Part shown: in pieces, positions 1-33,584 of the stretch | Numbering within the stretch: position 1 is the stretch's first letter | Layout of the letters: every line of letters starts with the position of its first letter | NCBI GenBank assembly: GCA_029250625.1 | Contig: JAQXEX010000029.1 | Span: 1-33,584 of the forward strand | Origin: Candidatus Poseidonia sp. | GTDB lineage: Archaea; Thermoplasmatota; Poseidoniia; Poseidoniales; Poseidoniaceae | Length of the DNA stretch: 33,584 nucleotides | Direction of reading: 5' to 3' | The notes under the pieces: model-generated | Seen by the model: the letters and a program-made list of their open reading frames with translations, nothing else | What the model was told of the DNA's origin: nothing | Database searches by the model: none | Made by a program: the position numbers and the translations under genes

Positions 1-529
1 CATCATTGTCGGTGAGATTCGTGGTGCAGAAGCCTATGTTCTGTTCCAAGCCATGGCTACGGGTCACTGTGCATACTCCACGGTCCACGCCGACTCGGTT
101 CCCTCTCTGGTTCACCGTTTGGAAAATAAACCAATTGACATCCCGCGTGTTCTCCTTCCTGCTCTGGAGGCTTGTGTCATTCAGATTCAGACCCGTATCA
201 ATGGAAAGCGTGTACGAAGAACCAAACAGATTGTTGAAATCGTGGGTATTGACCCGAATTCGCTCGAAGTGATCACCAACGAAGTGTTCCGCTGGGACGT
301 GACCTCTGACGACTTTATCTTCAGTGGAAAATCATATGTCCTTGAGAAAATCATGGTTAAAATCAACTACAGCCAAGAAGAGATGCGCCGTGAATTGCGG
401 ACACGTAAGCGAATTTTGGAATGGATGGTTCTCAACGATATCCGAAAGGCAGACCAAGTGTCACAACTCGTCACAGAATATTACGTACGGCCCAATGAAA
501 TCATGGCCCGTGTTGACGGATTGAAGTGA
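1..529 (+). CDS. Type IV filament / secretion ATPase (ArlI/TadA/VirB11 family), C-terminal part
   Basis: The reading frame is open from the left edge, so only the last ~175 residues are present. It starts in the Walker B region (IIVGEIRGAEAYVLFQAMATGH), followed by the STVHADS segment typical of the GspE/ArlI/TadA secretion ATPases. The family forms a cytoplasmic hexamer that powers assembly of pili, archaella or Tad-type systems through a T2SSF membrane platform. The two genes that follow on the same strand encode such platform proteins, which supports the role. The C-terminus (about residues 110-175) is charged and helical and ends with a stop at 527-529. The Walker A motif and N-terminal domain lie outside the window. 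The sequence does not decide between archaellum, adhesive pilus and Tad-like system. The family call is firm. Confidence 0.9.
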   Translation, partial: IIVGEIRGAEAYVLFQAMATGHCAYSTVHADSVPSLVHRLENKPIDIPRVLLPALEACVIQIQTRINGKRVRRTKQIVEIVGIDPNSLEVITNEVFRWDVTSDDFIFSGKSYVLEKIMVKINYSQEEMRRELRTRKRILEWMVLNDIRKADQVSQLVTEYYVRPNEIMARVDGLK

Positions 530-553
530 ATAATAGAATACAGTGGTGATTGC

Positions 554-1573
554 ATGGACCTAACGGCATGGCAGCGAATCTGTAACCGAATTCTCGGGGG
601 TGCTGTTCGCAAACGAGCTCGTAGCGATAAGGAATTGTCGGCGAATCTCGTTAAGGGCTCCATGCCGATGATGCCTGAAGTTTATCTTGCAACGGTCATC
701 ATCACTACGATTGCCATCGCTTTGATCTCATGGGGAGTTGTTGGAATTTTCTTCTTCCCCGAAATTGGAGTCATTGCGTTCTATGAAGGAATACAAGCGG
801 CCTCATCCGTTGGTCCTTGTTTCGAATGGGAATATTGGAACCCCGACTTGATCAATCCGGCCATGCCTGGAAACGGATGCCCCGAATATACTCTCCAAGT
901 GTTCCCTCCGTTCCTAAAAATCATCATCATTCTTATTGGTGGATTCCTTATTCCGTACATCGCTTACAAGTACAACAAAGGTGGCGCTGCACGAGAAGCA
1001 AAGCGACGAGGTGACATGATTGAGAAGTATCTTCCTTACGCTGCATCCTATACTGCAGCCATGTCTGCTGCAAACGCAACTCCAAGCAAGATTTTCCGTT
1101 CCCTGGCGATGAATAAAGACATTTACGGAGACGTTGCAGACGACGCTGCGATGGTGTATCGAGATGTAACCTTGCTTGGCTACGATCTCATCACTGCGAT
1201 GAAGATGAGTGTCGACCGGGCTGCATCTGTTTGGCTGACCGAGTTTTTCCAAGGAATGGTTGGAACTCTTACGGCTGGTGGCCAACTCAAGTTGTATTTC
1301 CTTAACCGAGCAGAACACTACATGCGTGAGAACAGAACTCGCCTGCAGATGTTCCTTGAATCAATTGCTTTACTTGCTGAATCTTACATTGTTGTCGCAG
1401 TTGCTATGCCCCTTTTCCTCATCGTTATGCTGGTCATTATGTTCTGGGTATCAGGTTCAGGTGCGCAGATGAGTGAGGGTATGTTGTATGGAATCGTTCT
1501 GGGCTTCATTCCGATGATTCACATTGCTTACGCGATTTTAGTTTACACAAGTAGTAAGGAACAAGACATGTAG
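554..1573 (+). CDS. T2SSF-domain membrane platform protein (ArlJ/TadC-like), first copy
   Basis: This 339-residue protein starts 24 bp after the ATPase stop. It has a basic cytoplasmic N-terminus (~35 residues) and a hydrophobic segment near residues 40-75. A loop containing several Cys/Pro follows, then a second segment near 118-140 (FLKIIIILIGGFLIPYIAY). A cytoplasmic helical T2SSF region lies at about 150-260, and two or three membrane segments end the protein. The helical region includes the pattern KYLPYAASYTAAMSAANATP, typical of archaeal ArlJ/TadC platform proteins, which anchor the ATPase and filament subunits in the membrane. ArlJ carries two such regions in one chain; here they are split over two adjacent genes, as in TadB/TadC. 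Same-strand context with the ATPase supports co-transcription. Confidence 0.85.
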   Translation: MDLTAWQRICNRILGGAVRKRARSDKELSANLVKGSMPMMPEVYLATVIITTIAIALISWGVVGIFFFPEIGVIAFYEGIQAASSVGPCFEWEYWNPDLINPAMPGNGCPEYTLQVFPPFLKIIIILIGGFLIPYIAYKYNKGGAAREAKRRGDMIEKYLPYAASYTAAMSAANATPSKIFRSLAMNKDIYGDVADDAAMVYRDVTLLGYDLITAMKMSVDRAASVWLTEFFQGMVGTLTAGGQLKLYFLNRAEHYMRENRTRLQMFLESIALLAESYIVVAVAMPLFLIVMLVIMFWVSGSGAQMSEGMLYGIVLGFIPMIHIAYAILVYTSSKEQDM

Positions 1574-1587
1574 ATGGAGGTGAAATC

Positions 1588-3159
1588 ATGGCACGGAAAA
1601 AGGAAAAAATCACCGTTGACTTGGATTTGCCCAAGGACGACTCTACAATGACTCGCCTCTATGTCATCCTCTTCTTTTCAATCATATTCGGCCTTGCTTC
1701 TGGTCTCTTTTGGATAGCAAACTCTGGGTTTGTCCCTACACAAAACGGCGAACCCATGTTTACCAACCTGTATTGTGGTGCAACGGCACAGGACGCAGTA
1801 GGAAATCCGACAGGAGAATACTTCCAGACCAATCAAAAGCCAAATTACGAGGCAAATGAGACGTGTTCAATTCTAAGAGACCGTCCTGACCGTGTTACGT
1901 GGGAAGGAGAAGAGTGGAGCCTCGTCACCAAGCGAGGCAAAAACTTCGACGTGCCAGGTGTTCCGGATACGGCAACAGGTTCTGTCACTGTACTGCAGCC
2001 CTTATGGTTGAATTGTACGGTGGAAGCATCAACCAATGCAGAGTACACGGTCGCTATTCGGTCGTCGAGCGGCGATATTGAAGATTACTACAATGGAACC
2101 GCTAACAAGGGCAATTGCGGTATTGAACTCATAACGATCGCACCGGGGGAACGTTACGAATTGATGTTCCTCGCTGCCGATGAAAACGAGTATCTGGATA
2201 AGGTTACCTTTGACATGACCGTCCATTATTTTGATGGAATTCCTGCTAACATGAACAACATGTCTCTTTGGCTTGGGCCGGAGGTCGGTGTTGGTCCTGT
2301 CAAAATCCACCCAACGATTTTCTTGAATTTCTTCGGATTGACATTCTTTTTGTTTATCTTCCCTGCTTCTTATTACTGGGAGAAAGTTGAGGAGAGAAAG
2401 AACGAGGTTGAAGAAAAATTCCCGGATTTCCTGCGTGACCTCGCAGAATACTGGAAGGGAGGGCTTTCGATGACCGTCGCGGTTCAAACCCTCGCGACGT
2501 CAGAATATGGAGCACTGAATGACGAAGTCAAAAAGATGTCAGACCAACTGAGTTGGGGTATCAAGTTCAGTGATGTCATTCTACAATTCGCAGAACGAGT
2601 TGGCACGCCACTTGTTCGTCGTGCTATCGCTCTGATTGCAGAAGCAGACCGTGCGGGTGGAAAAATTTCGGACATTCTTGTAACGGCAGCAAACGACTCT
2701 CGTGAATTAAAATTCTTAGAAGGTGAAAGAAAACGAGCCATTGGTTCGTACATTGCTGTCATCTGGACATCATACTTCGTTTTCCTCGGGGTTATCGTCG
2801 TTCTCGCCAAGGTGTTTATTCCTGCTATTGCAGGCTCAAATTCAAGCGGTGATGACGGTGGCGACAGCGGTGGTCAGACCATTGGGAACATGACCATTCG
2901 TAACATCGATCCGCTGTTTTTCCTGACAATTTTCTACTATGGAGTGACCATGCAGGCGTTGGGTAACGGCTCAATGGCGGGATTGATGGCTACGGGCCGA
3001 TTCTCAACAGGTTTCAAGCATTCAGGAATGATGATTGTCGTTGCTCTGGTAATCTTCAATTTCGTCGCTTTCTCTCCTGACTTGATTGGTGTCACCGAAA
3101 TACCGGGTCTTAACCCGTCACGAGGAACCTTCGTTCCTTCGCCGTTGTTTTGGGGATGA
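1588..3159 (+). CDS. T2SSF-domain platform protein with a large N-terminal extracytoplasmic insert, second copy
   Basis: This 523-residue protein has a short basic N-terminus and a membrane segment at about residues 25-47. About 175 residues follow that look extracytoplasmic: Cys-containing, with several N-x-S/T sequons and beta-rich, acidic sequence. A membrane segment near 245-265 leads to a cytoplasmic T2SSF region (from about 275, KFPDFLRDLAEYWKGG, GLSMTVAVQTLATSEYG). Further membrane helices end the protein, with a Gly/Ser/Asp-rich linker between them (about 415-430). A strong Shine-Dalgarno (GGAGGTGA, 1576-1583) sits 4 bases before the ATG at 1588. It pairs with the preceding gene as a two-subunit membrane platform. 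The ectodomain is unusual for the family and may contact the S-layer or filament; that role is inferred. Confidence 0.82.
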   Translation: MARKKEKITVDLDLPKDDSTMTRLYVILFFSIIFGLASGLFWIANSGFVPTQNGEPMFTNLYCGATAQDAVGNPTGEYFQTNQKPNYEANETCSILRDRPDRVTWEGEEWSLVTKRGKNFDVPGVPDTATGSVTVLQPLWLNCTVEASTNAEYTVAIRSSSGDIEDYYNGTANKGNCGIELITIAPGERYELMFLAADENEYLDKVTFDMTVHYFDGIPANMNNMSLWLGPEVGVGPVKIHPTIFLNFFGLTFFLFIFPASYYWEKVEERKNEVEEKFPDFLRDLAEYWKGGLSMTVAVQTLATSEYGALNDEVKKMSDQLSWGIKFSDVILQFAERVGTPLVRRAIALIAEADRAGGKISDILVTAANDSRELKFLEGERKRAIGSYIAVIWTSYFVFLGVIVVLAKVFIPAIAGSNSSGDDGGDSGGQTIGNMTIRNIDPLFFLTIFYYGVTMQALGNGSMAGLMATGRFSTGFKHSGMMIVVALVIFNFVAFSPDLIGVTEIPGLNPSRGTFVPSPLFWG

Positions 3160-3163
3160 CGGA

Positions 3164-3604
3164 ATGAAAGGCGACGATGAAGGACAGATTCACATTCTTG
3201 AGATGTTGACCCTGTTTTGGCTGTTTTTCATGTCTGCGACGTTCCTGATTCGTGTTCAGGTGCCTGATTCACAATCCGTTGCCCTTGATGCGTCATTGGA
3301 AATGGCCGGCAGCGATGCCATTCGCTACGGCTTGGGACTTGAAGCTGAAATTAACGGGGAAAACCGTTTGGAAGAATTGCTAGCAAACGACGACAGAGAA
3401 GGTGTTTGTGACCTTTTGCAATCAGCGGTAGCCCCCGGTAAAGAATCCAATTGTTGGCTGGCCAAAGACAGTTCTGTTTCCACTCCCCATGGTACCGTAG
3501 GCACACCCGCAGGCGGTACTGTGGCCGTTCACCGTTTGGTCGTCGTCGGCTCGCATGCTTGGACCGTCACTCTTGACGTATGGGCCCGAGGAGGTGGTGC
3601 TTGA
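3164..3604 (+). CDS. Small pilin-like / TadE-like membrane-anchored protein
   Basis: This predicted 146-residue protein has a charged N-terminus (MKGDDEGQIHILEM) followed by one hydrophobic helix at about residues 12-30 and a soluble remainder. That is the layout of archaeal type IV pilin-like and TadE/F-like subunits. I chose the ATG at 3164, just after the upstream stop at 3159. The longer open frame from 3086 lies inside the preceding gene and has no pilin-like start. The stop overlaps the next start (TGATG at 3602-3606), so the two are probably translationally coupled. A canonical class III cleavage site is not obvious, but the short acidic/polar leader before the hydrophobic helix fits a prepilin-peptidase substrate. 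Function is inferred from architecture and position only. Confidence 0.65.
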   Translation: MKGDDEGQIHILEMLTLFWLFFMSATFLIRVQVPDSQSVALDASLEMAGSDAIRYGLGLEAEINGENRLEELLANDDREGVCDLLQSAVAPGKESNCWLAKDSSVSTPHGTVGTPAGGTVAVHRLVVVGSHAWTVTLDVWARGGGA

Positions 3605-4041
3605 TGCTGAAGAATGATTTGAGCCAGCGAGACGGTGCGCAAATGCTCCTTGCAACGGGTGTTGTTTTGCTGATGTCGCTTCTTTCAATGGCCATTTTTG
3701 GCGTCAAGGTAGCCGGCCTAACCATCCCTCACGATGCAGCTTCCGACGATGTTATCGATACTACCGAAGAGGTCATGGAATCGCTCCAGCCACTTTCACA
3801 GGCTCGCACGGATATGTGGATTGAGGGCGGATTGGAAGTCGTAGAGGCTGCTGATTTGGCCTTGGGGACCATCCATGATGACCTCCTTCATCATGGGGAA
3901 TTGCGAGGTGTGGAAGTGAAATTAACCAACATTACCATTTCCGTCATCGATTCCAATCAACTCAGTGTTACAGCTCAACTTGGTGTTTCTGACGGTGAAG
4001 CAATGCTCAGCGCTGATATTGCCTTCGTCTTGAATGTTTAA
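3604..4041 (+). CDS. Small membrane-anchored pilin/archaellin-like protein
   Basis: This 145-residue protein starts at the ATG overlapping the preceding stop by one base. The N-terminus (MLKNDLSQRDGAQ) is polar, followed by a hydrophobic segment at about residues 14-38 (MLLATGVVLLMSLLSMAIFG). The rest is soluble, with alternating beta-like pattern and many acidic residues. The short leader ending in a polar stretch before one long N-terminal helix resembles archaeal pilin-like subunits. It is the last gene of the secretion/filament block and converges with the kinase-like gene on the other strand; the two coding ends overlap by 4 bases (4038-4041). No enzymatic motif is visible. It may be a minor pilin or a membrane accessory of the platform. 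Confidence 0.6.
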   Translation: MLKNDLSQRDGAQMLLATGVVLLMSLLSMAIFGVKVAGLTIPHDAASDDVIDTTEEVMESLQPLSQARTDMWIEGGLEVVEAADLALGTIHDDLLHHGELRGVEVKLTNITISVIDSNQLSVTAQLGVSDGEAMLSADIAFVLNV

Positions 4042-4730
4042 TCAGGACGTGAATGTTCATCAATGGCTCGATTAAGCAAGGCGAAAATCCGTTCAACATC
4101 ATCGTCTACCCGAGTGGGGTCTACCACTGGCCAATGAGCAATTCTTGCACGTTCAATGAGTCCATCTTGGATGTGACGAATACGAGAAAAGCCTGCTAAG
4201 TATCGGTCGGAGCGACGGTAGGATTGGGCGTCTCTTGACCTCAGCATATCCTTGTGCACTCGCTCTTCATCCACCTTCATCACAACTCCCAGTGCGATTC
4301 CACCGGCATCTTCCCAGGCCCGTAAAAGCCGGGCGCTTGGATTAATGTGAACGCCTTCAATCAGCAAATCAATTCCTTCGCGTCTCGCTCTGTTCACCGT
4401 AGCGTGAATTCCTTCTTCAACCGCTAAGCAAGTTTCAGTCCAATCGATAACGGCTTCTCCGCTCGCTCCAATTGAAAACGAAGAACGGTGAAGCGCGGGG
4501 TGATGGTGCTCTGGGTCGCTCACCCGCATGATCTCTCGAATTGCATCGGTTGACATCATGCGCGTAAATCCGGCTCTTGAAGCCAAACCAACAGCAGCCG
4601 TTGACTTTCCTACGCCCGTTGCTCCGGCAATGACCAACAACCTTGGAGGTCGGCTGACGAGTGCTTTTGCGGTTGCTTGCGCCAAACCAACTCTTCGGGT
4701 CATGGGATGTACGTGTCGGGATGAGCACAT
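4038..4730 (-). CDS. P-loop kinase, 2-phosphoglycerate kinase-like
   Basis: With the start placed at 4730 this is a 230-residue single-domain P-loop protein. Walker A is GATGVGKS at residues 36-43, followed by GFTRMMSTDAIREIMR, which resembles the substrate-binding region of archaeal 2-phosphoglycerate kinases. LLIEGVHINPS appears later as the strand with a catalytic acidic residue. In thermophilic methanogens this kinase makes 2,3-bisphosphoglycerate on the way to cyclic 2,3-diphosphoglycerate; whether a marine mesophile makes that solute is unknown. The open frame runs on to 4814, but the first 28 residues would overlap the divergent aldehyde dehydrogenase promoter. ATGs at 4730 or 4703 are preferred. 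Family call good, substrate uncertain. Confidence 0.7.
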   Translation of the reverse strand: MCSSRHVHPMTRRVGLAQATAKALVSRPPRLLVIAGATGVGKSTAAVGLASRAGFTRMMSTDAIREIMRVSDPEHHHPALHRSSFSIGASGEAVIDWTETCLAVEEGIHATVNRARREGIDLLIEGVHINPSARLLRAWEDAGGIALGVVMKVDEERVHKDMLRSRDAQSYRRSDRYLAGFSRIRHIQDGLIERARIAHWPVVDPTRVDDDVERIFALLNRAIDEHSRPD

Positions 4731-4823
4731 GAGGCTTCTGCCCTTCTTTATGGTGTTTTGAACACATTGAACCGGTGAGTGAGGTACCGATGTGCCTTTG
4801 AAGCGAGTCAACATGGACGGTAC

Positions 4824-6260
4824 ATGGGCGACGAAACGATGTGGATTGGAGGAGAATGGGTGGCGTCAACTGACGGTGCAACAAGTGATGTGCTGAACCC
4901 AGCAACAGGTGAACTCATGGCTACGGTACCCCGCGCTACCGTTGAAGATGTCAACCGCAGTGTTTCAGCATCACGTGCAGCCTTCAACAATTCCGATTGG
5001 AAGAACATGGACCCAGCACAGCGAGGAAGAATCCTCAACAAAATGGCTGCAGTCACCTATACTAAGGCTAAGGAACTGGCCGTTATTGAATCTTCAAACA
5101 ATGGAAAGACTTTCCGTGAAGCACTCTCTGAAATTCGTTATGGAGCTTGGACGTTGGAATACTTCGCAGGCCTATCCGATAAAATCGAGGGCAAGACCAT
5201 TCCAGTACCTGGTCCTCGCCTCAATTACACTCTTCGTCAACCCTTGGGCGTGACGGTGCATATTGTTCCGTGGAACTTCCCTCTGCAACTTGCCCTTCGT
5301 TCAATCGCACCTGCTCTAGCAGCGGGTTGTACGGTGATTGCAAAACCAGCTTCATGGACACCATTGTCCCTGCTTGCGTGGGCAAGAGCCATCGATGAGG
5401 CTGAAACTGGCCTTCCCTCAAGCGTTCTTCAGGTTCTGACGGGCTCAGGTGCCCTCGCAGGAGACGCTCTTGCCGGACACAGCGGTGTTGACGGTGTCGT
5501 CCTCACCGGTGGAGTTCCTACCGGAAAAACAGTCATGGCCAAGGCAAGCGAGCAGTTGACGCCAGTCACATTGGAACTTGGAGGAAAAGGTGCTAACATT
5601 GTCTTTTCAGACGCCAATTTGCGCTACGCAGCCAAAGCGATTTGCTTTGGTATCTTCATGAATGCCGGACAAATGTGTTGGGCAGGCTCCCGATTGCTCG
5701 TCCATGAAGACGTTCACGACGACCTGGTCAAGGCCGTGTGCGATGAGATTTCAAAGTGGCCTGTTGGGCCAGGTATGGAAGAGGGCGTGCGCATGGGTTC
5801 ACTTGTGCACTTGAATCACCGTGCAGAAGTATTGGAAAAACTCGAAAAAGGCCTTGCAGAAGGTGGAGAACTCGTTCTTGGGGGCAAAGCGCTTGACCGA
5901 GAGGGGGCGTTCATGGAAGCAACCGTTGTCACGGGTGTGGATCGCAGTCACCTTCTCTTCCAGGATGAATTGTTTGGCCCAGTATTGGCAGTCACTTCCT
6001 TCAGTACTGATGAAGAAGCCTTGGAGCTCGCCAACGATACTCCATTCGGTTTGTTAAACGGAGTTTGGACCAATGACTTGGGACGAGGGCATCGAATGGC
6101 TCGTGATTTGGAGTGCGGAATGGTATCCATCAACGAATACCCCATCACGTTCCCGCAAACTGCATTCACAGGTTGGAAGCACTCAGGAATTGGAATTGAA
6201 CAAAGTCAAGATGCCTTGCGGTTTTACACGAAGGTCAAGAACGTCAACGTCAAGTTGTGA
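4824..6260 (+). CDS. NAD(P)-dependent aldehyde dehydrogenase
   Basis: This full-length member of the aldehyde dehydrogenase superfamily has 478 residues from the ATG at 4824; ATG 4839 (MWIGGEW) is equally plausible. Visible motifs are the oxyanion Asn in VPWNFP (N151), Glu in LELGGKGAN (E251) and the catalytic Cys in NAGQMCWAGSR (C285). The family oxidises aldehydes to acids with NAD(P)+ through a thioester on this Cys. The usual FTGS before the cofactor loop is replaced by LTGG. It is followed 9 bp later by a PaaG-type crotonase on the same strand, so an aldehyde from aromatic or fatty acid breakdown is a reasonable substrate. It is close to the betaine/phenylacetaldehyde dehydrogenase type, but the substrate cannot be read from sequence. 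Confidence 0.9.
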   Translation: MGDETMWIGGEWVASTDGATSDVLNPATGELMATVPRATVEDVNRSVSASRAAFNNSDWKNMDPAQRGRILNKMAAVTYTKAKELAVIESSNNGKTFREALSEIRYGAWTLEYFAGLSDKIEGKTIPVPGPRLNYTLRQPLGVTVHIVPWNFPLQLALRSIAPALAAGCTVIAKPASWTPLSLLAWARAIDEAETGLPSSVLQVLTGSGALAGDALAGHSGVDGVVLTGGVPTGKTVMAKASEQLTPVTLELGGKGANIVFSDANLRYAAKAICFGIFMNAGQMCWAGSRLLVHEDVHDDLVKAVCDEISKWPVGPGMEEGVRMGSLVHLNHRAEVLEKLEKGLAEGGELVLGGKALDREGAFMEATVVTGVDRSHLLFQDELFGPVLAVTSFSTDEEALELANDTPFGLLNGVWTNDLGRGHRMARDLECGMVSINEYPITFPQTAFTGWKHSGIGIEQSQDALRFYTKVKNVNVKL

Positions 6261-6269
6261 AGTGATACA

Positions 6270-7049
6270 ATGGCCATTGAGATTGAAACAAACGACGGTA
6301 TCCGATTGATACGTATGGGAGGTCAAGCCTCAACTCAGTCGTTTTCAGAAGCGTTTCTTCCGAAGATTGCCCGGGCCATAGACGACGCTCTCAGCGATGG
6401 AGATGTCAAAGGAATCGTCCTTACTGGTGAGGGGAAGTTTTTCTCAGCAGGGGCCGACATCAATGCTTTTCAGCAATCGATTGATGATGAAAACGCTCCC
6501 GAATTGATTCGAAAGCTCACGGGAATCCTTCATCCTCTTCTGATCCGGATGCGTACTTCTCCGACCGTTGTTATCGCAGCGTTAAACGGCGTATCTGCGG
6601 GTGGTGGCTTAGGCTTAGCACTGGCATGCGATGCTCGCATCGGAACTTCGGATGCCCGTATGGCGGCATCCTATTCTGGCATGGGGCTTTCTCCAGATGG
6701 AGGAACAACCTGGCTTCTTCCACGTTTTGTTGGAGAGCCAGTTGCTCGTCGTTTTTTCCTTCAAAATCAAATTTGGTCTGGAGAAGAAGCCTGTTCTCAC
6801 GGCGCTATTGACCTCATCGTGGATCAAGATGCTTTACTCGCAACCGCTCATGAGTGGGCAGTCACCTGGTCATCATGGGGGATGCATACCAAAGAGGCTA
6901 CGAAGCATTTGCTTCATGTTCAAGCCGATAACGACTTTGAGACCCATCTCAACCATGAACGAACGTTGATTGAAGCGGCAGGGACCACTCCTGCATTCAA
7001 AGAAGGCGTCAAAGCGTTCTTAGAAAAGCGCCGACCAACATTTGATTGA
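6270..7049 (+). CDS. Crotonase-fold enzyme, PaaG-like enoyl-CoA isomerase/hydratase
   Basis: This 259-residue crotonase-superfamily protein has the oxyanion-hole segments FFSAGADI (residues 58-64) and NGVSAGGGLGLALACD (106-121). Standard enoyl-CoA hydratases have two catalytic Glu; here the first is Gly115 and the second falls in GLSPDGGTTWLLPR (139-152). The Asp in the G-x-x-PD-x-G stretch (D143) is the signature of PaaG-type isomerases, which act on the oxepin or dienoyl-CoA products of aromatic CoA epoxidation or shift double bonds. The gene directly follows the aldehyde dehydrogenase, probably in one transcript. It converges with the minus-strand membrane protein, their stops being 5 bp apart. 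Superfamily certain; PaaG-like reaction inferred from active-site pattern and the nearby BoxB operon. Confidence 0.82.
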   Translation: MAIEIETNDGIRLIRMGGQASTQSFSEAFLPKIARAIDDALSDGDVKGIVLTGEGKFFSAGADINAFQQSIDDENAPELIRKLTGILHPLLIRMRTSPTVVIAALNGVSAGGGLGLALACDARIGTSDARMAASYSGMGLSPDGGTTWLLPRFVGEPVARRFFLQNQIWSGEEACSHGAIDLIVDQDALLATAHEWAVTWSSWGMHTKEATKHLLHVQADNDFETHLNHERTLIEAAGTTPAFKEGVKAFLEKRRPTFD

Positions 7050-7054
7050 ACGAA

Positions 7055-7834
7055 TCATTGCATTTGATAGGCCACTTGAGGTTGCTTGCCCTTACTGAAG
7101 CGTAGCAACCCTACAATGAGGGCAATCATTCCAATACAAATTGAACAGCATCCAGCAAAACCACCGCCAGCAACTGCAATTCCGAGCCCGATGGATTCCT
7201 CAACCAGAGGGCCAAAAAGGTCTTCAAAATCAAGGAGGAACATGGTTGCTGAAGCGTTGTTTGAGACGGTGTATGTTGATCCAATGTCGCAGTCTTGGTC
7301 AACCTCTAATGTGCCACAAACCGTACCGACCTGTATTTTTCCATCCAATCCGAAATAGGTTGCTGAATTATTCCCCTCTTTATACTCACAGGTCATCATG
7401 AATGCACTTTCTGTGACGTCAATACCGTTGTTGGTAACCGTAAGTTCAAATTCTTCACAAGCATCAACCATCCCGTTTGAGTCGCTATCTGTATATTCTG
7501 CGGCGATGAAAATACCCCATCCAAATTCTCCAGCATTGTCTTCATCGGTGTGAACCGCATCAAAACTACTGCCTACCTCCTTGGTATATTCACTTCCGTC
7601 GAGATCTGACCAAAGTTCGACAGCCTGACTTCCCGCAGATGTGGCTATGATGAATGAAATGATTCCAAGAACTGCAAAGACTCCAGCGATGATCATTGGA
7701 ACTTTGGGTTTCTTATCAGGGCCTAAGGTAACGGGTACTGGAGAAAACGAATGGCCATTAACTTGTGCTCCAACAGGCTGAGCGCCAGTCGGGTTTGCTC
7801 CTTCGCCTTCAGTTCCGTAAATACTGGATTCCAT
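7055..7834 (-). CDS. Two-helix membrane protein with acidic, Cys-containing ectodomain
   Basis: This 259-residue protein belongs to no family I recognise. It has a Gly/Pro-rich cytoplasmic N-terminus (about 40 residues), one membrane helix at about 45-66, an acidic exposed domain of about 150 residues with several Cys and N-x-S/T sequons, a second helix near 215-245 and a short basic tail. In the ectodomain, DSDSNGMVDACEEFEL matches the calcium loop pattern of EF-hand/dockerin repeats (DxDxNGxxDxxE). The Cys pairs could form disulfides. It sits alone between the crotonase and the hydroxyacyl-CoA dehydrogenase and need not be functionally linked to them. Likely a surface protein; no catalytic role is visible. 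Confidence 0.7.
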   Translation of the reverse strand: MESSIYGTEGEGANPTGAQPVGAQVNGHSFSPVPVTLGPDKKPKVPMIIAGVFAVLGIISFIIATSAGSQAVELWSDLDGSEYTKEVGSSFDAVHTDEDNAGEFGWGIFIAAEYTDSDSNGMVDACEEFELTVTNNGIDVTESAFMMTCEYKEGNNSATYFGLDGKIQVGTVCGTLEVDQDCDIGSTYTVSNNASATMFLLDFEDLFGPLVEESIGLGIAVAGGGFAGCCSICIGMIALIVGLLRFSKGKQPQVAYQMQ

Positions 7835-7876
7835 GAAGTCTGCTCAGTTCCCTTGTAATTGAATCTATGGGAATGT

Positions 7877-8761
7877 TCACTCAATTGAGGTTTCTTCTGG
7901 ACTGCCGCTTGACCAATCGTAAATCCCCTTCCCACTTTTCTTTCCTAATCGGCCTTCTTCAACCAGCCGTTCAAGAAGAGGATGAGGCGCATATGACTCG
8001 TCTCCAAATGAGGTTTGCAGGTTTTTGAGTATGTCTCTGCGAACATCCAACCCAACCAAATCAGTGAGCGCAAGGGGCCCCATTGGGTGTTTGTAGCCCA
8101 ATACCATGGCGGTATCAATGTCCTTTGCACTGGCCACACCATCAGCGAGCATTCGAATGGCTTCATTTCCAAGAACAACGCCAAGTCGACTCGTTGCGAA
8201 TCCAGGTATGTCTTTGACAAGAATGGTCGTCTTGCCCATAGCGTCTCCAGCCGATTGAGCCAGAGCGATTGTAGCATCAGATGTTGAATCATGACGGACC
8301 AGTTCAAGGAGTTTCATGATGGGGACAGGATTGAAAAAATGCATCCCAATCACTTGTTCTGGACGTGTCGTTGCATTGGCTATGTCAGCGATGGATAGCG
8401 AAGATGTATTGGTGCCTAAAACTGCATGAGCGGGTGCATGCTTGTCAATTTCTTCAAACACTCTTTGTTTGAGGTCGGGAAGTTCAGGAACTGCTTCAAT
8501 GACCAGGTCTGCATTTCCAACGGCTTGAGCCATGTCGCTAACGGCGTGGAGGTTTGTATTCCATTCAGCCTTTTGTTCAGGAGAGGTTTTTCCTCGGGCG
8601 ATTCCTTTATCCCAAAATGCATCAATGCGCTCCATTCCTCTCTGAAGGCCGTCAGGAAAGGCATCATAGAGGGATGTATTCCAGCCAGCTTGTGCACAAA
8701 TTTGTGCAATGCCGGCGCCCATGGTTCCTGCTCCGATGACGGCAACGTTACGAATGCTCAT
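7877..8761 (-). CDS. 3-hydroxyacyl-CoA dehydrogenase
   Basis: This predicted 294-residue enzyme starts at the ATG at 8761, giving the compact MSIRNVAVIGAGTMGAGIAQ N-terminus with its Rossmann dinucleotide motif. The longer open frame up to 8842 adds a Lys-rich stretch overlapping the transporter and is rejected. GMHFFNPVPIMKLLELV carries the catalytic His, and the C-terminal helical domain includes LGYKHPMGPLALTDLVGLD. The enzyme oxidises (S)-3-hydroxyacyl-CoA to 3-oxoacyl-CoA with NAD+, as FadB-type, Hbd or PaaH. It is the last gene of the minus-strand operon that begins with the BoxB-like epoxidase, so a role in the lower part of aromatic acyl-CoA breakdown (PaaH-like) is plausible. Ordinary beta-oxidation is equally possible. 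Confidence 0.9.
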   Translation of the reverse strand: MSIRNVAVIGAGTMGAGIAQICAQAGWNTSLYDAFPDGLQRGMERIDAFWDKGIARGKTSPEQKAEWNTNLHAVSDMAQAVGNADLVIEAVPELPDLKQRVFEEIDKHAPAHAVLGTNTSSLSIADIANATTRPEQVIGMHFFNPVPIMKLLELVRHDSTSDATIALAQSAGDAMGKTTILVKDIPGFATSRLGVVLGNEAIRMLADGVASAKDIDTAMVLGYKHPMGPLALTDLVGLDVRRDILKNLQTSFGDESYAPHPLLERLVEEGRLGKKSGKGIYDWSSGSPEETSIE

Positions 8762-8783
8762 GGAGATGGGAGAAGGCCCACCT

Positions 8784-9707
8784 TCATGATGGTTGCTCGT
8801 TTTCTTCTTCTTGCTTTTGAGCGATGACCACTCCTGCAACAATCAGTGCAAAGGCGAGAATGAGCGTTGCTCCGAGTTGTTCACCAAGTAAAAACCAACC
8901 TCCGAGAATACCAAAGGGAGGGACGAGGTAAACGTAGAACGATGCCTTTCCGGCTCCAATGACAAGTATCCCGTCTGCAAACCACACGTATGCCAGCACT
9001 GTTGAGAATACGGCCAAAAATATGATTCCAACCCATGCCTCAAACGACGGTGAGGGCAGCCCTTCTCGGGCTATCTCGATTCCAGCCCATGGTGTGAGGA
9101 GCAGCAAGCCAACGAGGGACGCCCAGATCGTAACCAATACGGGGGTCAGCGGCTGTTGAGCATCTTCGGGAGTATCGCTCATGAGTTTCTTCATCAAAAT
9201 ACTGGATACAGCCCAAGCAAGGGCGGCGCCAGCGATGAAGGTGTTTCCAAACCAACGGTCCAATTCTGGTATGTCGGTGTTGGGCGATGCTGTGAAAATC
9301 ACAAGCATTCCCACCAATGCCATCGTGAGCCCTAGAATCAGGTTCCGTGTCAACCGTTCGCCGAGAAATATAACGGCGAGAACCGCAGTAAAGAGCGGAT
9401 TGAAGGTGATCACCAAGGATGCGTCACCTGCTGCAGTATATTTCATTCCATACATGAACAACGACTGGTAGAGAAACGTGGAAAAGAAAGCAATGTATGC
9501 GATATTTTTCCACTGGGTTGGTGATGGATATGACCAATTATCCTTGCGTTGCAGGTAGAAGATGAAGAGGCCCGCTACGATGAAATAACGTATCCATGCG
9601 GCGACAATTGGGCTGACATCTGCAGCCACAACCCGTCCAGCCGGCCAACCCAATCCCCAGATTGCTGCAACAACGAGGAGTTTAGCATGAATTTGAGCAT
9701 GTTTCAT
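8784..9707 (-). CDS. DMT-superfamily (EamA) transporter
   Basis: This 307-residue, mostly hydrophobic protein has about ten predicted membrane helices in two EamA repeats. The N-terminal AIWGLGWPAGRVVAADVSP and the mid-protein LAWAVSSILMKKL are typical of drug/metabolite exporters. It ends with a Glu/Gln-rich cytoplasmic tail. The start overlaps the stop of the preceding gene by 4 bases (9704-9707) and the dehydrogenase starts 22 bp after its stop, so it belongs to the BoxB operon. EamA proteins export amino acids, nucleotides and other small molecules; an aromatic or organic-acid substrate would fit the operon but is not shown by sequence. Confidence 0.85.
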   Translation of the reverse strand: MKHAQIHAKLLVVAAIWGLGWPAGRVVAADVSPIVAAWIRYFIVAGLFIFYLQRKDNWSYPSPTQWKNIAYIAFFSTFLYQSLFMYGMKYTAAGDASLVITFNPLFTAVLAVIFLGERLTRNLILGLTMALVGMLVIFTASPNTDIPELDRWFGNTFIAGAALAWAVSSILMKKLMSDTPEDAQQPLTPVLVTIWASLVGLLLLTPWAGIEIAREGLPSPSFEAWVGIIFLAVFSTVLAYVWFADGILVIGAGKASFYVYLVPPFGILGGWFLLGEQLGATLILAFALIVAGVVIAQKQEEENEQPS

Positions 9708-10240
9708 TCAAATCGCTCCAAACCAAGTTGTAACATGCGAGATCTCGGCAAACCGATTTCTGGCAGTCCCTTGGCTGGGGCGTGGAGCTTGAGGCCTTCA
9801 ATTCTGCTGACATACAATCCATAACTTGCAATATCGTCGGGCCGGTAGGGAGTTTCAAGTCCCATTTGGGTAAGGGCTTCACATGCTTTCTGCGAATATA
9901 TTGGGAAGGTATTGGTGGAAAAGTGCATCCATTCTGATACGCGCTGAGCATCAACGCCGTCAAGCGTAAGCAGATGTTCAAGAAGAGACACGTCTGGATA
10001 GGTTGCGGTTCGTAGCACCATTTCCACTTCGTTCACAACATCTTCGGGCCATGCATATGGATCTCTTTCAGCCCATTCATCAGCCACTCGTATGTGTTCA
10101 ACAGAGCGTTTTGATGTGACGGAATAGAGTGACTCGATGTACGAGCGGTCATCGTATGCATTGGATACCAACCGCGGCATTTCTTCATAGAAACGTTCAC
10201 ACTTGGCGACATCAATGCCGTATAGGGCTACGGGAATCAT
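9704..10240 (-). CDS. Uncharacterised soluble protein in the BoxB operon
   Basis: This predicted 178-residue protein matches no family I know. I place the start at 10240 (MIPVALYGIDVAKCERF), 16 bp after the BoxB-like stop. The longer frame to 10489 runs through the BoxB-like gene and its composition is that of a shadow. The sequence is acidic and helical, rich in Tyr, Asp and Glu, with no membrane helix, P-loop or metal-binding Cys cluster. It is translationally coupled to the transporter by an ATGA overlap. Its fixed place directly behind a di-iron oxygenase suggests an accessory role such as assembly or substrate handling. That is inference from position only. Confidence 0.6.
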   Translation of the reverse strand: MIPVALYGIDVAKCERFYEEMPRLVSNAYDDRSYIESLYSVTSKRSVEHIRVADEWAERDPYAWPEDVVNEVEMVLRTATYPDVSLLEHLLTLDGVDAQRVSEWMHFSTNTFPIYSQKACEALTQMGLETPYRPDDIASYGLYVSRIEGLKLHAPAKGLPEIGLPRSRMLQLGLERFE

Positions 10241-10256
10241 TTGAATCACTCGCCGT

Positions 10257-11417
10257 TCAAGCTTGCGTGCCGATTCCAGAAGCGATTTGCTTAGCAGACA
10301 TCGGTTTTTCGGCGACCCAATCAAGTTTGAAGAGTTCCTTGAGGTCTTCTTCATCCTGTGCAGTAGGGAGATGCTCGTGGATGTAGGTGGTCCATTCTTC
10401 ATCGCTTCCTTCGAATTTTGTTCCTTCGACCGTGAACTTTTGGCGCTTGAATGCACCAATTTCTCGATAGAAGTTTTCGTGCGGAACATAGAGTTTCACG
10501 GCGCCTTCAGGCAGGTATCCGTTGAGTTTTTCAACTTCAAGAGCGATTTCGTCGTGATAGTGTCCTCTGGCTTCTTCGTTGAGGGTCTCCTTGTTGACCT
10601 CATCTCCATTATCGAGCTTCTTGCGCTCGTCCCAGCGTCCTTTGATGCCCCAAACGTAGGACCAATGTGCTGATGATGAGGCGTCAACCCCAAACAAGTC
10701 GTGTGCTGTGGAGACCCACTTGTTGATGTAGCGCTGTAGCATATCACCTGGAATGACTCCGGCCTTGATGATGCGTCGGAGACCGTTAGAACCTGTTCCG
10801 AGGTGGAATGATTCTTCTTTGAGCATCGGTCCCATGCTTGCAGCCAGTGGCTTGAAAGCAGAGGTTGACAACATACCTAACTGGAATTTACCATCTCGGT
10901 CAACGAACATGGTGTAGCAAAAGAAATCCAACCAATGCGGCATAGGGCGGTTAAATGCTCCGAGCAGTCGGTCGCCATCTTGTGCATTTCGCTCAAGCAG
11001 TTTTTGCGCCTCTCTTCGTCCTTGTTGGCCGAAATAGGTCATCAGAAGATAGGCCATTTGCCATCCATGGCGTTGTTCTTCCGCCATAATCCGAGCCGCT
11101 GCATATCGGTCATAATCAGTTGGTGCTGTGGCGAGCAAATGTCGTTGTTGCTCGACCGATGCAAACTCTGTGTCTCCTTGGACGGTGATCATGCTGACGA
11201 GGGCGTCTCGCATACTCTGATGAGGGACTTGGAGCGACCGCTCCCACTTGGCTCGCCCTTCGTAGTCTCCAAATTCGATAACGTCTCCAGCGCGCTCCCA
11301 GTCAAATTGGATGGAGAGGTCAAAATCACCCATCCATTCTCGCTTGAAACCTACGTTATCTTGCCATGTGGCGAAATTGCTAATCCAGTCGTCCCATGTC
11401 TTCGGTAGGTTGTCCAT
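10257..11417 (-). CDS. BoxB-like benzoyl-CoA 2,3-epoxidase, di-iron oxygenase component
   Basis: This 386-residue ferritin-like di-iron protein strongly resembles BoxB, the oxygenase that epoxidises the ring of benzoyl-CoA. Matching stretches are VQGDTEFASVEQQRHL (residues 79-93, candidate iron ligand E84), AEEQRHGWQMAYLL (112-125, ligands E114 and H117), VDRDGKFQL (172-180) and MLKEESFHLG (198-207, ligands E202 and H205). Both ExxH motifs are intact. It is about 80 residues shorter than bacterial BoxB, missing mainly N- and C-terminal parts. PaaA of phenylacetyl-CoA epoxidase is a more distant relative. It heads an operon with an orphan gene, a transporter and a dehydrogenase. The partner reductase (BoxA) is not adjacent. 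A TATA box 27 bp before the ATG implies a leaderless mRNA. Confidence 0.85.
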   Translation of the reverse strand: MDNLPKTWDDWISNFATWQDNVGFKREWMGDFDLSIQFDWERAGDVIEFGDYEGRAKWERSLQVPHQSMRDALVSMITVQGDTEFASVEQQRHLLATAPTDYDRYAAARIMAEEQRHGWQMAYLLMTYFGQQGRREAQKLLERNAQDGDRLLGAFNRPMPHWLDFFCYTMFVDRDGKFQLGMLSTSAFKPLAASMGPMLKEESFHLGTGSNGLRRIIKAGVIPGDMLQRYINKWVSTAHDLFGVDASSSAHWSYVWGIKGRWDERKKLDNGDEVNKETLNEEARGHYHDEIALEVEKLNGYLPEGAVKLYVPHENFYREIGAFKRQKFTVEGTKFEGSDEEWTTYIHEHLPTAQDEEDLKELFKLDWVAEKPMSAKQIASGIGTQA

Positions 11418-11440
11418 GGGTTGATGACGGACGGGTCCGG

Positions 11441-11477
11441 TATATATCCTCTACGAACATATTCGCACGAACATGTT
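11441..11477 (-). promoter_or_regulatory. Leaderless promoter and tandem operator upstream of the BoxB-like gene
   Basis: TATATAT at 11441-11447 is centred 27 bp from the ATG at 11417, the spacing expected when transcription starts at the start codon. Just upstream (higher coordinates) are two copies of a 10-bp repeat, CGAACATATT at 11454-11463 and CGAACATGTT at 11468-11477 as read on the plus strand, 14 bp apart start to start. They sit where archaeal activators or repressors bind next to BRE/TATA. The neighbouring HTH_10 regulator is an obvious candidate ligand. The repeats are visible; their function is inferred. Confidence 0.6.
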
Positions 11478-12117
11478 AGGGGCTCTGTCTACGGATTTCG
11501 TCAGTGAACGCATGAAATACTGCGGATTCAATGCGGTGAAGTTGGGTTGAAAGCGTAGATTTTGCCACGCCGAGAACCTTGGCCAATTCCGAGAGATTGA
11601 TCCGTCGAGGCACATCCCAGAATCCCTCGCGAGTAGCGACTTCAAACACTTCTCGTTGCCGAGTTGTAAGGAGTCGTGAACGAGAATTTCGCGTGGAGAG
11701 CAGGCGGTGAGGCAGTTGGTCGGTTCGAAAGCGATGAATGAGTTCTCTCACCTCGTCGCGGCGACCTTCAATGGTCCACTCCACCCATCCATCTCGCACT
11801 TCAAACGGTGTTCTTGGAACGATTCCTATGTCGACAAGAGGGCGGACAAATCCACCTCCTCCGGCAGAGATGTTGACGCTGAAATGCCCGTCTTCTATGC
11901 CGTTGTACTCATCAATCCCTTCGTGTGACACGAGATTGTTCTCAAGGGATTCATCGCACCAACAACGAGCGGTTCCTCTTCCTCTGCTCAACGGCATGTG
12001 CTGTTCTATCCGAAGGGTTGCGGAGGGGTGCGCTCTCGTAACATCTCCTGCCCAATGTCCTTCTGGAAGGCGGACATCAATTCGGATTTGCTGAAGCATT
12101 GCTGTTGACTCCTTCAT
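11476..12117 (-). CDS. HTH_10 (Bat-type) transcriptional regulator
   Basis: This 213-residue protein has an N-terminal beta-rich sensor-like domain (about 1-135) and a C-terminal HTH_10 domain at about 150-200. The latter shows LTTRQREVFEVATREGFWDV, INLSELAKVLGV and KSTLSTQLHRIE, the hallmark of the archaeal bacterio-opsin activator family. The start at 12117 overlaps the GlpX stop by 4 bases (ATGA); an alternative ATG is at 12099. It lies between glpX and the BoxB operon on the same strand, with its stop inside the tandem repeats described for that promoter. Family members often regulate a neighbouring operon, so it is the likely regulator of the BoxB genes. The sensor ligand, possibly a CoA ester, is unknown. 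Confidence 0.87.
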   Translation of the reverse strand: MKESTAMLQQIRIDVRLPEGHWAGDVTRAHPSATLRIEQHMPLSRGRGTARCWCDESLENNLVSHEGIDEYNGIEDGHFSVNISAGGGGFVRPLVDIGIVPRTPFEVRDGWVEWTIEGRRDEVRELIHRFRTDQLPHRLLSTRNSRSRLLTTRQREVFEVATREGFWDVPRRINLSELAKVLGVAKSTLSTQLHRIESAVFHAFTDEIRRQSP

Positions 12118-13076
12118 GCAACGGTTCTTGGGCGGACGGTTTCATCTCGCGTCACCTTTGAGGTACTGACATCAATCAGTTCGCTGAAGGTCGTCGTCGT
12201 CGTAGCGTCGATGTGAACTCCGGGCAGGTAACCGTCACAGACGCCTGATGCTGCAAAGATAGCATCCTCGCTTTTACAGAGGTCGTGTGCTTTCCAAAGA
12301 CGGGTCAAATCGTCGCCAACCATTGTCTCTGCTCGTGCTTCTTCTTCATCGGATCGGAAGACAAGTCGTCCTTCAAACACGCCACCAAGTCCTCGTATCG
12401 CCGTTGCTGATATGACGCCCTCGGGTGCCGCTCCAATTCCTAAAAGTAAATCGTAAGGACCGTCCGGCTTAGCAGCCCAAATGGCTCCCGAAACATCACC
12501 ATCACCCAAGAGGTCCAATTGTGCTCCAGTTGCGTGAATCTCGGAAAATAACTGCTTGTGTCTGTCTCGGTCAAGGGCCACAATGCGGACCTCGTCCATG
12601 GCCTTGTCAAGTACGTGGGCTGTTTGTTCGATGTTGTATGCAACACCGCCTTCCAGAGAAACATGTCCGTTGAGGAGTGGTCCAGCAGCGATTTTGTCCA
12701 TGTAGCAGTCCGGGGCATGCAGGAGCGTCCCTCGGGGAGCCGCAGCGAGAACTGCAATGGAATTGGGTGTGTTGTCAGCGCAATTGTTGGTGCATTCTAA
12801 CGGGTCAACGGCGATGTCGATTTGAGGAGCGCCTTCAACGCCGACCATGTTGCCTAAAGGCTCTCCAATGTAGAGCATGGGTGCTTCATCTCGTTCGCCT
12901 TCCCCAATGGCTACACGACCATCAAAGGGGACGTGGTCAAAAGTGCGTCGCATGGCCTCTACTGCAGCATCATCCGCTGCATTTTTATCGCCTTTTCCGC
13001 GCCATGCGGCGCTTGCAATGGCTGCTTGGTCCACGGCTTCTAGAAAGTGAGGTGTGAGGTCCGACGTCATTCCCAT
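12114..13076 (-). CDS. glpX: Class II fructose-1,6-bisphosphatase (GlpX)
   Basis: This 320-residue protein aligns by eye along its whole length with GlpX. It shows IGEGERDEAPMLYIGE (57-72), IDIAVDPLECTN (86-97), HAPDCYMDKIAAGP and IGAAPEGVISATAIRGL. It is a metal-dependent phosphatase of gluconeogenesis that converts fructose 1,6-bisphosphate to fructose 6-phosphate. The acidic metal-binding residues E59, D91 and E94 are kept, but the usual Gly after E94 (DPxEGT) is Cys95 and the following loop is altered (NNCADNTPNSIAVL). The start is ATG 13076, with 13070 possible. A class I aldolase gene lies about 3 kb away, so both enzymes of this step of gluconeogenesis are in the window. The regulator downstream is translationally coupled. 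Confidence 0.92.
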   Translation of the reverse strand: MGMTSDLTPHFLEAVDQAAIASAAWRGKGDKNAADDAAVEAMRRTFDHVPFDGRVAIGEGERDEAPMLYIGEPLGNMVGVEGAPQIDIAVDPLECTNNCADNTPNSIAVLAAAPRGTLLHAPDCYMDKIAAGPLLNGHVSLEGGVAYNIEQTAHVLDKAMDEVRIVALDRDRHKQLFSEIHATGAQLDLLGDGDVSGAIWAAKPDGPYDLLLGIGAAPEGVISATAIRGLGGVFEGRLVFRSDEEEARAETMVGDDLTRLWKAHDLCKSEDAIFAASGVCDGYLPGVHIDATTTTTFSELIDVSTSKVTRDETVRPRTVA

Positions 13077-13116
13077 GGCTCTAAGGGGGGCGCGGGTGAA
13101 CCATCAATGAAGCGGT

Positions 13117-13575
13117 TCAGTTTCCTTTGAATTTGTCAACAACCGTAAGGTCTGAAATTGAGGTTTCTGGGTACTGCCCATCGTCGTTTTTCTCAAGGGA
13201 TTTCACCATGTCAAAGGCACACAGAAGGCCTGCGGCAACACCTGTTAACGCTTCCATTTCAATGCCGGTTTTGTAGTGTGCCGATACGTGAACCTCGCAC
13301 CACAAATCATTGCCATCCCATGACCACGTGACTTTGGTTCCTTCCAGAGGGATTGGGTGGCAGTGAGGGATGATTCGAGGTGTTTCTTTGACCGCTTGGA
13401 TGGCGGCAATAGTGGAAGCCTCCAACACATTGCCTTTGGAAATCGCCCCTCCGATGATGGCTGCTTTGGTTTCTGATTTGAGGTTCAATCTTCCCCGAGC
13501 CGTTGCCTTGCGGGCAACAACGGGTTTTTGCCCGATCTCAACTATGCCTTGAATTTCTGTTGGTTCTTGCCTCAT
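13117..13575 (-). CDS. moaC: Cyclic pyranopterin monophosphate synthase MoaC
   Basis: This predicted 152-residue protein has the MoaC landmarks SKGNVLEASTIAAIQAVKET, IPHCHPIPLEGTKV, GIEMEALTGVAAGLL and DMVKSLEKND. MoaC, with MoaA, turns GTP into cyclic pyranopterin monophosphate in the first step of molybdenum cofactor synthesis. I set the start at the ATG at 13575, which overlaps the moaE stop by 4 bases (13572-13575). The longer frame up to 13662 runs through moaE and is a shadow. The moaE-moaC pair is thus translationally coupled. No molybdoenzyme or moaA/moaD lies in the window. Confidence 0.95.
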   Translation of the reverse strand: MRQEPTEIQGIVEIGQKPVVARKATARGRLNLKSETKAAIIGGAISKGNVLEASTIAAIQAVKETPRIIPHCHPIPLEGTKVTWSWDGNDLWCEVHVSAHYKTGIEMEALTGVAAGLLCAFDMVKSLEKNDDGQYPETSISDLTVVDKFKGN

Positions 13576-13997
13576 CCCAAACCCTCCTTCCAGGTCTCCC
13601 CAGCCGATGTGACTTCTTTCTTCCATATGGGTGCTTGCTTCTTGAGTTCGTCGATGAGCCACGAGCAGGCCTCAAAGGCTTCCTTTCGATGCGGGCTTGC
13701 GACATGAATGGCGACGATGGGTTCCTGTGGGCCAACAGCACCCGTGCGGTGAGATAGCGCAACAAAGCGAACTCCAAAGTTCACAATGGCTTCGTTTCCA
13801 AGACGGCTCAATACCGGCGTCAGTCGGTCCTTCCAAGCGTCAAACTCCAGCCGGAGTACTGTTTCTGTCCCTTCAGTTTCCCTGGTGATTCCGATGAAGC
13901 TCACTACAGCACCGCACCCTTCTGTGGGCAATCGCTTCAACAGCTCATCCGGTTGAAGGGCATTTGGGGCTTCTTCAACCAGAACTCGGTCGGACAT
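13572..13997 (-). CDS. moaE: Molybdopterin synthase catalytic subunit MoaE
   Basis: This predicted 141-residue protein starts at ATG 13997 (MSDRVLVEE); the open frame extends to 14021 without added conserved sequence. It carries the MoaE signatures VSFIGITRETEG, LSHRTGAVGPQEPIVAIHV, SPHRKEAFEACSWLIDELKK and APIWKKE, whose Lys residues form the active site that accepts sulfur from MoaD. The enzyme makes molybdopterin from precursor Z. The gene diverges from the FAD oxidoreductase with only 51 bp between starts, and it overlaps moaC downstream. Length is normal for the family. Confidence 0.95.
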   Translation of the reverse strand: MSDRVLVEEAPNALQPDELLKRLPTEGCGAVVSFIGITRETEGTETVLRLEFDAWKDRLTPVLSRLGNEAIVNFGVRFVALSHRTGAVGPQEPIVAIHVASPHRKEAFEACSWLIDELKKQAPIWKKEVTSAGETWKEGLG

Positions 13998-14048
13998 AGC
14001 CCAACGACCGAAACACATCATTCAAACCTCACCCCTCCATGGACTAGC

Positions 14049-15302
14049 ATGGCCGGCGCCGCCGAGAAACACAAACCGGTCCACATCATGGGCGCAGGAT
14101 TGTCAGGTCTGGCAGCGGCTACGATCCTGGCAAAGGCGGGCAGGGAGGTTCATGTTCACGATATCCGAGCCGACTCAGGTGCTCGGTTCGACGGAGATTT
14201 TCAAGCGTTGGAAAACTGGAGCATGAGTGTGGATTTCTTTGACCAGTTGAAAGAGTGGGGGTTTGACCTTTCGACGTTCAAGGCTACAGAGTTCAGCAGC
14301 GTAGATATCATCCATCCTGATGATGTGATTTCCCAGGCCGAAACGCCGAGTGTGGCTTACCGAATCGTAGAGCGAGGCACTTCAAGCCACACGATTGATC
14401 AAGGGTTCAAACAACAAGCCCTGGACGCTGGAGCACAGATTCATTACAAATCTAGGGTCAAGGAAGAAGATTGCACCATCATCGCTTGTGGGCCAAAAGG
14501 AACATCAGCAGTAGCCTATGGGGAAATTTTCAATACGGACCATCCGAACCATATTGGATTTCAACTCAATGATAAGTTGGCACCGGGCTCCTATTCGTAC
14601 CTCATCATCATCGACGGAGTAGGACTCATCTGCACGTGCCTGTGGAGGAAGCAAAAGAAAAGCGATCGCTTCCTAAACGAGACCATTGCCTGGTACGATG
14701 CACATTATCCAGGTCTCAATCGGAAACCCATCAAGAGAGTGGGAGGCAAAGGAGATTTTACCATCAACCGTCATTACAAACAACATGGCCGCTACTATGT
14801 CGGCGAATCCGGTGGTCTGCAGGATTTTATGTGGGGCTTCGGGATGAGGATGGCGGTCTGGTCAGGAGTTTTGGCCGCTCGTGATATTCTTGGCGAAGGC
14901 GATTATGAGGCAGACGTTCGCCGTCATCTCATGCCGTATGTACGCACGAGCGTTGCCAATCGGTGGTTGATGAACCGTGTCGGCGACCGGACGTTCAAAC
15001 GAATGTGCAATGCATGGATGAAGGACCAGAAGAAACGAGGAGACGGACTTGTTTGGATCGGGAAACTTTTCCGTCCAAGCCTTCTCAAATCCTTGGTCTA
15101 CAGATGTGTAAGCCCGTTTATGTTGGTAAAAGACCCCAAGGCGATGGGACGTGGAGTAAGGCGTATGCCGTTTAGGGCTGCATTGAAGCGAGATGAGTGG
15201 GAGCCATCGGAACAAGCCAACCAAATTAAGGCGCAGTGGGACGAAATCCGCCGTGGAGGCGGGCAAGTTTCCTTTTCCGAAGCCAAGGATTCTGAATCTT
15301 AA
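14049..15302 (+). CDS. FAD-dependent oxidoreductase, geranylgeranyl reductase-like
   Basis: This predicted 417-residue protein starts at ATG 14049; the frame from 13953 overlaps divergent moaE. The N-terminus has the FAD-binding Rossmann motif MGAGLSGLAAATILAKAG (about 14-31) followed by VHVHD. A later region, YVGESGGLQDFMWGFGMRMA, corresponds to the GD-GG motif that closes the flavin site in geranylgeranyl reductases and FixC-like proteins. A C-terminal basic helical region (~150 residues) may touch the membrane. In archaea this group saturates isoprenoid chains of membrane lipids or the menaquinone tail, but many members are uncharacterised. The gene starts a plus-strand run with a crotonase and the aldolase. 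Flavoprotein certain, substrate uncertain. Confidence 0.78.
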   Translation: MAGAAEKHKPVHIMGAGLSGLAAATILAKAGREVHVHDIRADSGARFDGDFQALENWSMSVDFFDQLKEWGFDLSTFKATEFSSVDIIHPDDVISQAETPSVAYRIVERGTSSHTIDQGFKQQALDAGAQIHYKSRVKEEDCTIIACGPKGTSAVAYGEIFNTDHPNHIGFQLNDKLAPGSYSYLIIIDGVGLICTCLWRKQKKSDRFLNETIAWYDAHYPGLNRKPIKRVGGKGDFTINRHYKQHGRYYVGESGGLQDFMWGFGMRMAVWSGVLAARDILGEGDYEADVRRHLMPYVRTSVANRWLMNRVGDRTFKRMCNAWMKDQKKRGDGLVWIGKLFRPSLLKSLVYRCVSPFMLVKDPKAMGRGVRRMPFRAALKRDEWEPSEQANQIKAQWDEIRRGGGQVSFSEAKDSES

Positions 15303-15331
15303 ATGCAAGATTTGTATGCGATTTCTTCATA

Positions 15332-16222
15332 ATGCCCCCCCTTGTGGCTCTTGACATGAGCGACCTATACGGATTGAAACTCGAGCCTATGCCTAACCGC
15401 CTTGTCAACTACGGCGTGACCGAAAATGGAATCGCCGTCATTGAACTTACTTCAGATTCCGCTGGAGCTCCTCTTGAAGGCACGAACGACCGTTCGCCAA
15501 ACACCTACACCCACGGCATGATGCGAGACATTGACGAAGCCGTCGTCCGAGCCCGATTTGATGACGACGTCACATGCATCGTCTTGACCGGTAACGGAGC
15601 CTCCTTTTTCTCCGCAGGCGCATCCATTCAAATGTTGAACAGCGTCACGCCCGGCTTCAAGTACAATTTTTGCCTTCACGCAAACGAAACACTTTCCCGC
15701 TTTGAGCAAACCTCTAAACTTGTTGTTTGCGCTATTAACGGCCACGCCGTTGGCGGTGGACTGGAAATTGCAATGGCTGCAGACATCCGTATCGCACGAA
15801 AGAACTCTGGAAAGGTTGGCCTTCCAGAAATCAACCTCGGTGTCCTTGCCGGAACCGGAGGTACAGCACGTTTGACTCGCCTCATCGGCAAGGCAAAGGC
15901 GCTTGAAATGATGGTTACTGGGGAACTCATGTCCTTTGAGGACGCCCATTCATGCAACCTCATCAACCACATCTGGGAAGGAGATGCAGATGACTTCCGC
16001 CGAGATGTCCTCGATTGGTGCAGTCAATTCACCCTTCCAAACAAGGCTGTCAAGGCTGTTGGAAACATCAAGCGTTCATGCCAGACCGGACCTGAAATTC
16101 CCTTTGAGTACCATCTTGCCCTCGAGCGAGAACTCCAAGCTTCCCTGTTCAACAGTACCGATGCAAAGGAAGGAATTGCAGCCTACGTTGAGAAGCGTGT
16201 TGCCAACTTCACCGGCCAGTGA
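15332..16222 (+). CDS. Enoyl-CoA hydratase (crotonase family)
   Basis: This 296-residue crotonase keeps both catalytic Glu expected for hydratases: E145 in GGGLEIAMAADIRIA and E166 in GLPEINLGVLAGTGGT. The oxyanion-hole segment is FFSAGASIQ (92-100). It should hydrate 2-enoyl-CoA to 3-hydroxyacyl-CoA in beta-oxidation or a related CoA pathway. This contrasts with the PaaG-type paralogue at 6270. The ATG at 15332 follows a TTAAAT element by about 29 bp with no Shine-Dalgarno, so a leaderless start is possible; ATG 15356 is an alternative. The N-terminus has about 30 extra residues compared with minimal hydratases. The aldolase gene follows after 24 bp. Confidence 0.9.
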   Translation: MPPLVALDMSDLYGLKLEPMPNRLVNYGVTENGIAVIELTSDSAGAPLEGTNDRSPNTYTHGMMRDIDEAVVRARFDDDVTCIVLTGNGASFFSAGASIQMLNSVTPGFKYNFCLHANETLSRFEQTSKLVVCAINGHAVGGGLEIAMAADIRIARKNSGKVGLPEINLGVLAGTGGTARLTRLIGKAKALEMMVTGELMSFEDAHSCNLINHIWEGDADDFRRDVLDWCSQFTLPNKAVKAVGNIKRSCQTGPEIPFEYHLALERELQASLFNSTDAKEGIAAYVEKRVANFTGQ

Positions 16223-16246
16223 TCCAAACAATAGGAGTGTTACTTC

Positions 16247-17173
16247 ATGACTGAAATTCATGTTCCAGCCGATGTTCCAAACGAATTGATGGAGAACTAC
16301 ATTGATAATTTGATGGCGGCGACAGCCGGTACCGGTATGATGAATCTGTTTGCGTGCGACCAGAAGATCGAGCACCTCAACGACGACTTCTACGACGGAG
16401 GAGTCAAGGTCCCGCTCAGTTCAAATGACCCAGGTCACTTGTTTGAAATCGGGGCTCGAACACATTCTGAACAAACTCTTGGTGTTCTTGCAGGTCAACT
16501 TGGCCTCATCTCACAATATGCAAGAGATCATCCAGACCTTCCCTACTTGGTAAAACTCAACTCTAAATCCCACATGGTGAAAACCTCTCAGCGAGACCCT
16601 ATTTCTCAAGCACTGTGGGACATGGATGACGTCATGTCATTGGTCCACAACGGCGTGAACGTCGTAGGAATTGGATACACGGTTTACATCGGAAGTGAAT
16701 ACGAACATGAGATGCTTACTGAAGCAGCACAGTTCATTCGTCAAGCCCATGAGCAAGGGATGATTTCAGTGGTTTGGATGTATCCTCGTGGAAAGGCTGT
16801 TGCAGATGAAAAAGACCCACAACTTATCGCAGGAGCGGCCGGAGTAGCAGGCTGTCTCGGTGCTGATTTCGCCAAGGTGAACTATCCCAAGGCTTGGGAC
16901 GGGATGACTGAAGCAGAATCGTTCAAAGTGGCTGTGGAAGCCGCTGGACGCACATCGATTATTTGTTCAGGTGGCGGATCACTACCGCCTCGAGATTTCT
17001 TGCAGCGTCTTCATGACCAAATCAACATTTCTGGATGCCGTGGAGCCGCAACAGGTCGTAACATCCATCAGAAATCGACCAAAGAAGCCGTTCGTATGAC
17101 TGCTGCATGTCACGCAATTATCTGTGAAGGGGCTTCTGTTGACGCCGCCATGAAGATTTTTGACGGTCAGTGA
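16247..17173 (+). CDS. Class I fructose-bisphosphate aldolase, archaeal type
   Basis: This 308-residue TIM-barrel protein belongs to the archaeal class I aldolase (FbaB/DhnA) family. The Schiff-base Lys is K210 in GADFAKVNYP. MYPRGKAV and the later SGGGSLPP form the expected acid/base and phosphate-binding loops. ACDQKIEHL near residue 37 is the usual first-strand signature. It interconverts fructose 1,6-bisphosphate with glyceraldehyde 3-phosphate and dihydroxyacetone phosphate. A Shine-Dalgarno-like AGGAGTG (16233-16239) sits 7 bases before the ATG. With GlpX at 12114 on the opposite strand, the window encodes two consecutive gluconeogenic steps. Being a separate aldolase plus phosphatase, this differs from the bifunctional FBP aldolase/phosphatase of many thermophilic archaea. 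Confidence 0.92.
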   Translation: MTEIHVPADVPNELMENYIDNLMAATAGTGMMNLFACDQKIEHLNDDFYDGGVKVPLSSNDPGHLFEIGARTHSEQTLGVLAGQLGLISQYARDHPDLPYLVKLNSKSHMVKTSQRDPISQALWDMDDVMSLVHNGVNVVGIGYTVYIGSEYEHEMLTEAAQFIRQAHEQGMISVVWMYPRGKAVADEKDPQLIAGAAGVAGCLGADFAKVNYPKAWDGMTEAESFKVAVEAAGRTSIICSGGGSLPPRDFLQRLHDQINISGCRGAATGRNIHQKSTKEAVRMTAACHAIICEGASVDAAMKIFDGQ

Positions 17174-17439
17174 GACTCTGCTGGATTCGTAATGCTGAGA
17201 CCTTACGATGTTGAATTCTTGTCAACAAAGCGTGAATGTGTTCATCACGAGTTCTTGCGTTCGCTGATTATGATCCATTCAATGACATTATTTTGAAGCC
17301 ATCCCTGCGAAGCCAATGGATTTGAACCGGGCACAAGAAAGTGGGCAGCACTGTGTGGCGTAAAACGTCTCAATTGATGGCCATTAAGGCCAAGCTGAGG
17401 GAGGATGCTTTGACGCTTGAGAATGCGGTCCAGTAATGT
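17174..17439. other. Non-coding gap of 266 bp between aldolase and small winged-helix gene
   Basis: The two flanking genes converge here. I see no credible reading frame and no cloverleaf. GGATTTGAACC (17319-17329) resembles a tRNA T-loop on the minus strand but lacks a paired T-stem and acceptor. It may be simple 3' untranslated sequence. Confidence 0.4.
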
Positions 17440-17763
17440 TCACAACTTTTGGTTGCTGTTCGTGGTGAAGTTTCCTTCACTGTCGATGATGATGGGTGTT
17501 CCTTCAATCCATTCGGGGCAATTGTCGGAGACCCAGGTGCGTGTGGCCCACTCGCAAATGTCATATCCACCGGATAGAATTCCGGATCGCTTGATGTATC
17601 CAACCTTGACGATGTCTTTATCCTTGGAGAGTACGTTACCGAGTTGTTGACTGGTCGTCCCGTGTCGCATGGAGCCGTTGATGTATTCCAAAATTTCAGC
17701 TGTGTTTCGTGGGCGGTCGCCTAGGAATTTCTTGATTTTTTCACGGATGCGGGTTGTTTTCAT
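17440..17763 (-). CDS. Small winged-helix DNA-binding protein
   Basis: This 107-residue basic protein has an N-terminal winged-helix region at about residues 1-70. A first helix (TRIREKIKKFLGDRPRNTAE) leads to a recognition helix around HGTTSQQLGNVLSKDKDIV and a wing including GYIKRSG. A short C-terminal extension follows. A strong AGGAGG (17772-17777) lies 8 bases from ATG 17763 but only 2 from ATG 17769, so 17763 is preferred. The gene diverges from the 835-residue winged-helix gene across an intergenic zone with direct repeats and an origin-recognition-box match. It is likely an autoregulator or a regulator of its neighbour; no family name can be given. Confidence 0.7.
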   Translation of the reverse strand: MKTTRIREKIKKFLGDRPRNTAEILEYINGSMRHGTTSQQLGNVLSKDKDIVKVGYIKRSGILSGGYDICEWATRTWVSDNCPEWIEGTPIIIDSEGNFTTNSNQKL

Positions 17764-17795
17764 ATTCATTTCCTCCTGGTCAATATAGGGCGGTC

Positions 17796-17828
17796 TTTCT
17801 TAGGTAGCGCCACTGTTTCTTAGGAGCG
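17796..17828 (-). repeat. Direct repeat pair upstream of the small winged-helix gene
   Basis: TTTCTTAGGTAGCG (17796-17809) and TTTCTTAGGAGCG (17816-17828) form an imperfect direct repeat with 20-bp periodicity. A TATA-like GATATAATG lies at about 17837-17845. On the minus strand this would place transcription start near 17815, inside the repeats, as expected for an autoregulatory operator. Repeat is visible; role inferred. Confidence 0.5.
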
Positions 17829-17939
17829 AGGCCGCTGATATAATGCTTCCTCTCTGGAATGACGATTATGTTACACTTGGTGACCGATTGACGGTGTTTT
17901 TTTTACATCTTGGCTCGGGCAAGTAAGTAAACGCACACC

Positions 17940-17985
17940 TTTCCAGTGGAAATGAATAACTAAATGTAACTAATTATGAATTCTA
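17940..17985 (+). other. Candidate origin recognition box (mini-ORB) with AT-rich flank
   Basis: TTTCCAGTGGAAATGAA (17940-17956) closely matches, as I recall it, the archaeal Orc1/Cdc6-binding mini-ORB (TTCCAGTGGAAACGAA). It includes a palindromic TTTCCA-G-TGGAAA core and the one-sided ATGAA extension that gives orientation. The next ~30 bp (17957-17985) are almost entirely A/T and could serve as the unwinding element. A weaker TTCC-TCTC-TGGAATGA sits near 17848-17861. The site lies between divergent genes and about 6 kb from orc1/cdc6. I found no second strong copy in the window. Confidence 0.5.
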
Positions 17986-18040
17986 GAGGTGAAGTTAATG
18001 AATGAAAGACGACTACGGATGTTTGAGGTGAAGAAGGTTG
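17986..18040 (+). promoter_or_regulatory. Two successive Shine-Dalgarno/start pairs before the 835-residue gene
   Basis: GAGGTGA at 17986-17992 is 5 bases from ATG 17998, which opens a 39-codon frame ending at 18117. A second GAGGTGA at 18025-18031 is 6 bases from TTG 18038, the start of the large gene, in another frame. The short frame overlaps the large gene's start and could act as a leader peptide coupling or limiting its translation. Otherwise the first pair is fortuitous. Confidence 0.5.
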
Positions 18041-20545
18041 CCCAGCAGAAGGATTCGTTCAGTCGCCCACCGCAGAATTCTTCTTTGGTTGAGTCAAGGT
18101 CCGAGTACGGTTTCTGAAATTGCTCAGCAATTCAGCATGCGAATGCCGCACGCGTCGCTTGCATGCCGTCAATTACGGGCTACAGGTGATGTTTACCGCG
18201 ATGATGCAGGCGGCATTCGTAACGCCCTTCTCTACCTCACGCAGGCTGGCATTGAACGAATCGAAGAGGATGGATTGGCTAAGGTAAAACTCCACATTGG
18301 TACAATCCCGTTCGGAAAGGATGGAATCATTCTGCAATCGGATGACCAACATATCTCGGTTGGTTACCTTCAACCTCCTAAATCTCCTTTGAATTTCATT
18401 CCCGATGCTGTAAACTCCCGTTCTGAATCTTCCAATGGAAATGCAGGGGGGGTGTGGGTGCTGTTTCAAACTCAACACATTCGCTGGTATGATCTTGCAA
18501 CGCTCACTCCTACAGAAGCCCCACAGTATGCTGCGAGTGGAACACTTGATGATTTCAGCGTAAGTCCAACGAAAATAGGTATTGTTAGGGGGGCGGTATT
18601 GGAGCGCAACGATACGTCAAGTGTGCTTGAAGGCCGATGGTTCTCAACCCTCCAGTCAACATCACCACCTACATCACTGCTCCAAGGGGACACCGTACTA
18701 GGGACGGTTGAGGGTACGTCATACGGATACGCTCCTCCTCATGGAACCCATGCTGATTTACCATCTTCCTTAGACCGAACATTGGTATTCAACGCCATGG
18801 GTCAAGGCTGCTCAGTATTGAGTGAGCAGAACAGTGAGGGCCAGAAAGATTTGCCCTTGGAAGTGCTCCGTTCGTGGTTACGTTTACGCCATCCGAGAAT
18901 GTCAACAGACAAGCTCAACGAGCGTTATGAGGATTTGAAGTTACAATTGGATTCTGGAATGACCCGTGTCCCTTTGCCGATCAGGCGCGACCTCATTGCC
19001 GACTTTGGTACCGTACATTGGAGTGATTTACATTTCGAAGCGGCTCGAGTTGACCTGTACGGTGTTTCTCCTCTCGGTCTTCACGCTCTATGTGAGCATG
19101 TATTGAACCATGCTCGTACTCCCTTTGTAATAGAGTGGCCGTTTCCACACCCGGACCAATCCCTGCTGGAGCGGGTTTTGACTCACCCCATGTGCAAAAT
19201 GCTGGTGACCCGACACTTGGATGGAATGATGCTTCCAAGCGCAACGGTCCACATCAAAGATTCACCTGTGCTCGCTCAACTCAAGGTTCATCTCAACAGG
19301 TCAGCAGTTCTGCCGCTCAATCTGGAATCAAAGCCAGTTCCTCCACAGCAACATCAATTGCTTGAACTCTTTCCTCTTCATGCTGAAGAATTGATTGCAT
19401 CATGTATGACTGCCGAAATGAATCCCATACACTTCACAAGAATTGTTTCTGATGCAAAAGAGGCTGAAGTGATGATGAATGCTCTCGATGTGTTCCCCAC
19501 GGGTCACGAAACAATGGCGAATGAATTGGAAACGAAGTGGCCCATCGCAGCATGGATTGCATCGCCCCCCGATGGGAGGGTAAGCCGCTGGATTCGACTT
19601 CAAGATCGCCTTCCAAGAGGTTGGATCAATCTTCTGCCACCTCAGCACATTGACCTCAGGACGCTCGCACATTCCCTTCACAAAGGACTTGGGACATGGC
19701 AGGAGAAGGCATTTCGGCGATTAACCTTGGAATTGCGGTCATATCCAGAAATTCTCCTCGGCCTTTCTACCTCGTTGGGTGATGATGAGAAGAAGTCGTG
19801 GCTTGCCGCCGTTGTCCTTGGTGCCTCATCATCACTGGGCGGCGAATTCGATGAATTGATGAAAAAAGGGAGTGCGGAATGGTTGAACCATCCATGTCTT
19901 CCGCATCTTGTCCTCCCGATGGTTTTTCCTTCAAACAGAGCCATTGATTCCGAGCGTCACCTTCTCTTGGACCAATGGCTGAAGGCTGCCCGGGAGCACC
20001 CGGAAAAATCATTCATGAGTTTATGGGCTAAGGCAATTCATACAATACAACGTAACGAACCGTGGATTTCCGACGATGTGCGCTCTCTTATGCAACATCT
20101 TCCTCAACTTTGGTGGGCGCCTTATGCGAGTCAATGGCTCATTTCTCAACTCAACACCTCATCGGGTCGGACCTGGCTGAAGGAACAATCAATTTCTTGG
20201 CCCGCTCTGCTCGCCCATCCCAAGGGACAACGAGGTGGACTCCCAGGCGCCCATCAACAGCACCCTGGATACAATCTTTCTACGGAGGACCTTATGGGTG
20301 TTAAATTGCTTCAACCCGGCTTGGGGACACCCTCGTTGAACGATCTCTTTGACATGACATATGCACTGGAACAAGGGTTGCCGGTTCCGACATCACAAAC
20401 ACACCCAGAGGCTGCTTGGTTGGTTCAACCGATCGAGTCTTGGCCAAACTTCCCCCCTGAAATCATTGACGAAGGTGATTCTTCTATCGGTTTATTGCTC
20501 TATTCAAGGTCGTTTTCAGCACGTCAACAAATGACGATGGATTGA
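18038..20545 (+). CDS. Large protein with N-terminal winged-helix domain, function unknown
   Basis: This 835-residue protein starts at TTG 18038, chosen because GAGGTGA lies 6 bases upstream and in-frame ATG 18002 runs into a stop. Residues about 8-75 form a MarR-like winged helix (HRRILLWLSQGPSTVSEIAQ, then MRMPHASLACRQLRATGDVY, then the RNALLYLTQAG wing). The remaining ~750 residues are soluble and contain no P-loop, nuclease or metal motif that I recognise. They are leucine-rich and helical with many Trp/Pro-containing loops (WPIAAWIASPPDGRVSRW). No membrane helices or coiled coils stand out. It is transcribed away from the candidate origin. It could be a regulator or a chromosome-associated protein; no function is claimed. 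Confidence 0.75.
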   Translation: MPSRRIRSVAHRRILLWLSQGPSTVSEIAQQFSMRMPHASLACRQLRATGDVYRDDAGGIRNALLYLTQAGIERIEEDGLAKVKLHIGTIPFGKDGIILQSDDQHISVGYLQPPKSPLNFIPDAVNSRSESSNGNAGGVWVLFQTQHIRWYDLATLTPTEAPQYAASGTLDDFSVSPTKIGIVRGAVLERNDTSSVLEGRWFSTLQSTSPPTSLLQGDTVLGTVEGTSYGYAPPHGTHADLPSSLDRTLVFNAMGQGCSVLSEQNSEGQKDLPLEVLRSWLRLRHPRMSTDKLNERYEDLKLQLDSGMTRVPLPIRRDLIADFGTVHWSDLHFEAARVDLYGVSPLGLHALCEHVLNHARTPFVIEWPFPHPDQSLLERVLTHPMCKMLVTRHLDGMMLPSATVHIKDSPVLAQLKVHLNRSAVLPLNLESKPVPPQQHQLLELFPLHAEELIASCMTAEMNPIHFTRIVSDAKEAEVMMNALDVFPTGHETMANELETKWPIAAWIASPPDGRVSRWIRLQDRLPRGWINLLPPQHIDLRTLAHSLHKGLGTWQEKAFRRLTLELRSYPEILLGLSTSLGDDEKKSWLAAVVLGASSSLGGEFDELMKKGSAEWLNHPCLPHLVLPMVFPSNRAIDSERHLLLDQWLKAAREHPEKSFMSLWAKAIHTIQRNEPWISDDVRSLMQHLPQLWWAPYASQWLISQLNTSSGRTWLKEQSISWPALLAHPKGQRGGLPGAHQQHPGYNLSTEDLMGVKLLQPGLGTPSLNDLFDMTYALEQGLPVPTSQTHPEAAWLVQPIESWPNFPPEIIDEGDSSIGLLLYSRSFSARQQMTMD

Positions 20546-20906
20546 AAAGGCAACGGTCTCAGCATTGGTTACCGTACCTGCAACATCGGGCTGAGCTACT
20601 GTGAAATTGCTATGACGTCTGACACCATGAGTACGGCCGCAATCGAAGACTGGGAGGACCCTTCGGGGAGTGAGTTCCGGTGCAAATGCGGTAAACCATC
20701 GGTAGGTTATGGGTCCTTGAATGACGACAGGATGACCTCAAGACAACCACCCTACTGGACAGCAAGCCCCGATACCGAGGGTCAGGCCTTTGAGTAACCG
20801 ATGAAAAAGGCCGTTAGGTGTCGGGGCACAGCTGTGTGCTCAAATTCACTTCATTCATCTCAGAGGAGGCGATGACCTCAAAGGCTGTTTTCGCTGTCAC
20901 TGAGTT
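20546..20906 (+). ncRNA. Candidate structured leader RNA before the CoA-biosynthesis gene
   Basis: This 361-bp gap has unusual pairing potential. GCCCCGATACC (20766-20776) pairs over 11 bp with GGTGTCGGGGC (20817-20827, one G-U). Inside it GGCCTTT (20785-20791) pairs with AAAGGCC (20806-20812). The internal-loop segment GAGGGTCA (20777-20784) can pair, with one bulge, with TGACCTC at 20733-20739, making a pseudoknot, or with an identical TGACCTC at 20873-20879; these lie in an 11-bp direct repeat, GATGACCTCAA. Upstream, AGGACCC (20655-20661) pairs with GGGTCCT (20711-20717) around a CCCTTCGGGG tetraloop-like element, and CTCAGC (20558-20563) with GCTGAG (20590-20595). It lacks RNase P and SRP RNA signatures. 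It could be a cis-regulatory RNA or a small RNA gene. Not tested by folding. Confidence 0.4.
20612..20797 (+). CDS. Possible 61-residue acidic protein with a CxC motif
   Basis: An open frame from ATG 20612 encodes 61 residues: an acidic N-terminus (MSTAAIEDWEDPSGSEF) followed by RCKCGKPSVGYGS and a Pro/Tyr/Trp-containing tail. The CKCG could be half of a zinc site, but the second Cys pair is missing. There is no clear Shine-Dalgarno, and several Arg codons (CGG, AGG, AGA) look less typical of neighbouring genes. The frame overlaps the pairing elements described for this gap, so either the RNA or the protein interpretation may be right. Low confidence. Confidence 0.3.
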   Translation: MTSDTMSTAAIEDWEDPSGSEFRCKCGKPSVGYGSLNDDRMTSRQPPYWTASPDTEGQAFE

Positions 20907-21926
20907 ATGGAACCACCACAACCCTTCTCCTGTTGTTTGGTTGGTGGAACTTTTGATCGTTTCCATGCTGGCCATCGTTTGCTTCTTGATGCTGCGCAAA
21001 AATCTGCAAAAAGAATTGAAATTCATGTTACCTCAGACCCGATGGCTGATGCAAAATCTTCATTCATTCAAGCCTTTGAAACGCGTCGAGAAATTCTCCT
21101 TCAATGGGCAGAATCACATGCCCCCGGGCGAGTGACGATTCATATGCTCAATGATGCAATGGGGCCTGCTCCTGTTCATCAGCATGCGGATTGTATCGTT
21201 GCAACCCCCGAAACTCGTGGACAATGCGAATCCATCAATGCTGTTCGGACATCCAATGGGTTGGCTCCCCTCAACATCATTGAAGTTGCTCATATGGAGG
21301 ATGTTGAAGGGGGCATCATCAGTTCGTCGCGAATTCGTAACGGCCATATTGACCTTCAGGGCCACCCATGGATTGAATCCCGCTATCGTGAACAAACCCT
21401 TCTGATGCACCCTCGTCTTGACCAGGAACTCAAAACACCAATGGGAGTCTTGTTTGAAGGCCCTGAGGATGCTCCAGAAGTTGCGATGTTTGCGGCTTTA
21501 GAAGGGCTGGACCTCAGCACAATGGCTCTTATTGCGGTTGGAGATGTAACGGTAGCTACCCTGCTCAATATGGACTATGTTCCAGACATTGCACTCATTG
21601 ATGGCCAAACAAAACGCACGCCGCTGGCCGAAGAAGAACAAGTAGACGGTTCTCGATTTCCATCCCATTTACGAGCCGTTAACCCTGCGGGGCAACTGAC
21701 TCCAAGTTTGCTTGCAGCCATTGAGCAGGCATGCAAGATGGAGACTCCAGCGCTTATTGATGTAGAAGGAGAGGAAGACCTCGCTCCACTTTACATCCAT
21801 TTGGTTGCGCCCATCGGGTCACAAATCATCTATGGGCAACCGGGCAAAGGTGTCGTTCTTCAACAAACAACGCTCAAAACCAAAGAACGCTGCAGGCATC
21901 TGCTTGGATTTTTTGAGGTGGTTTGA
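20907..21926 (+). CDS. Bifunctional pantetheine-phosphate adenylyltransferase / GTP-dependent dephospho-CoA kinase
   Basis: This 339-residue protein fuses the last two enzymes of archaeal CoA synthesis. Residues about 8-155 are a nucleotidyltransferase of the archaeal PPAT type, with TFDRFHAGH (15-23) and IISSSRIR (137-144); it transfers AMP from ATP to 4'-phosphopantetheine. Residues about 165-337 are a DUF359 domain, the archaeal GTP-dependent dephospho-CoA kinase. They show VGDVTVATLL (211-220), IDGQTKR (231-237), NPAGQLT (259-265), EGEEDLAPL (287-295) and YGQPGKGVV (309-317). All expected motifs of both halves are intact. A stop at 20901-20903 forces the start to ATG 20907. The stop overlaps the glycosyltransferase start (TGATG). 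A structured leader lies upstream. Confidence 0.92.
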   Translation: MEPPQPFSCCLVGGTFDRFHAGHRLLLDAAQKSAKRIEIHVTSDPMADAKSSFIQAFETRREILLQWAESHAPGRVTIHMLNDAMGPAPVHQHADCIVATPETRGQCESINAVRTSNGLAPLNIIEVAHMEDVEGGIISSSRIRNGHIDLQGHPWIESRYREQTLLMHPRLDQELKTPMGVLFEGPEDAPEVAMFAALEGLDLSTMALIAVGDVTVATLLNMDYVPDIALIDGQTKRTPLAEEEQVDGSRFPSHLRAVNPAGQLTPSLLAAIEQACKMETPALIDVEGEEDLAPLYIHLVAPIGSQIIYGQPGKGVVLQQTTLKTKERCRHLLGFFEVV

Positions 21927-23056
21927 TGGAACCCTTCCTTGTCTCCGTTACCGTTTGTGTAAGGGATGGATATGACTGGATTTCGGGGTGCTTGGAAGCA
22001 CTGCGGTTGCAGACCTACCCGGCGATTGAAATTCTCGTTGTTAACGACGGTTCAAGTGATGATGCCGAATCAATATTGGACCAATGGAATGACCCAGAAG
22101 GCCTCAACGGACACCCGATTCGTGTTCATAATCAGGGCCAACTTGGTTTAGCGGCTGGCCGTCAATGGGCGCTCAAGCATGCAAAAGGTGAGTGGGTGGC
22201 CATTACCGATATTGATGTTCGACCTGAACAGGATTGGATTTCCAATCTTGTCGCAGAAATACAACCGGTATCCGATGATGAACGCGTGGTGGCGGTCACC
22301 GGCCGAACCGTATTCGAACGGGCTGACGACCTTGTCAGCCGTTTTCGTTCGGTAGAAATCGCCTCTAAATATCGCTCACGACCTCGAAGAACCAGTCTTG
22401 CTAACGGTCCCTGTTCGATGTTCCATCGCACGTCTCTTCTCGAAGTTGGTGGATTTGATCCAGAATGGTACCATGCCGAAGACATGGAAGTGAGTTTGAG
22501 GTTGATTGAAGCAGGCGGGACCATCGTCTACGCCCCAGAAGCATTGGTGCGTCACGTGCCCGAAACTGGGATTACTCGGTTTTTGAACAAACGAAAAAGA
22601 GATGCGAGAGCTCACGTGCGTATTGTCCGCCACTATCCAAAGGGGAAGCGAGCAGGACCTGGTTTCGATTTCTTGGGGAGTTCTGCTATGGTTCTCATTC
22701 TGTTCCCGCTTTGGTTAGCAATTTTCATATCGGGATTGCCGTTTCTCTACGAAATTTACCGCCTAGGGACATTGGATTGGGAACAACTCAGTGTGTTATG
22801 GGAGACAAAAGTTCTCATCGGTTCCTTCATCTTGTTGTTCCTCCATGAAATCATTCTCTGGAGAGGTCCATTGGGTGTTGTCAACCGGACTGTACTTCGT
22901 TCAGCGAAGGGCAGCAAAATCAAAGCAATGATTGGTGTTCGCCGATTAACCATACTTTGGAGCATTGCTCTCTGGCATGGATTGATTCTTGGTTGCTTGG
23001 ACGCAGTCTCGGGAAAACACGGGCACAAACCCTTGCTAAGAACGAAGAAGAATTGA
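21926..23056 (+). CDS. Family 2 glycosyltransferase with C-terminal membrane helices
   Basis: This 376-residue protein starts at ATG 21926, overlapping the CoA gene's stop by one base. The GT-A domain (about 1-240) has SVTVCVRDGYDWISGCLEAL, VVNDGSSDD and the DxD-containing ITDIDVRPEQDW. Later come a GPCSMFHRTSLLEVGGFDP stretch and AEDMEVSLRL with the catalytic-base Asp region. Two to three hydrophobic helices follow at about 255-280, 295-320 and 345-365. Such enzymes transfer sugars from nucleotide sugars to membrane lipids or polysaccharides at the cytoplasmic face. Acceptor and donor are not evident. The tail is basic. Confidence 0.88.
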   Translation: MEPFLVSVTVCVRDGYDWISGCLEALRLQTYPAIEILVVNDGSSDDAESILDQWNDPEGLNGHPIRVHNQGQLGLAAGRQWALKHAKGEWVAITDIDVRPEQDWISNLVAEIQPVSDDERVVAVTGRTVFERADDLVSRFRSVEIASKYRSRPRRTSLANGPCSMFHRTSLLEVGGFDPEWYHAEDMEVSLRLIEAGGTIVYAPEALVRHVPETGITRFLNKRKRDARAHVRIVRHYPKGKRAGPGFDFLGSSAMVLILFPLWLAIFISGLPFLYEIYRLGTLDWEQLSVLWETKVLIGSFILLFLHEIILWRGPLGVVNRTVLRSAKGSKIKAMIGVRRLTILWSIALWHGLILGCLDAVSGKHGHKPLLRTKKN

Positions 23057-23057
23057 T

Positions 23058-23621
23058 TCAGTCTAAGTTTTCGTCGCCGGGTGGGACGCGACTGGCATGA
23101 TTGAGAGCAAAGCCTGCTGCGATAAAAGCGATGGTGACGGAATAAACTCCAACATCTATCCATCCGCTGTGGTTGATTCCAAACCACAAGTAGAACACAA
23201 GTCCCAAAAGAAGACACCATGCAGACATCGTTCGTTGTCCACCGCCAACCGATGGGTCAGCAAGAGCAGTCCATGTGTCGTTGACAATCAAGGAAGTAGC
23301 CCATTGGGAAACTCCTCTTGTTTCGTTGATGGCTTTCATCCCAAATCCGACCATTACAAGGCAAATTGCGATGAAGATCGTGTCGCCGAGGGGTTCATAG
23401 TGGAATCCATCGATAGCGGATCCGAATGCAGGATTTGTTGCTTCAAAGGTGAACAACCCTCCCCAAGAGACGTGCTGGAATGGTGTTGCCAGTGAGAACA
23501 TGTTCAATACAGCCATTAACAAGCCCCACAATCCAATTGTGACAATGAAATTTGCCCATACCGGAGAAGGTCCAGAGGCTGAAGTTTGTGCGGCCGCATC
23601 GGATGATTCGCCGTTGGTCAT
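23058..23621 (-). CDS. Integral membrane protein of unknown function
   Basis: This predicted 187-residue protein starts at ATG 23621; the longer frame begins with a TTG at 23666 and adds a hydrophobic but unsupported extension. After a polar Ser/Ala/Asp-rich N-terminus there are four or five membrane helices. They include VWANFIVTIGLWGLLMAVLN, PLGDTIFIAICLVMVGFGM, MSAWCLLLGLVFYLWFGI and WIDVGVYSVTIAFIAAGFAL. I recognise no family. It converges with the glycosyltransferase, one base between the stops, and follows orc1/cdc6 on the same strand after about 90 bp. A DNA or replication role is not suggested by its sequence. Confidence 0.7.
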   Translation of the reverse strand: MTNGESSDAAAQTSASGPSPVWANFIVTIGLWGLLMAVLNMFSLATPFQHVSWGGLFTFEATNPAFGSAIDGFHYEPLGDTIFIAICLVMVGFGMKAINETRGVSQWATSLIVNDTWTALADPSVGGGQRTMSAWCLLLGLVFYLWFGINHSGWIDVGVYSVTIAFIAAGFALNHASRVPPGDENLD

Positions 23622-23708
23622 ATCTACGCCGACCGGCGAGGCGGATATAAGAACACCGAAAAACAATCTACCTTGAATTTGGATTCATACAGTCAATCTG
23701 ACGAATGC

Positions 23709-24950
23709 TCAAAGAGCCGATTGATGACGATAGGACGCAGAAAATACCGCTCCCATTTCGGCTTCTGACTCGGTCATGATGTGGGGCGCATCAATGTTCT
23801 TAGGGACGCAAGATGTGATTTCCTTCGAACGGCCATAGCGTCCTTTACTAACGGTACGTGCTGTAATCAACCCGAGCATGTCAAGATTGGAAATCAAGCC
23901 GGAAATTCTCCGTTGCGTGAGTGCGTGTTGATTAATGTGCAAGCATGCTTGCCTGTAGATGTCGTATACCTGTCCGGTCTGGACGTTACGAAGACCGTTC
24001 TTTTCATTGATCAGCACGGCAGCCAAGACCAGTTTCTGTTGACTCGGCAGGGAGGAGATGACCGGTGTGATTTGGTCTGCTTCAATCTGGCTTTGAGCGG
24101 TTCTTACATGCCCTTGGGTTACGATTGCTTCACCTTCTTGTTCAGCCTTCTCAGTAGAAATTCGTAGCAGGTCAAGAGCACATCGAGCATCACCGTGCTC
24201 CTGTGCTGCGAGGGCTGCGCAAAGTTCGATAACGCCCGGTTGTAACACGCTCTCTTGAAGTCCTTCTTGGGAACGTTGTCGGAGAATGTCTTGGAGTTGT
24301 TCTGCGTCGTAAGGCCGGAACAGTACGTCGAGTTGGCCCAAGCGAGAGCGAACACGAGGGTCAAGGAAATCCGTGAATTTCAAATCGTTTGAGATTCCGA
24401 TGACACATGCTCGTGCGTTCTTGAGCGAAGAATTCAAACTTGTCAGGTTGTACAACAAATCGTCTCCTACCTTACGAACCAAATGATCGATTTCATCAAG
24501 GACGATGATGAAGACGCCTCCTCGTGCATCCATTCTGCGGACGAGTTCACTGAATACACGGTCGGTCGGCCATCCAGTAAATGGAATCTCGTCTTGCTCG
24601 TAATCCTCAAGAAGAGAATTACCAATGTGACTCAATACTCGGTATTGTGTGTCAATTTGCCGGCAGTTGACGATGACCGGATGGACTTTTCTTCCGATGG
24701 TCTCGCCCTTTGCCTTGAGGTGATGACAGACATAGCTTGTCACAGCCGTTTTGCCAGCACCAGTCACACCATACAGCGTCATGTTTGATGGAATATGTCC
24801 CTTGAGCGCTTCCCATAGATTGTATGAAATTTTTTCAATTTCTTCGGTCCGATGCGGCAGAAGACTGGGGCGGAAATCATGCCGAAGAATCTCTTTATTT
24901 CGGAACAACGTTTTCCGGGTCATGAACTTGTCGAAGATGTTCTTCTCCAT
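23709..24950 (-). CDS. cdc6: Orc1/Cdc6 replication initiator
   Basis: This 413-residue AAA+ protein has Walker A GVTGAGKT (61-68) and Walker B FIIVLDEIDHL (147-157). The sensor 1 region is ACVIGISNDLKFTDFLDPRVRSRL, and the arginine-finger/sensor 2 region HGDARCALDLLRIS. A C-terminal winged-helix domain (about 320-400, with QRRISGLISNLDMLGLITA) binds origin recognition boxes. It is the archaeal counterpart of eukaryotic Orc1 and Cdc6, loading MCM at origins. Length is normal. The start at 24950 has a GGGGGAG stretch 7 bases upstream; ATG 24923 is an alternative. The upstream region has GAGTC repeats, and the best origin-box match in the window is about 6 kb away at 17940. Confidence 0.95.
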   Translation of the reverse strand: MEKNIFDKFMTRKTLFRNKEILRHDFRPSLLPHRTEEIEKISYNLWEALKGHIPSNMTLYGVTGAGKTAVTSYVCHHLKAKGETIGRKVHPVIVNCRQIDTQYRVLSHIGNSLLEDYEQDEIPFTGWPTDRVFSELVRRMDARGGVFIIVLDEIDHLVRKVGDDLLYNLTSLNSSLKNARACVIGISNDLKFTDFLDPRVRSRLGQLDVLFRPYDAEQLQDILRQRSQEGLQESVLQPGVIELCAALAAQEHGDARCALDLLRISTEKAEQEGEAIVTQGHVRTAQSQIEADQITPVISSLPSQQKLVLAAVLINEKNGLRNVQTGQVYDIYRQACLHINQHALTQRRISGLISNLDMLGLITARTVSKGRYGRSKEITSCVPKNIDAPHIMTESEAEMGAVFSASYRHQSAL

Positions 24951-24983
24951 TCAATTTCTCCCCCTATTTATAGCAACATGCAA

Positions 24984-25041
24984 GGAGTCCGTAAATGACT
25001 CCGTGCCGTATTCGCCATGAGTCCGAGTCCCCCTTATATGC
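24984..25041 (-). promoter_or_regulatory. Promoter region of orc1/cdc6 with GAGTC half-site cluster
   Basis: A perfect inverted repeat GGAGTC-7-GACTCC (24984-25002) and two tandem GAGTCC copies (25019-25030) put four related half-sites in 47 bp. They lie between a TATA-like CATATAAG (minus strand, about 25034-25041) and the orc1/cdc6 start. A second TATA-like sequence (CTATAAATA, minus strand) sits only ~15 bp from the start codon. The arrangement suggests a repressor or Orc1 autoregulation; function inferred. The gap contains no reading frame of note. Confidence 0.5.
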
Positions 25042-25153
25042 CTGTCCACTACAACCATTGGAAGGCGCTTATTTTAGAACAAGACAACGGCGAAGTTTAG
25101 CATATAAAGATTCAATGATTTCGGAAAAAAGAACAATTTTTTCCCAGAGAGAA

Positions 25154-25966
25154 TTATACATCCTCCAAACGGAAAATTACCCATTCGCCGTTTTCCCAAT
25201 TCAGTCGTGTTCCGTCTGAAATGTGACTCACATGCGGTGGATGTTCTGGAATGGAATCGCTGAGGACTTTGGGATGGTTTGTTGCATCATCAACAAATGT
25301 GTGTGTAATGATGAGAGGAGTTGAGCATCGTTGCGCCAACGCTTCGATATCCTTTGGCTTGTGATGGTGTGTTGAAGGCACCCAATCGGGAAAACCCATC
25401 TCAAGGATTGCGATGTTTGACCGCTCAATGGCGTCGTACAGTGTGTCGCATGGACCCGAGTCACCGCTGTGAACAAAGGTTACGCCGTCAGCGTTCTCAA
25501 ATCGATAACCGTACGGGTCAACTGCATCGTCGTGGTTGACTTCAAATCGTTCCCATGACCAGCCATCATCGGTTGTACCGACGGCGTCTTCAACCCATTC
25601 GACCGTTTCAAGAATGCTTTCAAGTGACCCAGGGAATGCAAGGTGGCAGAGTTCGGTTAACCGTACTTTGACGGAGGGTGAACCCATCACGCGCAAGGGT
25701 AGCGCCCCTTCACGATCAGAGATGTACTTCCGCTCAAGAAGGAGGAACGGGAACCCAAACACATGGTCTCCGTGTATGTGGGTAATGAATACGGATTCAA
25801 TGTCTGAAACTGGAATCCCTGCTCTTCGCAAGCTGGCCAATGCAGTTGGTGGTGCGTCGATGATGTGCTTTCCGTCAAACACAGAAAACGAGTGATGTCG
25901 CCCGTTGGGGAGAAAGGCATTACCCGTCCCGAGAACATCAATGCGGGGGGTCATATCCAACGCCAT
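25154..25966 (-). CDS. Metallo-beta-lactamase-fold hydrolase, RNase Z-like
   Basis: This 270-residue protein has the metal-binding motif THIHGDHVFG (H63, H65, D67, H68). Further ligands are likely in FVHSGDSG and at LIITHTFVDDA. The N-terminus (IDVLGTGNAFLPNGRHHSF) resembles the RNase Z / ElaC and related phosphodiesterase group. RNase Z trims tRNA 3' ends; related enzymes hydrolyse cyclic nucleotides or other phosphodiesters. The typical flexible arm of RNase Z is not obvious, so the substrate stays open. Start at ATG 25966, with ATG 25954 possible. It diverges from the flavin reductase across about 130 bp and precedes orc1/cdc6 on the same strand. Confidence 0.85.
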   Translation of the reverse strand: MALDMTPRIDVLGTGNAFLPNGRHHSFSVFDGKHIIDAPPTALASLRRAGIPVSDIESVFITHIHGDHVFGFPFLLLERKYISDREGALPLRVMGSPSVKVRLTELCHLAFPGSLESILETVEWVEDAVGTTDDGWSWERFEVNHDDAVDPYGYRFENADGVTFVHSGDSGPCDTLYDAIERSNIAILEMGFPDWVPSTHHHKPKDIEALAQRCSTPLIITHTFVDDATNHPKVLSDSIPEHPPHVSHISDGTRLNWENGEWVIFRLEDV

Positions 25967-26046
25967 GCACTTTTCCTTCTTTTCCCCATCGGTCGGTTCC
26001 CGTGGATTTGAATATGCGATGTGAGGTTACACGAACGATGATATAG

Positions 26047-26090
26047 CCCACATCAGTGGGAAAATCATCGGCCTCTTGAGGCTGAGGTGA
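26047..26090 (+). promoter_or_regulatory. Leader of the flavin reductase gene: inverted repeat and Shine-Dalgarno
   Basis: CCCAC-ATCA-GTGGG (26047-26060) is a perfect 5-bp inverted repeat just after a TATA-like GATATAGC. GAGGTGA at 26084-26090 lies 4 bases before ATG 26095 and fixes that start. Confidence 0.45.
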
Positions 26091-26094
26091 GCGC

Positions 26095-27348
26095 ATGGGT
26101 GAGAACTGGTCAGCAAAAAATCCGTACATGACAAAAATTACAGAGAATTACATTCTCAACGGGGAAGGTTCCCGCAAAGAAACCCGTCACGTGGTCTTCG
26201 AATTGGGTGATTCCGGCTTGGATTACAAAGTCGGAGACGCATTGGGTGTCTTGGCTGAAAACCCCCCACACATTGTGGACGAAATCATTGAAGCCCAAGG
26301 ATGGGACCGAGACCATGCTGTAACCACACACAACGGGGACCGTTCCCTGTACGACGCACTCAAGAAGGACTTTGAAGTTCATCTTGCCAATAAGAAGTTC
26401 GTTCAGTCCTTGGCTGCAAAGGTGGTATCAAGTGGGATGAACATTTCCATGAGCATCGTTTCACGAACCAGGAACCAATCATCCTGGACTTCATCAACCG
26501 ATGAACAACTCCCGCCTTCCCTACAAGCCTCAGTTCCATCGGACGACCCAAGCGACCAAATCGCAGCAATTACCGTCGACCCAAAGTCCATTGAAGATTA
26601 CCTATGGACTCGAGATTATGTTGATATCATGCGAGAGTTTGATGTCAAGTATTCTCCAGAAGAATTCTTGGACCTTGCAGATCGGTTGAAGCCACGCCTC
26701 TATTCCATTGCATCATCTCATGATGCCCATCCAGGATACGTTGAACTTACCGTCGGTATTGTTCGGTTTGAATACAACAACCGTCCTCGTGGTGGATTGT
26801 GTACTCAATTCATGGCCGATGAAATCGATACATCTGGCGCTCCTATCGGGGTGTTTATGTCTCCCACAAAGTCGTTTATTCTGCCCGAAGACAAGGATGT
26901 CGACATCATTATGGTAGGGCCCGGGACCGGTATTGCTCCATTCCGTGCATTCATGGAACAGCGGGTCTTTGACGGTGGCAAGGGTAAGAACTGGCTGTTC
27001 TTTGGTGACCAATCATCAAAGACAGAATTTTACTACAAAGATACGATTGAAACATGGATGGATGAGGGAGACCTGTACCGGTTCACGACCGCTTGGTCAC
27101 GAGACCAAGAGGAAAAAATCTACGTCCAACATCGCTTGAAAGAACACGGTGCAGAAGTTTGGGAATGGTTTGAGCGTGGAGCGTATTTCTACATCTGTGG
27201 CGATAAGAAATACATGGCAAAAGATGTCCACAAGGCGCTCATCGATATTGCAATCGAACACGGCGGCATGTCGGAAGCAGATGCCACTCACTTTATTGAG
27301 AAAACCATGATGAAAGAACAGAAGCGCTACCTTCGTGACGTTTACTGA
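26095..27348 (+). CDS. CysJ-type FAD/NADP(H) reductase without flavodoxin domain
   Basis: This 417-residue protein corresponds to the ferredoxin-NADP reductase half of sulfite reductase flavoprotein CysJ. PRLYSIASS binds FAD, RGGLCTQFMAD is the second FAD loop, GPGTGIAPFRAF binds NADP pyrophosphate, and FFGDQSSKTEFYY, YICGDKKYMAKDVHKAL and the terminal RYLRDVY match CysJ. The N-terminal part (about 15-180) contains the connecting domain, as shown by LGVLAENPP. No flavodoxin domain is encoded directly upstream, so electrons would pass to an external carrier or enzyme. It may serve sulfite reductase or another oxygenase; BoxA, the reductase of BoxB, also carries an FNR module, but linkage to the BoxB gene here is only speculative. 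Confidence 0.88.
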   Translation: MGENWSAKNPYMTKITENYILNGEGSRKETRHVVFELGDSGLDYKVGDALGVLAENPPHIVDEIIEAQGWDRDHAVTTHNGDRSLYDALKKDFEVHLANKKFVQSLAAKVVSSGMNISMSIVSRTRNQSSWTSSTDEQLPPSLQASVPSDDPSDQIAAITVDPKSIEDYLWTRDYVDIMREFDVKYSPEEFLDLADRLKPRLYSIASSHDAHPGYVELTVGIVRFEYNNRPRGGLCTQFMADEIDTSGAPIGVFMSPTKSFILPEDKDVDIIMVGPGTGIAPFRAFMEQRVFDGGKGKNWLFFGDQSSKTEFYYKDTIETWMDEGDLYRFTTAWSRDQEEKIYVQHRLKEHGAEVWEWFERGAYFYICGDKKYMAKDVHKALIDIAIEHGGMSEADATHFIEKTMMKEQKRYLRDVY

Positions 27349-27350
27349 TC

Positions 27351-27815
27351 CTACTGCATCGGCAACGGGACGCTTACAACAGGCACACCCGCTCCATTCG
27401 CTATGGCTTCCATGTGCTTGGTCCATACCGAATCAGGGCCGGGGAAGGCCAACATGTGCGTTGAGTGTTTAATCATTCGATGGCCGAGGTCAGCAACCGC
27501 TTCTGGTCGGCCCGTATCCTCGGCTTGCGAAGGGCGAGGAGCGTCCCATGCTTCGGTAAAAATAGCCAGGGGAATGTTGTTGTTATCCGCCCAACGCTCG
27601 GCGAGATAATCGACTCCACTTGCGCCACCCAGTATGACCACATCGGGATACCCATTGTAGCGCACCCAAGTGTCCAATTCGTCCTCTAGAAATCCATAGT
27701 CATAGAATTTAGAATTCCCACAGATCACCAAATTGATGACCTTTCCATCGTTGTTCAAATCTTTCCCAGCGAGTTGCTGAAGCACTTCGCTGCCGGTCAT
27801 CGTTGTTCGGCTCAT
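27351..27815 (-). CDS. SLOG-family (YspA/DUF2493-like) nucleotide-binding protein
   Basis: This 154-residue protein shows VINLVICGNSKFYDYGFLED, then PDVVILGGASGVDYLAERWA. GGA-x-GVD is the phosphate-binding signature of the SLOG superfamily seen in YspA-like proteins. Later residues HMLAFPGPDSVWTKHM match the second conserved strand. SLOG proteins bind nucleotides or their derivatives and often act in nucleotide signalling or stress defence; no specific activity is known for this subgroup. A DLNNDGKV segment near residue 19 resembles a calcium loop but is probably coincidental. It converges with the flavin reductase (2 bp between stops) and diverges from the biotin carboxylase. It stands alone, with no obvious partner. 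Confidence 0.75.
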   Translation of the reverse strand: MSRTTMTGSEVLQQLAGKDLNNDGKVINLVICGNSKFYDYGFLEDELDTWVRYNGYPDVVILGGASGVDYLAERWADNNNIPLAIFTEAWDAPRPSQAEDTGRPEAVADLGHRMIKHSTHMLAFPGPDSVWTKHMEAIANGAGVPVVSVPLPMQ

Positions 27816-28046
27816 AAATTTAGATGGGGGTAAGAGGATATGAATGTTCGTACGAAATTAGACGAAAAATACGAAATCCAGGTAAAACTTACCGGAAAAA
27901 AGACACATAATTTCCATATTTTCTATGATGTGGACGAAACCGAAATAAAAAGAAGGTTATCCGTAAGAAGGGAACTCGCTGGATATCACCGCCAACCAAC
28001 TCGTTTGACCGCTTTGCTCATAGGATACTTCGGTCGCCACACCAAC
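27816..28046 (+). promoter_or_regulatory. 230-bp divergent region upstream of biotin carboxylase
   Basis: This gap is A/T-rich and codon-poor. It holds five CGAAA pentamers at 27853, 27863, 27872, 27935 and 27941 and a repeated TACGAAAT. It stays open in the biotin carboxylase frame back to 27840, but the implied N-terminal extension has no counterpart in the family and uses codons such as ATA, AGA and AGG freely. I read it as regulatory. Confidence 0.4.
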
Positions 28047-29387
28047 ATGGGATTCAAACGGGTCTTGATTGCAAATCGTGGTGAAATCGCTCTGCGGATT
28101 CTCCGAACACTCCGCGACATGGGCATAGAAGTAGCCATCATTCATGGTAGAGAGGACCGTTTGTCCCTCCCGGTACGCATGGCTGACATTGCTTACCCAA
28201 ACTACAGAACGAACCCTCTCGACTCGTATTTGGACATAGAATCCGTGATTCAAGCCGCTAAAGAATTGAAATGCGATGCAATCCACCCCGGATACGGCTT
28301 TCTTGCAGAAAATGCAACGTTTGTGGCTCGCCTCGAAGAGGAAGGAATCACCTTCATCGGCCCTTCTTCAGATGTAATTACCCTTCTTGGTGATAAAATT
28401 CAAGCAAGGGCGGCCATGGAAGAAGCAGGCCTCCCCACTGCAAAAGGCTCTTCTGAACCAATCGCCAGTGCTGATGTCGCGCGAGAACTTGCAAGCGACA
28501 TTGGATATCCGGTGATCATCAAAGCAGCAGCAGGAGGCGGAGGGATTGGTATGCAAATTGTTGAGCAAGCCGATGAGTTTGAAGGAGCCTTGAAGTTGTG
28601 CCAGTCAAGGGCTCGTTCGGCTTTTGGAGACGACCGAGTCTTTGTGGAAAAATACATTCTCGGAGCGCAGCATGTTGAGTTTCAGGTCTTGGCTGACGGT
28701 AAAAAGGCCATTCATTTCGGAGAGCGATTTTGTTCCATTCAACGCCGCCACCAAAAATTGGTCGAAGAAGGACCATGGCTTGATGATGCGAAGCGTTCTG
28801 AAATCGGAGAATTGGTTTGCCGTGGCGCAGAAGCAGTTGGTTACAAGGGCCTCGCTACCTTTGAATTCCTTCGTGATGCGAATGGAGACTTCTATTTCCT
28901 TGAGGTCAATCCTCGTGTCCAGGTTGAGCACACGGTCACTGAATTACTCACCGGTTACAATCTGGTTGAACTGGGAGTTCGAGTTGCCCAAGGGGAAGCA
29001 TTGCCTCTTTCTCAAGAAGACATTGCATGGAGAGGGCATGCTATCCAGTGCCGTTTGAATGCTGAAGACCCCCGTGAATTTATCCCAAGTCCAGGACGAT
29101 TGTGGGAATGTCATTTCCCTAGTGGGTTTGGAATACGGTGCGATACTCATGCTCATGCCGGTTACGAGATGCCGGGTTGTTTTGACTCACTGCTCGCCAA
29201 ACTCTTGGTATGGGGCCACGACCGAGATGACGCCGTTCGTCGTATGAGGACAGCCCTTGATGAGACCGTCATCACCGGAGTTGAACATTTGATTCCACTG
29301 CACCGCAGAATCATGGATGAACCCGATTTCATCAGTGGGAACATCACCATTCAATACATCGACATGCACCAAGAGCTGTTGGGTTAA
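28047..29387 (+). CDS. Biotin carboxylase subunit (acetyl/propionyl-CoA or pyruvate carboxylase type)
   Basis: The predicted 446-residue subunit starts at ATG 28047 (MGFKRVLIANRGEIALRILR). ATP-grasp motifs are KAAAGGGGIGMQIV and EVNPRVQVEHTVTE, with HFGERFCSIQRRHQKL and CDAIHPGYGFLAENATF matching AccC. It carboxylates biotin on a carrier protein using ATP and bicarbonate. It lacks a biotin-carrier domain, and no carrier or carboxyltransferase gene lies in the window. The complex is therefore completed elsewhere. The PfkB gene follows 37 bp on. In archaea such subunits serve acetyl/propionyl-CoA carboxylase or the two-subunit pyruvate carboxylase; the sequence alone does not choose. Confidence 0.93.
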   Translation: MGFKRVLIANRGEIALRILRTLRDMGIEVAIIHGREDRLSLPVRMADIAYPNYRTNPLDSYLDIESVIQAAKELKCDAIHPGYGFLAENATFVARLEEEGITFIGPSSDVITLLGDKIQARAAMEEAGLPTAKGSSEPIASADVARELASDIGYPVIIKAAAGGGGIGMQIVEQADEFEGALKLCQSRARSAFGDDRVFVEKYILGAQHVEFQVLADGKKAIHFGERFCSIQRRHQKLVEEGPWLDDAKRSEIGELVCRGAEAVGYKGLATFEFLRDANGDFYFLEVNPRVQVEHTVTELLTGYNLVELGVRVAQGEALPLSQEDIAWRGHAIQCRLNAEDPREFIPSPGRLWECHFPSGFGIRCDTHAHAGYEMPGCFDSLLAKLLVWGHDRDDAVRRMRTALDETVITGVEHLIPLHRRIMDEPDFISGNITIQYIDMHQELLG

Positions 29388-29430
29388 CCGTCATCGGTAA
29401 TACCATCAATCCCCTTCCTTTGGGATGGGC

Positions 29431-30357
29431 ATGAGCGTCCTCGTCGTCGGTAGTTTAGCATACGATTCAGTCGAATCCCCAGAAGGGTCGGTGAGTGAGG
29501 CTCTCGGCGGTTCAGCAACCTACGCAGGTCTTGCTTGTCAATTTCATTTGGACCGCATGCAACGTTCTTCTGCTGCGCTTGTTGGTGTTGTTGGCGAGGA
29601 TTTTGACCCACAGGACCGCACAATACTAAGCGACGCAGGGCTGAATCTAACGGGGATTCAAGTTGCTCCGGGAAAGACGTTCAGGTGGGAAGGAAGTTAT
29701 CACGGCTCCATGGCTGAAGCGGTGACCAAAGCAACGCATCTCAATGTGTTTGAACATTTTAAGCCCGAGATTGCGACCCCACTCTCAACACCTTCAATCG
29801 TCTTCTGTGCAAATCTACATCCGGGGATTCAGGCTTCAGTCATGGACCAAACATCGCCCCAAAGGTTGACCATGTTGGATTCAATGAACCTGTGGATCGA
29901 GATCGCTCAACCGGAATTGCTGAAAGTTATGCACCGATCTGACGTGGTTATCATCAACGATGGAGAAGTGAGGATGTTGGCGGGAGATGACAATATTGTA
30001 CGAGCCATGAACACCTTGGCGAAGGAAACTTCCACGTCGACTTTGGTGGTCAAGAGAGGCGAGCACGGTGTACTTGCTCTCCACAACGGCCAGTGGATTT
30101 CGCTCCCTGCATATCCAACAGCAGACATCACTGACCCTACGGGATGCGGTGATAGTTTTGCAGGATCTCTAGCAGCGCATTTGTCCCTCAATGAAGGACC
30201 TGTGACCTTGTCTGAACTCAAGCAAGGACTTGCTATTGCTACCGTTACGGCAAGTTTCACTCTGATGAGTTTTGGAACTGAAGCTCTATGCAAGTTGACG
30301 ACCGAGCAATTTGAACAACGACTCGCAGATTACGCCGGCATGATTGAACTATCATGA
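29431..30357 (+). CDS. PfkB-family carbohydrate kinase
   Basis: This 308-residue protein begins at ATG 29431 (MSVLVVGSLAYDSVE); ATG 29425 is also possible. It has the N-terminal EALGGSATYAGLA glycine motif and the C-terminal ADITDPTGCGDSFAG, whose Asp is the catalytic base and whose Gly residues form the anion hole. The usual DTxGAGD is DPTGCGD. The family phosphorylates sugars and nucleosides such as ribose, adenosine or fructose derivatives. VVIINDGEVRMLAGDD and TLVVKRGEHGV are further expected strands. It converges with the Pro/Glu-rich membrane protein. Substrate unknown. Confidence 0.88.
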   Translation: MSVLVVGSLAYDSVESPEGSVSEALGGSATYAGLACQFHLDRMQRSSAALVGVVGEDFDPQDRTILSDAGLNLTGIQVAPGKTFRWEGSYHGSMAEAVTKATHLNVFEHFKPEIATPLSTPSIVFCANLHPGIQASVMDQTSPQRLTMLDSMNLWIEIAQPELLKVMHRSDVVIINDGEVRMLAGDDNIVRAMNTLAKETSTSTLVVKRGEHGVLALHNGQWISLPAYPTADITDPTGCGDSFAGSLAAHLSLNEGPVTLSELKQGLAIATVTASFTLMSFGTEALCKLTTEQFEQRLADYAGMIELS

Positions 30358-30360
30358 CGC

Positions 30361-31851
30361 TCAATCGTCCAACTGTCGAACTCTTCGGTCGTCTTCATGA
30401 ACCGATGCCTTGAGGTCTGCAAAGGAGATGTCATCAAGATTGGTCGGCTGACGCTCGGTATCCATTTCCCCAACAGTGGCCAACATGGTATCGATTTTCC
30501 CTTGAAGTCGGTCCATCTCATCTTGTCCAAACACGCCCCCGTTCTCACTAGCGAGGCTGCGTAGCACTTCGCCAGTTTGCTCTTCGTGAGCTTGTTGTGC
30601 CTGCTCACGTAGGGCTGATGATGTATTGCTTGTCCCGTAAGGGGAAGGCCTTGATGGCCCCTTTGTTCCTGAAAGAATCTCGGTGGCTACTTTGCGCAAC
30701 TGACCAAAGAATCCCCTGGGGCTTTCTGCCGTTCGTGGGCGCGGTTGCGGACGATGGCGAGGTCGGAAAGAGGACCGAGCCAAATCCTGTTGCTTACGCG
30801 GTTGTAAGAGTGGTCTTTCACGTTCAAGAGTAATGTTTTGACGAGGCAGTGGAAGAATCTCGACCTCGTCTTCGTCTGGAATGGTGTCAATGAAGGGAAT
30901 CAGTTCAGCATCCAAGAGCAAGGGTTCTTCTTCCTCTTCCATCGGTTCCTGAGTTCGCTGCGGGATATGCACTTCATCTTGTCCGATAAAAGACGGCAAG
31001 TAGGGTTGAGGTGTTCTGTACTCTTGGGAAGGCCGGGCCCCTTCTTGATGCATAGGAGGTCGCCGTTGTGGTTCCAAGACCGGAAGATGAACAGGTACTG
31101 GATGATGGTCAGCAGGATATCTTGCTCGTTCCGCAGCGGCCTGCTCAGAGTGCCACGTGGAGAGGAAGCTGGGGAGAATCGTAGGCTGGGAAGGTTCGGG
31201 TGCATGCGTAGGCATCCATTCAGGTTCCTGCTCTTGGTAGTGAGGCACTGTCTCAATCACCTCATCTTCACCAAGAGATGAAAGGAACATATCGATCGGA
31301 ACTGGGGCATTGATGACCACCGGCAGTTCTGGAGCTGGAACCAACCCCTCCTGTTCATGATATGAGCGGTCAACGGCATTCCAGGCCAATCGAGCGTAAG
31401 CTATACTCTTGCCTTTCAACAATTTGTTAACCATGAAGGTGAGGTGCCTGAGAACGTGTTCGTTGCCGAACAAAACATGGGTGTCGTTTGATGCAGTTTG
31501 AACGGTGACGGTAGGTTGTCTGGTAAAGATTCGTGCGAAAACAGTTGCTCCTCCAAGCAACATGAACGACCACCGGTATGTGGGGGGTATCATCAATCTC
31601 CATCCGATCCAAATGAAGACAAGACCCATCATCAGCAACCAATTCGGTACAAGGTTGGATGAATGATGTTGAACGCTGTCAATGGCTCCAACGCGCACGT
31701 TGATCGCTGAACTTCGCCGACCTTGAATGGTCAGCATGCGCTCGTCTAAGCTGATATTGACCCGTTCCGACGGTTCCGCCAAACGTAGCGAAGTGAACAA
31801 CTCTGTATCACTTTCACTCGTTGGTACAGATTCCTGCCCAATTTCGTGCAT
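30361..31851 (-). CDS. Membrane-anchored protein with long Pro/Glu/Arg-rich disordered region
   Basis: This 496-residue protein has an N-terminal soluble segment (about 1-65) with SLDERMLTIQGRRSSAI, then two membrane helices near 70-88 and 93-108. A small basic domain follows (about 110-165). From about 170 to 420 the sequence is low-complexity: rich in Pro, Glu, Gln and Arg, with acidic runs (EEEEEP) and basic runs (RPRHRPQPRPR). The C-terminal ~70 residues look helical (EVLRSLASENGGVFGQDEMDRL). I know no family. The first part resembles a small PH-like/bPH domain on a membrane stalk, but this is a weak impression. The tail may bind partners or nucleic acid. It follows the EF-Tu-like gene on the same strand after 100 bp. 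Confidence 0.7.
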   Translation of the reverse strand: MHEIGQESVPTSESDTELFTSLRLAEPSERVNISLDERMLTIQGRRSSAINVRVGAIDSVQHHSSNLVPNWLLMMGLVFIWIGWRLMIPPTYRWSFMLLGGATVFARIFTRQPTVTVQTASNDTHVLFGNEHVLRHLTFMVNKLLKGKSIAYARLAWNAVDRSYHEQEGLVPAPELPVVINAPVPIDMFLSSLGEDEVIETVPHYQEQEPEWMPTHAPEPSQPTILPSFLSTWHSEQAAAERARYPADHHPVPVHLPVLEPQRRPPMHQEGARPSQEYRTPQPYLPSFIGQDEVHIPQRTQEPMEEEEEPLLLDAELIPFIDTIPDEDEVEILPLPRQNITLERERPLLQPRKQQDLARSSFRPRHRPQPRPRTAESPRGFFGQLRKVATEILSGTKGPSRPSPYGTSNTSSALREQAQQAHEEQTGEVLRSLASENGGVFGQDEMDRLQGKIDTMLATVGEMDTERQPTNLDDISFADLKASVHEDDRRVRQLDD

Positions 31852-31951
31852 CCCATTCCGAGGAGCATCGGGGCGCGGTTATCAAACCACCGCAGAACCC
31901 GAGGAAAGCAGGGGCAAATAGTTCACCGTAATTCCATCGCCGACAAGACGT

Positions 31952-32974
31952 TCATTCTTCTTTGTCCAGCTTGGCTGAACCCATGATTCTCGGTTTCGAA
32001 TCAAGTTGGGCAATCAACACTTGGGGCGGGTTCGTTTTGCGAATGAAAAGCGGGCTCTCCCAGGTCACTTTCAGGCTTGAGCCATCGCCAGCCGTTACAC
32101 GACCAACAACAAATTGCAAGTCAACACTTGCGTGGATGACATCACCAACGGCCAGGGCGCGCTTTTGGAAGGGAGAAACTTTCAGTTCAACGGATGAATT
32201 GACATGCTGTTCAACCGCTAGCGGCACGGAGGTGTTGGTTCGCTTGTCTTCCACTGCTGGATGCACGATGATTGTACCTCCGGTGAGGTGTTCTTCCTTT
32301 GCATTTCTAAGGGCAAGACCGACACGGTCTCCAGCAGTTGCGCTGGGTACATCGTCGTCCATAACTTGGAGTGATTTTGCACTCCCTCCTCCGTTAGCAG
32401 GTAAGAGAATCAGTTCATCGTGAACGCTAACTGTCCCTGATTGCACATAGCCAATAGCAACCAAACCAATTCCTTTCACATTGAAGTGTTGGTCAACAGG
32501 GATGACAAGGGGCGCTTCTGCATTTGCAAGCAAGTCGGGAATGCGTTGGTCCATCAAAGTGTACAGGCACTCTCGAAGGTGCGGTCCGTCGTTCTTTTCA
32601 AAGGTCCAATGCGCCAAACCGGCTTGCTTGAAAAGCATAGCAACTTGGTCCTGGTCAATCCATGAACCGTCTGCAGGATTCAGGACAGCTACTCCGTGGG
32701 TGATGCCCGAACTGGCGAAAGCGACCAGCACTTCACCAAGGGTGGCATTGACTTCAGTAACCTCAATGATTCCAACCTGAGCGGTTGAAAGGGCGTTGAG
32801 GAAGGGTGGGAGGCGTTCGGGATATTTAGCTGGACGAATCAGAGAGAGAATACGTGCCCCGTCCCCGTCCATCTCCTTGTGGACATAGGTGTGCACGTCC
32901 CGCTGGTCTGCGGCTTTTGCGATGCTTTTCGCCAGTTCATCTGATCCGATCATGGCGATGTTGAGTACGACCAT
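31952..32974 (-). CDS. EF-Tu/SelB-like protein with degenerate G domain
   Basis: This 340-residue protein looks like a translational GTPase stripped of GTP-binding motifs. The start (VVLNIAMIGSDELAKSIAKA) keeps the first strand but has no GxxxxGK loop. The DxxG and NKxD motifs are missing: TAQVGIIEVTEVNATLGEV replaces switch regions and GITHGVAVLNPADGS the NKxD strand. From about residue 155 it has a recognisable domain 2 (PLVIPVDQHFNVKGIGLVAIGYVQSGTV, HDELILLPANGG, ATAGDRVGLALRNA), followed by a domain 3-like barrel. Archaea encode such EF1A/SelB paralogues of unknown role. It probably does not hydrolyse GTP and may bind tRNA or ribosomes. Lone gene between the membrane protein and the thioesterase. 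Confidence 0.78.
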   Translation of the reverse strand: MVVLNIAMIGSDELAKSIAKAADQRDVHTYVHKEMDGDGARILSLIRPAKYPERLPPFLNALSTAQVGIIEVTEVNATLGEVLVAFASSGITHGVAVLNPADGSWIDQDQVAMLFKQAGLAHWTFEKNDGPHLRECLYTLMDQRIPDLLANAEAPLVIPVDQHFNVKGIGLVAIGYVQSGTVSVHDELILLPANGGGSAKSLQVMDDDVPSATAGDRVGLALRNAKEEHLTGGTIIVHPAVEDKRTNTSVPLAVEQHVNSSVELKVSPFQKRALAVGDVIHASVDLQFVVGRVTAGDGSSLKVTWESPLFIRKTNPPQVLIAQLDSKPRIMGSAKLDKEE

Positions 32975-33016
32975 ACGTCGCCCACCGGAGCCCTCCTCAT
33001 GAAGGTGGGGGTGGTT

Positions 33017-33544
33017 TCAAGAAGACCGTTTGGCCTTTTGAGCCAGCATGTTCTCACGGATGGCCTTCGCTTTTGCCCACTCGTCCTTTTCATCATCAGT
33101 CTCTGGAGTGTATTGGGGAATTGGGATTGGACGCATCATCGAATCGATGGCCACAAAGAAAAAGTAGCCTTCGCAAATAATGTTCTTTTCCCATGTGGCC
33201 TTGCTCATGGTATAGGCTGTGACTTTGGTACATGCTGTATGGCTGCTGGTGAACACAACTTCTCCGGTAACTTCCAAAAGGTCACCTTGGCGTGCAGGTG
33301 CGATAAATGTCAAGGTGTCAATTGAAATTGTGACAAATTCACGGTGGGCAAATTTCGCACATGCAATGCCTCCCGCTTTGTCCATCAAGGAAAGGAGCCG
33401 TCCTCCAAAGAGGGTATTGTAGGCATTGGTATCCTGTGGAAAAACCTCCTCGATGAGGGCGACGGGTTCGGTAGAGTAAGGGTCCATGCTTCTCCCAACG
33501 AGTTCTCCCTCATAACTCATGTTAAACATCGGCTTCTGAATCAT
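33017..33544 (-). CDS. Acyl-CoA thioesterase, hotdog fold (YciA/BFIT type)
   Basis: This 175-residue hotdog protein shows FPQDTNAYNTLFGGRLLSLMDKAGGIACAKFAH, the YciA/ACOT signature with Asn and Asp near the active site. FVTISIDTLTFIAPARQGDLLEVTGEVVFTS forms the central strand-helix unit. It hydrolyses acyl-CoA to free acid and CoA. ATGs at 33544, 33529 and 33520 are possible; the first is used. The last 40 bases of the window after the start are non-coding. It fits the acyl-CoA theme of the region but is not linked to the BoxB operon. Confidence 0.88.
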   Translation of the reverse strand: MIQKPMFNMSYEGELVGRSMDPYSTEPVALIEEVFPQDTNAYNTLFGGRLLSLMDKAGGIACAKFAHREFVTISIDTLTFIAPARQGDLLEVTGEVVFTSSHTACTKVTAYTMSKATWEKNIICEGYFFFVAIDSMMRPIPIPQYTPETDDEKDEWAKAKAIRENMLAQKAKRSS

Positions 33545-33584
33545 TGGTTTTTAAAAGACATCGACAGGAGAGCGACGAGGTTTT

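Follow-up and report, generated by a model that had tools for sequence, protein, structure and literature searches.

Does an archaeon of the uncultured order Ca. Poseidoniales carry the enzymes for oxygen-dependent cleavage of aromatic rings? The question is raised by a 33,584-nucleotide contig of Candidatus Poseidonia sp. (JAQXEX010000029.1; hereafter the window), in which a preliminary description had recognized a relative of the benzoyl-CoA epoxidase BoxB among genes resembling an aromatic acyl-CoA pathway. Among the planktonic archaea of surface oceans, members of this order are reported to be the most abundant (PMC6461757). Word searches of the main texts of genome and transcriptome studies of Ca. 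Poseidoniales returned no aromatic ring degradation; annotation has credited some Poseidoniales with alkB, xylM or catechol-to-TCA genes, and the relevant passages of these reports (PMC8166890, PMC9535955) do not name a BoxB-like gene set. The features discussed below are as follows (BoxBL is the name coined here for the short BoxB-like family that includes the protein of the window).

10257..11417, (-) strand: BoxBL, 386 aa, short BoxB-like putative di-iron acyl-CoA epoxidase
9704..10240, (-) strand: orf178, 178 aa, predicted all-helical, 16 nt after BoxBL, between it and the transporter gene
8784..9707, (-) strand: EamA-family transporter, downstream of BoxBL
7877..8761, (-) strand: 3-hydroxyacyl-CoA dehydrogenase (HCDH), operon copy; likely ATG at 8761, listed ORF to 8842
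6270..7049, (+) strand: PaaG-like crotonase, grouping with crotonases of haloarchaeal paa clusters
4824..6260, (+) strand: aldehyde dehydrogenase; likely ATG at 4824, listed ORF from 4779
11476..12117, (-) strand: HTH_10 gene just upstream of BoxBL, possible regulator
15332..16222, (+) strand: ECH2, single-domain BoxC-like crotonase, 296 aa, outside the BoxBL operon; proposed ring-opening enzyme
26095..27348, (+) strand: CysJ-type FAD/NADP reductase, 417 aa, without an FMN domain

A short relative of BoxB

The kinship of the 386-residue protein with BoxB, previously proposed from landmark motifs that are indeed present, was borne out by profile and PDB searches (NCBIfam TIGR03225, E 1e-67; PDB 3per, E 3.9e-54). 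As had also been noted, the protein is shorter than canonical BoxB, by about 90 residues. TIGR03225 is the BoxB equivalog model with a cut-off of 499.1 bits, below which BoxBL falls (229 bits); five other BoxBL proteins score 214-240 bits and a true BoxB (Mycetohabitans) 894. The Pfam PaaA_PaaC profile also matches BoxBL, which with 40.6 bits misses the PaaA equivalog cut-off of 280. The structural comparison suggested earlier as a check gave a concordant result: the predicted model (pLDDT 95.3) superposes on BoxB with a Z of 42.4 over 371 residues at 2.2 A, and on PaaA with a Z of 22.

The iron ligands of BoxB (Glu120, Glu150, His153, Asp211, Glu240 and His243, according to PMC5489048) align with E84, E114, H117, D173, E202 and H205 of BoxBL, in agreement with the earlier claim that the ligand positions are intact. 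All six are kept in 80/80 loci of a named-genome scan (the best 80 of 518) and in the 28 full-length archaeal rows, except for an E84 to G replacement in one row; this archaeal BoxBL (L057) has lost an iron ligand. Among the second-shell and substrate residues, whose roles are taken from PMC5489048, Q116, T119, S123 and F193 (BoxB numbering) are kept in all aligned rows, the PaaA equivalents being H, S, G and F, while F203 is kept in all full-length rows but two. The F206 position holds Y or F, and that of Thr210, near the ring, V or I with two exceptions; PaaA has V here. BoxBL therefore has the predicted fold of BoxB and a full set of di-iron ligands but is not a canonical BoxB. A placement of BoxBL as a clade separate from BoxB was rejected by the AU test (p 1.4e-6). 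Canonical BoxB occupies a branch of at least 2.7 changes per column in the tree, on account of which we draw no firm conclusion on the age order of the two forms.

Within the order of the window, which we infer to be Ca. Poseidoniales, BoxBL was matched in 170/193 genomes and in all 34 near-complete ones. It was missing from the four f3 genomes examined; shorter kin, the f6 proteins, are found in archaea, and many bacteria carry BoxBL (named-genome scan, best 80 of 518 kept). The protein is therefore no archaeal oddity; it represents one branch of a short family that occurs widely among bacteria.

Gene neighbourhood and a BoxC-like crotonase

The transporter (of EamA type) and HCDH reported to share an operon with BoxBL were found downstream of it on the same strand, and the crotonase and aldehyde dehydrogenase on the other strand, the latter (ORF 4779-6260) lying to the left of the region originally delimited. 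orf178, ECH2 and the spread of the family had been missed. In the neighbourhoods of related archaea, the comparison of which had likewise been proposed, BoxBL, orf178 and HCDH follow in the same order on one strand in 20/20 loci sampled from the order, so this arrangement is not due to chance. orf178, which adjoins BoxBL in all 20 and also in L051, L052 and L054-L057, gave no Pfam, NCBIfam or PDB match in profile searches, and its fair model (pLDDT 80.6, from only three sequences) gave a best Foldseek E of 0.89. The operon HCDH is present in all 20 loci and in 21/21 order genomes; an additional stand-alone HCDH occurs in 16 of these and a longer 3HCDH protein in all 21, and the f3 genomes, which have no BoxBL, contain only one stand-alone copy (4/4). 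The EamA gene occupies the same position in 11/12 f1 loci and is sporadic in f2 (1/8), and is therefore accessory; the HTH_10 gene accompanies BoxBL in 10/12 and 2/8 loci, respectively. The PaaG-like crotonase has E. coli PaaG as its best PDB match (4fzw_C, 115 bits) and scores 151 bits with the NCBIfam PaaG model (cut-off 345). The aldehyde dehydrogenase is 48-50% identical to haloarchaeal enzymes, several from paa clusters, its best profile matches being BADH-type models. A BoxBL operon of Gemmatimonadota also contains genes for a pcaF-like thiolase, a PaaF-like crotonase, HCDH and an aldehyde dehydrogenase.

By sequence identity, the most conserved partner of BoxBL is ECH2. In the window, as in most f1 loci, it lies kilobases away (here 3.9 kb) on the opposite strand; in several archaeal lineages it immediately precedes the gene for BoxBL or for one of the shorter kin. 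Its stop precedes the BoxBL start on the same strand by 54-81 nt in seven order loci, and the start of the short protein by -10 to 62 nt in the f6 loci (n=6). The earlier statement that BoxC is not adjacent is thus right for the full-length enzyme, but does not extend to a single-domain BoxC-like crotonase in these other lineages. Where the retrieved stretch includes ECH2 (15/20 order loci), identity amounts to 64-96%; it is 51-73% beside BoxBL outside the order and 46-48% beside f6 proteins. At a threshold of at least 45%, ECH2 was not found in 22/80 loci of the named-genome scan (best 80 of 518), some of which are short contigs; L083, L084, L085 and L087 are 19-kb stretches without any partner of BoxBL.

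In the crotonase tree, ECH2, BoxC and two haloarchaeal crotonases form a group separated from other crotonases with support of 98/97; the branch leading to BoxC measures 3.1 changes per column. When scored with the BoxC N-terminal domain, 61 of 82 full-length ECH2 proteins rank above all 102 other crotonase ORFs, and the remaining 21 score below the best of these, which comes from a haloarchaeal paa-like cluster. ECH2 carries Glu at both crotonase Glu positions. This kinship with BoxC is only relative, since generic enoyl-CoA hydratases, the best profile and PDB matches, score higher (2ppy, 194 bits; BoxC 2w3p, 70 bits, rank 52). ECH2 does not reach the cut-off of TIGR03222 and was rejected as a full BoxC; no full-length BoxC exceeded this cut-off in any of 45 genomes, and a single partial match lies within 20 kb of BoxBL in 20/21 order genomes. 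BoxC has been reported to co-purify with BoxB and to relieve its product inhibition (PMC4498308), which fits the linkage of ECH2 and BoxBL.

A proposed ring-cleavage pathway and its alternatives

From the family relationships, the conserved iron ligands, the linkage of the genes and their distribution, all observed here, we infer, with a probability of roughly 0.7, a compact aerobic CoA-dependent aromatic ring-cleavage pathway that would be a hybrid of Box and Paa parts, each of its reactions being predicted. At its di-iron site, BoxBL would use O2 plus two electrons to epoxidize the ring of an aromatic acyl-CoA; ECH2 would open the epoxide/oxepin ring to a dehydro-acyl-CoA semialdehyde, which the aldehyde dehydrogenase would oxidize; the PaaG-like crotonase would shift a double bond; and a hydratase, the operon HCDH and a thiolase would yield central acyl-CoAs by beta-oxidation. 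The original idea of an oxygen-dependent aromatic acyl-CoA gene set thus remains the reading with most support (from the fold, the iron site, the BoxC-like partner and the paa-type neighbours), though not as an archaeal peculiarity. PaaJ/PcaF-type thiolases were matched in 45/45 genomes, over cut-off in two; genome G063 encodes one of 491.6 bits about 9 kb from BoxBL.

The caution expressed earlier about substrate and route was justified, given the scores below the NCBIfam BoxB, BoxA and BoxC cut-offs and the lack of benzoate- or phenylacetate-CoA ligases over cut-off in 21 order genomes. The BoxBL operon contains neither a reductase nor a CoA ligase gene. Benzoate-CoA ligase (TIGR02262) exceeded its cut-off in 0/21 order genomes (weak matches in two), 1/4 other Thermoplasmatota and 8/20 genomes reached via the named-genome scan; PaaK (TIGR02155) did so in 0/45 genomes (weaker matches in six; 0/21 order genomes at E 1e-20). 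Since no aromatic acid-CoA ligase passed its cut-off in the order, an intracellular origin of the substrate is probable. Our first guess, at slightly under even odds, is phenylacetyl-CoA from phenylalanine via phenylpyruvate, for which step there are E1-alpha matches, all below cut-off and present also in 3/4 f3 genomes; benzoyl-CoA is a distinctly less likely second, followed by another aromatic acyl-CoA. Indolepyruvate oxidoreductase was rejected as a source of the CoA ester (IOR alpha, 0/21 order genomes at E 1e-20). A tryptophan/anthranilate route, suggested by an Amidohydro_2 gene, was also discarded, as a related amidohydrolase stands in haloarchaeal paa clusters, and among the papers listed by a literature search no link to such a route appeared.

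The BoxA reductase (TIGR03224) was found over cut-off in 0/45 genomes, with weak C-domain matches in 25 (21/21 order genomes; 4/20 reached via the named-genome scan). The 417-aa reductase, present in 21/21 order genomes, is a candidate that may donate electrons to BoxBL or serve sulfite reduction. It was rejected as BoxA: only its C-terminal FNR part matches, it is closest to CysJ, it was not detected in the four other Thermoplasmatota, and weak matches turned up in no more than 4/20 genomes reached via the named-genome scan. Its nearness to BoxBL could come from regional synteny alone.

One alternative, a conventional Box pathway for benzoate whose components have diverged, seems unlikely. 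In it, BoxBL would convert benzoyl-CoA, ECH2 and the aldehyde dehydrogenase would be BoxC and BoxD, respectively, and BoxA would be replaced by the 417-aa reductase or by a ferredoxin system. The conserved BoxB pocket residues, the grouping of ECH2 with BoxC, the BoxA-like C-domain matches throughout the order and the benzoate-CoA ligases elsewhere would suit it; they are set against the three Box cut-offs, the ligase count of zero in the order, the CysJ-like reductase, which was not detected in the four other Thermoplasmatota, and the replacement of Thr210 by V/I, as in PaaA, in nearly all BoxBL proteins. Slightly less probable again is a non-catabolic or non-aromatic role, such as aliphatic acyl-CoA hydroxylation or desaturation for lipids or cofactors, with beta-oxidation neighbours as housekeeping genes. 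BoxBL belongs to the core of small genomes, which would be unusual for a trait of peripheral catabolism, neither ligase nor dedicated reductase was found, and transcription of an MGII 3-hydroxyacyl-CoA dehydrogenase was read by its authors as fatty acid oxidation (PMC9723583); yet across archaea and bacteria BoxBL is linked to a paa-type aldehyde dehydrogenase and to crotonases of the BoxC-like and PaaG-like kinds, the BoxB substrate residues are kept, and the order has the further HCDH and 3HCDH proteins noted above. A remnant or altered Paa pathway with a PaaA-type epoxidase, poorly supported despite the PaaA_PaaC match and the paa-type aldehyde dehydrogenase and crotonase close by, is scarcely credible in view of the low PaaA score, a structural Z about twice as high with BoxB, and the absence of PaaB (PF06243; 0/45 genomes, positive in 3/14 control genomes) and of PaaK over cut-off.

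Returning to the hybrid ring-cleavage pathway, we suggest more tentatively, with the balance leaning against it, that BoxBL and ECH2, as a one-subunit epoxidase and a one-domain ring-opening crotonase, may represent a minimal and hitherto undescribed version of aerobic CoA-dependent ring cleavage. This version would be common to archaea and many phyla of bacteria, and the longer BoxB/BoxC pair may have originated within it; in Poseidoniales it would be a universal core trait for O2-dependent use of aromatic amino acids or other aromatics, and part of the transcriptomic "fatty acid oxidation" would belong to it. Such a universal module would give Poseidoniales a general role in aromatic carbon turnover and explain the dedicated HCDH, and the BoxBL/ECH2 pair would offer a compact relative for studying BoxB and BoxC evolution.

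Comparison with known systems

BoxB (benzoyl-CoA 2,3-epoxidase of Azoarcus evansii; PDB 3pm5, 3q1g) shares with BoxBL the fold over nearly the whole chain, the six iron ligands and Q116/T119/S123/F193/F203; BoxBL differs in its shorter chain, sub-equivalog score, V/I at Thr210 and lack of BoxA, and is 35-39% identical to BoxB encoded on plasmids. ECH2 groups with the N-terminal crotonase domain of BoxC, but has one domain and scores far below the cut-off for BoxC, a 556-aa protein. The haloarchaeal Paa pathway contains kin of the aldehyde dehydrogenase and PaaG-like crotonase of the window, an HTH gene next to those for the epoxidase (its similarity to that of the window spans 52 residues only) and an amidohydrolase that shares 28% identity with that of the Gemmatimonadota operon; here, in contrast, the epoxidase is BoxB-like and unaccompanied by PaaB or PaaK over cut-off. 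SSO1313 of Sulfolobus solfataricus (4mud), which provides the next PDB matches of BoxBL after BoxB, belongs to the same superfamily, but has 235 aa, lacks the N- and C-terminal parts and is 24-27% identical.

The BoxB-like protein and its iron site

The protein that the preliminary description regarded as BoxB-type, with all iron-ligand positions intact, belongs to a family of short BoxB-like proteins (BoxBL):

10257-11417, minus strand: BoxBL, ORF of 386 residues

It matches the Pfam family PaaA_PaaC (58 bits, above the cut-off of 28.5) and the NCBIfam BoxB model (229 bits, E 1e-67; under the equivalog cut-off of 499), while the NCBIfam PaaA model gives 40.6 bits against a cut-off of 280. A PDB sequence search placed BoxB 3per first (3.9e-54), followed by 4mud of Sulfolobus and PaaA. 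With a structure predicted from 31 sequences (pLDDT 95.3), Foldseek ranked BoxB first (TM by query 0.80-0.87), and the VIA comparison gave Z 42.4 for BoxB (371 residues, 2.2 A) versus 22 for PaaA. The six iron ligands, at positions listed in the accessible part of PMC5489048, are retained in all 80 genome-scan loci (the best 80 of at least 518) and are complete in all 28 archaeal full-length rows except L057. The initial observation is upheld. In the archaeal BoxBL of L057 glycine replaces the ligand Glu84; this protein is possibly inactive, or the change is a sequencing error.

Residues Q116, T119, S123 and F193 are present in all BoxBL and short rows, and F203 in every full-length row except two; the three PaaA rows have H, S and G where BoxB has Q116, T119 and S123. 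Thr210 of BoxB, which precedes the Asp ligand, is replaced by V or I in full-length rows, with two exceptions (PaaA has V). Given that the first four residues are kept and the Thr210 position is changed, the carbonyl side of the pocket would be BoxB-like and the ring side different.

Distribution and phylogeny of BoxBL

Of 193 genomes from the window's order, probably Ca. Poseidoniales, sampled evenly from a larger group, 170 matched BoxBL, nearly always in single copy. The matches take in 21/21 genera and 34/34 genomes with completeness of 90% or more and contamination of 5% or less. A count of two families and 21 genera fits both the taxonomy and the account of Ca. Poseidoniales (Marine Group II) in the available portion of PMC6461757. 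Across the phylum Thermoplasmatota, 146 of 389 genomes match: full-length relatives occur in families f4, f15, f21, f31, f32 and f39, shorter ones in f6 and f22, and none in the eight listed genomes of f3, a family of the same class. At one f22 locus (L062, genome G216) the short BoxB-like gene is convergent with a 3-hydroxyacyl-CoA dehydrogenase (HCDH) gene, with a pcaF-like thiolase gene (42%) about 2 kb on, an arrangement which suggests a reduced version of the BoxBL module.

Scanning named genomes with an outgroup-led alignment gave at least 518 confirmed relatives, of which the best 80 were kept. These are all about full-length (56-67% to the query) and, by title, come mainly from Acidobacteriota and Gemmatimonadota, but also from Rokubacteria, Tectomicrobia, Planctomycetota, Armatimonadota and others, and include three archaeal contigs (L071, L075, L123). 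The L071 contig is titled Proteobacteria (Centralia_MAG_189), with BoxBL placed as in G231, which belongs to the archaeal phylum, suggesting a wrong title or a mixed bin. Plasmid-borne canonical BoxB is only 35-39% identical.

In the phylogenetic tree, BoxBL and canonical BoxB form a single clade, with the f6 short proteins and PaaA outside (99/99); the order is monophyletic (100/99) and L051 is its sister (100/99). When rooted with BoxB, all Thermoplasmatota BoxBL included form one clade (97/96) amid bacterial BoxBL. An AU test rejects a BoxBL clade without BoxB, although BoxB itself sits on a very long branch.

Genes accompanying BoxBL

Of the proposed operon of BoxBL with a transporter and HCDH, the pairing of BoxBL with HCDH is conserved in the order. 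In all 20 sampled loci, orf178 (a 178-aa gene) and then HCDH come after BoxBL on its strand; the EamA transporter gene, which intervenes in 11 of 12 f1 loci and in one of eight f2 loci, is accessory. In the window, BoxBL and orf178 are 16 nt apart, orf178 and the transporter gene overlap by 4 nt, and 22 nt separate the transporter gene from HCDH (read from the ATG at 8761). HCDH adjoins BoxBL in 21/21 order genomes examined, 16 of which carry a second, stand-alone copy, while the four f3 genomes examined, which have no BoxBL, have one stand-alone HCDH apiece; the operon copy looks dedicated. The orf178 product (9704-10240) has no match in Pfam, NCBIfam or PDB, and its relatives (28 ORFs beyond the window, two on duplicate contigs) are archaeal only among the loci searched.

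A further partner lies outside the region first singled out:

15332-16222, plus strand: ECH2, single-domain BoxC-like crotonase

ECH2 falls inside the retrieved stretch at 15 of 20 order loci, where it is 64-96% identical; identity is 51-73% near other BoxBL and 46-48% near f6 short proteins; 58 of the best 80 of at least 518 scan loci contain an ECH2 of at least 45% identity. The window and most f1 loci have it on the opposite strand from BoxBL and kilobases away. In L041, L043, L044 and L047-L050 it immediately precedes BoxBL on the same strand (stop-to-start 54-81 nt), and in six f6 loci it precedes the short BoxB-like gene by -10 to 62 nt. Each order genome has a sole BoxC-profile match, at most 20 kb from BoxBL in 20 of the 21. 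Scored against the BoxC N-domain, 82 full-length ECH2 had a median of 77.7 bits versus 30.9 for 102 other crotonase ORFs, and ECH2 exceeded the best other crotonase in 61/82 cases. A tree separates ECH2, BoxC and two crotonases of haloarchaeal paa-like clusters from 16 others (98/97), the BoxC branch being long. Against kinship with BoxC, the best absolute matches of ECH2 are ordinary enoyl-CoA hydratases. According to the accessible text of PMC4498308, BoxC co-purifies with BoxB and is required to overcome BoxB product inhibition, which would explain a tight ECH2-BoxBL linkage.

The neighbouring crotonase (6270-7049) is PaaG-like: its top PDB match is E. coli PaaG, and it groups with haloarchaeal paa-cluster crotonases (94/84) in a wider group taking in PaaG-like proteins of Gemmatimonadota and Acidobacteriota (97/96). 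The 15 best listed plasmid matches of the aldehyde dehydrogenase (4824-6260) are all haloarchaeal (47.8-50.2%). Among five of these loci opened, three have annotated paa genes less than 6 kb away, and two adjoin beta-oxidation genes; the Haloferax larsenii paa cluster has one further such enzyme. Haloarchaeal plasmids L154 and L156 carry a second paa-like cluster, distinct from the standard paa operon (PaaA/PaaC-like, PaaB-like, ECH2-like crotonase, acyl-CoA dehydrogenase), with a UbiD decarboxylase nearby.

Two Acidobacteriota loci (L091, 7518-8084; L106, 7548-8099) have a uracil-DNA-glycosylase-family gene, mug-like in L091, amid the BoxBL cluster. Relatives occur in 9 of the best 80 of at least 518 loci, and this gene is perhaps a guard against reactive epoxides.

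CoA ester source and relation to the Box and Paa routes

We scanned 45 genomes (21 of the order, four other Thermoplasmatota and 20 via scan loci, one of them probably archaeal). None contained PaaB, and none gave matches over the cut-off to PaaK (weaker ones in six, none of the order), full BoxC or BoxA (weak C-domain matches in 25). Benzoate-CoA ligase exceeded the cut-off in nine (order 0/21, other Thermoplasmatota 1/4, scan-locus genomes 8/20), and IOR alpha was found in 0/21 order genomes. As neither of the two ligases scanned for, PaaK and benzoate-CoA ligase, reached the cut-off in the order, the CoA ester is probably synthesised within the cell. A 2-oxoacid dehydrogenase E1-alpha (327-352 bits, under the cut-off) occurs in 19/21 order genomes, and the protein is also found in 3/4 f3 genomes. 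For archaea portrayed as proteolytic in the available portion of PMC6461757, conversion of phenylpyruvate to phenylacetyl-CoA would be the simplest putative source of the substrate.

Elsewhere in the window, a CysJ-like FAD/NADP reductase without the FMN domain (26095-27348) is present once per genome in 21/21 order genomes, in 17 of them on the BoxBL contig. ORF 18038-20545 (835 aa) has no Pfam or NCBIfam match, and ORF 30361-31851 (496 aa) no Pfam match.

We found no description of a BoxB-like set in Poseidoniales, or of the short BoxBL family, in open-licence literature, which is weak evidence. An aromatic potential of Poseidoniales was suggested earlier on other genes, as far as the accessible parts of two papers go: PMC8166890 credits a few MGII MAGs with alkane, xylene and related genes, with BoxB unnamed there, and PMC9535955 reports catechol-to-TCA enzymes in 175 Thermoplasmatota genomes, Poseidoniales among them (its main text lacks the words BoxB, benzoyl-CoA and phenylacet-). 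The Paa survey PMC13186573, whose main text lacks the word BoxB, places archaeal ligase-associated cases in Halobacteria only, in the portion available. Box clusters were surveyed via benzoate-CoA ligase (PMC10803450, in part), an approach that would miss loci devoid of this gene.

The suggested oxygen-dependent aromatic acyl-CoA gene set is supported in kind, but not as the canonical Box pathway, given that BoxA and full BoxC are lacking over cut-off in all 45 genomes. A Gemmatimonadota operon (L126) encodes, in order, TetR, ECH2, aldehyde dehydrogenase, a pcaF-like thiolase (534.7 of 597 bits), a PaaG-like crotonase, BoxBL, GDPD, HCDH, a PaaF-like crotonase and Amidohydro_2, which covers the lower steps common to the Box and Paa routes. 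The BoxBL module would represent a variant of aerobic CoA-dependent ring epoxidation, its reactions being inferred.
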